Positions 1 to 64,000 of a stretch of 64,000 nucleotides of DNA are shown one piece after another (within the stretch, counting starts at the first letter, position 1; each line of letters starts with the position of its first letter). The DNA comes from Palleronia rufa. GTDB taxonomy: Bacteria; Pseudomonadota; Alphaproteobacteria; Rhodobacterales; Rhodobacteraceae. The stretch spans positions 18,291-82,290 of the forward strand of contig NZ_JQEY01000014.1 of assembly GCF_000743715.1 (NCBI RefSeq). Reading direction: 5' to 3'. The notes beneath the pieces were generated by a model. It saw only the letters and a program-made list of their open reading frames with translations. It was not told where the DNA came from and ran no database searches. The position numbers and the translations under genes are program-made.

Positions 1-577
1 TGATCGATCCGATCTCCACGCCGGCGGGGATCTGGTTGAGCAACTCGGGCAGCATGGGCGCGTCCCCGACGTTGCTTCCGGTGATCTCGATGGCTCGGAT
101 CTCCAGCGTGCGTTCATCGACGCCGATGTGGATCTTGCGCCATAGACGGCGTTTCGCGCCGCCATGCTTGCGGGCGTTCCACTCGCCTTCACCCTCTGCC
201 TTGATGCCGGTGCTGTCGATCAACAGGTTCAGCGGCCCATCTGAGCCGCGGTAGGGAATAGTCACGGACAAGGTCTTCTGGCGCCGGCTCAGTGTGCTGA
301 AGTCGGGCACCGCCCAGTCGAGGCCGACCAGGCGCAGGAGGCTTTCAATGAACCCGGTCGTCTGTCGGAGCGCCATGCCGAAAAGGACTTTCATCGTCAG
401 GCATGTCTGGATCGCGGCGTCGCTATATAACGGCTGCCGGCCTCGCTTGCCGGTCGGCGGCGGCACCCAGACCATGTCCGGATCGAACCAGATCGTCAGG
501 GAACCACGCTGCTTCAGCGCTTCGTTGTAGGCCGGCCAGTTCTTTGTCTTGTAGCTCGGCGGGATCGGTCTGCTCAT
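1..577 (-). CDS. IS5-family transposase, N-terminal part (partial at left edge)
   Basis: Translating the minus strand from the ATG at 577 gives 192 uninterrupted residues beginning MSRPIPPSYKTKNWPAYNEA. This is the typical N-terminus of IS5-family DDE transposases, followed by a DUF4096-like segment with R-Q-T-T-G-F. The first catalytic aspartate is in L-I-D-S-T-G-I-K near residue 120. A basic stretch and a V-D-E-R-T-L-E strand follow. The second catalytic Asp and the Glu would lie beyond the left edge. No stop or frameshift is seen, so this copy could be functional. It belongs to the mobile element and has no link to the housekeeping genes that follow. Confidence 0.85.
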   Translation of the reverse strand, partial: MSRPIPPSYKTKNWPAYNEALKQRGSLTIWFDPDMVWVPPPTGKRGRQPLYSDAAIQTCLTMKVLFGMALRQTTGFIESLLRLVGLDWAVPDFSTLSRRQKTLSVTIPYRGSDGPLNLLIDSTGIKAEGEGEWNARKHGGAKRRLWRKIHIGVDERTLEIRAIEITGSNVGDAPMLPELLNQIPAGVEIGSI

Positions 578-642
578 GCAGGACAGCTACCACGCTGGAT
601 TCACGAGATGAATCCCTCACCCAGTCTTTGCGCAACAAGGTC
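1..642 (-). mobile_element. IS5-family insertion sequence, one end, cut by the window edge
   Basis: The transposase gene reads leftward off the window. Upstream of its ATG, at about 624-642, the minus strand reads gaccttgttgcgcaaag, which resembles the terminal inverted repeats of the IS5/IS903 group (a G-R-C-T-T-G-T-T-G-C type end). I take this as the outer end of the element. A perfect 7-bp inverted repeat (ggattca/tgaatcc) lies at about 596-614, between the end and the gene. The other terminus and the target duplication are outside the window, so neither the exact boundary nor whether the copy is intact can be stated. Confidence 0.6.
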
Positions 643-876
643 GAGCAGCGGGTAAAATCGGTTGGCGACTGGCAAATATGGTCCGCATCTTCCTGAGCCA
701 GTTTTCCGTCGAACGTCTCTTACGATCGGATTGATCGGGACGATGCGATTGACGCTAAACCAAAGCCGCGCCCGAAAGATGGCCCCGACGCCAACCGGCC
801 CTGGACGGTCGAGGAACGCGCTGAGGCCCTGGATCGGGCCGCGCCTCACGTGCGAACGCGGATCGGGTCAGGGCGC
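643..876. other. Intergenic region between IS end and tsaC; possible coding remnant
   Basis: No complete gene is recognised. On the plus strand a frame opens after a TGA at 694-696 and reads in a protein-like way to about 849 (Y-D-R-I-D-R-D-D-A-I-D, then R-P-W-T-V-E-E-R-A-E-A-L-D-R-A-A). It then runs meaninglessly into the antisense of tsaC. It has no start codon. It could be the 3' remnant of a gene interrupted by the IS element, or chance. Confidence 0.25.
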
Positions 877-1812
877 TCAGGGGCGCGGGGCGGCGGCGCG
901 GCGCAGGCGGTCGTTGATGGCGCGGCCCAACCCCTTATCGGGGATCGGGGCGACGGCGATGCGCGGCGCGTCGGCGGCGTCCAGCGTCTGGAGCCGGGCG
1001 AAGAGCGCGGCGGCGGCTTCCGCAAGGTCCCCGGTGGCCGAGAGGGTCGGGCCGGCGGGACCGGGACCGAAGCCCAGATAGACCTCATCCGGCTCGGGCG
1101 CGGTGGCGTTCAGGCGCAGCCGGCCGCGCGGCGCGTAGTGCGAGGCCTGCTGACCGGGAGCGTTCGGCGCGCTGCCGGCCGGCGGCGGCAGGAGCGCCGT
1201 GGCCAGGTGCGCCTCCAGCGTCTCGGCGGGCAGTCCGCCGGGCCGCAACAGATGCGTGCCCCTGGGCGTCGGCATGAGGATGGTGGACTCGACCCCGACC
1301 GTTGCCGGACCGCCGTCGAGCACGGCGTCGATCCGGCCCCCGAGGGAGCGCAGCACGTGATCCGCCGTGGTCGGGCTGACCTGGCCCGATGGGTTCGCCG
1401 AGGGGGCCGCGACGGGGCGGCCGGTGCGGAACAGCAGGTCGCGCGCCAGCGGGGCGGCGGGCACGCGCACGGCAAGGGTGGGCAGGCCGGTGGCGGCCAG
1501 GTCTGCCACCCTGCTGCCGGCGCGGCGGGGCAGCACCAGGGTCAGCGGACCGGGCCAGAAGGCGCGGGCGAGCGACAGGGCGGCGGCGTCCATGGTCACA
1601 TGGGCGAGGGCCGTGTCGAGGTCCGGAACGTGGACGATGAGCGGGTTGAACCGCGGCCGGTCCTTGGCCGCGAAGATCCGGGCGATCGCCCGGGCATCGG
1701 TGGCGTCGGCGCCGAGCCCGTAGACCGTTTCCGTGGGGAATGCGACAAGGCCGCCCGCCCGCAGGATGTCGGCGGCGCGGTCGAGGTCGTCGGGAGTGAG
1801 ACGCGCGGTCAT
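877..1812 (-). CDS. tsaC: L-threonylcarbamoyladenylate synthase (TsaC/Sua5)
   Basis: This enzyme makes threonylcarbamoyl-AMP from threonine, bicarbonate and ATP, the first step of the universal t6A37 tRNA modification, in the cytosol. The 311-residue product has an N-terminal YrdC domain (about 1-200) with G-G-L-V-A-F-P-T-E-T-V-Y-G-L-G and K-x-R-P-x-x-x-P-L-I-V-H. After a linker comes a short Sua5 C-terminal domain starting near A-S-H-Y-A-P-R-G. That makes it the long Sua5 form, not short TsaC. The ATG at 1812 was chosen because the YrdC homology begins within about ten residues of it; the open frame continues upstream without homology. It is transcribed alone, divergently from the acyl-CoA dehydrogenase. 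Confidence 0.92.
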   Translation of the reverse strand: MTARLTPDDLDRAADILRAGGLVAFPTETVYGLGADATDARAIARIFAAKDRPRFNPLIVHVPDLDTALAHVTMDAAALSLARAFWPGPLTLVLPRRAGSRVADLAATGLPTLAVRVPAAPLARDLLFRTGRPVAAPSANPSGQVSPTTADHVLRSLGGRIDAVLDGGPATVGVESTILMPTPRGTHLLRPGGLPAETLEAHLATALLPPPAGSAPNAPGQQASHYAPRGRLRLNATAPEPDEVYLGFGPGPAGPTLSATGDLAEAAAALFARLQTLDAADAPRIAVAPIPDKGLGRAINDRLRRAAAPRP

Positions 1813-2113
1813 GCGCCGGGGATAGGCGACGCGCCGGGCGGGGTCCAGATGCGGCGCTCGGCGGCGGCGGGCGGGAGGAAGGCGGCCGGACGAGAGTGGT
1901 CCGTTCCGGCTGGACGAAGGGACCGGCGCCCGTCCGAGCCTCCAAAGGGGCGCGCGGAGCGCCGTCCGGCCTTGCGATGGGTGGCGCGGGTCCGGCGTGC
2001 CGCGCGGTCTAACGCCGCGTTTCGCTTGCCGCGCACGCCGGGGCGCGCCATCCTTCCAGTCAAGCCCGGCGCGTGCCATCCGCGGCGCCGCGCATCCGTC
2101 CAGGAGGATCCCC
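1813..2113. other. Divergent promoter region of tsaC and the acyl-CoA dehydrogenase
   Basis: About 300 bp of GC-rich DNA between two divergent starts. An AGGAGG ribosome-binding site for the downstream gene is at 2102-2107. I see no convincing -35/-10 pair, palindrome or small ORF. Confidence 0.5.
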
Positions 2114-3820
2114 ATGCCCTATCGCGCGCCGCTTAAGGAGTTCCGGTTCCTGTTCGATCACGTGGTCGGGCTGGAACGGGTCACGTCCACCGACCGCTTT
2201 GCCGACGCCACGCCGGATCTGGTCGAGCAGATCCTGACCGAAGCCGGCAGGATGTGCGAGGAAATCCTGGCCCCCCTGCAGCGCGCCGGCGACGCCGAGC
2301 CGGCGCGGCTGGAGAACGGGGTGGTGCGGACCTCCGAAGGGTTCGACAAGGGCTATGAGGCGATCGCGTCGGGCGGCTGGGTGGGCATGTCGGCCGATCC
2401 CGCGCACGGCGGCATGGGCCTGCCCATGGCGGTGACGACGGCGGTCAACGAGATGATGTCCTCTGCCTGCCTGTCGTTGCAACTCTGCCCGATGCTGAGC
2501 CAGGGCCAGATCGAGGCCCTGGAGGCCCACGCCTCCGAAGCGCTGAAGGATCTCTACCTGCCGAAGCTGACCAGCGGCGAATGGTCCGGTACCATGAACC
2601 TGACCGAACCGCAGGCGGGATCGGACGTGGGCGCGCTCAAGACCCGGGCGGTTCCGGACGGCGACGGCACCTATGAGATCACCGGCCAGAAGATCTATAT
2701 CACCTGGGGCGACGGGGATTTCCTGCCCAACGTGGTGCATCTGGTGCTGGCCCGTCTGCCCGACGCGGCGCCAGGAACCCGCGGGATCAGCCTGTTCCTG
2801 GTGCCGAAATACCTGCCGACGGAGGACGGCGCCCCCGGTGAGCCGAACAGCCTGCGCGTGGTCAGCCTAGAGCACAAGATGGGGATCCACGGCTCTCCCA
2901 CCGCGGTGATGGAGTACGACGGTGCCCGGGGCTGGCTGGTGGGTGAAGAGAACAAGGGCATGGCGGCGATGTTCACGATGATGAACAACGCGCGGCTGGG
3001 CGTCGGCGTGCAAGGCATCGGCGTGGCCGAGGCCGCCTATCAGCATGCGCTGGCCTATGCGCTCGACCGGGTGCAGGGCAAGGCGGGCGGCACGGGGACC
3101 ATCGTGGAGCACGCGGACGTGCGCCGGATGCTGGCCGGGATGAAGGCAGAGGTCCACGCCGCGCGCGCCATCGCGCTGATGACCGCCGTGGCCACCGACA
3201 TGGCCGATGCCACCGGCGACGCGGCGTGGGCCGCGCGGGCCGCGCTTCTGACGCCGATCGTCAAGGCCTTCGGGTCCGATACTGGTGTCGCGGTGGCGCA
3301 AGAGGGTGTGCAGGTCCATGGCGGCATGGGCTATGTGGAGGAGACTGGCGCCGCGCAATTCGCCCGCGACGCGCGGATCTGCACCATTTACGAGGGCACC
3401 AACGGCATCCAGTCCATGGATCTGGTGGCGCGCAAGATGACGGATGGCGGTGAGGCCGCGTTCCGCCTGATCGACGAGATCCAGCAAGGGGCCGAGGCCG
3501 CGCGGCCCCGCGAAGAGGCGTTGGCCCAGGCGGTGTGGGACGCCGCCGAAGCGCTGCGCGAGGGGACCGAATGGCTGGTGTCGCGCGATGAGATGCAGGA
3601 CCGGTTCGCCGGTGCGGTGCCGTATCTGCGCGCCTTCGCGCGGGTGCTGGGCGGGTCGGCGCATCTGACCTCGGCGCTGGCCGGGGGCGCCGGGCGGCGG
3701 GCGCTGGCGGCGGTCTATATCGAACGGCTGCTGCCCGAACATGCCGCGTTGCTTGCGCAGCTCAGGGCGGGGGCGGGCGGGCTCTTCGCGCTGTCGCTGG
3801 ACGATCTGGCCGCGGCGTAG
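2114..3820 (+). CDS. Acyl-CoA dehydrogenase with C-terminal extension domain (DmdC/FadE-like)
   Basis: FAD-dependent alpha,beta-dehydrogenation of an acyl-CoA thioester, passing electrons to ETF. The product has 568 residues, longer than the usual 380-400 because it carries the extra C-terminal domain of the long acyl-CoA dehydrogenases (about 470-568). The flavin/substrate strand M-N-L-T-E-P-Q-A-G-S-D-V-G is near residue 170. The catalytic base is Glu427 in Y-E-G-T-N-G-I-Q. The ATG at 2114 follows AGGAGG by 6 nt. Roseobacter proteins of this architecture include 3-methylmercaptopropionyl-CoA dehydrogenase (DmdC) of DMSP demethylation, but several paralogues per genome are usual. No dmd gene is nearby, so the substrate cannot be named. 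A metallo-beta-lactamase hydrolase follows in the same direction. Confidence 0.88.
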   Translation: MPYRAPLKEFRFLFDHVVGLERVTSTDRFADATPDLVEQILTEAGRMCEEILAPLQRAGDAEPARLENGVVRTSEGFDKGYEAIASGGWVGMSADPAHGGMGLPMAVTTAVNEMMSSACLSLQLCPMLSQGQIEALEAHASEALKDLYLPKLTSGEWSGTMNLTEPQAGSDVGALKTRAVPDGDGTYEITGQKIYITWGDGDFLPNVVHLVLARLPDAAPGTRGISLFLVPKYLPTEDGAPGEPNSLRVVSLEHKMGIHGSPTAVMEYDGARGWLVGEENKGMAAMFTMMNNARLGVGVQGIGVAEAAYQHALAYALDRVQGKAGGTGTIVEHADVRRMLAGMKAEVHAARAIALMTAVATDMADATGDAAWAARAALLTPIVKAFGSDTGVAVAQEGVQVHGGMGYVEETGAAQFARDARICTIYEGTNGIQSMDLVARKMTDGGEAAFRLIDEIQQGAEAARPREEALAQAVWDAAEALREGTEWLVSRDEMQDRFAGAVPYLRAFARVLGGSAHLTSALAGGAGRRALAAVYIERLLPEHAALLAQLRAGAGGLFALSLDDLAAA

Positions 3821-3872
3821 GCCTTGCCGCTCCGCCGCCCCGCCGATAGGCAGGGCGGCGATGGGGGGCCGC

Positions 3873-4943
3873 ATGGACCGGGGCAAGATCAGCTACGCAT
3901 GGGACGCAGCGCCGGAGGTGGGCGTTCCGCGGCAGGTGGCCGAAGGCGTCGAGTGGCTGCGCCTGCCGCTGCCCATGAAGCTCGACCACGTGAACTGCTG
4001 GATCCTGGATGAGGGCGACGACACCGTCACCCTGGTCGATACCGGATTCGACAGCGCCCGGACGCGGAGCCTCTGGGCCGGGGCGCTGGGCGGGCGGCGT
4101 GTGGCGCGGGTGGTGGTTACCCATCACCACCCCGACCATATCGGCCTGGCCGGCTGGTTCCAGGCCGAGCAGGGCGCCGAACTCATGACCTCGCGCACCT
4201 CGTGGCTCATGGGGCGGATGCTGCAGCTGGACGAACAGGCGCGCCCGTCGCCGGAGACGGTGGCGTTCTGGCGCGCGGCGGGGATGGATCCGCAGATCCT
4301 GGCCGCCCGGCTGGAAGAGCGTCCCTTCAACTTCGCCGACGTGGTGGCGCCGCTGCCGCTGGGCTACACGCGGCTCGTCGACGAGCACATGGTCGAACTG
4401 GGCGGGCGCTGGTGGCATATTCACACCGGCGACGGCCACGCGCCGGAGCACGTGACCCTGTGGGAGGAGGGCGGCGACCTGATCCTGGGGGGCGACCAGC
4501 TTCTGGCCTCGATCTCGCCCAACTTGGGGGTCTATGCGACAGAGCCCGACGCCGACCCGGTGGCCGAATGGATGGCGTCCTGCGAGAAACTGCTGGGCTA
4601 TGCCACACCCGACAAGCTGGTGCTGCCGGGCCATCACCTGCCCTATCGCGGTCTGCCCACGCGGATGGTGCAGTTGATCGAGAATCACCAGGGCGCGCTG
4701 CTGCGCCTTGAGGACCACCTGCAGGAGCCCGCTCCCGCAAGTGCCTGCTTCCAGACGCTCTTCGGCCGCAGGATCGGGGCCGCGGAATACGGTCTGGCGC
4801 TGGTCGAGGCGGTGGCACACTGCCTGCACCTGACGCATCTGGGCCGCGTCCGGCGCGAGGTGAAGGACGGTGTGTGGCTGTTTTCCCGGATCGAGGGCGC
4901 GGGTCTTCCGCTGTCCGCGGGAGACGGTGACACCCGCCCGTAA
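3873..4943 (+). CDS. MBL-fold metallo-hydrolase (glyoxalase II-like)
   Basis: Predicted zinc hydrolase of 356 residues. The metal-binding motif T-H-H-H-P-D-H-I-G-L is near residue 87, in an N-terminal beta-lactamase fold. It is followed by I-H-T-G-D-G-H-A-P-E-H-V and L-P-G-H-H, the further ligand positions of the fold. A helical C-terminal domain about 100 residues long resembles those of lactamase-B family thioesterase-like enzymes. The start may be ATG 3873 or ATG 3861, four codons upstream; 3873 follows a G-rich purine run. Its position 50 bp behind an acyl-CoA dehydrogenase suggests thioester hydrolysis or a related role, but that is inference. Confidence 0.8.
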   Translation: MDRGKISYAWDAAPEVGVPRQVAEGVEWLRLPLPMKLDHVNCWILDEGDDTVTLVDTGFDSARTRSLWAGALGGRRVARVVVTHHHPDHIGLAGWFQAEQGAELMTSRTSWLMGRMLQLDEQARPSPETVAFWRAAGMDPQILAARLEERPFNFADVVAPLPLGYTRLVDEHMVELGGRWWHIHTGDGHAPEHVTLWEEGGDLILGGDQLLASISPNLGVYATEPDADPVAEWMASCEKLLGYATPDKLVLPGHHLPYRGLPTRMVQLIENHQGALLRLEDHLQEPAPASACFQTLFGRRIGAAEYGLALVEAVAHCLHLTHLGRVRREVKDGVWLFSRIEGAGLPLSAGDGDTRP

Positions 4944-4987
4944 ATCGGCTATCAGGCCGGCGATCGACGCAACCGGAGCATTCCCGA

Positions 4988-5122
4988 ATGGCCAAACACT
5001 CCCACGGTTCCATGGATATCGAGACCCAGGAAAAGACCTTCAACGGATTCATCACCTGGGTCACGCGCACGGTGATCGCGATCATCGTCGCGCTGATCCT
5101 CCTCGCCCTCATCAACGGCTGA
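4988..5122 (+). CDS. aa3-type cytochrome c oxidase subunit IV peptide
   Basis: A 44-residue single-span membrane peptide, M-A-K-H-S-H-G-S-M-D-I then Q-E-K-T-F-N-G-F, followed by a transmembrane helix I-A-I-I-V-A-L-I-L-L-A-L and a short N-G tail. This is the diagnostic pattern of the bacterial aa3 oxidase subunit IV family (Pfam COX4_pro_2 type) found in Rhodobacter and Paracoccus oxidases. It packs against the oxidase core and is not needed for catalysis. In these organisms the gene is commonly unlinked to the main cta genes, as here. It lies 8 bp upstream of the next lipoprotein gene, so the two may be cotranscribed. Confidence 0.85.
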   Translation: MAKHSHGSMDIETQEKTFNGFITWVTRTVIAIIVALILLALING

Positions 5123-5130
5123 CCTGACCC

Positions 5131-5757
5131 ATGGGGATAAGGCGGCTCGCCGCGGTCATCATGCTTTTTGCGGCGCTGGCGCTGGCGGGCTGCGCGAAAC
5201 CCAACCCGCCCAATGCGGATGCGACAGAGGTCGCCCGCGCGGCCTATGCGGATCCGGGTCAGCCGATGATCACGCTCTTCACGGTGCGGGACGCGCGCTC
5301 TGACGGGGGGGCGCACACCGGGCTGATGATCAGCGGCGCGCAGCGCGTGCTCTGGGATCCGGCGGGGTCGTTCGTGATGCCGGGGATGCCGGAGGTGAAC
5401 GACGTGCTGTTCGGGATCACCCCGCGGATCGAGAAGGTCTATATCGACTACCACGTGCGGCCCGAATATTACATGATCCGTCAGGATCTTCCCGTGGACC
5501 GGGCAACGGCCGACGCGCTGATCGCCCTGGTCCGCGAGGACGGACGCGCGCCGGCCGCGACCTGCGCGCGGACCACGAGCCGGATCCTGCGCACGGCGGG
5601 ATTCGACGTGGGTCGGACCTGGTTCCCGGTGGCGCTGATGAATGATTTCGGCGCGATTCCGGGCGTGACGACCCAACGGATCGATGTCAGCAATGTCGAC
5701 ACGGATCACAACGTGATCTTCGGCACGGGCGGCGTGCCGCTGCCGCCGGGCGCCTGA
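5131..5757 (+). CDS. Conserved hypothetical lipoprotein
   Basis: A 208-residue protein with a lipoprotein signal: positive MGIRR, a hydrophobic stretch, then the lipobox L-A-G-C with Cys at about 22. The mature part has no motif I can name. It contains H-T-G-L-M-I-S-G, a V-Y-I-D-Y-H-V-R-P-E-Y-Y segment and a Cys/Thr-rich C-A-R-T-T-S region. This last part faintly recalls membrane-anchored NlpC/P60-like 'papain-fold' lipoproteins, where an H-x-G near the start and a later Cys matter, but I cannot support that assignment. It starts 8 bp after the oxidase peptide gene. Confidence 0.7.
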   Translation: MGIRRLAAVIMLFAALALAGCAKPNPPNADATEVARAAYADPGQPMITLFTVRDARSDGGAHTGLMISGAQRVLWDPAGSFVMPGMPEVNDVLFGITPRIEKVYIDYHVRPEYYMIRQDLPVDRATADALIALVREDGRAPAATCARTTSRILRTAGFDVGRTWFPVALMNDFGAIPGVTTQRIDVSNVDTDHNVIFGTGGVPLPPGA

Positions 5758-5942
5758 GGGCGGCCCGCACGCGATCCCGACGCGCGGGCGGCGGGTCCGG
5801 AGGCTGTATCGGGGTGCGGAGCGTGCACCGGCGCGTGGGGTGCGGGATCTGCGCGTGTGGGTGTATCGCGTCGCGCATCGCCTGCGCGGACCCGCGCCGC
5901 GATTGCCGCAGCGACGGGTGGCCCGGCGCGCAGGCGGGCCGG

Positions 5943-5978
5943 GGGCGGGGGGACCCCCGCGGGCGGGGGGACCCCCGC
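5943..5978. repeat. Perfect tandem duplication of an 18-bp G6/C5 palindromic unit
   Basis: The unit gggcggggggacccccgc occurs twice head to tail (5943-5960 and 5961-5978). Each copy can fold into a G5/C5 stem. It sits 8 to 44 bp past the ugd stop codon on the minus strand, so it may act as a transcription end or RNA-stabilising structure. There is no T tract. Confidence 0.6.
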
Positions 5979-5986
5979 CGGGCCGG

Positions 5987-7312
5987 TCAGCCCATCAGTC
6001 CGAAGGGTTTGCGCCCGACAGCGTCGTAGGCGGTGAAGCCGGCCTTTTCCACATCCTCGGCGGTATAGACGTTGCGCAGATCGGCCATGCGGGGGCTGCG
6101 CATCACCGACGCGATCTGCGCCAGGTCGAGGGCGCGGAACTCGTTCCATTCGGTCAGGATGACCACCAGATCGGCGCCCGTGGCGGCCTCGTACGGGTCC
6201 GGCACCCAAGACACGCCGGGCAGAAGGGCGGCACCCTCCCGCTGGCCCTGGGGGTCGGAGACGCGCACTTCGGCGCCGCCGCCGACCAGGGCGGGGACGA
6301 TGGTCAGGGCCGGCGCCTCGCGCATGTCGTCGGTATTGGGCTTGAACGTGACGCCCAGCACGGCGACGGTCTTGCCGTTGAAGCTGTCTCCGCAGAGGTC
6401 CCTGAGCTTGCCGATCATGCGGCGCTTGGCCTCTTCGTTGACCTCGATCACCGTCTCGGTGATGCGCATGGGGCTGGCGTATTCCTGGCCGATCCGGGCC
6501 AGGGCGCGGGTGTCCTTGGGAAAGCACGATCCGCCATAGCCCGGGCCGGCATGCAGGAACTTGTTGCCGATCCGCCCGTCCAGACCGATGCCACGGCTGA
6601 CCTGCTTGATGTCGGCATCGACCTTCTCGCACAGCGCGGCGATCTCGTTGATGAAGGTGATCTTCGTCGCCAGAAAGGCATTGGCGGCGTATTTGATCAT
6701 CTCCGCCGATTCGAGATCGGTGATGACGATGGGGAACTCCCGCAGGAAGAGCGGGCGGTAGATGTCCGACATGACGTCCGAGGCGCGGTCCGATTCGACG
6801 CCGACCACCACCCGGTCCGGGCGCATGAAATCGTCGATGGCGGCGCCTTCGCGCAGGAATTCGGGGTTCGAGGCGACCTCGAACTCCAGGTCGGGATTGG
6901 CGGCGCGCACGACCTGCGCGACCTTGCGGTTGGTGCCGACCGGGACAGTGGATTTGGTGACGATGACGACGCCCGGTTCTGCCGCGCGGGCGACTTCCTC
7001 AGCCGCGGCCATGACATAGGTCAGGTCGGCATGGCCGTCGCCGCGGCGGGTCGGCGTGCCCACCGCGATGAACACCGCCTGGGTGCCCTTGAGGGCCGCG
7101 GTCAGATCGGTGGTGAAGCTGAGGCGCCCCGATTCGACGTTGCGCGCCATGAGCGCGTCGAGGCCAGGTTCATAGATCGGGACCTCTCCGTTCTCGAGCC
7201 GGGCGATCTTGCTGGCGTCCTTGTCCACGCAAACGACGTCGTGGCCGAAATCCGAGAAGCAGACGCCCGAGACGAGGCCTACGTAACCGGTGCCAATCAT
7301 GGCGATCTTCAT
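5987..7312 (-). CDS. ugd: UDP-glucose 6-dehydrogenase
   Basis: Oxidises UDP-glucose to UDP-glucuronate in two NAD+-dependent steps, giving precursors for exopolysaccharide and capsule. The 441-residue protein has the N-terminal Rossmann motif G-T-G-Y-V-G-L-V-S-G, the conserved T-K-S-T-V-P-V-G-T, the E-F-L-R-E-G-A-A loop, and the catalytic cysteine at about residue 263 in G-G-S-C-F-P-K-D. A C-terminal UDP-binding domain contains K-P-N-T-D-D-M-R-E-A-P. Length matches the family. The ATG at 7312 is preceded on the minus strand by AAGGAT. No other sugar-nucleotide gene is adjacent. Confidence 0.95.
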   Translation of the reverse strand: MKIAMIGTGYVGLVSGVCFSDFGHDVVCVDKDASKIARLENGEVPIYEPGLDALMARNVESGRLSFTTDLTAALKGTQAVFIAVGTPTRRGDGHADLTYVMAAAEEVARAAEPGVVIVTKSTVPVGTNRKVAQVVRAANPDLEFEVASNPEFLREGAAIDDFMRPDRVVVGVESDRASDVMSDIYRPLFLREFPIVITDLESAEMIKYAANAFLATKITFINEIAALCEKVDADIKQVSRGIGLDGRIGNKFLHAGPGYGGSCFPKDTRALARIGQEYASPMRITETVIEVNEEAKRRMIGKLRDLCGDSFNGKTVAVLGVTFKPNTDDMREAPALTIVPALVGGGAEVRVSDPQGQREGAALLPGVSWVPDPYEAATGADLVVILTEWNEFRALDLAQIASVMRSPRMADLRNVYTAEDVEKAGFTAYDAVGRKPFGLMG

Positions 7313-7528
7313 CGGGATATCCTTTTGCCGAAATCGGGTCGGGCGGATAAACGCCGGAGCGGGTCTGCAAGTCAATCAACCGTCTGGGTAGAATTGACCA
7401 CCCTGAGCAGGTTCCACCACCCGGAGGGGGCGTTGCGCGCGCGGCGGGAGCGGCGCGCGCAGGCAAAGGGGAACGGCAAGGTCGTGTCCCGGATGGTCGC
7501 GGCGCATTCATTTCCGGAGGCCCGCCCC

Positions 7529-8614
7529 ATGTCCGACACCTCGCCGATCCTGTCCCTGCCGCTGATGGCACCCGCCCAGGCGCAAAAGCACGTCACCCAC
7601 AACGAGGCGCTGGTGCGGCTGGACGTGCTGGCCCAGATCGCGGTGGCGAGCCGGGGGGCGACGGTCCCCCCGTCGGCGCCGGCGGAGGGCGAGGTGCACA
7701 TCCCCGGCCCGGGCGCCACGGGCGACTGGTCGGGGCAGGACGGCAAGCTGGCCGCCTTTCTGGGCGGCGGCTGGGTCGCGGTAGAGCCGCGCGACGGCTG
7801 GATCGCGGTCGAGGCGGCGACCGGGGCGATCCTGGTGCGGCGCGGCGGCGCCTGGGTGGCATCGGCCTCTGGCGGCGTGCCGGACACGGTATCCGCCCTG
7901 GGGATCGGCGCCGCGGCGGATCCTGCCAACCCGCTGACCGCGTCCGGTCCGGCGACCCTGCTGACCCACGCGGGCGGCGACCACCGGGTCAAGGTGAACA
8001 AGTCCGGGGCCACAGACACGGCGTCGCTGCTGTTCCAGTCCGGCTTTTCGGGGCGGGCGGAGATGGGCCTGGCGGGAGAGGACGCGTTCTCCGTCAAGGT
8101 GTCGGCGGATGGCGCGGCCTGGGTGACGGCGCTGCGTCTGGACCCGGCGACGGGGCATCTGGACGGCGCGGCGGTGCAGGCCGCACCCCGCGACGTGACC
8201 CCCGGCCGGCTGATGCGGGCTGACTACGGCTACGGTCCGGGCAATCTTTTGGGCACGGTGACGATGGAGGCGGGTGCGCCCGCAGGCGCGGTGATCGAGA
8301 GCGGCAGCGCCGGGACCGGGCGGTACGTCCGCTTCGCGGACGGCACGCAGATCTGCACCGGCACCTATGCGGCGACCGGCGTGGCGCTGACGACCGCCTC
8401 TGCGGGCGGGTACCGTGGCAAGATGCCGGCGGTGGCCTTCGCGCGTCCGTTCGCCGCCGCGCCGGTGGTGTCGGCCCTGCCGGAGACGGGCAACAACTCC
8501 ATCCTGCGCGGGGCGACGCCCACCGCCGCCGACTTCACCGCCGAGTTCTGGTCGGCGATCAGCGCCACGGTCAGCGTTACGGGACGCTTCACCGCCGTCG
8601 GGCGCTGGGTGTGA
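7529..8614 (+). CDS. DUF2793 domain protein, phage/GTA spike-like
   Basis: A 361-residue protein. The N-terminal part (about 1-115) is a clear DUF2793 module: T-S-P-I-L-S-L-P-L-M-A-P-A-Q-A-Q-K-H-V-T-H-N-E, then G-E-V-H-I-P and a G-A-T-G-D-W-S-G segment. DUF2793 occurs in prophage tail/spike proteins and in head-spike components of Rhodobacterales gene transfer agents. The middle and C-terminal parts are Gly/Ala/Thr-rich, like beta-structured fibre proteins. ATG 7529 follows GGAGG. No capsid, tail or terminase gene is within the window, so this copy stands alone. A role in a dispersed GTA or prophage is inference. Confidence 0.75.
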   Translation: MSDTSPILSLPLMAPAQAQKHVTHNEALVRLDVLAQIAVASRGATVPPSAPAEGEVHIPGPGATGDWSGQDGKLAAFLGGGWVAVEPRDGWIAVEAATGAILVRRGGAWVASASGGVPDTVSALGIGAAADPANPLTASGPATLLTHAGGDHRVKVNKSGATDTASLLFQSGFSGRAEMGLAGEDAFSVKVSADGAAWVTALRLDPATGHLDGAAVQAAPRDVTPGRLMRADYGYGPGNLLGTVTMEAGAPAGAVIESGSAGTGRYVRFADGTQICTGTYAATGVALTTASAGGYRGKMPAVAFARPFAAAPVVSALPETGNNSILRGATPTAADFTAEFWSAISATVSVTGRFTAVGRWV

Positions 8615-8944
8615 TCAGCCCAGCAGCCACAGCATGAGGTAGAGCGCGCCGCCCCCGCCGAGAATCGCCGGCAGCACCTGCCGCGTGACGATGCCCAGGG
8701 CCAGCGCCACCAGTGCGGCGATGGCCCGGGCCGGATCGAACGCCCCGCCGGTGGCGGCGGGCGACAGCACGGCGGGCGCAACGAGGCCGGGGAACACCCC
8801 CACGGCCGTGTACCGCAAAAGCCGCCGGGCCCCGGCGGGCAGGGGCCGGTCGGCCAGAAGCCCCAGGAAACAGAACCTGAGCGCGAAGGTCCCGAGACCG
8901 AGCACCACGATCACCAGCCAGATCACGGGATCGGGAACGCTCAT
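8615..8944 (-). CDS. azlD: AzlD-family branched-chain amino acid exporter small subunit
   Basis: A 109-residue integral membrane protein with about four hydrophobic segments and the family signature F-A-L-R-F-C-F near the start, then P-A-G-A-R-R-L-L-R-Y-T-A-V-G-V-F-P. AzlD acts with AzlC as a two-subunit exporter of branched-chain amino acids or similar compounds. Its ATG overlaps the end of azlC by 4 nt, so translation is probably coupled. Its stop is directly adjacent to the convergent DUF2793 gene stop (8614/8615). Confidence 0.88.
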   Translation of the reverse strand: MSVPDPVIWLVIVVLGLGTFALRFCFLGLLADRPLPAGARRLLRYTAVGVFPGLVAPAVLSPAATGGAFDPARAIAALVALALGIVTRQVLPAILGGGGALYLMLWLLG

Positions 8945-9648
8945 CTCTGGCGGTCCTGCCAAAGTTCGGTGGCCGCCCCCGCGCCCATGGCCAGGACCGC
9001 GGCCACCATCAGGCCCAGCCCGGTCGGCATCCAGGCGAAGGCCAGCGTCATCACCGCCGAGACCAGCGCCGCGACCACATGGGGCAGTGTCCGCAACGCC
9101 GGACCCAGCAGCGCCAGAAAGGTGATCGGAACCGCGAAATCCAGCGCCAGCCCCTCCGGGATCGCGGTGCCCAGCACCGCGCCGAACCAGGTGGACAGGT
9201 ACCACAGCGGCACGACCGGGGACGCGACGCCGAAGTAGAACGCGACCCTGGCCGCGACGGGTTCGCCGGGCCGCGATTCGTAGCGCAGGATCGAGGCGGC
9301 GTAGCACTGGTCCACCAGCATGTAGGCGACGAGCGCGCGCTTCCACACCGGCGCGGCCCCCAGATACGGCGCAAGGCTGGCCGAATACATCGCCATCCTG
9401 AGGTTCACGGTAAGCGACGCGGCCAGCACCAGCAGGACCGGCGCGTTGTCGGTCATCAGCTGGACGGCGGTGAACTGCGACGCCCCCGCGATCACCAGCA
9501 CTGTCATCGCCATGACCTGGGCAAGGTCCATCCCGGCTTCCGTCCCGACGACGCCGAAGAGCATTCCAAAGGGCACGATCACCGCGACGAAGGGCAAGCC
9601 CTGCAAGAAGCCGGCTGCGAAAGGCGATTTGCGGGTGGAGGCCGGCAT
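8941..9648 (-). CDS. azlC: AzlC-family branched-chain amino acid exporter large subunit
   Basis: A 235-residue membrane protein of the AzlC family: P-F-G-M-L-F-G-V-V-G, then V-I-A-G-A-S-Q-F-T-A-V-Q-L and N-L-R-M-A-M-Y-S-A-S-L-A-P, both conserved stretches of the family, with about six to eight membrane segments. Together with AzlD it exports branched-chain amino acids or analogues. Start ATG 9648. It is divergent from fdhD with only 57 bp between the start codons, which must hold both promoters. Confidence 0.9.
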   Translation of the reverse strand: MPASTRKSPFAAGFLQGLPFVAVIVPFGMLFGVVGTEAGMDLAQVMAMTVLVIAGASQFTAVQLMTDNAPVLLVLAASLTVNLRMAMYSASLAPYLGAAPVWKRALVAYMLVDQCYAASILRYESRPGEPVAARVAFYFGVASPVVPLWYLSTWFGAVLGTAIPEGLALDFAVPITFLALLGPALRTLPHVVAALVSAVMTLAFAWMPTGLGLMVAAVLAMGAGAATELWQDRQR

Positions 9649-9705
9649 GTCCGCGTCCTAGGATGTGCGCGGCCATGTCCTGCCCCAGCCCGACCGGAGC
9701 TGCAA

Positions 9706-10575
9706 ATGCAATCTCGTAATGACGCCTATCTCATCGCTCCCGACCCGGGGGCGCCGCGGCTCACCCGTCATGTGACCGGCACCGACCAGGAGGGCCGCGT
9801 GCAGCAGATCCGCGTGGTCGAGGAACGGCCGCTGACGATCTACCTCAACGGCCAGGAGATCGTCACCGCCATGACGATCGGCGACTACCCCGACTACCTG
9901 GCGCTGGGGTTCCTGAAGAACCAGGGGATGCTGCGCGACGGCGAGCGCGTGACCGGCGTCGAGTACGACGAGGATCTGGAGGTGGTCGTGGTGCGCACCG
10001 ACACACCCACCAGCCACGAGGAGAAGCTGAAGAAGAAGACCCGGACCAGCGGCTGCGCCGTGGGAACGGTCTTCGGCGACATGATGGAAGGGCTGGAGGG
10101 GCTGACCCTGCCGGCCCCCGAGGTGCGGGTGAGCTGGCTCTATACGCTGGCGAAGCGGATCAACACCACGCCCAGCCTCTACCTTGAGGCCGGCGCGATC
10201 CATGGCACGGTACTGTGCCGGCAGGACCGCCCGCTGGTCTACATGGAGGACGTGGGCCGCCACAACGCCGTGGACAAGATCGCCGGCTGGATGCTGTCCG
10301 AAGGGGCCGATCCGGGCGACAAGATCCTCTATACCACCGGGCGGCTGACCTCTGAGATGGTGATCAAATGCGCGCATATGGGCATCCCCGCCCTGGTCTC
10401 GCGCTCAGGTTTCACCGTCTGGGGGGTGGAGATCGCGCGGCAGGTCGGCCTGACGCTGGTCGGGCGGATGCGGGGCGAGCGATTCACCTGCCTGTCCGGC
10501 GAGGACAGGCTGGTGCGCGACGCGCAGCCCCGGGCGGTGGCCCCGGACGGCAGGAGGCGGTCCGCGGATGTCTGA
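9706..10575 (+). CDS. fdhD: FdhD sulfurtransferase for formate dehydrogenase
   Basis: FdhD relays sulfur from a cysteine desulfurase to the molybdenum bis-MGD cofactor before insertion into formate dehydrogenase. The 289-residue product has R-P-L-T-I-Y-L-N-G-Q near the start, the active-site Cys117 in R-T-S-G-C-A-V-G-T, and the conserved M-E-D-V-G-R-H-N-A-V-D-K and T-T-G-R-L-T-S-E-M-V segments. E. coli FdhD has C-x-x-C here; this protein has C-x-x-G, with only the first Cys present. GGAG lies 5 nt before the ATG. It leads an apparent operon with mobA, mobB and moeA. No formate dehydrogenase genes are in the window. Confidence 0.92.
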   Translation: MQSRNDAYLIAPDPGAPRLTRHVTGTDQEGRVQQIRVVEERPLTIYLNGQEIVTAMTIGDYPDYLALGFLKNQGMLRDGERVTGVEYDEDLEVVVVRTDTPTSHEEKLKKKTRTSGCAVGTVFGDMMEGLEGLTLPAPEVRVSWLYTLAKRINTTPSLYLEAGAIHGTVLCRQDRPLVYMEDVGRHNAVDKIAGWMLSEGADPGDKILYTTGRLTSEMVIKCAHMGIPALVSRSGFTVWGVEIARQVGLTLVGRMRGERFTCLSGEDRLVRDAQPRAVAPDGRRRSADV

Positions 10576-10608
10576 CGGCGGCGATCCGACACCGCCCGGC
10601 GGTCGCCC

Positions 10609-11217
10609 GTGACGGCGCCGGTGGGGGTCATCCTGGCCGGCGGTCGGGCCGCGCGTATGGGCGGCGGGGACAAGGGGCGGCTGATGCTGGGCGACCGGTC
10701 GATCCTGGCCCGCGCGATCGACCGGCTGTCGCCCCAGGTGGCGGATCTGGCGCTTTCGGCCAACGGCGATCCGGCGCGATTTGCGGATCTTGGCCTGCCG
10801 GTCCTGCCCGACAGCGTGGCGGGCTGGCCGGGACCGCTGGCCGGCGTGCTCGCGGGGCTCGACTGGGCCGCCGGACAGGGGGCCGGCCATATCGTCACCG
10901 CCGCGGCGGACACACCGTTCTTTCCCGCCGACCTGGTGCCGCAATTGATGCTTGCGGCAGAGGCGCAGGGCAGGCCCATCGCCCTGGCCGCCACGCCCGA
11001 CCCCGACCGCGGTCTGATCCGCCATCCGACCTTCGGCCTCTGGCCCGTGGATCTGCGCGAGGATCTGCGCCGCGCCCTGGCGGATGGCGTGCGCAAGGTC
11101 GTCGCCTGGACCGACCGGCACGGCACGGCGCTGGCGGCCTTTCCCGTCGATCGGGGCGATCCGTTCTTCAACGTCAACACGCCCGCGGATCTGGCGGCGG
11201 CGCGGGGCCTGTCGTGA
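10609..11217 (+). CDS. mobA: Molybdenum cofactor guanylyltransferase MobA
   Basis: Transfers GMP from GTP to Mo-molybdopterin, giving the MGD cofactor used by DMSO-reductase family enzymes. The 202-residue protein opens with the nucleotidyltransferase motif L-A-G-G-R-A-A-R-M-G-G-G-D-K-G. It then has P-G-P-L-A-G-V-L-A-G and a metal-site A-A-D-T-P-F-F-P, and ends with F-F-N-V-N-T-P-A-D-L. Start is GTG 10609, 33 bp after fdhD. Its stop overlaps the mobB GTG by 4 nt. Confidence 0.94.
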   Translation: MTAPVGVILAGGRAARMGGGDKGRLMLGDRSILARAIDRLSPQVADLALSANGDPARFADLGLPVLPDSVAGWPGPLAGVLAGLDWAAGQGAGHIVTAAADTPFFPADLVPQLMLAAEAQGRPIALAATPDPDRGLIRHPTFGLWPVDLREDLRRALADGVRKVVAWTDRHGTALAAFPVDRGDPFFNVNTPADLAAARGLS

Positions 11218-11708
11218 GGCTCTATGGCGTCACCGGCTGGAAGAACGCCGGCAAGACCGGGCTGATGGTGCGGCTGGTGGCCGAGTTCCGGGCGCGGGGG
11301 CTGACGGTCTCGACGCTCAAGCATGCCCATCACAGCTTCGACGTGGACCATGAGGGCAAGGACAGCCGCCGCCACCGCGAGGCGGGCGCGCATCAGGTTC
11401 TGCTGTCCTCCGCCCGCCGCTGGGCGCTGATGACCGAGCTCGACGACGCGCCCGAGCCGGCACTGGAGGCGCTGCTGGCCCGGATGGCCCCCGTGGATCT
11501 GGTGCTGGTCGAAGGCTGGAAACGCGACCGCCACCCCAAGGTCGAGGCCTGGCGGGCCGAGACCGGCCGCCCGCTCATCGCGCCACGGGATCCGACGATC
11601 CGCGCCGTCGCCGCGAAGGGAGAGACCGGGCTGACCGACCGGCCCGTGCTCGACCTGGACGACACCCGCGGCGTGGCCGATTTCATCGCCGCGGAGGTCG
11701 GGCTGTGA
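11214..11708 (+). CDS. mobB: Molybdopterin-guanine dinucleotide biosynthesis protein MobB
   Basis: GTP-binding accessory protein of MGD synthesis that works with MobA. The 164-residue product has a P-loop G-W-K-N-A-G-K-T-G-L near residue 8, T-L-K-H-A-H-H-S-F-D-V-D, and the conserved L-V-L-V-E-G-W-K segment. GTG start at 11214 overlaps the mobA stop (GTGA), and its own stop overlaps the next GTG in the same way, so the three genes are translationally coupled. Confidence 0.94.
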   Translation: MRLYGVTGWKNAGKTGLMVRLVAEFRARGLTVSTLKHAHHSFDVDHEGKDSRRHREAGAHQVLLSSARRWALMTELDDAPEPALEALLARMAPVDLVLVEGWKRDRHPKVEAWRAETGRPLIAPRDPTIRAVAAKGETGLTDRPVLDLDDTRGVADFIAAEVGL

Positions 11709-13855
11709 GCGCAGATTTTCGGAACGAAAATCAGCCCTTCGACACCATCGTGATGGTCGACTGGTCCGGCGTTCCCGATCGCGGCCCCGTCCCGAAACCC
11801 AACGCCATCTGGGCCGCCGCCCTGCGCGGCGACAGGGTCGAGGCGCCGCGCTACCTGCGCTCCATCGCGGTGGCCGAGGCGTGGCTGATCGACCTGGTCC
11901 ACGCGGAAACACTCGCCGGTCGCCGGGCGATGATCGGCCTCGACGTCCCGTTCGGCTATCCTGCGGAGGCGGGCCGGACGCTGACCGGGTCGGGCGACCC
12001 CCGCGCGCTATGGGCGCTGCTGGCCGAGGGGTTGGCGGCGCTCGGCCCCGGCGAAACCCGCTTCGATCTGGCGGCACGGCTGAACGCGCGTTTCGCGGGG
12101 GACGGCCCGTTCTGGTTCAACGGCCATCCGGAACGCGAGATCGCCGGCCTGTCGCGCACCAAGCCGCCCCTTCCCCCCGGGCTCTCCGACCGCAGGCTCG
12201 TGGAGCGCCTTGCCAAGGGCAGTTTCAGCTGCTGGCAAATGGGGGGCAACGGCGCGGTCGGCAGCCAGGCGGTGACGGGCATGGCCACGCTGCATCGGCT
12301 CTCGCAGACCTTTCCGGATGAGCTGAGCGTCTGGCCCTTTGATCCGCCACGCGCCGTGCAACTGGTCGAAATCTGGCCCTCCTTGTTCGCCGACCGCGCC
12401 GCGCGTCTGCTCGAAGAGCGCGACGATCTACCCCGCCACGGGCGCGACCGCGCCCCGATCAAGGACGCAGCACAGGTGCTGGCCATGGTCGAACTGATGA
12501 AAGAGGCGCAGGAGGACGGCCGGTTGCGCCGCTGGCTGGATGCCCCGCCGGAGGAGGCGCGCCGGTCCGAAGGCTGGATATTGGGGGTGGAGCGCGCCAC
12601 GCCGCTTGCCCCTCCCCCGCTCTCAGACGACTGTTTCGCCCTGCCGCCGGGCGTGGCATGGACGCCGGTGGACGTGGCGCTGGGGCTGTTGCGGGAGCGG
12701 CTGGGACCGGTGACCGGGACGGAGGTCGTGCCCCTGGACAGAAGCGACGGGCGGATCCTGGCCTCCGACGTGGCGGCACCCAGGGCCAATCCGCCGGGCG
12801 CCAACGCTGCGGTGGACGGCTACGGTTTCGCCCATGCCGCCACCGGGGTAGGGCCGCAGACGCTGCCCCTGCTGGCCGGCCGGGCCGCGGCGGGTGTGCC
12901 GTTCGGCGGCGCGGTGCCGCCGGGCGCGGCGCTTCGCATCCTGACCGGCGCGCTTCTGCCCGCCGGCGTCGACACGGTGGTGCTGGAGGAGGACACCCGC
13001 TCGGACGACGGCTGGGTGGCGTTCAACGGGCCGGTGCGAGCCGGGGCGAACACACGCCGCGCCGGAGAGGATATCGGCGCGGGCGCGCTGGCCCTGCCGG
13101 ATGGCCATGTGATGCGCCCGCCGGACCTGGCTCTGCTGGCGGCCACCGGGGTGGACCGGGTTGCGGTCCGCCGGCGGCTGCGGGTCGGGGTGTTGTCCAC
13201 GGGCGATGAGATCGTGGCCCCCGGATCGGACCCGGACCCGTCGCGGACCTATGACGCCAACCGGCCCATGCTGCTGGCCCTGGCGCGGCGCTGGGGCCAC
13301 GAGGCGGTGGACCTGGGTCACGTCCCCGACGACCGGCAGCGGCTGCGCGCCGCACTCGACGGGGCGCAAGCGGAAGTGATCCTGACCTCCGGCGGCGCCT
13401 CGGCGGGAGAGGAGGACCACGTCTCGGCGCTGATGCGGGACGAGGGCACGCTGGCCTCCTGGCGGATCGCGCTGAAGCCGGGGCGCCCGCTGGCGCTGGG
13501 GATGCGGCGGGGCGTGCCGGTCTTCGGCCTGCCGGGCAATCCGGTGGCCAGCCTGGTGTGCGCGCTGGTCTTCGCCCGTCCCGCGCTGTCGCTGATGGCC
13601 GGGGGGCCGTGGCCGGAGCCGCTGGCGATGACCGTTCCCGCCGCTTTCGAGAAGCGCAAGAAGCCGGGCCGGCGGGAGTATCTGCGCGCGCGTCTGGGTC
13701 CGGACGGGGCAGAGGCGTTCCGGTCCGAAGGCTCCGGCCGGATCAGCGGCCTCAGCTGGGCCGGCGGGCTGGTGGAACTGGCCGACGGCGCCGCGCATGT
13801 ACGGCCGGGCGATCCGGTGCGGTTCCTGCCCTATGCCGGGTTCGGTCTGGGCTGA
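11705..13855 (+). CDS. moeA: Fusion: uncharacterised DUF429-like N-terminal domain plus MoeA molybdotransferase
   Basis: A 716-residue protein of two parts. The C-terminal ~400 residues are MoeA, which inserts molybdate into adenylylated molybdopterin: A-N-P-P-G-A-N-A-A-V-D-G-Y-G, L-S-T-G-D-E-I-V, S-G-G-A-S-A-G-E-E-D-H-V and F-G-L-P-G-N-P-V-A-S are all present. The N-terminal ~310 residues are not part of normal MoeA. They have V-D-W-S-G at 18-22 and I-G-L-D-V-P-F-G-Y-P at 77-86, an arrangement of acidic residues like RNase H-fold DUF429 proteins. GTG 11705 overlaps the mobB stop. The frame is continuous, so the fusion is real in this sequence. Whether the N-terminal part acts on the cofactor or on nucleic acid is unknown. 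Confidence 0.88.
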   Translation: MSADFRNENQPFDTIVMVDWSGVPDRGPVPKPNAIWAAALRGDRVEAPRYLRSIAVAEAWLIDLVHAETLAGRRAMIGLDVPFGYPAEAGRTLTGSGDPRALWALLAEGLAALGPGETRFDLAARLNARFAGDGPFWFNGHPEREIAGLSRTKPPLPPGLSDRRLVERLAKGSFSCWQMGGNGAVGSQAVTGMATLHRLSQTFPDELSVWPFDPPRAVQLVEIWPSLFADRAARLLEERDDLPRHGRDRAPIKDAAQVLAMVELMKEAQEDGRLRRWLDAPPEEARRSEGWILGVERATPLAPPPLSDDCFALPPGVAWTPVDVALGLLRERLGPVTGTEVVPLDRSDGRILASDVAAPRANPPGANAAVDGYGFAHAATGVGPQTLPLLAGRAAAGVPFGGAVPPGAALRILTGALLPAGVDTVVLEEDTRSDDGWVAFNGPVRAGANTRRAGEDIGAGALALPDGHVMRPPDLALLAATGVDRVAVRRRLRVGVLSTGDEIVAPGSDPDPSRTYDANRPMLLALARRWGHEAVDLGHVPDDRQRLRAALDGAQAEVILTSGGASAGEEDHVSALMRDEGTLASWRIALKPGRPLALGMRRGVPVFGLPGNPVASLVCALVFARPALSLMAGGPWPEPLAMTVPAAFEKRKKPGRREYLRARLGPDGAEAFRSEGSGRISGLSWAGGLVELADGAAHVRPGDPVRFLPYAGFGLG

Positions 13856-13869
13856 CCGCGCGCGGCACC

Positions 13870-14787
13870 CTAGCCCAGGGAGGCCTCTATCGCCGCGCCC
13901 AGGGCCAGCGCGCCGTCGCGCAGGGCGTTCACCGCCTCCACGTATGCGGCCAGGGCCGGCTCCAGTCCCGGCGCGCCTTGCGCGATGTCCGGCGCGAAAA
14001 GGTAGAGCCCGGCCAGGAGCGCGCAGAGCACCAGGACCAGCAGGAAGCCGGTGCCGAATCCGCCGGATCGTTGGCTTGGGGGCGGCTCGGGGACCGGATC
14101 GGGGCTCAGGATCACGCCGCCCGATCCGCCGGCGGTGTCCGGCGGCCTCGGGCGCACTCTGTCCTTGTCCGTCTTCGTCGGGATCGCCCCCAGGGCCGCC
14201 ACGGCGTCGGGTCCGTCCTCCAGCACGGTTCGCGGCGACGCGGTTGCGGACGATGGCGCGGCGGTGGCGGCAGTCGCGGCGGTGTCGCCGGGCGCGGTCG
14301 GTTCCGTGGCGGGCGGCGTGGTCGCGTCGCCCGGCCGGTCGGTGCCGTTCGCCGGCCGGGCGGCGGCGCCCTGCGGGGTCTCGGCGGCGTCCGATGCCGG
14401 ATCGTCCCGCGGGGCGGGCGCGTCGGCGGATGTGTCGCGGGCAAGGCGGGAGCGGCGCAGCGCGGCTTCCCGCTCGGCTTCCTCGCGCAGGATCCGACGG
14501 GTGGCGTCGCCCAGTTCCGGCCGGATCGGGCTGTCGTCGGCGGGCGTCCCTTCCGGCCGTTCCGGGTGCACGGGGTCCGCGGCGCCCCGCGGCTCCGGCG
14601 CGTCGCGGGCCGCCGCGGGGCCGGGCCCGGCGCCGGGCGACGGCACTGTCAGTGGCGCCGTCCGCCCGTCGGGGTACTGGACCCAGACATGCCCGCAGGC
14701 AGAGCATTGGACGTCGCGCCCCTCGTCCGCGATGAGATCCGGACCGATCTCGTACTGGGCCGCGCAGTCTGGGCAGGTGAGACGCAT
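13870..14787 (-). CDS. Zinc-ribbon (MJ0042-type) single-pass membrane protein
   Basis: A 305-residue protein. Residues 1-38 form an MJ0042-type zinc ribbon: C-P-D-C-A-A-Q-Y-E-I near the start, then C-S-A-C-G-H-V-W. A long Pro/Ala/Asp-rich low-complexity linker follows (about 45-225). Then there is one transmembrane helix G-F-L-L-V-L-V-L-C-A-L-L-A-G-L-Y-L-F (about 245-265) and a short tail. This architecture is common in Rhodobacterales next to ftsE/ftsX-plsC loci; its function is not established. ATG 14787 was chosen because the ribbon begins at residue 1; the frame is open further upstream without homology. It is divergent from the acyltransferase gene. Confidence 0.75.
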   Translation of the reverse strand: MRLTCPDCAAQYEIGPDLIADEGRDVQCSACGHVWVQYPDGRTAPLTVPSPGAGPGPAAARDAPEPRGAADPVHPERPEGTPADDSPIRPELGDATRRILREEAEREAALRRSRLARDTSADAPAPRDDPASDAAETPQGAAARPANGTDRPGDATTPPATEPTAPGDTAATAATAAPSSATASPRTVLEDGPDAVAALGAIPTKTDKDRVRPRPPDTAGGSGGVILSPDPVPEPPPSQRSGGFGTGFLLVLVLCALLAGLYLFAPDIAQGAPGLEPALAAYVEAVNALRDGALALGAAIEASLG

Positions 14788-15078
14788 GGAGGTTCCGTCC
14801 TTTCGGCCGGCGCGTGCCGGCGGGCCTTTCCACCGGACTCCTACCGGATGGCACCGGCGAATCAATCCCCACATCGGGGCCATGCGATTGCGGATGCCCG
14901 CCGGCTGCGTCAAAACGGTCGCGCGCAAAGTGGGACGAGGGACCGTGACCGAATCGGACGATGCCAGATGCAGGACGGGCCGGTTCGCGCGGGCGGGCGG
15001 CGGCGTTTGCGAACCGCGCGCCATGAGGCCGATGCGCCGAGCGGCCCGCGCGACACCCCGCGCCCGAAGGAGCGTCCG

Positions 15079-15816
15079 ATGATCAAGTATGCCCGATCCT
15101 TCGCCTTCAACGTCTATATGTATGCGGCCATGGCGGTGATGGGGCTATACTGGGCGCCGATCGCCGCGATGACGCCGGACGGGGCGCATCGCGGCGTCCG
15201 CGCTTACTGCCGCCACGTGCGCCGGAGCGCGGCCTGGATGGTGGGGCTGCGCTCCGACGTGCGGGGCGCGGTGCCCGATGGCGACGTGATGGTGGCGGCC
15301 AAGCATCAGTCGTTCTTCGACATCATCATGCTCTGTTCGGTTCTGCCGGCACCGAAGTTCATCATGAAGAAAGAGTTGAAATACGCCCCGGTCCTCGGCT
15401 GGTTCGCATCCCGGATGGGTTGCGTGCCGGTGGACCGGGGCAAGCGCGGCCAGGCCATCGCGCGGATGCTCGCCGATGTGGAGCGGGGGCGGGCGCGGCC
15501 AGGGCAGCTCATCATCTATCCCCAGGGCACGCGGGTCGCGCCCGGGGTGGAGCTGCCCTACAAGACAGGCTCCGCGCTGCTCTATGCCCAGCTTCAGCAG
15601 GTTTGCGTGCCGGTGGCGGTCAATGTCGGCGTGTTCTGGCCGCGGCTGGGTGTGCTGCGCAAACCCGGCCTGGCCGTGGTGGAGTTCCTGGAGCCGATCC
15701 CGCCCGGACTGGGCAAGGATGCCTTCGTGTCCGAACTGCGCCAGGCCGTGGAGGGACGGTCCAACGCCCTGATGGCAGAGGCCGGCTGGCCGGTGCCGGG
15801 GCAGGTGCCGTCGTGA
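15079..15816 (+). CDS. plsC: Lysophospholipid acyltransferase (PlsC family)
   Basis: A 1-acyl-glycerol-3-phosphate acyltransferase-like membrane enzyme that makes phosphatidic acid or remodels lysolipids. The 245-residue protein has an N-terminal hydrophobic segment, the catalytic H-x4-D at His76 to Asp81 (K-H-Q-S-F-F-D), the V-P-V-D-R-G motif, and Y-P-Q-G-T-R at about 147-152 (usual form F-P-E-G-T-R). ATG 15079 follows AAGGAG by 6 nt. Alphaproteobacteria often carry several PlsC paralogues, including ornithine-lipid OlsA, so the exact acceptor is uncertain. Confidence 0.88.
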   Translation: MIKYARSFAFNVYMYAAMAVMGLYWAPIAAMTPDGAHRGVRAYCRHVRRSAAWMVGLRSDVRGAVPDGDVMVAAKHQSFFDIIMLCSVLPAPKFIMKKELKYAPVLGWFASRMGCVPVDRGKRGQAIARMLADVERGRARPGQLIIYPQGTRVAPGVELPYKTGSALLYAQLQQVCVPVAVNVGVFWPRLGVLRKPGLAVVEFLEPIPPGLGKDAFVSELRQAVEGRSNALMAEAGWPVPGQVPS

Positions 15817-16490
15817 TCGTCGATCCTGCCGGGCTCGCCCTCCGGCGCGCCCGGCCCGATGACTCTTTCCGGACCATGCCGACGATCTGCTCATCGGCCT
15901 GCTCCGGCTTCTCGGTGGTCCGGACGTTCGCAAGCGGCTGAAAGGGATCGCGTTCGCTCTTCGCCGGACTGTCGAGACGCGGCGCGCCGGCCCACCGCTC
16001 GTCCGTGCGGTCCCATGGGTCGCGCGCCATTTCAAAGGTTCCGGTTCGTACGAACGGGCCTGTCGCCCATGTGTGCGAACGCGATCGTCAGGTTTTTCCC
16101 GTGCGGTCAAGAAACCGACAGGCACCTGCGCTTTGGGCTGAAAATATTGCCCGACGGATCAGACAGCTCCGCGCGGACCACAGCTTGCAAGGGCAGATCC
16201 GTCAGTGATCGCGGATGCACGGGTTCGGTTGCCGGTATGGAGCGTGCTCATAGATCGGACAAGTCTTTCGTGAACGCGTTTGAGATGATCGTAACGCCAC
16301 GATCGCACTCTGGCCGGACGACACGGCCGCCCTGCCGCGCCGGACGGCAGCGTTGGCGGATTGGGCGATTGCGTCCCGCCCTGCGCGAAGAGTGAGAAAC
16401 GTGCGTCCGCGATCCGACGGACCCCGGCCAATGACCGACGCGGTTTCCCGACCGGAAAAGACGCTTGCCGGTCAGAAGCAAGCCGTGTGC
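15817..16490. other. Intergenic region, no recognisable gene
   Basis: About 670 bp between the acyltransferase and mtnP, which converge on it. Base composition is somewhat less GC-biased than the genes. Short open frames exist on both strands, but none has a clear ribosome-binding site or a recognisable protein. A 6-bp perfect inverted repeat (gatcgt/acgatc) lies at 16287-16304. It could be a decayed gene or a horizontally acquired scar; nothing more can be supported. Confidence 0.4.
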
Positions 16491-17357
16491 TCAGAGCACA
16501 CGGCCCGCCACCGCATCCAGGCGGGCGACTAGATCCCGGTCGCGCTTTTCGGGCTGGGTCATGATCGCGTGGTCCAGCGCCCGGTCGCAGCCGTGGGGGC
16601 ACGCATCGCGGGGCGCGGCCAGAGCGGCCGACACGCCTCGCACCAGCGCGCGCGCCTTGTCCACGTTGCCCCGCAGCGTGGCGATGATCTCGGTGATGTC
16701 GACAGAGCCATGCTCGGGGTGCCAGCTGTCGTAATCCGTGATCATGGCGACGGTCGCGTAGCAGAGCTCGGCCTCGCGGGCGAGCTTGGCCTCCGGCATG
16801 TTGGTCATGCCGATCACGTCCGCGCCCCAGGCCCCTCGGTACATCCTCGACTCCGCGACCGAAGAGAACTGCGGCCCCTCCATGGCCAGATATGTGCCGC
16901 CGTCATGGAGCCGGATGCCCGCCTCCTTGCCCGCAGCCAGCAGCGCCTGGCGAAGCCGCTCGCAAACCGGGTGGGCGACAGAGACATGGGCCACGCAGCC
17001 TGTCCCGAAAAAGCTCTTCTCCCGCGCGAAGGTGCGGTCGATGAACTGGTCCACCATCACGAAGTCGCCCGGCGCCATCTCTTCGCGGAACGACCCGCAG
17101 GCGGAGATGGAGACCACGTCCGTCACCCCGATCCGCTTCAGCGCGTCGATATTGGCGCGGTAGGGCACGGTGGTGGGCGAATGGATGTGTCCGCGGCCGT
17201 GGCGGGGCAGGAACGCCATGTCCGTGTCGCCCAGCCGGCCGGTCAGGATCTTGTCTGACGGATCGCCCCAGGGCGTCTCTATGGTCTGCCATCTGGCGCC
17301 CTCCAGCCCGTCGATGTCGTAGATTCCCGATCCGCCGATGATCGCCAGTCTGCCCAT
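16491..17357 (-). CDS. mtnP: S-methyl-5'-thioadenosine phosphorylase
   Basis: Phosphorolysis of methylthioadenosine to adenine and methylthioribose-1-phosphate in methionine salvage. The 288-residue protein has I-I-G-G-S-G-I-Y at the start, F-L-P-R-H-G-R-G-H (phosphate/substrate loop), and the purine phosphorylase segments M-E-G-P-Q-F-S-S-V-A-E-S and G-M-T-N-M-P-E-A-K-L-A-R-E-A. Length and motifs match MtnP, not purine nucleoside phosphorylase. It stands alone. Its start is 246 bp from the divergent SulP gene. Confidence 0.93.
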   Translation of the reverse strand: MGRLAIIGGSGIYDIDGLEGARWQTIETPWGDPSDKILTGRLGDTDMAFLPRHGRGHIHSPTTVPYRANIDALKRIGVTDVVSISACGSFREEMAPGDFVMVDQFIDRTFAREKSFFGTGCVAHVSVAHPVCERLRQALLAAGKEAGIRLHDGGTYLAMEGPQFSSVAESRMYRGAWGADVIGMTNMPEAKLAREAELCYATVAMITDYDSWHPEHGSVDITEIIATLRGNVDKARALVRGVSAALAAPRDACPHGCDRALDHAIMTQPEKRDRDLVARLDAVAGRVL

Positions 17358-17603
17358 GGGACCCCCCTGTTGCCAGATCCTATGGTAGCGGGCGGCGGCG
17401 CTTAGGGAAGTGTCCCGCCCCCATGTGGTCTGCGTTCACCGCATGGCTGCCATGCGCGGCTTGCCTGTGGTGTTCCGGGCCGATGCGTGCCATGCCGCGC
17501 GAAACATCCGTACAGTGCTGCAAAATGCGCCCGGCGCGTCGGCCCGACGCAGCGGTCGCGTTGCCGTGTGCGGAACCGGACGGCGGAAGACGAGGAGAGA
17601 CCG

Positions 17604-19226
17604 ATGGCAAGAGCGTTGATGAGTGTGCTGGGCGACGCGATCGCGGTCCGGAGCGTCCCCGGCGGTGCCGCAGATCCGCGTCAGATCAGGACCGAGCTTC
17701 TCTCCGGCCTCACCGTCGCGCTGGCTCTGGTTCCGGAGGCCGTGGCTTTTGCCTTCGTCGCCGGCGTGCAGCCGCTTGTGGGGCTCTATGCCGCCTTCAT
17801 CGTCGGGCTGATCACCGCGCTCTTCGGCGGACGGCCGGGAATGATTTCCGGCGCCACGGGGGCCCTGGCGGTGGTGATGGTCAGCCTGGTGGCCGATCAC
17901 GGCGTGGAGTACCTGTTCGCCACGGTGGTGCTGATGGGGCTGATCCAGATCGTGTTCGGGGCCATGCGGTGGGGAAAGTTCATCCGGCTGGTGCCGCATT
18001 CGGTGATGCTGGGCTTCGTCAACGGTCTGGCCATCGTCATCTTCCTGGCCCAGCTGAGCCAGTTCCAGGTGCCCGGCAGCCAGGAGGCCAACGGCCACGG
18101 CGTCGGTGGCGGGCAGTGGCTGCCCGCGGGCGAACTGACGTTGATGCTGGGGCTGGTCGGGCTGACGATGGCGGTGATCTGGGGGCTTCCCAAGGTTTCC
18201 CGCGCCGTGCCGGCGCCGCTGGCCGGGATCGGGATCACGGCGCTTTTGGTGATCGCGGTGGGGCTCGACACGCCCGTGGTGGGCGATCTGGCCTCTATCG
18301 AGGGCGGTCTGCCGTCGTTTCACGTGCCGCTCGTGCCGCTGACATGGGAAACCTTCCAGATCATTCTGCCCTATGCCGTGATCCTTGCCGCCATCGGCCT
18401 GATCGAGAGCCTGCTGACCCTGAACCTGGTGGGTGAGATCACCGGCCAGAAGGGCGGCGCCAGCAAGGAGTGCATCGCGCAGGGGGCGGCCAACACGGTC
18501 ACCGGCTTCTTCGGCGGCATGGGCGGCTGCGCTATGATCGGCCAGTCGATGATCAACGTGAAGTCCGGCGGGCGCACGCGCGTCTCTGGCATCGCGGCGG
18601 CGCTGTTCCTGCTGGCCTTCATCCTGGTCGCGGCCCCGGTGATCGAATTGGTGCCGCTGGCTGCCCTCGTGGGTGTGATGTTCATGGTCGTCATCGGCAC
18701 ATTCGCCTGGAATTCGCTCAAGATCCTGTTTCGCGTGCCCATGGTGGACGCGGTGGTGATCGTCCTGGTGACGGCGGTGACCGTGGCCTACGACCTGGCG
18801 ACGGCCGTGGTGGTCGGGGTCATCGTCTCGGCCCTGGCCTACGCCTGGCAGAACGCCCGGCGCATCTACGCGACCACGACCGAAACCCCGGAGGGCGCCA
18901 AGGTCTACGGCGTGCAGGGGCCGCTCTTCTTCGGTTCGGCAGAGGGATTCGTGGAATTGTTTCATCCCGACACCGACCCCGACAAGGTCATCGTCGACTT
19001 CCAGGGCAGCCGCGTGGCCGACCAATCCGCGCTGACCGCCATAGAGACCGTCGCCGCCAAATACGAAGCCGCCGGCAAGACGATCGAGCTGCGGCACCTC
19101 TCACGTGACTGCCATCGCCTGCTGGCCCGTGCGGGGCAGCTCATGACCGACAGCGCCGACGATCCCGAATACGGGATCGCGGTGGATTATGGCGTGCGGA
19201 CGGGGATGCTCTCCGGAGGTCACTAG
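17604..19226 (+). CDS. SulP-family anion transporter with STAS domain
   Basis: Inner-membrane transporter of 540 residues with about ten to twelve hydrophobic spans: G-L-T-V-A-L-A-L-V-P-E-A-V-A-F-A near the start, G-A-T-G-A-L-A-V-V, and N-T-V-T-G-F-F-G-G-M-G-G-C-A-M-I-G-Q-S. A C-terminal cytosolic STAS domain (about 440-530) contains V-I-V-D-F-Q-G-S-R-V-A-D-Q-S-A. Substrates of the family include sulfate, bicarbonate and dicarboxylates. Neighbours do not decide which. ATG 17604 follows GAGGAGA; the frame extends upstream without membrane segments. Confidence 0.9.
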   Translation: MARALMSVLGDAIAVRSVPGGAADPRQIRTELLSGLTVALALVPEAVAFAFVAGVQPLVGLYAAFIVGLITALFGGRPGMISGATGALAVVMVSLVADHGVEYLFATVVLMGLIQIVFGAMRWGKFIRLVPHSVMLGFVNGLAIVIFLAQLSQFQVPGSQEANGHGVGGGQWLPAGELTLMLGLVGLTMAVIWGLPKVSRAVPAPLAGIGITALLVIAVGLDTPVVGDLASIEGGLPSFHVPLVPLTWETFQIILPYAVILAAIGLIESLLTLNLVGEITGQKGGASKECIAQGAANTVTGFFGGMGGCAMIGQSMINVKSGGRTRVSGIAAALFLLAFILVAAPVIELVPLAALVGVMFMVVIGTFAWNSLKILFRVPMVDAVVIVLVTAVTVAYDLATAVVVGVIVSALAYAWQNARRIYATTTETPEGAKVYGVQGPLFFGSAEGFVELFHPDTDPDKVIVDFQGSRVADQSALTAIETVAAKYEAAGKTIELRHLSRDCHRLLARAGQLMTDSADDPEYGIAVDYGVRTGMLSGGH

Positions 19227-19448
19227 GTTTCGCTCGAGGCTTTCGGCCGGTGGCTGCGGTCCGGGACTGCCGTTCCGATCTACGCGCCGCGCCATCGCAA
19301 TGCAGCGACCGGGCGCTCGCGATGGCTCTCCCGCGTCCGATGCCCCGGCATGGCAGATTGGCTATGGTCTGGACGTGAGCGCGGCGTGACGATCGCCGGT
19401 GCCTCCGTCGTTTCGCCCCGTGCACCCAGGACCGGGGATAGCCGCGGG

Positions 19449-20054
19449 CTACTCGCCCGGCCGGGACATGGTGAAAAGCTCGGTGACGGCGGCGAAGTCG
19501 CGGTATCCGAGCCGCGACACCGGGTTGAAAGACAGCACGTCGAAGCGCCCGTCCACCAGGCAGGAATCGTCGATATGGATGCCGGTCACCGTTCCGATGA
19601 CCATCAGGTTCGACTCTCCGGCCAATTCGACGATCTGCGTCATCCGGCATTCCAGGCTGGCGGGCGCCGCGGCGACGCGTGAACAGGCCACGGTCTCGCA
19701 TCCTGCGCGCTCCAGGCCCGTGTGCTTAAACTCGTCGACCTCTCGCGGCCAGGGGCCGGAACTTTCGTTCATTTGCTCCTTCAGAGCCAGGCTCACGATG
19801 TTGCAGCAGAACACGCCCGTTTGCCGGATGTTGGCGACGCTGTCCTTGGTGCCGTCGCGGTCCGGCTTGGTGCTGGTCGACGAAAAGATCACCTGCGGCG
19901 GGGTGTAGGCCACCGCGTTGAAGAACGAGTAGGGGGCGAGGTTCTCGCGCCCATCCGCGCCACGGGTCGAGATCCAGCCGATGGGCCGCGGCGCCACGAT
20001 GGCGCTGAACGGGTTGTACGGCAGGCCGTGGCCGTCTTCGGGGCGGTAGAACAT
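19449..20054 (-). CDS. Flavin reductase-like FMN-binding split-barrel protein
   Basis: A 201-residue protein of the flavin reductase-like domain family. It opens M-F-Y-R-P-E-D-G-H-G-L-P-Y-N-P and has A-P-R-P-I-G-W-I-S-T, A-P-Y-S-F-F-N-A-V-A and D-S-V-A-N-I-R-Q-T-G, the FMN-contacting positions. Proteins of this type (about 200 residues) bind FMN. Some reduce free flavin for partner monooxygenases, others have unknown roles. No monooxygenase is adjacent. Start ATG 20054, divergent from the GNAT gene. Confidence 0.82.
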   Translation of the reverse strand: MFYRPEDGHGLPYNPFSAIVAPRPIGWISTRGADGRENLAPYSFFNAVAYTPPQVIFSSTSTKPDRDGTKDSVANIRQTGVFCCNIVSLALKEQMNESSGPWPREVDEFKHTGLERAGCETVACSRVAAAPASLECRMTQIVELAGESNLMVIGTVTGIHIDDSCLVDGRFDVLSFNPVSRLGYRDFAAVTELFTMSRPGE

Positions 20055-20129
20055 GGAGGCTCCTTCGGTTTGCCCGAGACCTAGCGCCATGCTAGGCGGC
20101 GCGCCAGCCGAACGGGGGATGACGGGGCG

Positions 20130-20609
20130 ATGCTGAGCGTGGAAGGCCCTGACGATGGGTGGGAGGTCGAGGCGCTCTTCGACCTGAGCTTCGGGCCGGG
20201 GCGAGAGCTGTTGTCGTCCTACCGGTTGCGAAGCGGGGTGGCGCCTGTCGCCGCGCTCTGCCTGGTGTCCCGCGCAGAGGGCGGCGCGGTTGATGGCGCG
20301 ATCCGCCACTGGCCGGTGCGGATCGGCGGGCGGGCGGCGCTGCTTTTGGGGCCGGTGGCGATCCACCCGACCCGGCAGGGGGAGGGACTGGGCGCGCTGC
20401 TGATCCAGGAGAGCCTGTCGCGCGCCACGGACCTGGGACACGAACGCGTGCTTCTGGTCGGCGACGCGCCCTATTACGGACGCTTCGGTTTCGTCCGGCG
20501 CGGAGGGGTCGAGATGCCGCCGCCCACGAACCCGGAGCGCGTACTGGGCGCGGAACTGGTACCGGGTGCGTGGGTCGGCATTTCCGGGCAGGTGGAGCGC
20601 GCGGTGTAA
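20130..20609 (+). CDS. GNAT-family N-acetyltransferase
   Basis: A 159-residue acyltransferase of the YhbS-like GNAT group. The acetyl-CoA pyrophosphate loop is clear: L-L-L-G-P-V-A-I-H-P-T-R-Q-G-E-G-L-G, followed by D-A-P-Y-Y-G-R-F-G-F. The acceptor is unknown. It starts 75 bp from the divergent flavin reductase and ends 38 bp before the EcsC gene, so the latter two probably form an operon. Confidence 0.85.
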   Translation: MLSVEGPDDGWEVEALFDLSFGPGRELLSSYRLRSGVAPVAALCLVSRAEGGAVDGAIRHWPVRIGGRAALLLGPVAIHPTRQGEGLGALLIQESLSRATDLGHERVLLVGDAPYYGRFGFVRRGGVEMPPPTNPERVLGAELVPGAWVGISGQVERAV

Positions 20610-20647
20610 GGCTTGGCACGGGCGCCGTGGCACCCCATCTTGGCGAC

Positions 20648-21421
20648 ATGAACAAGGATCCGATTCCCTATCAGGAGCTCCCGGCCGACACCGCCGCCGA
20701 GCTCGACCGGCTGGCCAGGCGGTTTCGCCAGGCCGATGGCGTGGGCATGCAGGTGCTGTCCCTGGTCGGCGGTCAGGCCGAGGATATCCTGGGTCGCCTG
20801 CCGCTCGCCGTTCGGGAAGGTCTGGACCGCGCGACGAAGAAGGCGCTGGAGGTCGCGTTCGACGCGGCTTTCGCCAGCCGCGGGCGGGTGCGCGACCGGC
20901 CCGATTGGCTGAATACCGCCACAACCACTGCGATGGGGGCCATCGGCGGATCGGGCGGCCTGCCCACCGCGCTGGCCGAACTGCCGGTGACCACAATGGT
21001 CCTGCTCCGCGCGATCCAGGGGATCGCCGCCGAAACCGGTTTCGACGTCCAGGATCCGGTGACGCGGGCACAATGCCTGCAGGTTTTCGCGGCCGCAGGG
21101 CCGCTGGCGCGGGACGACGGCACGGATCTGGCGTTCCTGTCGGCGCGGGTCACCCTGTCGGGTCCGGCGATCCACGGGATCATCGCAAAGGTCGCGCCGA
21201 GGCTCGCGACGGTGCTGGGCCAGAAACTGGCCGCTCAGGCGGTACCTGTCATCGGCGCGGCGGCAGGCGCCGCCACCAACTACGCGTTCACCAGTTACTA
21301 TCAGGAAATGGCGCGCGTCTATTTCGGTCTTCGGGCGCTGGCCCGGGACAGCGGCAGCGATGTCGAAACCCTGGTACGGGAGTTCCGCGTCCGCGTGTCG
21401 CCACCAAAAATGGTGGTCTGA
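20648..21421 (+). CDS. EcsC-family protein
   Basis: A 257-residue protein with the EcsC family pattern: an alpha-helical N-terminus, a Gly-rich G-A-I-G-G-S-G-G-L-P, the V-T-R-A-Q-C-L-Q-V-F-A-A segment, and V-I-G-A-A-A-G-A-A-T-N-Y-A-F-T-S-Y-Y near the end. EcsC-like proteins are found near ABC exporters in Firmicutes and alone in proteobacteria; the biochemical role is unknown. It is followed on the same strand by the palindrome array at 21544-21874, which could lie in its 3' untranslated region. Confidence 0.82.
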   Translation: MNKDPIPYQELPADTAAELDRLARRFRQADGVGMQVLSLVGGQAEDILGRLPLAVREGLDRATKKALEVAFDAAFASRGRVRDRPDWLNTATTTAMGAIGGSGGLPTALAELPVTTMVLLRAIQGIAAETGFDVQDPVTRAQCLQVFAAAGPLARDDGTDLAFLSARVTLSGPAIHGIIAKVAPRLATVLGQKLAAQAVPVIGAAAGAATNYAFTSYYQEMARVYFGLRALARDSGSDVETLVREFRVRVSPPKMVV

Positions 21422-21543
21422 GCCGGCGCGGACGTCGTGCGCCTGTCGCCAGGAGCCTGATCCGCAGATGCGGCTCGGCCGGCGGGGCAGATAGCGGCGG
21501 CGGCCCCCCGGTTCCGCGACGCATTCCGCCCCTGATGTGCGGG

Positions 21544-21874
21544 TGCCGGTGCCCACCGGCAGCGGTCACCCCACCCCACTCCACCCTTCCGGACCGGTTG
21601 CGCGGAACCCCATCGGCGGCTCCCCGCCGCGCGACCTCGCGCCCCTCTCCCATGCCGCGCCTCCGGCCTCCCCCAACCGGAGACGCGCCATTCCCCGACG
21701 CCGGTCGTGCGGCGCCCCCGCGCCGGTTCCCCAACCGGCGCCCCCCCTGTTCACTGCCGGCCCCTCAACCGGCAGCGCCCTTGTCCGCGGCCCCGACGCG
21801 GGACCGACCTCACCCCTGAGGTCCGGATCCCCTGTACCATTCCGGTCCCGGGCCCCCGTCACCCCTGGCGACGG
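21544..21874. repeat. Array of about a dozen consecutive non-identical short palindromes, mostly with C-rich loops
   Basis: Read on the plus strand as arm/loop: 21544-21561 tgccggt/gccc; 21614-21629 cggcgg/ctcc; 21629-21642 gcgcg/acct; 21661-21682 ctccgg/10 nt; 21699-21714 cgccg/gtcgtg; 21720-21741 gcgccggtt/cccc (9 bp, perfect); 21754-21775 ctgccgg/cccctcaa; 21783-21804 7 bp with one bulged G, loop gccccga; 21806-21823 gacctca/cccc; 21823-21845 ccgga/13 nt; 21856-21874 ccgtc/9 nt. A weaker one (ttccg) is at 21587-21607. Arms differ between units yet stay complementary. C3-C5 runs recur roughly every 15-25 bp. No ORF explains it. It lies between the convergent EcsC gene and the small ORF at 21886-22032. 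Not a CRISPR (no constant repeat) and not a single terminator (no T tract). The function is unknown. Confidence 0.6.
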
Positions 21875-21885
21875 CCCGATCACGG

Positions 21886-22032
21886 TCAAGCGGCCAGAGG
21901 CCGGATCGTCCGGAGTTCCCGCCGAAGCAGCGCCTGGACCTCGTCCCGGCTGAGCGGGTCCGCTTCCGGGGTCTCGCCGGGGCAGGGCCCGCGCCTGGCG
22001 AAACGCGTGGAGAGGAGTTTGACGATTTTCAT
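21886..22032 (-). CDS. Possible small basic protein, 48 residues
   Basis: An ATG at 22032 is preceded on the minus strand by AAGGA with about 8 nt spacing. It opens a 48-residue frame starting M-K-I-V-K-L-L-S-T-R-F-A-R-R and ending D-E-V-Q-A-L-L-R-R-E-L-R-T-I-R-P. It looks like an amphipathic helical peptide with many Arg residues. The upstream 200 bp are visibly more AT-rich than surrounding DNA, as for a promoter. I do not recognise a family. It ends 12 bp before the palindrome array, which would be its 3' region if transcribed through. Confidence 0.4.
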   Translation of the reverse strand: MKIVKLLSTRFARRGPCPGETPEADPLSRDEVQALLRRELRTIRPLAA

Positions 22033-22276
22033 CGGGCGGTCCTTCGGTTCTGCTGCGATGCCCCCCGGCACCGCGTCTGATCCCACTATGCCGGAAACAC
22101 CTTTCCAGACGCTCAAGAGGAAACGGAGCCTTGATCCTAATGCCGTTAACCCTGACAACCATCTGATCGGACAAAGGAAATAGAGTTCCGGCAATACGCT
22201 CGATTCGACAGGATCCAATTCGCGTCACATTGCACGCGTGCCGTTCACCGCGGGGAAACGACATCTCGCCCCGATC

Positions 22277-24571
22277 TTAACCCTCTGGTGGGAAAACGCC
22301 CGCCAGCGCCGGCGCTGCGGTGTCGGCGGCCAGCGCCTCTGCCAGCCATGATTCGACCGGGGCGCGGACGCTCTGCCGACCTTCCTGCCGGGCGCGGTCG
22401 ATGACCTGCCGGGCCGCGCCAAGGTCGATCCGGCGCAGCAGGTGCTTGACCGGTCCGATGGAGGCAGGGCGCATGGACAACGCACGAAGGCCGATGGCGG
22501 CCATGCACAGGGCCTCGACCGGACGTCCCGCATCCTCTCCGCAGAAGCTCACCGGTGTGCCGGTCTCTGCGCAACGGTCCACGATCATCGCCAGCAGGTT
22601 CAGGAAACTGACGTTGAGGGTATCGTAGCGCCGCCGCACGCGCTCATTCTCGCGGTCGGCCGCGAAGAAGAACTGTTTCAAATCGTTGCCGCCGATCGAG
22701 ACGAAATCGGCCTCTTCGAAGAAGGACCGCGGCGCGAATGCCATCGACGGCGTCTCGACCATGGCGCCGATGCGGACCTGGGACGGCAGATCGTGGCCCA
22801 GGCGCCGCTCCCGCTCAATCTCGTCGTCCACCATGGCCCGGGCATCGCGGAACTCGTCGAGCTGGGCGATGAACGGGAACATGACCGCCAGGGGACGGTT
22901 CTGCGTCGCGCGGATCAGCGCCTGGAGCTGCATGCGCATCACCCCGCGCTTGTCGAGCCCGACGCGGATCGCGCGCCAACCGAGCGCGGGGTTCGGCTCT
23001 TCGGGGCGCTTCATGTAGGGCAGCACCTTGTCCGATCCGATGTCGAGCGTGCGGAACACCACCGGCTTGCCGTGCGCCGCGTCCATGACGCGGGCATAGA
23101 GCCGCGCAAGGTCGCCGCGGCGCGGCACGGACCGGTTGGCCAGGAATTGCAGTTCGGTGCGGAAAAGGCCCACACCCTCCGCACCGGAGCCGTCGAGCGA
23201 CGGCAGGTCCGCCATCAGTCCTGCGTTCATGGTCAACTGGATCGTCGTGCCGCAGAGCGTGCTGGCGGGCTTGTCGCGCAGGTCGGCGTAGCGCTCCTGG
23301 GCCTTGGCCTGCATCGCGATCTTGTCCCGAAAGGCAGCGACGATGTTGTCCTCTGGGCGAAGATGAACGTTGCCCTGCTCCCCGTCGACCATCACATGAT
23401 CGCCGTTGAGTGCCTCTGCGGTGATGTTTTCGGCATGGATCACCAGCGGGATCGCCAGGGCACGCGCGACGACGGCGGCGTGGCTGCCGACGGCCCCTTG
23501 CTCCAGCACGATGCCCTTCAGGGACCGGCCGTAGTCCAAAAGCTCACCGGGTCCGATGTTGCGCGCCACCAGGATCGGGTCCGGTGGCATATCCGCCCCG
23601 GTTTCCCGCCCCTGTCCGGTCAGGATCCGCAGCAGCCGCCGCGACAGGTCGTCCAAATCGTGCATCCGTTCCCTGAAATACGCGTCGGGCGCGGATTGCA
23701 GGCGCGTGCGGGCGGTGGACTGCTCCTTTTCCACGGCGGCTTCCGCGGAAAGCCCGCGGTCGATATCCTCGCGCATGCGTTTCAGCCAGCCGCGGGAGTG
23801 GGCGAACATGCGATAGGTCTCAAGGACCTCGCGCTGGTCCTTGTCGGTGATCCGGGCCACGTCGAGCATGTCGTCGACACTGACCCGGAGGGTCGCGATC
23901 GCCTCCGTCAGGCGTACCTTTTCGGCTTCGGTATCCTCGGCCACCGGATTGGTGACGACCACGCGCGGCTCATGCAGCCAGACACGGCCCTCGGCCGTTC
24001 CTTCCTGCGCGACGGTGCCGCGAAACAGAACCGGGTGCTGGTGGCGGGCGGAAAGTGCAGCGCCTTCCCCGACGAAAGCGCCGAGCTCGGTCATCTCGGC
24101 CAGGACCATGGCAACGACCTCCAGGGCGTAGACCTCGTCGTCGGTGAAGCCGCGCGCCTCGCGGGACTGAACGACCAGGACCCCCAGCCGTTCCCCCAGA
24201 CGCTGGATCGGAACGCCCAGAAAGCTGGAATACTTCTCTTCGCCCGTCTCGGGCATGTAGCGAAAACCGCGGGTCGCCGGTGCGTTGGCCGCGTTGATGT
24301 TCCGCCCCAGACGCGCCACGCGGCCGACCAGGCCCTCACCCAGGCGCATCCGCGTCTGATGGACGGCGGCGGGATTCAGGCCCTCTGTGGCGCAGAGTTC
24401 CAGCGTCTCCGCATCGCGGAAAAGGTAGATCGAGCATACCTCGGTCTGCATGGAGTCGGCGATGATCGAGGTGATGTGATCGAGCCTCTCCTGCCCCTCG
24501 CTCTTGTCGGCGAGCGCGTCGCGCAGGCGCTGCAGAAGCTTGCGGCTTTCGCTGTCGGTGCGCTGCGGCAT
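22277..24571 (-). CDS. ptsP: Phosphoenolpyruvate-protein phosphotransferase PtsP (EI-Ntr)
   Basis: First enzyme of the nitrogen-related PTS; it takes phosphate from PEP and passes it to NPr. The 764-residue protein has an N-terminal GAF domain (about 15-165), a PEP-utilising N-terminal region, the active-site His in G-A-V-G-S-H-A-A-V-V-A-R, and a C-terminal PEP-binding barrel with G-L-F-R-T-E-L-Q-F-L, V-F-R-T-L-D-I-G-S-D-K and S-F-C-G-E-D-A-G. ATG 24571 was chosen because the helix preceding the GAF domain starts there; the frame is open further upstream. It lies 156 bp downstream of lysC, an arrangement common in alphaproteobacteria. GAF sensing of glutamine is known for some homologues. Confidence 0.95.
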   Translation of the reverse strand: MPQRTDSESRKLLQRLRDALADKSEGQERLDHITSIIADSMQTEVCSIYLFRDAETLELCATEGLNPAAVHQTRMRLGEGLVGRVARLGRNINAANAPATRGFRYMPETGEEKYSSFLGVPIQRLGERLGVLVVQSREARGFTDDEVYALEVVAMVLAEMTELGAFVGEGAALSARHQHPVLFRGTVAQEGTAEGRVWLHEPRVVVTNPVAEDTEAEKVRLTEAIATLRVSVDDMLDVARITDKDQREVLETYRMFAHSRGWLKRMREDIDRGLSAEAAVEKEQSTARTRLQSAPDAYFRERMHDLDDLSRRLLRILTGQGRETGADMPPDPILVARNIGPGELLDYGRSLKGIVLEQGAVGSHAAVVARALAIPLVIHAENITAEALNGDHVMVDGEQGNVHLRPEDNIVAAFRDKIAMQAKAQERYADLRDKPASTLCGTTIQLTMNAGLMADLPSLDGSGAEGVGLFRTELQFLANRSVPRRGDLARLYARVMDAAHGKPVVFRTLDIGSDKVLPYMKRPEEPNPALGWRAIRVGLDKRGVMRMQLQALIRATQNRPLAVMFPFIAQLDEFRDARAMVDDEIERERRLGHDLPSQVRIGAMVETPSMAFAPRSFFEEADFVSIGGNDLKQFFFAADRENERVRRRYDTLNVSFLNLLAMIVDRCAETGTPVSFCGEDAGRPVEALCMAAIGLRALSMRPASIGPVKHLLRRIDLGAARQVIDRARQEGRQSVRAPVESWLAEALAADTAAPALAGVFPPEG

Positions 24572-24727
24572 ATGCGGACGGTCCGATCCATGGTGTCGCG
24601 GGTCGTTATAGTGGAGTTGGCGGCGGGTTGAAAGAATGCGCCATCCCTCAGCGTCGCGCGTCCGAAGCACGGTACGGGTTCGCGCGGTCGCGGGCGCGTC
24701 CGGTCCCGGGCTGGGTGCGGCCCGGTC

Positions 24728-25981
24728 TCAGAGCCCGGTGGGCTGCCCGATCCTGTCCAGGCCGAACGCGTCGTGGAGCGCCTGGACGGCCAGTTCCATG
24801 TACTTGCGGTCGATCAGGACGGAGATCTTGATCTCGGAGGTGGTGATGACCTTTATGTTGACGTTCTCGTCACGGAGGGACTGGAACATGCGCGCGGCGA
24901 CGCCGGCATGGCTGCGCATCCCGATCCCCACGACGGACACCTTCGATACCTCCTGATCCGCGATCAGCTCCGCATAGTCGTAGGCGCCGGCGGCACGGGC
25001 CTCTTCCAGCGCGCGGCGGGCACGGCCGACCTGATCCACCGGACAGGAAAAGGTCATGTCGGTCTTGCCCCCCTCGCTGATGTTCTGGACGATCATGTCC
25101 ACGTTCACCGCCGCTTCCGACAACGGACCGAAGATCGCCGCGGCGATGCCGGGCCGATCCTCCACCCCCAGAAGGGTCATCTTGGCCTCGTCCCGGGAAT
25201 AGGCGACCCCGCTCACGACATTGCTTTCCAAAATCTCGTCCTCCGCGCAGACCAGCGTGCCCGCGGTCTCGTCATACTCCTCGAAAGAGGAGAGCACCCT
25301 CAGTTTCACCCTGTAGCGCATCGCCAGCTCGACAGAGCGGGTCTGCAGTACCTTGGCCCCGAGACTCGCCAGTTCCAGCATTTCCTCGAAGGCGATGCGG
25401 TCGAGCTTGCGGGCCTTGGACGTGATCCGGGGGTCGGTCGTATAGACCCCGTCGACATCGGTATAGATGTCGCAGCGCACCGCGTCATGGGCGGCAGCGA
25501 AGGCGACGGCCGTGGTGTCGGACCCGCCCCGTCCCAGCGTCGTGATACGTCCCTCCGGGCTGATCCCCTGAAAGCCCGCGACCACGGCAACCCTCATGCC
25601 GTCGGCGAACCGGGCGTCCATGTTGGCTGTCGGGATCTCCTCGATCCGGGCCGAGCCGTGGGTGCCATTGGTCCTGAGCGGCACCTGCCAGCCCTGCCAA
25701 GAGCGGGCGGGTATGTTCATGTCCTGGAGCGTCAACGCCATCAGCCCGGCGGTCACGTTCTCGCCGGAACTGACCACCGCATCGTATTCCCGGGCATCGT
25801 AGAAGGGTGAGGTTTCATCGACCCAGCCGATCAGCTCATTGGTCTTGCCGGCCATGGCGGAGACGACGACGATGACATCGTGCCCGTTCGCGACCTCGCG
25901 GGCGACGCGTTTGGCGGCCCGCTTGATGCGGTCGGGCGATGCGACCGAAGTGCCGCCGAATTTCATCACCAGACGCGACAT
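24728..25981 (-). CDS. lysC: Aspartate kinase
   Basis: Phosphorylates aspartate, the entry to lysine, methionine, threonine and diaminopimelate synthesis. The 417-residue protein has the kinase motif V-M-K-F-G-G-T-S-V-A near the start, V-V-S-S-G-E-N-V-T-A-G-L, T-L-G-R-G-G-S-D-T-T-A-V and D-V-D-G-V-Y-T-T-D-P. Two C-terminal ACT domains follow, with G-V-E-D-R-P-G-I-A and N-V-N-I-K-V-I-T-T-S-E-I. This is the Lys/Thr feedback-regulated class II layout. Start ATG 25981. ptsP follows on the same strand. Confidence 0.96.
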   Translation of the reverse strand: MSRLVMKFGGTSVASPDRIKRAAKRVAREVANGHDVIVVVSAMAGKTNELIGWVDETSPFYDAREYDAVVSSGENVTAGLMALTLQDMNIPARSWQGWQVPLRTNGTHGSARIEEIPTANMDARFADGMRVAVVAGFQGISPEGRITTLGRGGSDTTAVAFAAAHDAVRCDIYTDVDGVYTTDPRITSKARKLDRIAFEEMLELASLGAKVLQTRSVELAMRYRVKLRVLSSFEEYDETAGTLVCAEDEILESNVVSGVAYSRDEAKMTLLGVEDRPGIAAAIFGPLSEAAVNVDMIVQNISEGGKTDMTFSCPVDQVGRARRALEEARAAGAYDYAELIADQEVSKVSVVGIGMRSHAGVAARMFQSLRDENVNIKVITTSEIKISVLIDRKYMELAVQALHDAFGLDRIGQPTGL

Positions 25982-26469
25982 GCGCAAAGCCCCTCTGCCG
26001 TCCGGTCGCCTCTTAGGCAGGCGTGCGTCGGGAGGCAAGGGCAGGGCGGTCCCGCCACCGGTCCGCATCGCCCGGGACCGCCGCGCCCGGCATCGGCATC
26101 TCCCGCTGATGCCGCAGCGCCCTGTGGCCTGCCATGCGGAGGTCGGGCCGGCATGCCCCGTGGAACTCCCTGCGTCCGGTTCCGCGCGCGCCTCTCCGCC
26201 CCGGCGGGTGTTCGAGAGGCGTGCGCCGGTGCCGTCGATGATGGCGCTACCCCGGTGCCTGCATGTCGAGGGCGCCGATGGGTCGACCGGGTCCGCTGGG
26301 CAACACGCGTCGCACGCGGTCCCTCGGAACCGTCCGGGAAAGACCTGTCGCCATGCCGCCGTTGCCGCCCGCCACGGCTTCTCCTGTGCGACGGTATGCG
26401 ATTCCGCAGCGCCGCCTCTCGAACGACGTGCCCCGCGCCCTAGCATCTTCCGTCAAGGAGGGCCGCGCG
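25982..26469. other. Divergent intergenic region, no gene seen
   Basis: About 490 bp between the divergent lysC and PsiE-like starts. The only clear signal is the AGGAGG-type site at about 26456-26462 for the downstream gene. Open frames here lack start signals and recognisable sequence. Confidence 0.4.
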
Positions 26470-26907
26470 ATGGGAACCGATGACGATGGCGCTGTCACGC
26501 GCATCTATCATTTGATCGAGCGTGGAATATCCGCCCTGCTTCTGCTGGGTATGGTCGGCGTGGTGCTGCTGGCGACCTATTCGTTCTTCCGGACGCTCGT
26601 GACGGTGACCTTCGCCGAAAACGCGGCCCTCGACTACGTGGAATTCCAGACGCTGTTCGACCGGGTGCTCGCGGCCGTGATCGCCTTGGAGCTGGCCCAT
26701 TCGATCCGTCAGATGGTGGCCGGCGACCATGGGATCGGACAGCTTCGGACGGTTATCGTGATCGGCATGCTGGCCGTGGTGCGCAAGCTGATCGTGCTGG
26801 AGGTGGATCAGGCGACCGGACCGTTCCTGCTGGGTATCGCCGCGACCGTGACGGCGCTGGCCGCTGCCCTCGTTGCGATCCGGTGGGTCGAACGGGACCG
26901 GCAGTGA
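26470..26907 (+). CDS. PsiE-family (phosphate-starvation-inducible) membrane protein
   Basis: A 145-residue protein with four predicted membrane helices: I-S-A-L-L-L-L-G-M-V-G-V-V-L-L-A, a second around the L-A-A-V-I-A-L-E-L segment, then V-I-G-M-L-A-V-V-R-K-L-I-V-L and a last one G-I-A-A-T-V-T-A-L-A-A-A. The F-D-R-V-L-A...L-E-L-A-H-S-I and V-V-R-K-L-I-V-L-E features fit the PsiE-like family, whose role is unknown. ATG 26470 follows AAGGAGG. The FMO gene is 95 bp downstream. Confidence 0.72.
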   Translation: MGTDDDGAVTRIYHLIERGISALLLLGMVGVVLLATYSFFRTLVTVTFAENAALDYVEFQTLFDRVLAAVIALELAHSIRQMVAGDHGIGQLRTVIVIGMLAVVRKLIVLEVDQATGPFLLGIAATVTALAAALVAIRWVERDRQ

Positions 26908-26947
26908 CCGCTCCGCGCCCCGTCGTCTCAGACCAATGTGGTACTGG

Positions 26948-26962
26948 CTGACGCTGCGTCAG
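26948..26962. promoter_or_regulatory. Perfect 15-bp palindrome upstream of the flavin monooxygenase gene
   Basis: ctgacgc-t-gcgtcag: two 7-bp arms around a single T, ending 40 bp before the ATG at 27003. Position and symmetry fit an operator for a dimeric repressor. No regulator gene is adjacent, so the protein is unknown. A GAGAGGAG ribosome-binding site lies further downstream at about 26990-26997. Confidence 0.4.
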
Positions 26963-27002
26963 ACGCGCACCCTTCCCGTCGAACAATCGAGAGGAGATCA
27001 CC

Positions 27003-28802
27003 ATGCTGGACACCACCCTGGCCGACCGGACCCAGGAATTCCTCGACGATTTTGGGGACGCCCTGGCAAAGCGTGACATCGCCCGCACAACCGACATGTT
27101 CCTGGACGAAAGCTACTGGCGCGACCTGGTGGCCTTTACCTGGAACATCAAGACAATGGAGGGTCCAGAGGGCGTGCGCGACATGCTCGAACATCAGCTG
27201 GATCACACCGACCCGTCCGGCTTTCGCCTCTCTGACGGCGAATTGCCCACGGAGGAGGGCGGGGTGGTCACGGCCTGGTTCCGTTTCGACACCGCCCAGG
27301 GCCGCGGCAACGGTCTGTTGCGCCTGAAGGACGGCAAGATCTGGACCCTCCTGACCGCCCTGTTCGAACTGAAGGGCCATGAGGAGCCGAAGGGCACCGG
27401 CAGGCCCATGGGCGCCGAACACGGTGCGGAAAAGAACCGCGCCAGCTGGAAGGAGCGGCGCGACGACGAACTGGCCACTCTGGGCTACGAAACCCAGCCC
27501 CACACCGTCATCGTCGGCGGCGGTCAGGGCGGAATCGCGCTGGGCGCGCGGCTGCGGCAGCTTGGCGTGCCCACGATCATCGTCGAGAAGAACGAACGTC
27601 CCGGAGACAGCTGGCGCAACCGCTACAAATCGCTCTGCCTGCACGATCCGGTCTGGTACGACCATCTGCCCTACATCAAGTTCCCCGAAACCTGGCCCGT
27701 CTTCGCGCCCAAGGATAAGCTCGGCGATTGGCTGGAGATGTACACCCGCGTCATGGAGCTGAACTACTGGACGAAATCCGAAGTCCGCTCGGCCTCCTAC
27801 GACGCCGAAAAGGCCCGCTGGACGGTAGAGGTGGTCCGCGACGGTGAAACGGTCACCCTGACGCCCAGGCACCTGGTGCTGGCGACAGGAATGTCGGGCA
27901 AGATGAACAAGCCGGAGTTTCCGGGTGCCGAGACGTTCAAGGGAGAGATCCAGCATTCCTCGGAGCATCCCGGACCCGATGCCTACGAAGGCAAAAAGGT
28001 GGTCGTGATCGGATCCAACAACTCCGCCCACGACATCTGCGCGGCGCTCTGGGAGGGCGGGGCCGATGTGACCATGGTCCAGCGGTCCTCGACCCATATC
28101 GTGCGATCCGACACGCTGATGGAGATCGGTCTGGGCGCGCTCTACTCCGAAGAGGCGCTTGCCGCCGGCACGACCACCGAAAAGGCCGACATGATCTTCG
28201 CCTCCTTGCCCTACCGGATCATGCACGAATTCCAGATCCCGCTCTATGAGCAGATGAAGGAGCGCGACGCCGAGTTCTACAAGGGGCTTGAAGAGGCGGG
28301 GTTCGAGCTCGACTGGGGTCCGGACGGGTCCGGCCTGTTCATGAAGTACCTCCGGCGGGGATCCGGCTACTACATCGACGTCGGTGCCAGCCAGTTGATC
28401 ATCGACGGCAAAATCAAGCTCAAGAAGGGGCAGATGGACACCTATACCGAGACCGGCGTGCGGCTGAAGGACGGCACCGAACTGCCCGCCGACCTGGTGG
28501 TTCTGGCGACGGGATACGGATCCATGAATGGCTGGGCCGCGGACCTGATCAGCCAGGAGGTCGCCGACAAGGTCGGCAAGGTGTGGGGTCTGGGCTCCGA
28601 CACGCCCAAGGACCCCGGCCCGTGGGAAGGCGAACAGCGCAACATGTGGAAACCGACCCAGCAGCCGGCGCTCTGGTTCCACGGCGGAAACCTGCACCAG
28701 TCGCGGCATTATTCGCTGTATCTGGCCCTGCAACTCAAGGCGCGACTGGAGGGGATGGAGACGCCGGTCTACGGGCTCCAGGAGGTTCATCACACTGGGT
28801 AG
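27003..28802 (+). CDS. Flavin-containing monooxygenase with N-terminal NTF2/SnoaL-like domain
   Basis: A 599-residue two-domain protein. Residues 1-135 look like a SnoaL/NTF2 fold (F-L-D-E-S-Y-W-R-D-L-V-A-F-T-W, then G-L-L-R-L-K-D-G-K-I-W). Residues about 160-595 form a class B flavoprotein monooxygenase: the FAD-binding V-I-V-G-G-G-Q-G-G-I-A near 163, then V-V-I-G-S-N-N-S-A-H-D-I near 338 (NADPH site), and D-L-V-V-L-A-T-G-Y near the end. Such fusions are common in proteobacteria and fungi. Substrate unknown. The start at 27003 has a good ribosome-binding site. The gene appears monocistronic with its own palindrome-bearing promoter. Confidence 0.88.
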   Translation: MLDTTLADRTQEFLDDFGDALAKRDIARTTDMFLDESYWRDLVAFTWNIKTMEGPEGVRDMLEHQLDHTDPSGFRLSDGELPTEEGGVVTAWFRFDTAQGRGNGLLRLKDGKIWTLLTALFELKGHEEPKGTGRPMGAEHGAEKNRASWKERRDDELATLGYETQPHTVIVGGGQGGIALGARLRQLGVPTIIVEKNERPGDSWRNRYKSLCLHDPVWYDHLPYIKFPETWPVFAPKDKLGDWLEMYTRVMELNYWTKSEVRSASYDAEKARWTVEVVRDGETVTLTPRHLVLATGMSGKMNKPEFPGAETFKGEIQHSSEHPGPDAYEGKKVVVIGSNNSAHDICAALWEGGADVTMVQRSSTHIVRSDTLMEIGLGALYSEEALAAGTTTEKADMIFASLPYRIMHEFQIPLYEQMKERDAEFYKGLEEAGFELDWGPDGSGLFMKYLRRGSGYYIDVGASQLIIDGKIKLKKGQMDTYTETGVRLKDGTELPADLVVLATGYGSMNGWAADLISQEVADKVGKVWGLGSDTPKDPGPWEGEQRNMWKPTQQPALWFHGGNLHQSRHYSLYLALQLKARLEGMETPVYGLQEVHHTG

Positions 28803-29155
28803 GCAAGGCGCGGAGATCGGTCCGGCGATCCGGTTTCGGCAGCGAACCCGCGCGGCGCCGGAGCCGCCCCTGCGGCACCACGTCCGCAGGCGATGCCGGC
28901 TGACCCGGCCTGATCTGGGCGCCGGCTCATCAAGGGCGGCGCGGATTTTCGCCCTAGGTGCCGCGGTTTACGATTCGGAAACATCTGGGTTGCTAGATGA
29001 GGCCACGACAGGAACGCACCTGTCTCGGGCCGCCGGTCCGGGGTCCTCGAATGGGATCTCTACGCCTCCCACGGCTCACCGCACAAAGCGTCAGCCCCGG
29101 TCACGGGGGCACGACGCGGGGTGAGCGCCTCACTCCTGATCCCAGAGGAGATCCG
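28803..29155. other. Intergenic region upstream of the GH9 gene
   Basis: About 350 bp without a recognisable gene. It contains an inverted repeat gtgag-cgc-ctcac at 29121-29133, 22 bp before the GH9 start codon, and a good AGAGGAG ribosome-binding site at 29144-29150. The repeat may be an operator, but its 5-bp arms are short. Confidence 0.4.
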
Positions 29156-30868
29156 ATGTTGAAATCGAAGACTGCGAACTGCACCCCCGCCGATCCCGTG
29201 CCGGAACTGGCGTACGCCGTCACCGCCACCTGGAACGGCGGGTACAACGGATCGCTCAAGATCACCAATTCCACATCCACAACGATGAAGCCCTGGTCCA
29301 TCATCGTCGAGGCGGAGGGGCTCGATATCCGGAACAGCTGGGGGATGACCGCGACCGATCTGGGCGACGGCACCATCCTGCTTGAGGGATCGGGCTACGG
29401 CGAGAAACTCTCGCCGGGGCGAAGCGTCACGGTGGGCTTTACCGGCAAGGGGCAGCCGCCCGCCGATCTGGTCATCGTGTCCGAAACCGCGCCGGAGACC
29501 GGCTGGGCCGAAAGTCCCTTCGACGGCGGGGATTACGAAACCGCGCTCGACCTCTCGATGGACTTCTACTACGCCCAGTACTCCGGCGATCTGCCGGACG
29601 ACCACCCGATCGCCTGGCGCGGCGACAGCGCGCTCGACGACGGCGCCGATGTCGGTCGGGACCTGTCCGGCGGCTTCTACGATGCGGGCGACCACGTGAA
29701 GTTCGGCCTGCCGCAGGCCTATACCGCGACGGTGCTGGCCTGGGGCGCGCTCGACTACAAGAAGGGCTATGTCGCGGCCGGAAGCTACAACGACGTGGCT
29801 GCGCACGTGGAATGGGTCTCCGACTACCTGCTGCGCGCCTATGACGACAAGGGCACGGCGGACCTGTCGGACGACGTGTTTTACGGGCAGGTCGGCAACG
29901 GAAGGATCGACCATGCCTGGTGGGGCCCGGCGGAGCAGATGACCATGGAGCGGCCGGCCTATGCGATCACCGCCGAAAATCCCGGAACGGAAGTGACCGC
30001 CCAGACCGCCGCCGGGCTGGCGTCCAGCGCCATGGTCCTGCTGGAGAAGGGCGATGCCGCCGGTGCCGCGACCATGATCGACGCCGCCGAGTCGCTCTTC
30101 GCCTTTTCGGAGGCGTATCGCGGCACCTATACGGATGCGATCCCCGACGCAGAGGCGTTCTACGGATCCCATAGCGGCTATATGGATGAGCTTGCATGGG
30201 CGGCGACATGGCTCTTCGAGGCGACCGGCAAGGCGAGCTATCTCCAGAAGGCCAAGGAATACTACACGCCCAGCGGCCAGTACTGGGCGATGAGCTGGGA
30301 CGACCAGTCGATGGGAACGGCGGTGCGGCTGGCCGAATTCACGGGCGAGCAGCGCTACTTCGACGATCTCGATATACATTTCAGCCAATGGATCTACGCT
30401 GTCGACCGAACGCCGGGGACGGATACCAACGGCGGACTGGGGTGGATCGACGAGTGGGGCTCTAACCGCTATGCCGCGAACACGGCGTTCCTGGCGCTGC
30501 AATACGGCGACGTCCTGAAGGCGCGCGGTGAGGGGGACCGGGCGGCGGATCTGAACGATTTCGCGCGCGACCAGATCGACTACATGCTGGGGGACAATCC
30601 CGATAGCTTCAGCTACGTGGTCGGCTTCGGGGAGTCGTCCCCGGCCAGCCCGCATCATCGGGGAGCCTCCGGCACGCTGCATGTGGGCACCACCGGCCCC
30701 AACCTCAACCGTCTGGACGGTGCGCTGGTCGGGGGGCCGGGACGGGACGGGTCCTACCGAGACGATCGGACCGATTATGCGGGCAACGAGGTGGCGATCG
30801 ACTACAACGCCGGTTTCTCCGGCGCGCTGGCGGGGATCCTTTCGGAGGATCAGTTCCTGTTCACCTGA
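29156..30868 (+). CDS. Glycoside hydrolase family 9 (endoglucanase-type) with N-terminal CBM2-like module
   Basis: A 570-residue predicted beta-1,4-glucanase. Residues about 15-105 form a CBM2-like cellulose-binding module (A-T-W-N-G-G-Y-N-G-S-L-K-I-T-N, W-S-I-I-V-E, then G-Y-G-E-K-L-S-P-G). The GH9 catalytic domain spans about 130-565: the D-A-G-D motif at 176-179 (catalytic base), H-H-R-G at 500-503, and the catalytic acid Glu545 in G-N-E-V-A-I-D-Y-N-A. All catalytic positions are present. There is no recognisable N-terminal signal peptide: the product starts M-L-K-S-K-T-A-N-C-T-P. Export may use another route, or the protein acts in the cytosol. Such enzymes are not typical of this bacterial group. 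It stands alone between a monooxygenase and a convergent TRAP operon. Confidence 0.9.
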   Translation: MLKSKTANCTPADPVPELAYAVTATWNGGYNGSLKITNSTSTTMKPWSIIVEAEGLDIRNSWGMTATDLGDGTILLEGSGYGEKLSPGRSVTVGFTGKGQPPADLVIVSETAPETGWAESPFDGGDYETALDLSMDFYYAQYSGDLPDDHPIAWRGDSALDDGADVGRDLSGGFYDAGDHVKFGLPQAYTATVLAWGALDYKKGYVAAGSYNDVAAHVEWVSDYLLRAYDDKGTADLSDDVFYGQVGNGRIDHAWWGPAEQMTMERPAYAITAENPGTEVTAQTAAGLASSAMVLLEKGDAAGAATMIDAAESLFAFSEAYRGTYTDAIPDAEAFYGSHSGYMDELAWAATWLFEATGKASYLQKAKEYYTPSGQYWAMSWDDQSMGTAVRLAEFTGEQRYFDDLDIHFSQWIYAVDRTPGTDTNGGLGWIDEWGSNRYAANTAFLALQYGDVLKARGEGDRAADLNDFARDQIDYMLGDNPDSFSYVVGFGESSPASPHHRGASGTLHVGTTGPNLNRLDGALVGGPGRDGSYRDDRTDYAGNEVAIDYNAGFSGALAGILSEDQFLFT

Positions 30869-30973
30869 CGAAAGGAGGCGGGCGAGCCAGGCCCGCGGCC
30901 TCGACCGGGGTTCGCCCGCTGCAAACCGCGCAGGGCCGCGCCGGCGGTGTGCCGCTGCCGCGCAGACCAACCC

Positions 30974-30999
30974 GGACCCGCGGCGAAAACCGCGGGTCC
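30974..30999. terminator. Strong hairpin between convergent GH9 and dctP genes
   Basis: A perfect 10-bp stem (ggacccgcgg) with loop cgaaaa, lying between two convergent genes. The plus-strand side is followed by ggatctttcc, a weak T stretch. It probably ends transcription from one or both directions. Confidence 0.65.
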
Positions 31000-31012
31000 G
31001 GATCTTTCCGGC

Positions 31013-32071
31013 TCAGTTGCCCATGGTCGCCTGGCGCTGGGCGTCGATCTCGGCGGTGACCGTTTCCACCGTTGCGGTCAGCGCGTCGTAGGCTTCCTTG
31101 CCGCCCTGGACGTTTTCGTTGAACCACTCATAGACCGGCTGGGCGGCCTCGGCGAATTGATCCATCTCCTCCGGCGTTGGGACGTAAATGTCGCCTCCCG
31201 CCGCGCGGAAATCCTCATAGGCCTGGATCGACTTGCGCTTGGGGGAGGCGAAGGTGGCCTGCTGCAACTGATAGAATCCGTCCACCACGACCCGTTTCTG
31301 GTCGTCGTCCAGCCCGTTGAACGCTTCGGCGTTCATGAACCACAGCGCCCCCATGTAGGCATGGCCGTCCAGCGTGAGGTACTTCAGCCCGGCATCGGGA
31401 AACTTCATCCCCATGATGTCGGTGATCCCGTTCTTGGATCCTTCCACCACACCGGTCTGGAACGAGGTGAAGAGTTCCGGCCACGGGATCGGCGTCGGCG
31501 ATGCCCCCAGGGCGCGCACCAGCTCCTGCGGCAGGTCGGCCACGACGGTGCGGATCTTCAGCCCCTCCAGATCGGTAGGTTTCTCGACCCGGCGCTGGGT
31601 GTTGGCGAAGTTGCGCCACCCGCCGGTATTGCCGATGGTCATCAGCTTGATGGCGCCGCCGGATGCGTCGTCCACCATCTGCTGCATCGTGGTCACGAAC
31701 TCCGTGCCGTTGGCAAGGGCGGCCTCCGCAACGCGGTCGTCTGTCATCACGTAAGGAAGGTCCAGAACCTGCACGAAGGGAAAGATCCCCGACGTGCCGC
31801 CAGAGGTGGACACGAAGATGTCGATGTTTCCGTCGGCCACGCCCTGCAGGCATTCGGCCCCGTTCGAGCAGAGCTGGGTGCCGATGAAGAGTTCCACGGC
31901 GATGGTCCCGTTGGACGCCTGCTCGACGTAGTTCTTGAACACGACCAGACCGTCGTAGTCCTCATCGTTCTCGTTGGAATTCGCGGTGGCGCGGAGCGTC
32001 ACGTCCTGAGCCAAGGCGGTTGTGGCCATGAGCGCGAGTGCCAGGCCCGCCTGCGTCAGCGTTTTCAGCAT
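31013..32071 (-). CDS. dctP: TRAP transporter substrate-binding protein (DctP family)
   Basis: Periplasmic solute receptor of 352 residues with a Sec signal peptide (M-L-K-T-L-T-Q-A-G-L-A-L-A-L-M, cleavage after A-L-A near 21). The mature part has typical DctP features: I-A-V-E-L-F-I-G-T-Q-L, the L-E-G-L-K-I-R-T segment (usual G-x-K-x-R carboxylate-binding Arg) and G-S-K-N-G-I-T-D. It is the last gene of a dctQ-dctM-dctP operon, 86 bp after dctM. Ligands are usually organic acids, including sulfonates; the neighbouring monooxygenase cluster may indicate the substrate class. Confidence 0.92.
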   Translation of the reverse strand: MLKTLTQAGLALALMATTALAQDVTLRATANSNENDEDYDGLVVFKNYVEQASNGTIAVELFIGTQLCSNGAECLQGVADGNIDIFVSTSGGTSGIFPFVQVLDLPYVMTDDRVAEAALANGTEFVTTMQQMVDDASGGAIKLMTIGNTGGWRNFANTQRRVEKPTDLEGLKIRTVVADLPQELVRALGASPTPIPWPELFTSFQTGVVEGSKNGITDIMGMKFPDAGLKYLTLDGHAYMGALWFMNAEAFNGLDDDQKRVVVDGFYQLQQATFASPKRKSIQAYEDFRAAGGDIYVPTPEEMDQFAEAAQPVYEWFNENVQGGKEAYDALTATVETVTAEIDAQRQATMGN

Positions 32072-32157
32072 GTCTATCCTCCCTGTGATGTGTCCGTTGG
32101 GGACCGCGGACAGGAGCATGACAGGCGCGCGAAAGGCCGTCCAGTGGCGGCGCGGCG

Positions 32158-33444
32158 TCACGCGAACCCGGTGATGCGCGGCACGAACATGGAGATGGCC
32201 GGGATGTAGGTGATAAGGCCGATCACCACGATTTCCACGGCCAGAAACGGCAGGATCGCGCGCGAGATCGCCTCGACCCGTTCGCCCGAAACCGACGAGG
32301 CCACGAACAGCACCAGCCCCATGGGCGGCGTTGCCAGGCCGACGGTCAGGTTCACGCTCATGATGATGGCGAAGTGGATCGGGTCCACGCCCAGGGAGGT
32401 AAAGATCGGCCCCAGGATCGGTCCCAGGATGATGATGGCGGGACCGGCGTCCAGGAACATGCCGACCGCGAAGAGCAGCAGGTTGATCAGGAACAGCAGC
32501 ATCAGCGGGTTGTCGGACAGGGCCAGGATGAATTCGGCCATGATCTCCGGCGCGTGCGACAGCGACACGACCGTCTTGAAGGCCATGGCCGCCCCGACCA
32601 GCAGCAGCACCACCGCAGACGTGGTGGCCGAGCGCGACAGCACGTCCGGAATGTCCGACAGCTTCAGCGTCCGCATGACGAAGATGCCGATGAAGAGCGC
32701 GTAGGCGACGGCGACGGCGGCGGCCTCCGTCGGGGTGAAGACGCCGGCCAGGATGCCGCCCATGATGATGACCGGCGTCATCAGCGGAAAGAACGCCTTC
32801 AACGACGCCTGGCCGCGCGCCTTCCAGGACTGCTTCTCCGTGGCGACCGGGAAATCGTACCGGTCGGCCATGAGCTTGGTGACGACCATGAGGCCCAGCC
32901 CCACCAGGATGCCCGGCACGATACCGGCCAGAAACAGCGCCGCGACCGATTCCCCCATGACGTAGGCGTAGATGATCATGATTCCGGAGGGCGGGATGAT
33001 CGGGCCGATGACGCTGGACGCTGCGGTGATCGCGGCGGCGAAGCGGCGGGAATAGCCCTGCCGCTCCATGGCCGGGATCAGCATGGACCCCAGCGCAGAG
33101 GTATCGGCCACGGCAGAGCCCGACAGCCCGGCAAAGAGCATCGACGACAGGATGTTCACATGCGCCAGCCCGCCGCGGAAATGACCCATCAGCGCCTGGC
33201 TGAACTCCACCAGCCGCGCGGTGATGCCGCCGCGGTTCATCAACTCTCCGGCCAGCATGAAGAACGGGATCGCCATCAGCGGAAAGCTGTCCATGCCGTT
33301 GTAGAGGTTACGGTAGAGCAGCGTGATCTCGCGTTCCTGGCCGTTCAGGAACAACAGGATCCCCGGCGCGGCCAGGAGGCCGAAGAATACCGGCAGCCCG
33401 GCCATGAGGAACACCAGAAAGACGGGGAGGAACCAGATCAGCAT
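32158..33444 (-). CDS. dctM: TRAP transporter large permease (DctM family)
   Basis: A 428-residue membrane protein with about twelve helices and DctM signatures: P-L-M-A-I-P-F-F-M-L-A-G-E-L-M-N, H-V-N-I-L-S-S-M-L-F-A-G-L-S-G-S-A, and I-P-P-S-G-I-M-I-I-Y. It forms the Na+-driven transport channel of the TRAP system. It starts 4 bp after the dctQ stop, so the two are cotranscribed. Confidence 0.95.
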   Translation of the reverse strand: MLIWFLPVFLVFLMAGLPVFFGLLAAPGILLFLNGQEREITLLYRNLYNGMDSFPLMAIPFFMLAGELMNRGGITARLVEFSQALMGHFRGGLAHVNILSSMLFAGLSGSAVADTSALGSMLIPAMERQGYSRRFAAAITAASSVIGPIIPPSGIMIIYAYVMGESVAALFLAGIVPGILVGLGLMVVTKLMADRYDFPVATEKQSWKARGQASLKAFFPLMTPVIIMGGILAGVFTPTEAAAVAVAYALFIGIFVMRTLKLSDIPDVLSRSATTSAVVLLLVGAAMAFKTVVSLSHAPEIMAEFILALSDNPLMLLFLINLLLFAVGMFLDAGPAIIILGPILGPIFTSLGVDPIHFAIIMSVNLTVGLATPPMGLVLFVASSVSGERVEAISRAILPFLAVEIVVIGLITYIPAISMFVPRITGFA

Positions 33445-33448
33445 GCGC

Positions 33449-34027
33449 TCACTCCGCCATGATCTCTTCGGTGGGCATTCCCAGGGGCTTGAGATCGCGC
33501 ACCCCCAGAAGCGTCAGGATCGTGCGCAGGATCAGCTCTGCATTGACGATGGCCAGAAGCGCGAAGCCGACGAGCAGAGAGGCCATCATCCAGGAACGCG
33601 GTACGCGGAACCAGCCGTCGGGCAGGGGAAGGTAGAGCGACGCCGTGGCGAACTGCCCGCCGAAGCCGGTGACCTCGGACCAGCCGATCCCCAGACCGAT
33701 CCAGAGCACGACACCCGAAATCGCCAGAAGCACCAGCGACAGCACCGATGCGGCGATACGCGGAAGGGCGTTCTCCAGCATGTCGATGGCGACGAAGCCG
33801 CCGCGTCGATAGGCGTCCGGCGCCATCAGCCCGGTCATCCACAGCATGCAGAACCGCGCCGCCTCATCCGGCCAGGGCAGCGCGTTGTTGAGCACGTAGC
33901 GGAAAAAAACCTGCAGCAGGATCACCGCGACCATGACCGCGATCGCCACGATCGAGATCCAGCGCCCGACCGGCAGCACGATGTCGTTGAAGGTCTGGAC
34001 GGGCCAGAGAAGCGCCTTGAGCGCCAT
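33449..34027 (-). CDS. dctQ: TRAP transporter small permease (DctQ family)
   Basis: A 192-residue four-helix membrane protein. It has L-L-Q-V-F-F-R-Y-V-L-N-N-A-L-P-W-P-D-E-A, the family hallmark near the second helix, and a second conserved stretch around R-G-G-F-V-A-I-D-M-L. It pairs with DctM. The start at ATG 34027 is chosen because a GGGAGGAGG ribosome-binding site precedes it; an upstream GTG in frame would include that site within the coding region. Confidence 0.92.
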   Translation of the reverse strand: MALKALLWPVQTFNDIVLPVGRWISIVAIAVMVAVILLQVFFRYVLNNALPWPDEAARFCMLWMTGLMAPDAYRRGGFVAIDMLENALPRIAASVLSLVLLAISGVVLWIGLGIGWSEVTGFGGQFATASLYLPLPDGWFRVPRSWMMASLLVGFALLAIVNAELILRTILTLLGVRDLKPLGMPTEEIMAE

Positions 34028-34177
34028 GTTCAGATCCTCCTCCCCTTGCTTCACGACCTAAGCAGGTCGAAGAGCGCTTTCCTAGAGCGCGCTGTCCGGG
34101 CCGGTCGGGTGCGGACCCTGCCCAACTCCATGCCCGGCGCGACATGGGCCGTGGCGCGATCCCCCTGGGGCGGGACG

Positions 34178-34663
34178 TCAGCGTTCCGCGAAGACGCCGT
34201 ACTGGCCGCCCGAGAAGATCAGCGGGTCGCCCGTCCGGTGCTGGGCATCCAGCACCCGCCCCAGAACGATGGCATGGTCGCCCGCGTCATGGACGGCGTG
34301 GGTCGTGCAGTGGAACCGCGCCAGGCAGTCGGAGATCAGCGGCGTACCGTCATCGGCCTCTGTCCAGTCGAGATCGTCGAACAGATCGCCCTCAGATACG
34401 AAGCCGGACGAAATCTCGGCCTGTCCGGCGCCCATCACGTGGATCGCGAAGGTCTTGCAGGTCGTGAAGGGCGCGAACCGGCGCGAGGCGCGGGCCGGCA
34501 GCCACATCACCAGCGGCGGGTCCAGCGACACCGACGCGAAGGAATTCGCCGTGATGCCCAGGGGCCCGGATTCGGCGCGGGTGGTGACGACCGTCACGCC
34601 GGTGGCGAACCGGCCGAAGGCATCGCGCAGCTCGCGGTCCGTGAAGGGCGTCATCCGGCTCAT
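34178..34663 (-). CDS. Flavin reductase (FMN reductase component of a two-component monooxygenase)
   Basis: A 161-residue flavin reductase domain protein: F-A-T-G-V-T-V-V-T-T, G-I-T-A-N-S-F-A-S-V-S-L-D-P-P-L and F-A-I-H-V are the FMN-binding features of the HpaC/SsuE-like split barrel family. It probably supplies reduced FMN to the SsuD-like monooxygenase encoded two genes upstream on the same strand. Its start overlaps the aldo/keto reductase stop by 4 nt. Confidence 0.88.
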   Translation of the reverse strand: MSRMTPFTDRELRDAFGRFATGVTVVTTRAESGPLGITANSFASVSLDPPLVMWLPARASRRFAPFTTCKTFAIHVMGAGQAEISSGFVSEGDLFDDLDWTEADDGTPLISDCLARFHCTTHAVHDAGDHAIVLGRVLDAQHRTGDPLIFSGGQYGVFAER

Positions 34664-35547
34664 GGAACCTCATGGCCCTGCGCGTGGGTGTAGAGTTCGA
34701 ACCAGGTCTGGCGGTCCATGGGAACGCGGGCCGCGTCGGCGATGGCGGCTATGCGCGGCGGGGCATTGGTTCCCATCACCGGCACGATGCCGGCGGGGTG
34801 GGCCAGAAGCCAGGCCACCGCCACCGCGGCACGGTCGCATCCCGCGTCTGACGCGATCCGGTCGAGCGCCTGTCCCAGAGGGCCGTCGTCGGTCATCAGC
34901 GCCCCGCCGCCCAGCGGAGACCACGCCATCGGGGTCACACCGCGCTCCTGCAGAAACGCCAGATCGCCGTTGGTGAAGGCGCCGAGGCAGCCCAGGCTGA
35001 TCTCGATCTGGTTGGTCGCCAGCGGCGTCGTCATCGCCGATTGCAGCAGCGCCCAGTCGTGCGGCTTGAAGTTCGACACCCCCACCGCCCCGACCTTGCC
35101 ATCGGCCACGAGCCCGTCCAGCGTGCGCCCGGTCTCATGCGCATCCATGAACGGATCCGGCCGGTGAATCAGCAGCAGGTCGATCCGGTCGATGCCCATC
35201 AGCCGCAGGGACGCCTCCACGGAAGCCAGGATATGGTCCCGGGACGTATCGTAGTGCTTGACCCGGGCGCCGGAATGACGACCGGCGGGTGCCACGATAT
35301 CGCATTTGGTGACGATCTCTATCCGGTGCCTCAGATCCGGCGTCAGGGCCGCGCCCAGCACCTCCTCGGCCATGTAGCCGCCGTAGATGTCGGCCTGGTC
35401 CATGGTGGTGATGCCCTGGTCCAGGCAGCTTTCGATCTTGGCGCGGACATGGTCGGGAGAGGTGTCGTCGGCTTCCGCCAGGCGCCACATGCCGTAGGCG
35501 ATGCGGCTGATCTCGACTTCGGGGGACAGGCGGACGCGGTCGATCAC
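34660..35547 (-). CDS. Aldo/keto reductase
   Basis: A 295-residue NADPH-dependent oxidoreductase of the AKR superfamily (YdhF-like group). The catalytic region is visible: D-Q-A-D-I-Y-G-G-Y (Asp/Tyr), V-T-K-C-D-I (Lys) and L-L-L-I-H-R-P-D-P (His). Further on are G-V-S-N-F and W-S-P-L-G-G-G. GTG 35547 overlaps the stop of the LLM monooxygenase gene (GTGA), which decides the start. It may reduce or oxidise the aldehyde released by the monooxygenase; that is inference from context. Confidence 0.88.
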   Translation of the reverse strand: MIDRVRLSPEVEISRIAYGMWRLAEADDTSPDHVRAKIESCLDQGITTMDQADIYGGYMAEEVLGAALTPDLRHRIEIVTKCDIVAPAGRHSGARVKHYDTSRDHILASVEASLRLMGIDRIDLLLIHRPDPFMDAHETGRTLDGLVADGKVGAVGVSNFKPHDWALLQSAMTTPLATNQIEISLGCLGAFTNGDLAFLQERGVTPMAWSPLGGGALMTDDGPLGQALDRIASDAGCDRAAVAVAWLLAHPAGIVPVMGTNAPPRIAAIADAARVPMDRQTWFELYTHAQGHEVP

Positions 35548-36698
35548 GTGCGGACTCCGGTTCCAAGGGGGGTTGCGGGAGTGCCCTGGGGCACCCGTCC
35601 GTAGACATGGGGCAGCGAGCAGGTTGTCAACTCCGGCAGGACACGGGTGCCGAAATGGCGGCACTCGTCCAGATGCGGATAGCCGGAGAAGATGAAGGCG
35701 CGGATGCCCATGCGGCGGTAGTCCTCTATCTCCGACAGGACCTGATCGGTAGAGCCCACCAGCGCCGCGCCGCAGCCAGAGCGCGCCCGGCCGATCCCGG
35801 TCCACAGATGCGGCTCCACATAGCCGAACCGATCCGCCAGGTCCCGGGCGCGCGCCTGGTGCGACACCCCCAGCGAGGTCGAATCATGCGCCCGGTCCCG
35901 GATCAAGGCGCCGTATTCGTCGTCGAGAGCGGCGACCAGATGCTCGGCATACTCCCGCGCTTCGGCTTCGGTGTCGCGGACGATCATGTGAACCCGCAAG
36001 CCGTAGTCCAACGTTCTGTCATATTTTTCAGCAACCTGGTGAACGGCCTTCATTCGGTCCGCGATCTGCTCCTTGGGCTCCGGCCACATCAGATAGACGT
36101 CGCAATGCTGGCCGCAGAGGTCGAGCGCCGGGGGCGAGTACCCCCCGAAATACAAAAGCGGCCCTCCGGTCTGGTAGGGCGTCGCGGGCGCCGTGGAAAT
36201 ACCTTTGAAATCGTACACTTGACCGGTGTAGTTGATTTCTTCCCCGGTCCAGGCCTGCTTCAGGATCTCGACCACCTCGCGGCTGCGCTGGTACCGGAAC
36301 GCGCTTTCCGCCGTCTCTCCGGGAAAGTCCGACGAGATCACGTTCAGCGTCAATCGACCTTCCAGCATGTGGTCGAGCGTGGCGATGGTCCGGGCCAGCA
36401 TGATCGGCTGCATCTCCCCGCAACGGACGGCGGCCAGGAAGTTCATCCGTTCCGTCAGGGGGGCCATGCCGGCCACGAAACTCAGAGTGTCCTGTCCCAC
36501 CTGGTACGAGGACGGACAGAGGATGTTGCGAAACCCCTGCGCCTCGGCCTCTTTGGCGATGGCCGAACAATGGGCGAAAGAGGCGCGCAGATCGCCCTCC
36601 GGCACCCCCAGCTGGCGATAGTCGTCCGAGCAGAGGGCCGCGAACCAAGAGACCTCGACGGCGTCGAGATCGGCAGAGGTGACAGGGACGATCGTCAT
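35544..36698 (-). CDS. LLM-class FMNH2-dependent monooxygenase, SsuD-like
   Basis: A 384-residue luciferase-like monooxygenase. Its C-terminal half resembles alkanesulfonate monooxygenase closely in layout: V-Y-L-M-W-P-E-P-K-E-Q-I, G-L-R-V-H-M-I-V-R-D-T, P-H-L-W-T-G-I-G-R-A-R-S-G, A-L-V-G-S-T-D-Q-V and F-S-G-Y-P-H-L-D-E. SsuD cleaves alkanesulfonates to sulfite and aldehyde using FMNH2 and O2. Here an FMN reductase and an aldo/keto reductase follow in the same operon. The exact substrate is not shown by sequence. It is the first gene of its operon, 82 bp from the divergent GntR gene, with a shared control region. Confidence 0.88.
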   Translation of the reverse strand: MTIVPVTSADLDAVEVSWFAALCSDDYRQLGVPEGDLRASFAHCSAIAKEAEAQGFRNILCPSSYQVGQDTLSFVAGMAPLTERMNFLAAVRCGEMQPIMLARTIATLDHMLEGRLTLNVISSDFPGETAESAFRYQRSREVVEILKQAWTGEEINYTGQVYDFKGISTAPATPYQTGGPLLYFGGYSPPALDLCGQHCDVYLMWPEPKEQIADRMKAVHQVAEKYDRTLDYGLRVHMIVRDTEAEAREYAEHLVAALDDEYGALIRDRAHDSTSLGVSHQARARDLADRFGYVEPHLWTGIGRARSGCGAALVGSTDQVLSEIEDYRRMGIRAFIFSGYPHLDECRHFGTRVLPELTTCSLPHVYGRVPQGTPATPLGTGVRT

Positions 36699-36749
36699 GG
36701 CGGCGGCTCCTTTTCTTCGCTTGCGTAGCAGGTGCCGAACGGTGCATCA

Positions 36750-36758
36750 ATACTGTAT
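36750..36758. promoter_or_regulatory. Candidate GntR operator in the divergent promoter region
   Basis: atactgtat, a 4-bp inverted repeat around a central T, lies midway in the 82-bp region between the monooxygenase operon and the GntR/UTRA regulator gene. HutC-type regulators bind short G-T...A-C palindromes of this kind. The surrounding DNA is locally AT-rich, as for a promoter. Assignment to this regulator is inference from position. Confidence 0.45.
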
Positions 36759-36780
36759 CACTTGACCGGGGAACGACGGC

Positions 36781-37458
36781 ATGGCCCTGCCGGTGCATCG
36801 GCAGATCAGCGATCACGTGATCCGGGAGATCGCGTCGGGTGCGTTGCCGGAAGGTGCGCGCCTGCCGCCGGAGCGTGAGATGGCGGCGGCTCACCGGGTG
36901 TCGGTGGGCACGCTGCGCCGGGCGCTTGCCTCGCTGGAAAAGCAGGGGCTCCTGGACCGGCGCCATGGCTCCGGCAACTACGTGCGCGGCGTGCGCGCGG
37001 TCGGCGGGCTCTACGGGTTCTTCCGGCTCGAACGACCCGCGGGCGGCGGTCTTCCGGGGGCGGACCTGCTTTCGGTCGTGCGGGCCGACGCGCCCGGCGC
37101 GGCGCCGTTCGCGCAAGGTCACCGCATCCGCCGGCTGCGCACGCTCGACGGCGTTGCCGTGGCGGCCGAGGAGATCTGGCTCGACGCCGCCCGCGCGCCC
37201 GACGTCGCGGCCGAGTGTCTGGCGCCCGCGCTCTACGGCGTCTATCTGACCGAATTCGGCCTGCGGATCACGGAGGTCGAGGACCGCTGCGGAACGGCGC
37301 CGCTGCCGGACTGGGGGGCGGATGCCCTGTCGCTGGCGGTTGCATCCACGGTGGTCCAGGTCGAGCGGCGGTCCCGCGCGCAGGATGGCGCGGAGGTCGA
37401 ATATTCGCTGACCTGGTTCGATTCTGAAAAGGCGCGCTACGTCGCGCGCCTCACATGA
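36781..37458 (+). CDS. GntR-family transcriptional regulator with UTRA domain (HutC subfamily)
   Basis: A 225-residue regulator. The N-terminal winged helix-turn-helix (about 1-68) has L-P-P-E-R-E-M-A-A-A-H-R-V-S-V-G-T-L-R-R and G-L-L-D-R-R-H-G-S-G-N-Y-V, both canonical. A UTRA ligand-binding domain (about 85-222) follows. It probably represses the divergent monooxygenase operon and its own transcript until a pathway metabolite binds. The Gfo/Idh dehydrogenase gene starts at or just after its stop codon, so it is likely cotranscribed. Confidence 0.92.
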   Translation: MALPVHRQISDHVIREIASGALPEGARLPPEREMAAAHRVSVGTLRRALASLEKQGLLDRRHGSGNYVRGVRAVGGLYGFFRLERPAGGGLPGADLLSVVRADAPGAAPFAQGHRIRRLRTLDGVAVAAEEIWLDAARAPDVAAECLAPALYGVYLTEFGLRITEVEDRCGTAPLPDWGADALSLAVASTVVQVERRSRAQDGAEVEYSLTWFDSEKARYVARLT

Positions 37459-37466
37459 GGCTGAGA

Positions 37467-38558
37467 ATGTCCGAAAACGTCAATTACGGGATCATCGGTT
37501 GCGGCATGATGGGGCAGGAGCACATCCGCAACATCGCCCTGATGGACGGCGCCGCGGTGGTCGCGACTCTCGAACCGGACCCGGCCATGGCGGCCGCAAC
37601 GGCCCTGCTGGTGCCGGACGCCACCGCGCATGGGTCCGTGGCGTCCATGCTGGACGACCCGCGGCTCGATGCGCTGGTGATCGCGTCGCCGAACTTTCTG
37701 CATGTGCCGCAGATCATGGAGATCGCCGAGCGGCGGGCCCTGCCGCTTCTGGTGGAAAAGCCGCTCTATACCGGCACCGATCAGGCGGCGGTCCTGTCCA
37801 CGATCCGGTATCCCGCGCCGATCTGGGTGGCGATGGAGTACCGCTACATGCCCCCCATCGCGTCGCTGATCGCCCGCGCCCGCGATGTGACCGGTCCGCC
37901 CGCCATGCTGACCATCCGCGAGCACCGGTTCCCGTTCCTGCCGAAGGTCAATAACTGGAACCGGTTCAACGCCTTCTCGGGCGGCACCTTCGTAGAGAAA
38001 TGCTGCCATTTCTTCGATCTCATGCGCCTGATCCTGGACGCGGAACCGGTGCGCGTGATGGCCAGCGCCGGGCAGGTCGTGAACCACCTGGAGGAACGCT
38101 ATGGCGGGCGGGCGCCCGATATCCTCGATTCCGGCTACGTCATGGTCGAGTTCGACGGCGGCCAGCGCGCGATGCTGGAACTCTGCATGTTCGCCGAGGG
38201 CGCGCGCTATCAGGAGGAATTGAGCCTGGTCGGCCCCAGGGGCAAGATCGAGGCGCGGGTGCCCGGTCCCACCCGGTTCTGGCCCGACGCCCTGGGCGCG
38301 CCTCCGGTGGCCGAGCTCGAACTCAGCCCGCGTGCGCCCAAGGCGCCGCAGGTTCTGGAAATTCCCGTCGATCCCGCGCTTCTGGAAGCGGGCGATCACA
38401 ACGGCGCCACGTTCTATCAGCACAGCCGCTTCCGCGAGGTCGTGCTGGGCCGCGCGGAGGTCGAGGTGACGCTGTCGGACGGGATGCGCGCGGTCGAGAT
38501 GGGGCTGGCGGCCCAAACCTCCGCGGCCACCGGCCTGCCCGTCGATCTTGCGCGGTGA
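37467..38558 (+). CDS. Gfo/Idh/MocA-family oxidoreductase
   Basis: A 363-residue NAD(P)-dependent dehydrogenase. The N-terminal Rossmann domain starts Y-G-I-I-G-C-G-M-M-G-Q-E-H, with V-I-A-S-P-N-F-L-H and the catalytic-lysine motif V-E-K-P-L. The C-terminal sheet domain contains F-V-E-K-C-C-H-F-F-D. Substrates are usually sugars, inositols or related polyols. An in-frame ATG at 37455 overlaps the regulator stop; I prefer 37467 because GAGG stands 7 nt before it. Cotranscription with the GntR gene suggests a place in the same catabolic route. Confidence 0.88.
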   Translation: MSENVNYGIIGCGMMGQEHIRNIALMDGAAVVATLEPDPAMAAATALLVPDATAHGSVASMLDDPRLDALVIASPNFLHVPQIMEIAERRALPLLVEKPLYTGTDQAAVLSTIRYPAPIWVAMEYRYMPPIASLIARARDVTGPPAMLTIREHRFPFLPKVNNWNRFNAFSGGTFVEKCCHFFDLMRLILDAEPVRVMASAGQVVNHLEERYGGRAPDILDSGYVMVEFDGGQRAMLELCMFAEGARYQEELSLVGPRGKIEARVPGPTRFWPDALGAPPVAELELSPRAPKAPQVLEIPVDPALLEAGDHNGATFYQHSRFREVVLGRAEVEVTLSDGMRAVEMGLAAQTSAATGLPVDLAR

Positions 38559-38635
38559 CGTGATCGCTTTGTTCTTCAACTCCCCGGCGCGATCCACTAA
38601 GTAGAGTACGCTGAAGCCGGGGAAGGGAGATACCC

Positions 38636-38899
38636 ATGCTCAACAATATCGGCCTGCCTGGCCTGCTGCTCATCGCCGTCGTCGTGCTGGTGCTGTTCGG
38701 GCGCGGCAAGATCTCATCGCTGATGGGCGAAGTCGGCAAGGGCATCACCGCATTCAAGAGGGGAGTCGGCGAAGGCTCCAGGGACGACGATACAGAGGCG
38801 AGACGGATCGAGGACGCCGAGGTGGCCACCCCCGCCGTGCATACCTCCGACGCCGCCACGACCGCCGAGCGCGAGCCCGTCGAGAGCCGCAACAGCTGA
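38636..38899 (+). CDS. tatA: Sec-independent protein translocase subunit TatA
   Basis: Pore-forming component of the twin-arginine translocase. The 87-residue protein has a single N-terminal membrane helix ([15 protein letters not shown]), the hinge F-G-R-G-K, and an amphipathic helix [14 protein letters not shown], then an acidic tail. First gene of a tatA-tatB-tatC-DUF815 cluster; 77 bp separate it from the upstream dehydrogenase, with a GGGAGA ribosome-binding site. Confidence 0.94.
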
Positions 38900-38924
38900 C
38901 GCGCCGCGCGCGCCGGAGGGTCCC

Positions 38925-39428
38925 ATGTTCGACATCGGGATGACCGAGCTTCTGGTCATCGGCATCGTCGCGCTGATCGTGGTGGGGCCGAAGGACCTGC
39001 CCGGCATGTTCCGCACGCTGGGCCGGTTCACCGGCAAGATGAAGGGCATGGCGCGCGAGTTCCAGCGTGCCATGGAGGACGCGGCCGACGATGCCGGCGT
39101 CAAGGACATCGGCAAGGATCTGAAAAGCTACGCGAACCCGAAGAAGTTCGGTCTCGACAAGCTCAACGAGGCGGCCGACAGCTTCGAGCGCTGGGACCCC
39201 ATGTCGGAGCCGGCCAAGCGCGGATCGGCCACCAAGGCCCTGAGCGAAGAGCGGAAGGCCAAGGCCGACAAGATCCGCGACGACGCCGCCGAACGGGCGA
39301 AGGCGCGCCGCGAAGGCGGCGGCTCCAAGACCGCCCCGACCAGGACGGACGCGGCCACGGCAGCCCCGGGCGGGACCGCCGTCCCTGACCCCGCGGCCCC
39401 CGTAGCGCCCGAGGATCCCAAGACATGA
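38925..39428 (+). CDS. tatB: Sec-independent protein translocase subunit TatB
   Basis: Part of the TatBC receptor complex for twin-arginine signal peptides. The 167-residue protein begins [13 protein letters not shown], with one membrane helix, V-G-P-K-D-L-P at the hinge and an amphipathic helix. A long Lys/Glu/Ala- and Pro-rich tail follows. It starts 25 bp after tatA, and its stop overlaps the tatC ATG by 4 nt. Confidence 0.95.
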
Positions 39429-40333
39429 GCGCCGCCGACCGTGATGATATCGAGGACAGCGCCGCCCCCCTGATCGAGCATCTGGCAGAGCTTCGGTCGC
39501 GCCTGATCCGCTCTGTCATCGCCTTCGTCATCGGCATGGCCCTGTCCTTTACCGTGGCCACGCCGATCTTCAACGTCCTGACCGACCCGCTCTGCCAGCA
39601 GCTGGCCGAGCGCGGGCAGGATTGCGACCTGATCTTCATCTCTCCGCAGGAGGGATTCTTCGTCGCCATCAAGGTGTCGCTCCTGGGCGGGCTGTTTTTG
39701 TCCTTTCCGGTGATCGCCACGCAGATGTGGCGCTTCGTGGCGCCGGGTCTCTACCGCTCCGAACGGGGCGCGATGCTGCCCTTTCTGGTTGCCTCACCGT
39801 TCATGTTCGTGGCCGGGGCGGCCTTTGCCTTCTACGTGGTCACACCGCTGGCCTACGACTTCTTCCTGGGCTTCCAGCAGTTCGGTACGGAGGGCGACGC
39901 GCTCATGCCGGACCAAAGCGCCCCCCTGTCGGTGGTCTTCCAGGGATCGGCCCAGGAATACCTGAACCTGACGATCAAGTTCATCGTGGCCTTCGGCTTG
40001 TGCTTTCAGCTGCCGGTCCTGCTGACCCTCTTGGGCAAGGCAGGGCTCGTCTCGGCCCGCGGGCTGGCGGACATGCGCAAGTACGCGGTGGTCGGCATCC
40101 TGGTGCTGGCGGCCCTGGTCACCCCGCCCGACGTCATCACCCAGATCATCCTGTTCGTGGTGGTCTACGGGCTCTACGAGGTGTCGATCCTTCTGGTGCG
40201 GCGGGTCGAGCGCCAGCGCGTAGCGAAGCTGCGGGCCGAAGGCATCCTGGACGAGGACGAGGACCTCTACGACTTCGACGCGGATCCCGAGCTCGACGAC
40301 GAAGAGCCCGAGGACGGTACCAAGCGCCCATGA
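39425..40333 (+). CDS. tatC: Sec-independent protein translocase subunit TatC
   Basis: Six-helix membrane core of the twin-arginine translocase, which recognises the R-R signal. The 302-residue protein has [12 protein letters not shown] near the start, [22 protein letters not shown], and T-P-P-D-V-I-T-Q. A highly acidic C-terminal tail (E-D-E-D-L-Y-D-F-D and D-D-E-E-P-E-D) is longer than in E. coli but usual in this group. Its stop overlaps the next ATG by 4 nt. Confidence 0.96.
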
Positions 40334-41166
40334 GCGATCCGGTGGAGCGCATCGCGCAGGCGCTGGAGCGTCTGGCGCCGCCGCCGCGCCCTGCGCCGGA
40401 TCTGGCCGCGGTGCAGGCGTTCCTGTGGCAGGTTGACCCCGATCGGCTGGAACCGGTGGCAGAGGTGAACCGGGTCGATCTGGACCTGTTGCTGGGCATC
40501 GACCGGGCGCGGGACACGCTGTTGCGCAACACCGCGCAGTTCGCCCGCGGCCTGCCGGCCAACAACGCCCTTCTGTGGGGCGCGCGCGGCATGGGAAAGT
40601 CGAGCCTGGTCAAGGCGGTCCATGCCCGCGTGGCACGGGACCATCCGCTGAAGATCGTGGAACTCAGCCGCGAGGATCTGCCGTCCGTCACGCGGCTCCT
40701 TGCGCAGTTGCGCGCCGCCCCCGACCTGCGGTTCCTGCTTTACTGCGACGATCTGTCGTTCAGCCATGACGACCAGCACTACAAATCGCTCAAGGCGGTG
40801 CTGGACGGCGGCATTGCCGGCCGGCCGGAGAACGTTCTGTTCTACGCCACGTCGAACCGGCGCCACCTGATGCCGCGCGACATGATCGAGAACGAGCGCG
40901 CCTCGGCGATCAGCCCTTCCGAGGCGACCGAGGAGAAAGTTTCGCTTTCGGATCGTTTCGGTCTGTGGCTGGGTTTTCACACCTGCGACCAGGACCAGTA
41001 CCTGGCGATGGTCCGCAGCTACTGCGACGCCGCCGGCCTTGCCATGGACGACGATGCCCTGCGGGCCGAGGCGATCGAATGGCAGGCCACGCGCGGGTCC
41101 CGGTCAGGCCGCGTGGCATGGCAGTTCTTTACCGATCTGGCGGGGCGTCACGGCGTTCCCGTCTGA
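40330..41166 (+). CDS. DUF815 family AAA-type ATP-binding protein
   Basis: A 278-residue predicted ATPase with a Walker A motif G-A-R-G-M-G-K-S-S-L-V-K near residue 90, a Walker B-like L-L-Y-C-D-D-L-S-F and V-L-F-Y-A-T-S-N-R-R-H-L-M-P-R (sensor 1 region), then S-L-S-D-R-F-G-L-W-L-G-F-H. This matches the DUF815 family, whose function is unknown. The ATG overlaps the tatC stop, so the protein is made from the tat transcript. Confidence 0.88.
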   Translation: MSDPVERIAQALERLAPPPRPAPDLAAVQAFLWQVDPDRLEPVAEVNRVDLDLLLGIDRARDTLLRNTAQFARGLPANNALLWGARGMGKSSLVKAVHARVARDHPLKIVELSREDLPSVTRLLAQLRAAPDLRFLLYCDDLSFSHDDQHYKSLKAVLDGGIAGRPENVLFYATSNRRHLMPRDMIENERASAISPSEATEEKVSLSDRFGLWLGFHTCDQDQYLAMVRSYCDAAGLAMDDDALRAEAIEWQATRGSRSGRVAWQFFTDLAGRHGVPV

Positions 41167-41330
41167 CGACGCGCCGGGACGGGCCCGCGGATGCGCCACC
41201 TGCCATACGGAAACACGGTGCGGGCGCCATCGCCGAAGCGGGGTGCCCGGCGGGCCATCGGCCGACGTCGCGTGCTTCTGGACCGGTGTCGGATCGGTCT
41301 GGCGGCGCCGTCGGACGCGGTCCCGTACGG

Positions 41331-42524
41331 CTATTCGAGGAAATCCACCGGGTCCACGCTTTCGAACCCCTCGCGGACCTCGAAATGCAGGGCCGCCGGA
41401 TTGCCGGGGCGGACCTTTGCGATAGCCTGCCCGCGCGCGACGCTGTCGCCTTTGGTCAAGGTGATGTCGGTGACGCCCGCATAGACCGTCAGCAGATTGC
41501 CCGAATGGCGCAGCACCAGGATCGGAACCTGGTCGGTGTCGCGGGTGATCGCGGCCACGGTCCCGGCGTCGGCCGCTTTCACCACGGTACCTGCGGGCGC
41601 GGCGATGTCGATGCCGTCGTTGTTTCCCTTGGAAAAGGCGCGGACGACCGCGCCCTGAACAGGATAGACCAGACGCGCGTCGCTGGCGGAGGCTGCGGTG
41701 GTCTGTCCCGACAGTGCGGCGGAAGGCGGCATCTCCTCGGGCGGGGCCTGGGTCGCTTCCTCGTCGGGAAGCGGCGCGGCGGCAGACGGCGGCGGCGGCG
41801 CCACGGTGCCCTGGCCCGGCTGGCTGGTCTCCGGCGCGGCGGCCTGCGGCACCACCGGCTGCGCGACGGGGATCAGCAGATAGGCCCCCTCACGCACCGT
41901 CATGTTGCTGTCGAGACCGTTCCAGTCGGCCAGGGCCTGTACCGGGACCCCGTAGCGCCGCGCGATGGAGAATGCCGTCTCTCCGCGCGCGACCTTGTGC
42001 CTTTGCGGCTCGGGGCCGGACTGCACCGGGGCGGCCGCGGGCGCCGGGGTGCGGGGCGACGACGTCTCCGCGCGCGAGATCGCGGCATCGGCGCGCTCTT
42101 CCAGGGAGGTCGCGGTGATCGGCTGCGGCGGGCGGATCGCGCCCGTCGCGGGGGCGGAGGCAGAGGCCGGCGCGGACCCGGTCACCCGGCGCGGCAGGGC
42201 GACGATCTCTCCCGGTCTCAGCGTCACATCGGCGGGCACGCCGTTGAAACCTGCCACCTCCTCGGCCGGCAGGCCGACACGCTGGGCGACGGCGCGCGGC
42301 GTATCGCCCCGCCGGGCGATGGCCACCTGATAGCCGGGGTAGGAGATAATGCCACGCGCATCCGGCGCGGGACGGGCGGCGACGCGGGTCTCGACCGCCT
42401 GGCTGGTGTCGAAGGCGTTGCCCAGCCGGTCCCGCAGGTCCAAGTCGAACCCCTGGGGCCCGCCCGCGCAGGCCGTCAGCAGCACCAGCGGCGCGGCCAT
42501 CGTCGATCGGGAGCGGCTCATCAT
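41331..42524 (-). CDS. nlpD: NlpD-like LysM/M23 lipoprotein (degenerate peptidase)
   Basis: Envelope protein of 397 residues that probably activates a cell-wall amidase during division. The N-terminus is a lipoprotein signal (L-L-T-A-C, Cys near 19). Two LysM modules follow (about 60-110 and 175-220, each with a R-G-D-T/R-G-E-T-x-x-x-I/V-A motif), then a Pro/Ala/Gln-rich linker. The C-terminal M23 (LytM) domain (about 285-395) reads G-N-N-D-G-I-D-I-A-A-P-A-G, where the metal-binding His is Asn/Asp, and L-H-F-E-V-R instead of H-x-H. Loss of zinc ligands is the NlpD/EnvC pattern. It follows pcm in the order surE-pcm-nlpD. Confidence 0.88.
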   Translation of the reverse strand: MMSRSRSTMAAPLVLLTACAGGPQGFDLDLRDRLGNAFDTSQAVETRVAARPAPDARGIISYPGYQVAIARRGDTPRAVAQRVGLPAEEVAGFNGVPADVTLRPGEIVALPRRVTGSAPASASAPATGAIRPPQPITATSLEERADAAISRAETSSPRTPAPAAAPVQSGPEPQRHKVARGETAFSIARRYGVPVQALADWNGLDSNMTVREGAYLLIPVAQPVVPQAAAPETSQPGQGTVAPPPPSAAAPLPDEEATQAPPEEMPPSAALSGQTTAASASDARLVYPVQGAVVRAFSKGNNDGIDIAAPAGTVVKAADAGTVAAITRDTDQVPILVLRHSGNLLTVYAGVTDITLTKGDSVARGQAIAKVRPGNPAALHFEVREGFESVDPVDFLE

Positions 42525-42597
42525 TCTGCTCGTCCTCGTTTGTCCTGTGCGGCGCCTCTTGCCGGGCGATCCGCTTGCCTGCCTCGGGGCGCGCGCA

Positions 42598-43239
42598 TCA
42601 GTCGCGTCCCATGCCCTCGACCAGCGGCACGAAGCGCACCGGTCGGAGGTCGTCGTAGTCGTATCCGGTCTCGGTCCGGGTGACCCGGATCAGGGTCTGC
42701 ACGTGATCGGACTGCCCTACCGGCACCACCATGATACCGCCGATGCGGAGTTGCGCCAATAGGGGCCCGGGAGGGTCCTCCGCCGCCGCGGTCACCAGGA
42801 TCCTGTCGAAGGGTGATTGCTCCGGCAGGCCGTGGCTGCCATCGGCGGCCAGCACCGTCACGTTGGAGATGTCGAGCCCGGCCAGCACCTCCTTGGCCGC
42901 ATCCGCCAGGCGTTTGTGGCGGTCGATGGTATAGACCCGCCGCGCCAGGTGGCTCAGCACCGCGGCCTGATAGCCGGAGCCGGTGCCGATCTCCAGCACC
43001 TTGTCGCGGGCAGAGACCTGCAGCGCCTGGCTCATCAGGCCCACCACCGACGGCTGCGAGATCGTCTGCCCGCAGGCGATGGGCAGGGGCATGTCCTCAT
43101 AGGCGCGGTCCGCGAAGATGCCGCGCACGAAAAGCCCGCGGTCGGTGCGCTCCATCGCGTCGAGCACGCGGGCGTCCGTGACCCCGCGTGAGCGCAGCGC
43201 GAACAGAAGCTGCATCCGGGCCTGGGCGTCGTAGCTCAT
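42598..43239 (-). CDS. pcm: Protein-L-isoaspartate O-methyltransferase
   Basis: SAM-dependent repair of isoaspartyl damage in proteins. The 213-residue protein has [12 protein letters not shown] near the start, the SAM site [15 protein letters not shown], and [11 protein letters not shown]. All family motifs are present and the length is normal. It starts 22 bp after surE, as in the conserved surE-pcm-nlpD order. Confidence 0.95.
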
Positions 43240-43261
43240 GCGCGCGCCTGGCCGTGCGGTG

Positions 43262-44044
43262 TCATTCCAGCCGGTCCTTGAGCGACGCCACCAGATCGTG
43301 CGCGGTCAGGTCGCAGCGCATGGGCGTGACGGAGACGTAGTCATCCAGGTTCGCCGCCACGTCGGTGCCGGGCGCGGTCGGCGTCTGCTGCGGCCCGCCG
43401 GTGACATAGAGGAACCGCCGCCCGGAGGGAGAGACATGGGGCGCCATCCCATGGCCCGCGTCCTGGCGCCAGCCCTGGGCGGTCACCTTGAGGCCCTTGA
43501 CCTCTGCCGCTGAACAGGGCGGGAAATTAACGTTGTAGAACAGGCGGTAATCGGCCGAATCCCACGCGGCCCGGTCCAGCAGCCGGCGCACGGTCTGCAC
43601 GCCATGCAGGCGCGCGGATTCGAACGGATCCTCCGCGCGCGCGTTCCGGGGGCCGTAGTACTGGCTGAGGGCGACGGCGGGCAGGCCCTGCAACGCCGCT
43701 TCCATCGCGCCGCCGACGGTGCCGGAATAGAGCACGTTCTCGCCGGCGTTGTTGCCGCGGTTCACGCCGGACAGCACCAGGTCGGGCCGTTCCGGCATCA
43801 GGTCGTAGAGACCGGCCAGCACGCAATCGGCCGGCGAGCCCTCGACGGCAAAGCGCCGCTCTTCCATCTTCTGGACCATCGTCGGGCGCGCATAGGAGAT
43901 GCAGTGTCCGACGCCGGACTGCTCGAACGCGGGGGCAACGGTCCACACCTCACCCCTGTCGCCGGCGATGGAGGCCGCGATCCGCTGCAGGACGTCCAGC
44001 CCCGGGGCGGTGATGCCGTCGTCATTGGTGATGAGTATGCGCAC
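43262..44044 (-). CDS. surE: 5'/3'-nucleotidase SurE
   Basis: Metal-dependent nucleoside monophosphate phosphatase. The 260-residue protein starts [15 protein letters not shown], with the catalytic Asp-Asp pair, followed by [28 protein letters not shown] and [13 protein letters not shown] at 44044 is the start because the motif begins there; GGGAG lies upstream. First gene of surE-pcm-nlpD. Confidence 0.96.
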
Positions 44045-44149
44045 GAATGGCTCCCTGTCGGCCTTGTTCCTAGGGGAGCGGGCGACCTGCCACAAGCAGG
44101 CGCGGAACCGGGCCGAGCCAAGCGTTGCAGCGGGGACTCGGCTGCCGGC

Positions 44150-44803
44150 TCAGATCTGGGCGAGCAGCCGGTCCGCCTCATCACGCGGGGCGGCAAGGGC
44201 CGCGCGGTCCTCCCCGGGAAAGAACCGCGCACGCAGCGCCGTGGACATGGGGGCCGGCGACAGGATCGACACGGCGGGACCGATCCGGACCGTCTCTGCC
44301 TGCCAGGACCGCACCAGCGCGATCTGCGCCGCCTTGGTGGCCCCGTAGGCGCCGAAGAACTTCGCGCCCGCGCGCGGGTCGTCGAAAAACACGGCCCGGC
44401 CGGCGGGCGCGGACAGGAGCAGCGGTTCCACCATGCGGATCAGGGTGGCCGTGGCGGTGGCGTTGACGTCAACGCTGCGCGCCCAGTCCTTCGCGGCCAC
44501 ATGGGCGGCGGGGGTCAAAGGGGCGGCGTGGATCGCCGTATGGCACCACAGGTCGAGATGCCCCCACCGGTCGTGAATGCCGCGGCACAGCTGGGCCATG
44601 GCGGCGGGATCGGTCACGTCCATGGGCGCAAGGGTGGCCTGTCCGCCCCTGGACATGATCCGGTCGTCCAGCTCTTCGAGCGCGCCGGTGGTGCGGGCCA
44701 CGGCAACGATGTGGTGGCCGGGGCTCAGCGCCTCCGCGATGGCGGCGCCGAGACCGCGCGATGCGCCGGTCACAAGGGCAAGCCTGGTCCTGGTTTCCGT
44801 CAT
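44150..44803 (-). CDS. Short-chain dehydrogenase/reductase
   Basis: A 217-residue NAD(P)-dependent oxidoreductase: cofactor motif T-G-A-S-R-G-L-G-A-A-I, D-V-T-D, and the catalytic Tyr/Lys in Y-G-A-T-K. The usual N-A-G is replaced by C-H-T-A-I-H-A-A. No substrate can be assigned. ATG 44803; it ends 105 bp before surE on the same strand, so it may be cotranscribed with it. Confidence 0.85.
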   Translation of the reverse strand: MTETRTRLALVTGASRGLGAAIAEALSPGHHIVAVARTTGALEELDDRIMSRGGQATLAPMDVTDPAAMAQLCRGIHDRWGHLDLWCHTAIHAAPLTPAAHVAAKDWARSVDVNATATATLIRMVEPLLLSAPAGRAVFFDDPRAGAKFFGAYGATKAAQIALVRSWQAETVRIGPAVSILSPAPMSTALRARFFPGEDRAALAAPRDEADRLLAQI

Positions 44804-44868
44804 GGCCCGCGTGATGATCGCTGCGGCCGGGCTTGGCAAGGGGTGCTTGACGGCAGCCCCCTTCGGGT

Positions 44869-44889
44869 GAAGAACGGGGCGAGTTCTTC
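44869..44889 (+). promoter_or_regulatory. Hairpin/palindrome just upstream of the bioY ribosome-binding site
   Basis: A perfect 7-bp inverted repeat (gaagaac/gttcttc) with loop ggggcga ends 14 bp before the bioY start codon, next to the AGGAG site. It could be an operator or a translation-controlling leader hairpin. It does not match the TTAT-ATAA type site of the alphaproteobacterial BioR regulator. Confidence 0.35.
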
Positions 44890-44903
44890 GACAGGAGCCG
44901 GAC

Positions 44904-45482
44904 ATGACCCACGACGCCCCCCTTCTTCACGGCCGCAACCCCGCGCTCTGGCGGCAGGGGGCGCTGATTCTGGCCGGAACGGTGCTGATCGCCGTCGCCG
45001 CGCGTGTGTCGGTGCCCATGTGGCCGGTGCCGATGACGTTGCAGGGTCTGGCGATCCTGGTGGTGGGCCTGTCCATGGGGTCGCGCCTGGGCGCGCTCAC
45101 GCTGCTGGCCTATCTGGCAGAGGGCGCCGTGGGGCTGCCGGTCTTTGCGGGCGGCGGTGCCGGTCTGGCCTACATGGCCGGACCGACGGGCGGGTTCCTG
45201 CTGGGCTTCGTCGCCATGGCCTGGATCGCCGGTCTGGCCGCGCGGGGAAGCCTTCCGGCGATGATCGGGGCATCTGCGGTCGCGGCCCTTGCATTGTATG
45301 TGCCGGGGCTGGCCTGGCCCTATGCCGTGGCGTCGGGTCTGGGCATCGACGCCGGCTGGGCGTCGAGCGAGGCAGGCGCGCTCTGGGCGGGATGGATGCA
45401 GCCGTTCCTTTTGGGCGACGCGGTCAAGGCGGTGCTGGCCGCCGTCCTGGTCCATGCGGGGTTCCGCGCCACCGGGCGCTAG
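44904..45482 (+). CDS. bioY: Biotin transporter BioY
   Basis: Biotin-binding S component of an ECF transporter. The 192-residue membrane protein has about six helices and family motifs V-P-M-T-L-Q-G-L-A-I, L-A-Y-L-A-E-G-A-V-G-L-P-V-F-A and G-P-T-G-G-F-L-L-G-F. No bioM/bioN (energising subunits) is adjacent, so it may act alone or with unlinked partners. It ends in a strong intrinsic terminator. Confidence 0.93.
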   Translation: MTHDAPLLHGRNPALWRQGALILAGTVLIAVAARVSVPMWPVPMTLQGLAILVVGLSMGSRLGALTLLAYLAEGAVGLPVFAGGGAGLAYMAGPTGGFLLGFVAMAWIAGLAARGSLPAMIGASAVAALALYVPGLAWPYAVASGLGIDAGWASSEAGALWAGWMQPFLLGDAVKAVLAAVLVHAGFRATGR

Positions 45483-45506
45483 GGTCCGCCGGTCGTCACG
45501 GTCCGG

Positions 45507-45534
45507 ACGCCGGTCCTTCGGGGCCGGCGTTTTT
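45507..45534 (+). terminator. Intrinsic terminator of bioY
   Basis: A stem of about 10 bp (arm acgccggtcc, one T-G pair) with the stable loop ttcg, followed by five T residues. It begins 24 bp after the bioY stop. The remaining 265 bp up to purF hold no recognisable gene; a 6-bp perfect inverted repeat gggacc-ggc-ggtccc lies at 45622-45636. Confidence 0.85.
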
Positions 45535-45799
45535 CGTTTCGCGTCCGGGAGGGAGGGTGACCGCCGCCGCGCTTCGGGACCGGAAGGCCGAGGTTCGGAG
45601 CGCGTTCGCAACAGACCCTTGGGGACCGGCGGTCCCATGGACGATCGGGCGCGCACCCCGGGCGACCGGCCGCGCCGGGACCGGCACGCGCACAGACGTC
45701 CGGGGACATCTTGCGTCTTTCGGCAGCTCTCCTGTGACGCCGGATACGCCTGGAGCACATCCGGCCAACCGGTGTCCGCGCTGACGGAACCTTGCGTGG

Positions 45800-47278
45800 C
45801 TATTCCGCGGCTTCCTTGAGGCGAAAGCCCTTTTCGATCCGGTCGGTGGGGATCACCGGGTAGTCGCCGGAAAAGCAGGCATCGCAATATTGCGGATGGG
45901 CTTGGTCGCGGCCCAGAGCCTCGCCCACGGCACGGTAGAGCCCGTCGAGTGAGATGAAGCGCAGGGAGTCGACGCCCAGATGGACGCACATCTCATCCTC
46001 CGACATGGTGGCGGCGAGCAGCTTTTCGCGGTCGGGCGTGTCCACGCCGTAAAAGCACGGCCACGCCGTCGGCGGCGATGCGATGCGGAAATGGATCGCC
46101 GCCGCGCCTGCGTCGAGCAGCATCTCGCGGATCTTGATGCTGGTTGTGCCGCGCACCACGGAATCGTCCACCAGCACGATGCGCTTGCCCCGGATCAGCG
46201 CGCGGTTGACGTTCAGCTTGAGCCGCACGCCCATATTGCGGATCTGTTCGGTCGGCTCGATGAAGGTCCGGCCCATGTACTGGTTGCGGATGATCCCCAT
46301 GGCGTAGGGGATCCCCGACTCCTGGCTGTAGCCGATGGCCGCGGGGGTGCCGGAATCCGGGACCGGACAGACCATGTCGGCCTCTACCGGCGCCTCGCGG
46401 GCCAGTTCGACGCCGATCTGGCGGCGGGTCTCATAGACCGACCGGCCGCCCAGGATCGAATCGGGGCGCGAGAAATAGACATGCTCGAAGATGCAGAAGC
46501 GCGGGCGCTGGGGGGCGAAGGGGCGGTGGGACTTCACCTCTCCGTCCTCGATCACCACCATCTCTCCGGGTTCGATCTCACGGATGAAATCGGCGCCGAT
46601 GATGTCCAGCGCGCAGGTCTCCGAACTCAGCACCCAGCCGTCGCCCAACTGGCCCAGCACCAGCGGCCGCACCCCCAGCGGGTCGCGCACGCCGATCAGC
46701 TTGGTGCGGGTCATGGCGACGATGGAGAACGCGCCCTCGACCCGGCGCAGCGCGTCCTGGATGCGCTCCGGCACCTTGCGCTGCAGCGACCGGGCCATGA
46801 GGTGGATGATGCATTCGCTGTCGCTGGAGGACTGGAAGATCGAGCCGCGGTCGATCAACTCCCGTCTCAGCGCGTCGGCATTGGTGATGTTGCCGTTATG
46901 GGCGATGGCCGCGCCACCCATGGAGAACTCGCCGAAGAAGGGCTGCACGTCGCGGATCTGGGTGTTGCCCTTGGCACCGGTGGTCGAATAGCGGACATGG
47001 CCGATGGCCAGCGGGCCCGGCAGCGTGTCCATGAGCGATTGCTTGGTGAAGCTGTCGCGGACATAGCCGAAGCGGCGGGCGGAGTTGAAGCCCTGGACCG
47101 GATCGTGGCTGACGATGCCGCCCGCCTCCTGCCCGCGATGCTGAAGCGCGTGCAGCCCGAGGGCCACGAAATTCGCCGCATCGACCACGCCGGTTACGCC
47201 GAAGACGCCGCATTCCTCACGCAGCTTGTCGTCGTCCAGGGGATGGGATCTTGGCTGGACGGGGGGCATCGCGGGCAT
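45800..47278 (-). CDS. purF: Amidophosphoribosyltransferase
   Basis: First committed step of purine synthesis: PRPP plus glutamine to phosphoribosylamine. The 492-residue protein has a short propeptide ending K-L-R-E-E before the N-terminal nucleophile Cys23 (C-G-V-F-G-V). A class II glutaminase domain follows (H-R-G-Q-E-A-G-G-I-V, S-M-G-G-A-A-I-A-H-N-G-N), and then a phosphoribosyltransferase domain with V-L-V-D-D-S-V-V-R-G-T-T-S. No Fe-S cysteines were examined in detail. The start may be 47278 or 47269; both give only a propeptide difference. No cvpA gene is adjacent. Confidence 0.96.
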   Translation of the reverse strand: MPAMPPVQPRSHPLDDDKLREECGVFGVTGVVDAANFVALGLHALQHRGQEAGGIVSHDPVQGFNSARRFGYVRDSFTKQSLMDTLPGPLAIGHVRYSTTGAKGNTQIRDVQPFFGEFSMGGAAIAHNGNITNADALRRELIDRGSIFQSSSDSECIIHLMARSLQRKVPERIQDALRRVEGAFSIVAMTRTKLIGVRDPLGVRPLVLGQLGDGWVLSSETCALDIIGADFIREIEPGEMVVIEDGEVKSHRPFAPQRPRFCIFEHVYFSRPDSILGGRSVYETRRQIGVELAREAPVEADMVCPVPDSGTPAAIGYSQESGIPYAMGIIRNQYMGRTFIEPTEQIRNMGVRLKLNVNRALIRGKRIVLVDDSVVRGTTSIKIREMLLDAGAAAIHFRIASPPTAWPCFYGVDTPDREKLLAATMSEDEMCVHLGVDSLRFISLDGLYRAVGEALGRDQAHPQYCDACFSGDYPVIPTDRIEKGFRLKEAAE

Positions 47279-47366
47279 GGGGCGGACGGCTCCGGCGAGG
47301 GGCGTTGGCGCCGATGTAAGGAGTCGTGCGGCACTTGTCACGTCCCAGCGGTGCGGGGACGGGGGG

Positions 47367-47948
47367 TCATAGGAACACCAGTACGGGCGACAGCACCAGA
47401 AGTGCCGCCATGGTGACGTTGAACGCCCGCAGACGCGCCGGATTGCGAAGCATCCGGCCAAGTGCGCGACCTGCCGCGCACCACACTGCGACGATCGGCA
47501 GGCAGACCGCGGCGAAGACCATCGCCGCCAGCGGGGTGGCAGAGGCGGGGACGTAGACCGATACCGTGGTGAGGGCCATGGCCCAGGCCTTGGGGTTGAC
47601 CCATTGGAAGGCCGCGGCCTGCAGCACGGTCAGGGGCCGTCCCGGCGGCGCGGACGGGTCCGGCGGCGCCGCGGTGGCGATCTTCCAGGCCAGGATCAGC
47701 AGATAGGCCAGCGACAGGGCCGCCAGCAGACCGGCCAGCCATGGCAGGGCCTCGAAGAGACCGGCAAGCCCGGCGCCGACCGCCAGGAGCATGACGGCGA
47801 TGCCGAGCGCGATCCCGACGATATGCGGCACCGTGCGCCTCAGCCCGAAATTCGCCCCCGACGCCATGACCATGAGGTTGTTGGGGCCCGGCGTGCCGGT
47901 GGCGACGACGGCAAAGAGGATCAGCGCGGCGAGTCGGTCCGGGGTCAT
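47367..47948 (-). CDS. LysE-family amino acid exporter
   Basis: A 193-residue membrane protein of the LysE/RhtB family with about six helices: T-P-G-P-N-N-L-M-V-M-A-S-G-A-N-F-G is the signature region, and W-V-N-P-K-A-W-A-M-A is the second conserved motif. It exports amino acids or related metabolites. It is 88 bp upstream of purF on the same strand. Confidence 0.88.
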   Translation of the reverse strand: MTPDRLAALILFAVVATGTPGPNNLMVMASGANFGLRRTVPHIVGIALGIAVMLLAVGAGLAGLFEALPWLAGLLAALSLAYLLILAWKIATAAPPDPSAPPGRPLTVLQAAAFQWVNPKAWAMALTTVSVYVPASATPLAAMVFAAVCLPIVAVWCAAGRALGRMLRNPARLRAFNVTMAALLVLSPVLVFL

Positions 47949-47999
47949 GGCGGCCCCTTGTGGCCGCCCGGCTCACGCGCGTCCAGAGCGGTCCCGCCG

Positions 48000-48581
48000 T
48001 CAGATGAACGGGGTGATCCGCCAGGCGCCCCACAGGGCCGCCGATGCCGCGACCATCGCTATCGCCATGAGGATACCGTCGCCAAGGGTGATGGCGATGC
48101 CGAAGAGCGCAATGGCCAGCATCGGGATCGCCGCCGCGAAGGGGACGAACTCCAGCGCAGGGACGGTCAGCGCCAGTCCGATCACTGCCAGAGCGGCGAC
48201 CCGCATCGCGGGCCTTGAGGTCAGCGCCGAAAGGCGGTGTCCGAAATGGCGATCCAGGAACCGGCCCGGTCCCCGCATCCGGTCGACCGCGCCGGACAGG
48301 CGCTCCTCGCGGACCGCGCGTTCGCGGATCGCCGCCGGCATCCAGATCCGCTTTCGTCCGATGGCGGTCTGCACCGCGAAGATCAGCACGATGGCCGCCA
48401 TCAAGCTGGGCAAGGTCGGGATGCCGCCGAGCGGCGAGGCGCCGATCAGGCCCGGCACGAGCAGAAACACCCCGCTGGAGCGATGCCCTACCTTGTCCAT
48501 GACGTCGCCGACCGACACCTCGTCGCCGCTCTTCGCCAGATCGTCCAGTTCATCGAGGATGTCGGTGACGCGTCCGCTCAT
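48000..48581 (-). CDS. ExoD-family membrane protein
   Basis: A 193-residue protein of the exopolysaccharide synthesis ExoD family: G-V-F-L-L-V-P-G-L-I-G-A-S-P-L-G-G-I-P-T-L-P is the hallmark segment, followed by F-L-D-R-H-F-G-H-R and hydrophobic helices at the C-terminus. ExoD affects exopolysaccharide amount and alkali tolerance in rhizobia; mechanism unknown. It may be loosely linked to ugd elsewhere in the window. It is divergent from the hydrolase gene. Confidence 0.85.
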   Translation of the reverse strand: MSGRVTDILDELDDLAKSGDEVSVGDVMDKVGHRSSGVFLLVPGLIGASPLGGIPTLPSLMAAIVLIFAVQTAIGRKRIWMPAAIRERAVREERLSGAVDRMRGPGRFLDRHFGHRLSALTSRPAMRVAALAVIGLALTVPALEFVPFAAAIPMLAIALFGIAITLGDGILMAIAMVAASAALWGAWRITPFI

Positions 48582-48694
48582 GCAGGCGGAACGTTGCGAA
48601 GGGATATCGCGTTCCCGTGAACATGGATGACGCGGACCGCCCGATGCATTACCTCCCGCCTCACCACACGGATGACCGAAGAGGGAGATCGGAC

Positions 48695-49483
48695 ATGACC
48701 ACCAGACGCACGTTCCTTGCAGCCGGTGCGGCGATCGGCGCCTCGACCATACTGCCGACCGCGCTACTGGCCGGATCTCACGCTTCGAACGCGTTCGAGA
48801 CCGAGGCGGGTCCGATTACCGTTCATCCCGTCAGCCATGCCAGTTTCGTCATGGAAACGCCCGTGGGGGTGATCTACGCCGATCCGGTGGGCGATCCTGC
48901 GCAATACGCCGATCTGCCGGAGCCGGATTTCATCCTCATCACCCATGAGCACGGCGATCACTACAACGCGGAGACCCTGACCGCTCTCGCGGTCGGCAAG
49001 ACACAGATTCTGACCAACCCCGCAGTCTATGACATGCTGCCGGCCGATCTGAAGATGAAGGCCCAGCAGGCCGCCAACGGTGAGACAGTGGATGTCGCCG
49101 GCCTGATGATAGAGGCGGTGCCGGCCTACAACATCACCGACGGACGGCTGGAGTTCCATCCGCCGGGCCGCGACAACGGCTACGTGTTCGAGATCGGTGG
49201 CAAGCGGATCTACATCTCGGGCGATACGGAGGGCACGCCGGAGATGCGCGCGCTCGGAGACATCTTCATCGCATTCGTGTCGATGAACCTGCCGTTCACC
49301 ATGGATGCGGGACAGGCCGCCGACGCGGTTTCGGAATTCCAGCCCGCTTTCGTCTATCCCTATCACTACCGGGGACGCGACGGCGGCACCCAGGATCCAA
49401 AGGAGTTCGCCTCGCTCCTGGGTGAGACCGATGCAGAGACGGAGGTTCGCATCGGCGACTGGTACAACCCCGACGTGATCTGA
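48695..49483 (+). CDS. Tat-exported MBL-fold hydrolase (UPF0173-like)
   Basis: A 262-residue protein with a twin-arginine signal: T-T-R-R-T-F-L-A-A-G-A-A-I-G-A-S, then a hydrophobic stretch. The metallo-beta-lactamase fold follows with the zinc motif I-T-H-E-H-G-D-H-Y near residue 94 and Y-I-S-G-D-T-E-G. It resembles the UPF0173 metal-dependent hydrolases, here in exported form. ATG 48695 was chosen because GAGGGAG precedes it and the signal starts there; the frame is open from 48617. The substrate is unknown. Confidence 0.85.
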   Translation: MTTRRTFLAAGAAIGASTILPTALLAGSHASNAFETEAGPITVHPVSHASFVMETPVGVIYADPVGDPAQYADLPEPDFILITHEHGDHYNAETLTALAVGKTQILTNPAVYDMLPADLKMKAQQAANGETVDVAGLMIEAVPAYNITDGRLEFHPPGRDNGYVFEIGGKRIYISGDTEGTPEMRALGDIFIAFVSMNLPFTMDAGQAADAVSEFQPAFVYPYHYRGRDGGTQDPKEFASLLGETDAETEVRIGDWYNPDVI

Positions 49484-49497
49484 ATTTTCCCTCCAGA

Positions 49498-50163
49498 TCA
49501 TCCGGCGGAGGCGTCGCTTTTCGGAGCGGCGCCTCTTTTTTCGCGGGACAGCCAGAGTTCTAGTAGCGCAAGATAGGGAAGGTAGAAGGCGAAGACCTGG
49601 ACGCGGTCGAAGGGGCCGGTCAGCGCCTCTGTCGAGCCGGCGCCCCCGGTCGCCAGGAACCACGCGGCGTAGTGCAGCCGGAACAGCAGGGAACCCATGG
49701 CAAGGGTAAAGAACCGCAGCGCCCAGCGGCGATGCCGGACCAGATCGCGGGCGCGCGCCGCACGGATCGCCATGAGGGCCGCGACCCCGAGAAGCACGCC
49801 GTAGAGCGCGAAGGCCGCGTCCATGACCGGCCCCCCGATGGTGCCCCGCCCCGCGATATAGACCAGCCCGCCAAGGGCCGCGGCCAGTGCCGCGCCCACG
49901 AAGATCCGGCCCATCCCGCGGTGCAACCCGGGCCAGCGGCGGCGCAGGGCGGGAATGAGCTGGAGCGGCACCAGCGCGGTCAGCACGGCACCCGCTGCCA
50001 TGTGCAGCGCAAGCGCGGCATTCGACGCAGGGGCGCCCGGCGCGAAGAGATGGCTGTCGGGCGGACGAAGCCCCCGTGCCGCGTCGATCGCCAGCCCCAG
50101 CGCATAGAGTCCGAAGGGCAGGGCCACGAGCACGGCCAGCAAGGGCAGCGCCGCGCGCCTCAT
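49498..50163 (-). CDS. DUF2306-like membrane protein
   Basis: A 221-residue protein with about six to seven hydrophobic segments. It contains L-H-M-A-A-G-A-V-L, L-Q-L-I-P-A-L-R-R-R-W-P-G-L-H-R and R-H-R-R-W-A-L-R-F, the His- and Arg-rich pattern of DUF2306 proteins. Function unknown. Its start overlaps the thpR stop by 4 nt, so the two are coupled; its 3' end overlaps the terminator of the convergent hydrolase gene. Confidence 0.72.
   Translation of the reverse strand: MRRAALPLLAVLVALPFGLYALGLAIDAARGLRPPDSHLFAPGAPASNAALALHMAAGAVLTALVPLQLIPALRRRWPGLHRGMGRIFVGAALAAALGGLVYIAGRGTIGGPVMDAAFALYGVLLGVAALMAIRAARARDLVRHRRWALRFFTLAMGSLLFRLHYAAWFLATGGAGSTEALTGPFDRVQVFAFYLPYLALLELWLSREKRGAAPKSDASAG
49508..49541 (+). 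terminator. Intrinsic terminator of the hydrolase gene
   Basis: An 11-bp stem (arm gaggcgtcgct, one T-G pair), loop tttcgg, then six T residues. It begins 25 bp after the hydrolase stop at 49483. It overlaps the last codons of the convergent DUF2306-like gene. Confidence 0.9.
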
Positions 50164-50702
50164 GCCAGAGGGTAGCTTTCCAGCAGGTCGTATCGCGGCC
50201 CGTCCGGGTGAAGGGTGGAGCGGTAGAGATGAAGGTCAGCGGCGACGTCCGCGGGCAGGCGCGCATCGCCGTGGGCCGACAGGAACCGGCCGAGGCGGGC
50301 GTGATCCTCCGGTGGCATCCGGTGGGCAAACCGGGCCAGCGTCACATGCGGCACGAAGCGGCGGTGGGGCAGGGCGATGCCGCAGCGCCTTGCGGCGCTG
50401 GCCAAGCCTGCCTGGAGGTGCATCAACCGCGGATCGGGTACGACCGCCGCATGGACCGAGCGCGGGTTCGCGCTGCCGAACACCGAAAGGCCCCGGAACG
50501 CCACCTGCGCCGGCCCCGGGCGCCGCAGTCCGAGCGTCAGGTCCAGCTCTTCCAGCGCGTCGCGGCCTGCCTGCGCAAAAAACACCAGCGTCAGGTGCAG
50601 ATCGTCCTCATCCACGATGCGCCCGCAGCGCAGGTGGTCCTGCAGATCCGAAAGCGCGCCGCGCTGATCATCGGAGAGGGAAAGAGCGAGAAAGGCGCGC
50701 AT
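50160..50702 (-). CDS. thpR: RNA 2',3'-cyclic phosphodiesterase
   Basis: A 180-residue 2H phosphoesterase that hydrolyses 2',3'-cyclic phosphates at RNA ends. Both catalytic H-x-T motifs are present: H36-L-T38 in D-L-H-L-T-L-V-F-F and the second in P-H-V-T-L-A-R-F near 120. Length and order match ThpR/LigT. Start ATG 50702, 72 bp from the divergent hemerythrin gene. Confidence 0.92.
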   Translation of the reverse strand: MRAFLALSLSDDQRGALSDLQDHLRCGRIVDEDDLHLTLVFFAQAGRDALEELDLTLGLRRPGPAQVAFRGLSVFGSANPRSVHAAVVPDPRLMHLQAGLASAARRCGIALPHRRFVPHVTLARFAHRMPPEDHARLGRFLSAHGDARLPADVAADLHLYRSTLHPDGPRYDLLESYPLA

Positions 50703-50774
50703 GCTGCGCAGATAGTCGCCCCGGCCGACGCGCGAAAGGGTGACGACCGGCCGCGCCCAGCCTATCTGCGGGGC

Positions 50775-51344
50775 ATGGATGACGACGCGCTGACCCTCGA
50801 ACGCCGGACCGGCCTGCCCGATGCGCTGCGTGTGCTGGAGACGGCACTCCCGCGCGGCACGTGGGAGGCACATCCCGGGTTCTCGCCCCTCACCCGGTTC
50901 TGGTTGCAGCGCCATCTGACGTTCCGGGAAATCCTCTCCAACCTGAAGGCCGGCACCGACGCCTACCTGAATGGCGACACCGATCCACGCCGCTACGGCC
51001 GCGAGACCGCAAGGTTGGCCCGGATCTTCGTGCAGGAACTGCATGGCCACCACACCATCGAGGACCAGCATTATTTCCCGATGCTCCAGACGCTCGACGG
51101 ACGGCTGGACCGCGGCTTTGCCTTGCTCGACGCCGATCACGACGCGCTCGACGGACATCTGGTCGCGCTGGCCGACGCGACCGACGCCATGCGGGCGGGA
51201 CTCGGATCCGATGATCCCCTGAGCCCTGCCGCGATGCTCGGGCGGCATCTGGACGGGTTCGAGCGATACCTGAACCGGCACCTGACCGATGAGGAGGATC
51301 TGGTCGTCCCGGTCATCCTGACTTATGCGCCGGAAATCGGCTGA
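50775..51344 (+). CDS. Hemerythrin HHE cation-binding domain protein
   Basis: A 189-residue all-helical protein with a hemerythrin-like metal site: H-G-H-H-T-I-E-D-Q-H-Y-F-P near residue 90, D-A-D-H-D-A-L-D-G-H and N-R-H-L-T-D-E-E-D-L, which supply His/Glu/Asp ligands for a di-iron centre. Family members sense or store O2 or nitric oxide; the role here is unknown. It converges on the MFS exporter, whose stop is 6 bp away. Confidence 0.82.
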   Translation: MDDDALTLERRTGLPDALRVLETALPRGTWEAHPGFSPLTRFWLQRHLTFREILSNLKAGTDAYLNGDTDPRRYGRETARLARIFVQELHGHHTIEDQHYFPMLQTLDGRLDRGFALLDADHDALDGHLVALADATDAMRAGLGSDDPLSPAAMLGRHLDGFERYLNRHLTDEEDLVVPVILTYAPEIG

Positions 51345-51350
51345 CGGCGG

Positions 51351-52568
51351 TCAGGCCATCCGCAGCCGCCGCTCGCGCCAGATGACGAAGAGGATCGACA
51401 GGACCGAGGCGGCGGAGGTCAGCGTCATCAGCCAGATCAGCGGGTGGCTGCTGTCCGATCCGGCCAGGATCACGCCCGCCACGGTCGAGAGGCCCGCGCC
51501 GCCGCCGATCATGATCGCGCCGCCCAGCCCCGACGCGGTGCCGGCCAGATGCGGCCGGACCGACAGCATTCCGGCGGTGGCGTTGGGGATCACCAGCCCA
51601 TTGCCCAGTCCAACGGTCGTCATGAAGCCGAAAAACACCAGCGGCCCGTCCTCCCCGGCCAGGGAGATGACCAGCGACAGACCCAGCCCGATCACGGTCA
51701 GCACGGTTCCGATCAGGATCATCGGGTTGGTGCCCACCCGCGCGGCATAGCGGCCGGTCACGCCGTTGCCCACCAGATAGCCGATCGCCGGCGCGCCGAA
51801 GTAGAGGCCCAGAACCTCCGGACTCATGCCGTAGACCTCGGAGCCCACATAGGGCGCGCCGCCCAGATAGGCGAAGAACGCCCCCGAAGCGAAGGCCGCC
51901 GTCAGCGCATAGCCCCAGAACCGCGGTGCCATCAGAAGCTGCGGGTACTGGGCGACCTGCTGGCGCAGGGTACCGGTGGAGGGGGCGGCGGTTTCCCCCA
52001 TGTCGTAATAGGCCAGCGCGAAGGCGGCCGCTCCGGCCAGCGCCAGGGCCGCGAAGCTCGCCTGCCAGCCGAAAAGCCCGTCCAGAAGCCCTCCGAAGGC
52101 GGGGGCGATCATCGGGACCAGGGACATTCCCATGGTCACGTAGCCGATCATCGAGGCGGAATCGTTCTGCGAGTAGAGATCCCGTATCGCCGCGCGCGGC
52201 AGGATGAGTCCCGCGACGATGGCCGCCTGGATCATGCGGAACATCAAAAACACGGCGACATGGGTAGAGAGCATGCCGCCGACCGACGCCAGGGTGAACA
52301 CGGCGATGGACCACAGCATGATCCGCCGCCGCCCGTAGCGGTCGGACATCGGTCCGATCACCAGCTGCATCAGCGCGTTGACGGCCAGGTAGCCCGTCAC
52401 CGCCAACTGGATCACCCCGTAGGAGGTGTCGAAATAGGCCGCCATCCCGGGCAGGGACGGCAGAAAGAGGTTCATGCCCAGCGCCCCAAGGGACGTCAGC
52501 AGGATGAGCGACACCAGATGCGGGGGCGTGGTCCGGTCGAACGGGATAGCGCGGCGGGCAGGGGGCAT
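51351..52568 (-). CDS. MFS multidrug exporter, Bcr/CflA family
   Basis: A 405-residue transporter with twelve predicted helices. It has [16 protein letters not shown] near the first helix, and [15 protein letters not shown] in the first cytoplasmic loop (the MFS motif A), then R-M-I-Q-A-A. This is the Bcr/CflA group (bicyclomycin, chloramphenicol-type exporters). The ATG at 52568 starts at the first membrane segment; the long frame upstream has no homology. It is divergent from pccB across 176 bp. Confidence 0.88.
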
Positions 52569-52689
52569 GGGTGACAATTGGACTGTATGGAAACGGGAAA
52601 GATCGGGCGTTGAAGCCACGAAATGCGCGGAACCTACCATGGTTTCCCGCGTCCGGCAGTCGGAAAATTTCGCCTTTCCCGCGGCGTAT

Positions 52690-52708
52690 GGCGCACATAT
52701 GTTGCGCC
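52690..52708. promoter_or_regulatory. Candidate operator upstream of pccB
   Basis: A 6-bp perfect inverted repeat (ggcgca/tgcgcc) around catatgt, which itself contains the 8-bp palindrome acatatgt. It lies 36 bp before the pccB ATG. Propionyl-CoA carboxylase genes in Rhodobacter are controlled by a short-chain fatty acyl regulator (PccR), but this site does not resemble its TTTGCAAA-type motif and no such regulator gene is adjacent. Confidence 0.4.
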
Positions 52709-52744
52709 GCACAGGCACCTCACGAAACGAATGGAGCACGCGCC

Positions 52745-54277
52745 ATGAAGGACATCCTGACCCAGCTTGAGGACCGGCGCACAGAGGCGCGCCGGGGTGG
52801 CGGCGCACGCCGGACCGAGGCTCAGCATGCCAAGGGCAAGCTTACGGCGCGCGAACGTCTGGACCTGTTGCTGGACGAAGGTTCGTTCGAGGAGTTCGAC
52901 ACATTCGTCGCCCACCGGGCAACGGACTTCGGCATGGACGAGCAGAAATATCCCGGCGACGGCGTGGTGACCGGGTGGGGCACGATCAACGGCCGGCAGG
53001 TCTATGTGTTCAGCCAGGATTTCACCGTCCTGGGTGGCTCGCTGTCGGAAACCCACGCACAGAAGATCTGCAAGATCATGGATATGGCCATGCAGAACGG
53101 CGCGCCGGTGATCGGTTTGAACGATTCGGGCGGGGCACGCATCCAGGAGGGGGTCGCCAGCCTGGCGGGCTATGCCGAGGTGTTCCAGCGCAACGTGCTG
53201 GCCTCCGGCGTGATTCCGCAGATCAGCGTCATCATGGGTCCCTGCGCGGGCGGGGCCGTCTATTCGCCGGCGATGACCGACTTCATCCTGATGGTGAAGG
53301 ACACGTCCTACATGTTCGTGACCGGTCCCGACGTGGTCAAGACCGTCACCAATGAGGTCGTGACCGCAGAAGAGCTGGGCGGCGCCTCTACCCATACCCG
53401 CAAGTCCTCTGTCGCGGACGGGGCGTTCGAGAACGACGTCGAGGCGCTGATAGAGGTGCGGCGGCTGGTCGACTACCTGCCGCTCTCGAACCGCTCCAAA
53501 CCGCCGGTGCGGCCGTTCTTCGACGATCCCGGGCGGATCGACGACAGCCTGGACACGGTGATCCCCGAGAACCCGAACATGCCCTACGACATGAAGGAAG
53601 TGATCGGAAAGATCGCCGATGAGGGCGATTTCTACGAGATTCAGGCCGAGTTCGCCAAGAACATCCTGACCGGGTTCATCCGGCTGGAGGGGCGGACCGT
53701 CGGCGTCGTGGCCAACCAGCCCATGGTGCTGGCGGGCGTTCTGGACATCGACTCCAGCCGCAAGGCCGCGCGGTTCGTGCGGTTCTGCGACGCGTTCGAG
53801 ATCCCGATTCTGACTTTGGTGGACGTGCCCGGATTTCTCCCCGGGACGGGCCAGGAACACGGGGGCGTCATCAAGCACGGCGCCAAGCTGCTCTTCGCCT
53901 ATGGCGAGGCGACGGTCCCGAAAGTCACGGTCATCACGCGCAAGGCCTATGGTGGTGCCTATGACGTGATGTCGTCCAAGCACCTGCGCGGCGATCTGAA
54001 CTACGCCTGGCCCACGGCCGAGATCGCGGTGATGGGGGCAAAGGGCGCGGTAGAGATCCTCTATCGCTCGGAATTGGGCGACCGGGACAAGATCGCCGCA
54101 CGGACCGCGGAATACGACACCAACTTCGCCAACCCGTTCAAGGCGGCGGAGCGCGGTTTCATCGATGAGGTCATCATGCCCCATTCCACCCGCCGCCGGG
54201 TCTGCCGCGCCTTCGCCTCCCTGCGCGGCAAGGTGCTGGCGAACCCGTGGAAGAAACACGACAACATTCCGCTGTAG
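52745..54277 (+). CDS. pccB: Propionyl-CoA carboxylase beta subunit (carboxyltransferase)
   Basis: Transfers carboxyl from biotin to propionyl-CoA, giving (S)-methylmalonyl-CoA. The 510-residue protein has both carboxyltransferase halves: [16 protein letters not shown] at the start, [26 protein letters not shown], then [11 protein letters not shown] and [13 protein letters not shown] 52745. The partner pccA is 1.2 kb downstream, separated by three small genes, and the mutase mcmA follows. Together these feed propionate carbon into succinyl-CoA. Confidence 0.97.
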
Positions 54278-54413
54278 GTCCGGCGTGGCTGCGGCCGTCC
54301 GTCTTGCGGCGGCCCGCCGTCCGGGCAGGGGCTTGACGATGCCGCGCCGGCACCGATGTCATGACCACATCCCGGAAAGGCCCCGCCCGGGCCGGCAAGA
54401 CTGGAGACACACG

Positions 54414-54551
54414 ATGCCGAAGAGAGTCACGATCGTCACGGCCCTGGCTGCCCTGTCCTTCACCGCCGCCTGCGGCAACCGGACAGAAGAGGTCGTCTAT
54501 TCCGATCCCGCCCCGGTCATCGCGCCTGACCCGACCTACAGCAAGTTCTGA
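54414..54551 (+). CDS. Very small lipoprotein (45 residues) in the pcc cluster
   Basis: M-P-K-R-V-T-I-V-T-A-L-A-A-L-S-F-T-A-A-C is a complete lipoprotein signal, with Cys20; the mature part is only 26 residues. GGAG stands 9 nt before the ATG at 54414. Tiny lipoproteins are regularly found between pccB and pccA in Rhodobacterales; no function is known. Confidence 0.68.
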   Translation: MPKRVTIVTALAALSFTAACGNRTEEVVYSDPAPVIAPDPTYSKF

Positions 54552-54601
54552 CGCAACTGGCGGACGCCTGCCGCCGGTGTCCGACATGACCGGAGGGTTC
54601 A

Positions 54602-54946
54602 ATGCTCAAACACAAGGGCTTTCCTGGCCGCCTTCCCGGCACGGACTTCCAGTTCGTCCTGCGGCGGGCCAGTCCGAAAGGGGCCACGCGCCTTGTGCCG
54701 CGTGACAGGTTCCAGGACCGCCGCGCCGCCGACCGGGCCGCCGACGAAGGCTTTCTCTGGGCCCTGTGGCGCCATTTCGGCGCCGCACCTTTCGAACGCG
54801 GCAATCTCGACGCGGGGCGGTTGTCGTGGCTCTTCGGGCGCGAGGTCGTGCCCGCAGGGGATTCGTTCGATCCAGAGAGTTACGACGCCCTTCTGCGAAT
54901 TGACATCGACCGCGCCCGCGCGAGTTTTCCGGATGTCTTCGACTGA
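54602..54946 (+). CDS. Conserved hypothetical protein between pccB and pccA
   Basis: A 114-residue basic protein, starting M-L-K-H-K-G-F-P-G-R-L-P-G-T-D-F and containing G-F-L-W-A-L-W-R-H-F-G-A-A-P-F and S-Y-D-A-L-L-R-I-D-I-D-R-A-R-A-S-F. No membrane segment, signal or recognisable catalytic motif. The start is close to an AGGGTT stretch. I do not recognise a family. The position in the propionate cluster suggests an accessory role, which is inference. Confidence 0.62.
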   Translation: MLKHKGFPGRLPGTDFQFVLRRASPKGATRLVPRDRFQDRRAADRAADEGFLWALWRHFGAAPFERGNLDAGRLSWLFGREVVPAGDSFDPESYDALLRIDIDRARASFPDVFD

Positions 54947-55285
54947 ATTTCACAACTTATGGCGGAAGTCCGCTCCGCTTTCTATCGGCATAGGCGGGAA
55001 AAGGCCGATTTTGTACGGGTTTTCAAATTCGTTTTGCGCGGTGCGTGACGTTGAGGCAGTTTGAGCCGGTAGGTCCGAGTTGTCCGGTCCTGCGCAACAC
55101 CGTTACCCTTCCCCTATGGCCCGGTTCTCCCCAACCGGGCCAATTTTCCGTCTGGCGGCGGAAAAAGCACGCCCCGCCGACGCGCGATGCCGCGGGGCGG
55201 GTCCGTCCGCGCATTTCTCGGGACAAACCATTGTGCAGCCCATCGAAAAGGTGGCATCAGGTTCGCAGATGCCGCGGAGGGTGCA
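54947..55285. other. Intergenic region in the pcc cluster
   Basis: About 340 bp without a clear gene. The first half (54950-55040) is notably AT-richer than surrounding DNA and could contain a promoter for the downstream genes. The hairpin at 55118-55141 lies within, and a GGAGG site at 55276-55280 serves the next small gene. Confidence 0.45.
55118..55141 (+). terminator. Perfect 9-bp hairpin with C-rich loop, terminator-like
   Basis: Arm ggcccggtt, loop ctcccc, followed by aattttcc. It would end transcripts from pccB and the two small genes, or attenuate reading into pccA. Its core (ccggtt, C-rich loop, aaccgg) is almost the same as the unit at 21720-21741 in the palindrome array. Confidence 0.6.
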
Positions 55286-55435
55286 ATGAAATACGCATGG
55301 GTGGTCATGGCGGCCCTGGTCGCAGGATGTGTTGACACCGCCGGTGTCCCGACCAGCGTCATCGATGCGTCCGAGCCGCAATACGCGCCCGACGATCCCT
55401 GCAAGGGTGTCGTGCCCGAACTCTGCCCGCGCTGA
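55286..55435 (+). CDS. Small lipoprotein (49 residues) before pccA
   Basis: M-K-Y-A-W-V-V-M-A-A-L-V-A-G-C is a compact lipoprotein signal with Cys at 15; a 34-residue mature part ends D-D-P-C-K-G-V-V-P-E-L-C-P-R, so it has two further cysteines. GGAGG precedes the ATG. It ends 12 bp before pccA, so it is almost certainly cotranscribed. Function unknown. Confidence 0.7.
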   Translation: MKYAWVVMAALVAGCVDTAGVPTSVIDASEPQYAPDDPCKGVVPELCPR

Positions 55436-55447
55436 GGGTCTTTACGC

Positions 55448-57508
<2,061 letters not shown>

Positions 57509-57598
57509 CGTGACCCGCGCATGATCCGGCCGGGGCGCCGGGCGGCCCTTCCGTCCGGGCCGGATCCGGTGCGCCGGAACGAACGTGGCCGCACCCGG

Positions 57599-58102
57599 TC
57601 AGCGGCTTTCGCGAATCTCACGCTGGCGGATGGGCATCCCGTCGATGACGCGAGTGAGTTCGCGGACGTCCCAGGGAAAGGGTTTGCGCAGTTTCACGCC
57701 GCCGTCCTTGCCGATCAGCACCAGTTGGAACCCGCGCGGACGCAGGCGGCGGCGGATGTCCGAAAGGGTTCCGGGATCCGTATCGGCGATGATCGCCACG
57801 TCGCGGGTCGCCAGGTCGCCCGCCTGGGCGCGCAAAAGCTCGATCTGCTCCAGAAAGGCGGGATCTTCCGGGCTGTCGGCAAAGACCACAACCGGGCGCG
57901 CGATCCAGCGGAAGTCGTCCAGATCCAGCCCGGCGCCGTCCAGGATCGTGGTCGGATCCGCTTCCCAGATGGCGCGCGCATCCGCGGCGACGTCGCCGAC
58001 CTGAACGGCGGGGGTGGGGCTGGTGTCTTGCGCAAACACCGGGACAAACCCGCCAAAGCCGACTAATGACAGGACCGAAATGAGCGTGACCTTTGATACC
58101 AT
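57599..58102 (-). CDS. DUF4174 family exported protein
   Basis: A 167-residue protein with a signal peptide (M-V-S-K-V-T-L-I-S-V-L-S-L-V-G-F, cleavage after V-F-A near 24). The mature part has W-I-A-R-P-V-V-V-F-A-D-S-P-E-D-P, V-A-I-I-A-D-T-D-P and L-V-L-I-G-K-D-G-G-V-K-L-R. This is the DUF4174 pattern, a thioredoxin-like fold without the C-x-x-C. It is placed between pccA and mcmA on the opposite strand. Start ATG 58102. Confidence 0.8.
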   Translation of the reverse strand: MVSKVTLISVLSLVGFGGFVPVFAQDTSPTPAVQVGDVAADARAIWEADPTTILDGAGLDLDDFRWIARPVVVFADSPEDPAFLEQIELLRAQAGDLATRDVAIIADTDPGTLSDIRRRLRPRGFQLVLIGKDGGVKLRKPFPWDVRELTRVIDGMPIRQREIRESR

Positions 58103-58197
58103 GGGACGAATATAGGGCGTCCGGCCGGCGAATACGATGACGGAGCTTGCCGGCCCGCGGTCACATCGCCGCAAGGAGAACGAAGGAGAGCCTGCCG

Positions 58198-60327
58198 ATG
58201 AACGACTGGAAATCCCGTGCCGAGAAAGAACTCCGCGGCCGTCCGCTGGACGCGCTGACATGGTCCACCGCCGAAGGTATCGATGTGGCGCCCGTCCACG
58301 GCCCCGAGGATGCCGAAGGCCACGGCCACATGGGGTCGATGCCGGGCGAGGCACCGTTCACCCGCGGCGTGAAGGCGACGATGTATGCCGGCCGTCCCTG
58401 GACGATCCGGCAGTACGCGGGCTTTTCCACGGCAGAGGAGTCCAACGCCTTCTACCGCCGCGCGCTTGACGCAGGACAGCAGGGGGTCAGCGTCGCCTTC
58501 GACCTGGCCACCCACCGCGGCTACGACAGCGACCACGAACGGGTCGAGGGCGATGTGGGCAAGGCCGGCGTCGCCATCGATTCGGTCGAGGACATGAAGG
58601 TGCTGTTCGACGGCATCCCGCTGGGCGACGTGTCCGTGTCCATGACCATGAACGGGGCGGTGATCCCGATCCTGGCGTCCTTCATCGTCGCCGGCGAGGA
58701 ACAGGGCGTGGACCGCGCCAAGCTGTCGGGGACGATCCAGAACGACATCCTCAAGGAGTTCATGGTCCGCAACACCTACATCTATCCGCCCGAACCCTCG
58801 ATGCGCATCGTGGCCGACATCATCGACTACACGGCGCGGGAGATGCCGAGGTTCAACTCCATCTCGATTTCCGGCTACCACATGCAGGAGGCCGGAGCGA
58901 ACCTGGTTCAGGAACTGGCCTTCACCCTGGCCGACGGAAAGGAATACGTCCGCGTCGCCAAGGATCGCGGCATGGATGTGGACAACTTCGCCGGGCGGCT
59001 GTCGTTCTTCTTCGCCATCGGCATGAACTTCTTCATGGAGGCGGCCAAGCTGCGCGCCGCGCGGTTCCTGTGGCATGAGATCATGACCGAGATGGGCGCC
59101 AAGGACGACCGCTCGAAGATGCTGCGCACCCATTGCCAGACGAGCGGGGTCAGCCTCGCCGAGCAGGATCCCTACAACAACGTGGTCCGCACGGCCTACG
59201 AGGCGATGAGCGCAGTGCTGGGCGGCACGCAGTCGCTGCACACGAACTCCTTCGACGAAGCCATTGCGCTGCCTACGGATTTCTCGTCCCGCATCGCGCG
59301 CAACACGCAGCTGATCCTGCAGAACGAGACCGGCGTGACGCAAGTGGTCGATCCGCTGGCCGGCTCCTACTACGTGGAAAAGCTGACTGCAGACATGATC
59401 GACAAGGCGCGGGAGCTGATGGCCGAGGTGGACGAGCTGGGCGGCATGACCAAGGCGGTCGAATCCGGCATGCCGAAGCTCCGGATAGAGGAAGCCGCGG
59501 CGGCCAAGCAGGCCCGGATCGACCGGGGCGAGGAGGTCATCGTCGGAGTGAACAGGTTCCGGCTGGCCCAGGAAGAGGACCTGGACATCCGGGTGATCGA
59601 CAACGCCGGCGTGCGCGACAGCCAGATCGCCGGGTTGAAGGCGCTCCGCGACGGCCGCGACCAGCCGGCCTGCGACGCCGCATTGCAGGCGCTGGAAGAG
59701 GGCGCGCGCGCCAATGGCAACCTGCTGGCCCTGGCGGTCGAGGCCGCGCGGGCGCGCGCCACGGTGGGTGAGATTTCGATGGCGCTGGAGACCGTCTTCG
59801 GCCGGCACCGCGCGGAGGTCCGCACCCTGTCGGGCGTCTACGGCGCCGCCTATGAGGGCGACGCGGGCTACGAGAAGATCCAGAAGGACGTCGAGAGTTT
59901 CGCCGAGGAAGAGGGCCGGCGCCCGCGGATGCTGGTCGTCAAGGTCGGCCAGGACGGCCACGACCGTGGTGCCAAGGTGATCGCCACCGCCTTCGCAGAC
60001 ATCGGCTTCGACGTCGATGTCGGCCCGCTATTCCAGACGCCCGAAGAGGCCGCCCAGGACGCGATGGACAACGACGTGCATGTGGTGGGCCTGTCCAGCC
60101 AGGCCGCCGGACACCTGACCAACGCGCCCAAGCTGATCCAGGCGCTGAAGGACAAGGGCGCGGGCGACATTCTGGTGATCTGCGGCGGCGTGATCCCGGC
60201 GCGGGACTACAAGGTGCTGAAGGAGGCGGGTGTCGCGGCGGTGTTCGGTCCGGGCACGAATATCCCGGAGGCCGCGGCCAAGGTGCTCGACCTCATCCGG
60301 CAGTCCCGGCCCGGGGCGGCCGCATGA
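58198..60327 (+). CDS. mcmA: Methylmalonyl-CoA mutase
   Basis: Adenosylcobalamin-dependent rearrangement of (R)-methylmalonyl-CoA to succinyl-CoA. The 709-residue protein carries both parts in one chain: the TIM-barrel domain (about 1-560) with [20 protein letters not shown] and Q-T-S-G-V-S-L, and the B12-binding domain (about 575-705) with D-G-H-D-R-G, where His588 is the lower cobalt ligand, and G-G-V-I-P. AAGGAG precedes the ATG. It completes the propionyl-CoA to succinyl-CoA route with pccA/pccB; no epimerase gene lies in the window. Confidence 0.97.
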
Positions 60328-60640
60328 TGCGGACGTCGGTCTGAGACTCCGCGGCCTTCGGCGCGTTCGACCGTCAACGCCTGCTGACGCGGGCTGTGCC
60401 GGCGGCACGGCCTTCGACCTCGACGGGCGCAAACCGAAAAGATGACGGCCCGCTGGCGACTGGGGTCGTCCGAACGGGGCGCCTGTATCGCCCATTGCCG
60501 GGTCGGTCGCACGGAACCTCCGCGCCGCCACGGTTTGCAATAGAATTCCGCCCATTTTCCCGGAGTTGGCGCCGTTTGCGCAACTGGTGCGGCGCGCACT
60601 GCCGGTCTAGGGTGGTGTCCGGCCGAACCGGAGAGACTCC
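60328..60640. other. Intergenic region between mcmA and the VOC protein gene
   Basis: About 310 bp. No gene recognised. An AT-rich stretch near 60535-60560 could include a promoter for the downstream gene. No clear terminator is seen after mcmA. Confidence 0.4.
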
Positions 60641-61267
60641 ATGGACATCGATCACCTCGTCGTCACCGCCACGTCGGTCGAGACCGGCGCCCGCGCGGTC
60701 GAGGCGGCTCTCGGCGTTCCCACCGAAGACGGCGGCGCCCATCCGCATATGGGCACCCGCAACCGGCTGCTGTCGCTGGGACCCGATACCTACCTGGAGG
60801 TCATCGCCGTCGACCCCGGGGCCCCCCTGCCGGGGCATCCGCGCTGGTTCGGCATGGATGCGCCGCCCGCCGCGCCGCGCCTGTCGAACTGGGCGGCGCG
60901 CGTGACCGACATGATCCGCGCATTGGGAGAGGCGCCGATGGGCATGGGAGAGCGCAGGACACTCAGCCGCGGCGATCTGTCCTGGGACATGGCCATCCCG
61001 CAATCGGGCACATGGCCCTTCGACGGCGTCGTTCCGGCCCTGCTGTCCTGGACCGGCGCGATGCCACAGGACCGGCTCACCGACCGGGGCTGCAGGCTTC
61101 AGCGCCTGCTGCTGATCCACCCGCGCATGGGCGATCTGTCCACCGCATGGCCGCGCCTTCTCGACACGCCGCGGGTGACGGCCCAGGTCGGGCCGCAGCC
61201 CGCCATCGTGGCAGAGATCGCGACGCCCACGGGCCTCAAGATCCTGAGCGGCGCGCTTGCCGCGTGA
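60641..61267 (+). CDS. VOC (glyoxalase-like) family protein
   Basis: A 208-residue protein of the glyoxalase-like domain family: M-D-I-D-H-L-V-V-T-A-T-S at the start, then H-P-H-M-G-T-R-N-R-L-L-S-L-G and Y-L-E-V-I-A-V-D-P. The second half forms the second VOC module. The putative metal ligands H5 and E near 55 are there, but the substrate cannot be named. Proximity to the methylmalonyl-CoA route raises the question of an epimerase, but methylmalonyl-CoA epimerase is shorter (about 135-150 residues) and this is the 'glyoxalase_3'-like group. Confidence 0.75.
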   Translation: MDIDHLVVTATSVETGARAVEAALGVPTEDGGAHPHMGTRNRLLSLGPDTYLEVIAVDPGAPLPGHPRWFGMDAPPAAPRLSNWAARVTDMIRALGEAPMGMGERRTLSRGDLSWDMAIPQSGTWPFDGVVPALLSWTGAMPQDRLTDRGCRLQRLLLIHPRMGDLSTAWPRLLDTPRVTAQVGPQPAIVAEIATPTGLKILSGALAA

Positions 61268-61353
61268 CCGCCTGGCCCCGCTGCGGCCAGATGCAGGGCC
61301 GCCATGCATCGAAGCAGCTTTCGAGCCGCCGTCGTCGCGGCTAGGCTAGGCCC

Positions 61354-62031
61354 ATGTCGATCTGGTCCCGAATCCTGGATGCGCTCTCCGCGCTCCGCCA
61401 CGGTGAGAGCCTGTCCGCGGTCTTCGACCGGCTGCGCAGCGCGCCGGAACGGTCGGTCGGGTTCACCATCGCCGTGATCGCGCTGGGCGCCAAGATGGCC
61501 AAGGCGGACGGGCAGGTGACCCGCGATGAGGTCACCGCCTTCCGTGAGGTGTTCCACATCCCCCCTGAGGCGGAGACCGCCGCGGGCCGCGTCTTCAACA
61601 TGGCCCGCCAGGACGTCGCCGGGTTCGAGGACTATGCCGCGCGTATCACCGCCATATTCGGCAGCGGTGCCGCGGCCCTGTCGGACCTGCTGGAGGGGCT
61701 CTTTCACATCGCCGTTGCCGATGGAACGTACCATCCGGACGAAGAGGCGTTCCTGCGCCGGGTGCAGGAGATCTTCGGACTGACGGAGCGGCAGTTCCGC
61801 CAGATCCGCGCCCGCCATGTGGCCGGAGCGGAACCGGACCCTTATGAGGTTCTGGGCATCGCTCCGGATGCAAGCGTGAAGGAGGCCCGTTCGGCATGGC
61901 GCGCCCTGGTGCGTGAGAACCATCCCGATCGGATGATCGCGCGTGGCGTCCCGGAAGAAGCCGTGCGCATGGCCGAGCGGCGGATGCAGGCGATCAACCG
62001 GGCATGGGATGATATTTCGGCAGCAAAGTGA
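61354..62031 (+). CDS. DjlA-like protein: TerB domain plus C-terminal J domain
   Basis: A 225-residue co-chaperone-like protein. Residues about 35-145 form a TerB-like helical domain (A-L-G-A-K-M-A-K-A-D-G-Q-V-T-R-D-E and H-I-A-V-A-D-G-T-Y-H-P-D-E-E). The C-terminal J domain (about 160-225) has D-P-Y-E-V-L-G-I-A-P-D-A-S and the diagnostic H-P-D in N-H-P-D-R-M. It would stimulate DnaK. No N-terminal membrane anchor like that of E. coli DjlA is present. Confidence 0.9.
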   Translation: MSIWSRILDALSALRHGESLSAVFDRLRSAPERSVGFTIAVIALGAKMAKADGQVTRDEVTAFREVFHIPPEAETAAGRVFNMARQDVAGFEDYAARITAIFGSGAAALSDLLEGLFHIAVADGTYHPDEEAFLRRVQEIFGLTERQFRQIRARHVAGAEPDPYEVLGIAPDASVKEARSAWRALVRENHPDRMIARGVPEEAVRMAERRMQAINRAWDDISAAK

Positions 62032-62356
62032 GGGAACCGTTCCGCGATGCGGACCGGTCCGCCGACGGGACGCGTGTTGCGTGACAACGGCGCATGGTCG
62101 TTGCGTCGGGGCGGGTTCCGGCCGCTGCACGCGCTCCGGGGCCACGGGCTTGACCTCGGCCGGGACCTCCCCCTGGTTCTGAGGCCGCGTTCGTGATCGA
62201 ATGCCGCGACACCCCAAGACGGTCCTACCCGCGCGCGATCCGCAGGACGACCCGGCGGCGCGCGACCCGCCGGATGTCCACCGGACCAAACGGGCCGCGT
62301 CCGATCATTTCGCCGTGACATGAGAACCAGCGGCGGCTCCGGCGCGTTCCCGTTCC
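62032..62356. other. Intergenic region, no gene recognised
   Basis: About 325 bp of GC-rich DNA between two genes on the same strand. No convincing ORF, terminator T tract or palindrome. Nothing further can be supported. Confidence 0.4.
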
Positions 62357-62704
62357 ATGTATGCAATACTGAAACCCGCAACTCTCGTCCTTCTGCTGGT
62401 GACACCGGCCATCGCACAGGATCCCGAACCCTCTCCGTCCCAGGGCGATGCCAGCGACATCACCGAAGGCGTCGATATGCTGTCGGAGGGGGCGCGGCGT
62501 CTGCTGCGCGGGCTGATGGGTGAGGTCGAGCCCGAGATGCGCGACCTGGCCGATGCGCTGAAGGAGTGGAACTTCGAAGGGCTGGACCTTGAGGATCTGG
62601 GCGCCTACCAGCCGCCCGAAGTGCTGCCCAACGGCGACATCATCATCCGCCGCAAGGACAGCCGCCCGGTGGATCAGCCCATGGACGATGAGATCGAGCT
62701 CTAG
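62357..62704 (+). CDS. Small exported protein, unknown function
   Basis: A 115-residue protein with a Sec signal peptide: M-Y-A-I-L-K-P-A-T-L-V-L-L-L-V-T-P-A-I-A, cleavage after A-I-A near 20. The mature part is acidic and helical (L-L-R-G-L-M-G-E-V-E-P-E-M-R-D-L) with a Y-Q-P-P-E-V-L-P-N-G-D-I-I-I-R-R-K segment. Similar small periplasmic proteins are widespread in Rhodobacterales without known function. It is the last normal gene before the decayed mobile element. Confidence 0.7.
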   Translation: MYAILKPATLVLLLVTPAIAQDPEPSPSQGDASDITEGVDMLSEGARRLLRGLMGEVEPEMRDLADALKEWNFEGLDLEDLGAYQPPEVLPNGDIIIRRKDSRPVDQPMDDEIEL

Positions 62705-62940
62705 ACCGCCATCGGGGATCGTCCTGGGCCTGCGGCGTTGACCGTGCGGCTCCGACAAGCGATTGGGTCGCGCGCTGGCCTTTTTCGGGACATGTCGCTT
62801 CGATCATCCGACGGCAGCCCTCTTGCGTCATGGTATCAAAGGGTCCGACGGTTGGGGCTGCGGGTGGAGTGCGCCCCGCGGGGTGGACCAATTGAGCGCG
62901 TTGGGTTGACCGGGAGCGGGCTTTCAGAGGCGCACAACCC

Positions 62941-63279
62941 GTGCCGAAATGCCGTCGCAATCGTCGCACCGGGATCAAGCGCCAGGTTGCCGAATATCAT
63001 CCCGGCGACACCCTGCATGCTCTCGGCCGTCGCCACGAGCTGTCGAGAAACCCGATCCGGATCGGGAAGGCGGAGGCCGGTGTATCGAATGAAGACGCGG
63101 CTGCGGCCCGGTTGCTCGCGGATCGTGAGGCGCGCATCGCGGCCCTCGCGCGCCGCGTCGGACGGCAGGTGCTTGAGATTTATAAAAGGCGGCTGCACGC
63201 TCCGGACCATTGCAGAAAACGCGCCTGCATCCATGACAACCGGCCCGTCGGCCTTTCCATCCGGAGGGGGCGCGCGCCG
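62941..63279 (+). pseudogene. IS3-family OrfA remnant
   Basis: From the GTG at 62941 the frame reads like the helix-turn-helix OrfA of IS3 elements: C-R-R-N-R-R-T-G-I-K-R-Q-V-A-E-Y, T-L-H-A-L-G-R-R-H-E-L-S-R-N-P-I-R-I, then a leucine-zipper-like R-I-A-A-L-A-R-R-V-G-R-Q-V-L-E-I. The normal stop is lost, and the frame runs on into the orfB region. Several conserved hydrophobic positions are replaced. Confidence 0.8.
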
Positions 63280-64000
63280 ATGGGCATCGCGCGATCCAGC
63301 TCCCGCGCCGCGCCGGACGGCAGGCACGCTGATGAGGCGATCGTCGCGGAAATCCGTGCCATCGCCGACGGGGTCGAAGGCCATGCCGCCGCGTCGATGC
63401 CGAACGCCGTCACCGCGGGCTCATCGTGACCGCAGAGATGGGGCGACGGCTGATGAAGGCGCACGATCCGAACCCGCGACGGCGAAGGCGTTCGTCCGCA
63501 CGACCGACAGCGATCGCGATGGACCGATCTTGGCGTCGAAAGGGTCGATGGTCCGGATCGGGTTCGGGTGGCCAACCCGACCCACATCGCGATCGCCGGT
63601 GGCTTCGCCTGCGCCGCGCTGATCCTCGATGCCCGGTCTCGTCGCGTGGTGGGGTGCGCGATCGGCCGCGGCATCGATGCGCGCCTCGCCGTGGCGGCGC
63701 TTCGTCAGGCGATCGCGCTGCGCAGGCCTTTGCCGGGTTGCGCGTTTCACTCGGACCGCGGGTCGCGATACGCTTCGGAGATGCATCGAGCCTGCCTTGC
63801 GAGGCATGGCTTCGTCGGGTCCACGAGTCGGCGCGGCACTCCACCCGCAGGCCGGGAGCTTCAGGAGGACACTGAAGGTGGAGGATCCCTCTCCGATGGA
63901 CTATGAAACCTTCGACGATGTGGCTGAGGGGGTGCCCTGCTTCATCGCCGCATACGACACCCGTCGCCTGCATTCAGCCCCGGAATATCTCGGCCCCGCC
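63280..64000 (+). pseudogene. IS3-family OrfB (DDE transposase) remnant with frameshifts and lost catalytic residues
   Basis: Segments in order: M-G-I-A-R-S-S at 63280 with D-E-A-I-V-A-E-I-R-A-I; G-R-R-L-M-K-A-H-D-P-N-P-R-R-R-R-R near 63435 in a second frame; R-T-T-D-S-D-R-D-G-P-I near 63500 in a third; N-P-T-H-I-A-I-A-G-G-F at 63571 back in the first; and F-R-R-T-L-K-V-E at 63860 in the third. The first catalytic Asp (usual V-A-D-I-T-Y-I) is Asn, the second (H-S-D-R-G) is kept, and the Glu (usual A-E-S-F) is Gly in A-G-S-F. The element is dead. Confidence 0.85.

Follow-up and report, generated by a model that had tools for sequence, protein, structure and literature searches.

A dense, single-species array of short hairpins between convergent ecsC and ptsP genes of Palleronia rufa: a possible transcription-end zone

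The ecsC-ptsP junction

The window, i.e. the whole stretch of 64,000 nucleotides of Palleronia rufa DNA analysed here, contains an array of short hairpins between an ecsC-family gene on the plus strand and a convergent ptsP-like gene on the minus strand (Table 1). Transcription of ecsC would head into this array and transcription of ptsP would likewise head towards it, with a small minus-strand ORF lying in between.

Table 1. Features of the ecsC-ptsP junction, in positions of the window
Feature	Position	Strand	Remarks
ecsC-family gene, 257 aa	20648..21421	+	Pfam EcsC, E 1.1e-21
Spacer from ecsC stop to first strong hairpin, 122 nt	21422..21543		contains a weaker 5-bp hairpin at 21425-21443
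Array of hairpins	21544..21874	no strand	9 perfect hairpins, arms 5-9 bp, alternating with 16 C runs of at least 4
Hairpin 1	21544..21561		tgccggt GCCC accggca
Hairpin 2	21614..21629		cggcgg CTCC ccgccg
Hairpin 3	21661..21682		ctccgg CCTCCCCCAA ccggag; imperfect extension 21652-21691
Hairpin 4	21699..21714		cgccg GTCGTG cggcg
Hairpin 5	21720..21741		gcgccggtt CCCC aaccggcgc
Hairpin 6	21754..21775		ctgccgg CCCCTCAA ccggcag
Hairpin 7	21785..21801		ccgcg GCCCCGA cgcgg
Hairpin 8	21806..21823		gacctca CCCC tgaggtc
Hairpin 9	21856..21874		ccgtc ACCCCTGGC gacgg; 11 nt beyond the small-ORF stop on the minus strand
Small ORF, 48 aa	21886..22032	-	3' side leads into the array; weakly coding-like
ptsP-like gene	22277..24571	-	Pfam GAF and PEP-utilising enzyme domains; gene call

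The array was originally described as about twelve inverted repeats. Its density is confirmed; a recount by script yields nine non-overlapping perfect hairpins (arms of at least 5 bp, loops of 3-10), or ten if the limits are relaxed to loops of at most 12 and arms of at least 4 bp, and in addition there is a cgcgACCTcgcg unit overlapping hairpin 2 at its end. The four C-rich loops of four bases (GCCC, CTCC, CCCC, CCCC) are all present, and C makes up 36 of the 56 loop bases. The plus strand of the 331 bases comprises 168 C and 88 G, with unpaired and paired bases counted together. At least one third of the array bases are located in perfect stems, and 200 of the 331 are paired in the predicted fold of the plus strand. 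The five consecutive hairpins between 21699 and 21823 are separated by gaps of 5, 12, 9 and 4 nt, the remaining gaps being 25, 6, 31, 16 and 32 nt. Tandem repeats of note were not detected in the array; there is a short CACCC run only.

As had been supposed from the beginning, the array does not encode protein: all six frames score negative, though long open frames cross it. Also confirmed was the lack of T tracts, with no T-tract terminator found on either strand between 21300 and 22400. A sigma-70-type promoter match for the array was not obtained, and Rfam covariance models gave no match in the window at gathering score and none at E ≤ 5 in 21400-22300.

The small ORF has a dicodon score of 9 (cut-off 8), or 6.5 by a second table, and a Pfam search returned no match at E ≤ 0.01. 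As a conserved gene it was rejected: same-genus genomes contain no match, and the weak matches in 50 of 294 other genomes of the family (best E 0.004) include several with internal stops. In the ecsC-ptsP spacer of P. caenipelagi, a small ORF with the same orientation as in the window shows weak similarity to it (8 of 21 residues, E 0.002 in a single comparison). The two could possibly represent a fast-evolving small protein; a clear third copy of this look-alike was not found.

Hairpins 3, 5 and 6 have the core CCGG-N-CCC-N-AACCGG in common. We considered it as the mark of a family, but the genome contains 14 matches (seven per strand) versus 2 and 7 for a reversed control, and therefore no clear family can be recognised. 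Elsewhere in the window, at 55117-55142, the hairpin tggcccggtt CTCCCC aaccgggcca, followed by ATTTTCC, looks like a terminator and shows the core of hairpins 3 and 5.

Pairing and composition in the genomic context

Pairing in the array lies far above chance. In the dinucleotide-preserving shuffle test proposed with the original prediction, none of 1000 shuffles reaches the hairpin number of the array at arm 5, 6 or 7, and hairpins with arms of at least 6 bp number 6 as opposed to 1.2 ± 1.0 in shuffles. RNA folding of 21540-21880 gives z -6.62 on the plus and -5.90 on the minus strand, and on neither of them does any of 100 shuffles come as low; folding of the array as single-stranded DNA gives z -6.9.

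Comparison with other intergenic DNA had also been proposed, and here the outcome depends on the measure. We used a host sample of 40 × 20 kb plus the window, i.e. 864 kb or 22% of 3.85 Mb. With 12 shuffles per window, excess folding energy is -8.2 kcal/100 nt for the array taken at its exact coordinates, which surpasses the best of 248 intergenic grid windows (-8.1) and the best of 60 coding windows (-4.3); third place among the 248 goes to the grid window overlapping the array (21555), at -7.5 kcal/100 nt. By z, however, the array (-6.0, again with 12 shuffles per window) is beaten by three intergenic windows (-6.8, -6.7 and -6.4), and its hairpin content of 42 bp per 331 nt occupies rank 4 in the 864 kb scanned. 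Since the best 331-nt window of the whole sample, if shuffled, holds 38-52 hairpin bp (20 shuffles), the raw 42 bp are not exceptional. The hairpin count is exceptional only relative to the array's own G-poor composition.

The recurrence of C runs noticed at the outset was borne out. There are 16 runs of at least four C, moderately above what composition predicts (11.6 ± 1.7; 12 of 1000 shuffles reach 16), with a mean spacing of 19.5 nt and a spacing CV of 0.39 versus 0.73 ± 0.18 in shuffles. They are thus more regularly placed than in 987 of 999 shuffles, with the other 12 being as regular. The runner-up in about 2.07 Mb (864 kb of own sample, 800 kb of relatives' samples and 402 kb of ecsC loci) has 11 such runs. 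The C>G skew of the array is the second strongest in the host sample. Its best 78 nt contain 45 C and 17 G; a C-rich, G-poor stretch of this kind is not unique, given that five of 193 spacers rank above this one by C/(G+1), where it comes 6th.

In the host sample, with genes called by a home-made dicodon caller that makes some wrong calls, hairpin density amounts to 40 bp/kb in convergent spacers (shuffles 26), 30 and 32 in tandem spacers (shuffles 20 and 23) and 21 in divergent ones (shuffles 17); coding DNA, at 19.6 against 20.1 in shuffles, has no excess. In 200-kb samples of four relatives, evaluated without shuffle control, convergent spacers are in no case the richest class, and in three samples they are the poorest, with an AT-rich stretch of 5.8 kb distorting one of the three; the order of spacer classes in the host is therefore not general. 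Hairpins in the 3'-facing spacers of the host sample comprise 14 with and 414 without a T tract (per strand). Two candidate genome-wide traits were dismissed: C-rich loops are not typical of terminators in general, as the loops of the 14 T-tract hairpins have 30% C and 25% G, and sense C>G skew after stop codons has a mean of -0.006 in 186 ends. A further spacer rich in hairpins of differing sequence lies in the window 3' of a plus-strand gene (28803-29197; the first 331 nt hold 48 bp in arms of at least 5, with z 4.0).

Eight intergenic tandem repeats (period at least 20, at least two copies) occur in the host sample. Five are located in convergent spacers according to the caller, as is a sixth by inspection of open frames, and these six are all those with a period of at least 60. 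Among them, L075 14414-14769, L062 3009-3333 and L054 11575-11875 are built of 61-71 bp units in 4.5-5.3 copies with perfect hairpins of 8-11 bp; the spacer of L075 had been labelled '--' by the caller, although an open frame read as purU ends at the array there. Arrays with a period of at least 60 were not found 3' of the orthologous genes in relatives (purU 0 of 11, the L062 gene 0 of 11, the L054 gene 0 of 3). Judging from these comparisons, this lineage seems to acquire hairpins in spacers at the ends of genes.

Distribution in related genomes

All 13 other genomes of the genus that were searched possess an ecsC orthologue. In 11 of them ptsP is next downstream, with 7-261 nt between the alignable protein parts; in the other two ecsC is followed by a 1.2 kb insert with another gene (L006) or by other genes (L003). 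None of the 13 carries the array at its ecsC junction; in the latter two, the best 331 nt have 12 hairpin bp in L105 (L006 contig) and 14 in L104 (L003 contig). Searching the 13 whole genomes with the DNA of the array gave matches of 23-46 nt only, in five genomes, and among 294 other genomes of the family (drawn from a larger group) there were only matches of 22-77 nt, in 18 genomes. At 15 of the 19 family match loci inspected the central 331 nt hold at most 13 hairpin bp, and at the other four 24-30. The host genome has no second copy; its next best match (37.4 bits, 37 nt, E 0.018) lies outside the array. With short matches only in relatives and no second copy in the host, a mobile or repeated element was rejected.

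As far as the genomes searched show, the array is confined to one species. The original suggestion that pairing, and not sequence, may be under selection is supported only in part: pairing lies far above chance, but one half of the outcome named as refuting it, a lack of palindromes at the same position in relatives, is what was found (0 of 13), and the genomes searched yielded no orthologous sequence in which compensatory changes could show. The proposal of a structured RNA or 3' UTR holds up in a reduced version, namely a cluster of hairpins located between the 3' ends of convergent genes. An old conserved RNA is not supported.

Differing hairpin clusters are present at the same end of ptsP in two other genomes. 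In Frigidibacter albus (L123 6359-6626) five hairpins of differing sequence make up 45 bp (0 of 1000 shuffles), one of them followed by TTTTT, and the cluster is flanked by ptsP and an ORF other than ecsC. The ecsC-ptsP spacer of strain CCMM004 (L109) has three hairpins with 26 bp (0 of 1000 shuffles), two of which have common arms. For comparison, 1 of 1000 shuffles reaches the hairpin content of the 464-nt spacer of the window. By blastn the three spacers have only matches of 10-17 nt with each other (best E 0.18). Together they are three of 17 ptsP-side spacers tested; a comparable cluster is missing in the other 14, the nearest being L133 with 22 of 1000 shuffles. The 17 were chosen, at a length of at least 100 nt, from the 30 of 39 loci that hold ptsP, leaving aside gaps below 100 nt and L105, L121, L122 and L131, whose gaps of 679-1206 nt enclose a gene in at least some cases. 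Most of the 17 are delimited towards ptsP by the end of the protein alignment and not by the stop codon, and apart from L123 the neighbour is ecsC in most.

Likeness to known systems and possible origin of the array

The array is real, locally extreme and found in a single species, and its setting is ordinary. A published description of an array with this combination of features did not emerge from a limited literature search. The statement that it has no known counterpart was nevertheless too strong, considering the ptsP 3' clusters in two other Rhodobacteraceae and the hairpin clusters without U tracts that have been proposed as intrinsic terminators (Gupta and Pal 2021, PMC8355165). According to that paper, such clusters have stems of 2-10 bp, neighbours less than 15 bases apart and three hairpins on average, become rarer with size and, where genomes are GC-rich, gain in frequency over single hairpins; 98% of the sites identified correctly lie within 80 nt of the stop codon, and G or C runs seldom follow closely on the hairpins. 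The array resembles the clusters as described there in that several short hairpins follow one another in a spacer past a stop codon, and its arms of 5-9 bp fit the stem length; the spacing agrees in part. Compared with the same description it differs in having 9-10 hairpins over 331 nt, several gaps above 15 nt and regular C runs. Its distance to the stop codon is 11 nt for the small ORF on the minus strand and 122 nt for ecsC, just past which the weaker 5-bp hairpin is found.

A canonical intrinsic terminator, i.e. a GC-rich stem and then a T tract, is not found in the array. Rho-dependent terminators have C-rich, G-poor rut regions, and their loading sites are usually little paired. The ecsC strand of the array corresponds to such regions with its large surplus of C over G, its regularly spaced C and a C-rich, G-poor stretch of about 80 nt, but it is not poor in structure, with much of it in stems (z -6.6 on the plus strand). 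REP and BIME elements are palindromes in spacers, often at the 3' ends of genes. The array palindromes share this position in a gene 3'-end spacer, but they exist in one copy in their genome and belong to no repeated family. RNAs of the CcsR type have a DUF1127 gene upstream and hairpins with CCUCCUCCC loops. CcsR1-4 in the 3' UTR of ccaF1 of Rhodobacter sphaeroides (PMC8625941) likewise form, in a bacterium related to the host, a row of RNAs that follows a small ORF. In the window, by contrast, the small ORF has no DUF1127 match (no Pfam match), the motif CCTCCTCCC is absent from the array, and the strand with the C-rich loops is not the one that carries the small ORF. Finally, the tandem arrays of the host (L075, L062, L054) also have dense hairpins in convergent spacers and were not found at the corresponding junction in relatives, but they consist of near-identical copies of 61-71 bp, a unit that has no equivalent in the array.

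With its likeness to hairpin-cluster terminators and to a Rho loading region, the array is taken, tentatively and with somewhat less than even confidence, as a young, lineage-specific transcription-end zone between ecsC on the one side and ptsP with the small ORF on the other. It would terminate transcription in both directions, and Rho would take part. RNA polymerase arriving from either side would transcribe a row of short, fast-folding hairpins. From the small-ORF and ptsP side, the first hairpin would appear shortly past the stop in an RNA that is G-rich and predicted to fold more stably. Transcripts entering from ecsC would be C-rich and G-poor between hairpins, with C runs about 20 nt apart, and might thus suit Rho loading. 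The hairpins could also block 3' exonucleases and so give stable ends. If only folding matters, arm sequences would be free to differ and would turn over quickly. Pairing beyond composition and the convergent position argue for the end zone, as do the hairpin density of convergent spacers in the host sample, the clusters at the ptsP end of two other genomes, the published precedent of clusters without U tracts and the strong C>G skew. Against it stand the missing T tract and the late start on the ecsC side, where the first strong hairpin lies 122 nt past the stop, beyond the 80 nt of the published sites. Unlike in the published set, G or C runs are close behind the hairpins here. The array is missing from relatives whose ecsC and ptsP are 7-113 nt apart, 14 of the 17 ptsP-side spacers have no such cluster, convergent spacers are poorest in hairpins in three of four relatives, and a sense C>G skew is not a general feature of gene ends in the host. 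The strong pairing of the plus strand speaks specifically against Rho loading.

The most serious competitor, which we regard as a real if rather doubtful possibility, is a selectively neutral origin by mutation: a GC-rich spacer free of constraint would have had inverted repeats made and mended, and C runs lengthened, through slippage and through template switching over short distances, and the result would have no function. Template switching can generate perfect stems in a single event, according to PMC8794818, and the plus-strand stems are nearly all Watson-Crick, with one G-T in 90 pairs (span ≤ 40). Absence of the array from all 13 same-genus genomes, with spacers of 7-261 nt in 11 of them, agrees with such an origin, as does the lack of special hairpin richness in convergent spacers of relatives. 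The three other very hairpin-rich spacers of the host turned out to be locus-specific tandem hairpin arrays not found in relatives, and hence spacers here expand. Duplication within the array itself yields a weak and mixed signal: two adjoining 34-nt stretches are 71% alike, and in 300 simulations the top-five self-match was reached 12 times, the single best 40 times and the mean 222 times. On the other hand, coding DNA of the host has no hairpin excess and divergent spacers have the smallest one, so that the excess follows gene 3' ends and not a mere lack of constraint. Neither regular C-run spacing nor strong strand asymmetry is an obvious product of these processes, and the ptsP 3' cluster of Frigidibacter albus contains a T-tract terminator.

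It is improbable that the minus strand is the working RNA, namely a structured 3' UTR or processed RNA of the small ORF in which GGGG-type loops could form G-quadruplexes. The first hairpin directly behind the small-ORF stop, the 16 G4 runs on this strand and an upstream region that is AT-richer by eye and could hold a promoter are all compatible with it. Its fold also has 15 G-U pairs as compared with the one on the plus strand (span ≤ 40), but a G-rich strand is expected to give more of them. Moreover, the coding signal of the small ORF is weak and its relatives are not clear, there is no promoter match, and the folding z is no better than on the plus strand. We consider it equally unlikely that the array is a recent RNA scaffold, in which single-stranded C4 tracts about 20 nt apart between hairpins of variable sequence would serve, at a convergent junction, as a landing strip for Rho or some other protein that binds C, with structure and spacing selected instead of sequence. 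Least credible is a plus-strand sponge whose C-rich loops would capture an RNA-binding protein or Shine-Dalgarno sequences, which are G-rich: loop composition and regular C runs would fit, but the decoy of anti-Shine-Dalgarno type put forward originally is disfavoured because the array has no more than two copies of the core CCTCC (L001 2513 and 2520) and none of CCTCCTCCC. Rfam match, promoter match and counterparts in the relatives searched were all missing, too.

If the array ends transcription, as in the end-zone reading that we prefer, it would be a new and large version of a known kind of terminator, and otherwise a mutational curiosity. It offers an extreme and isolated locus for a direct test of the hairpin-cluster or Rho mechanism, and its absence from 13 of 13 same-genus genomes illustrates how fast palindromes can arise in the space between two convergent genes.

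Two other stretches of the host sample stand out by their C/G skew. The strongest skew belongs to a convergent spacer (L077 15560-16130) that is G-rich on the plus strand and has tandem repeats of 114 bp along with several differing hairpins. The third strongest is found at L071 13080-13480, where a long degenerate repeat of the CCGCCGCCGTT type lies in a called gene.
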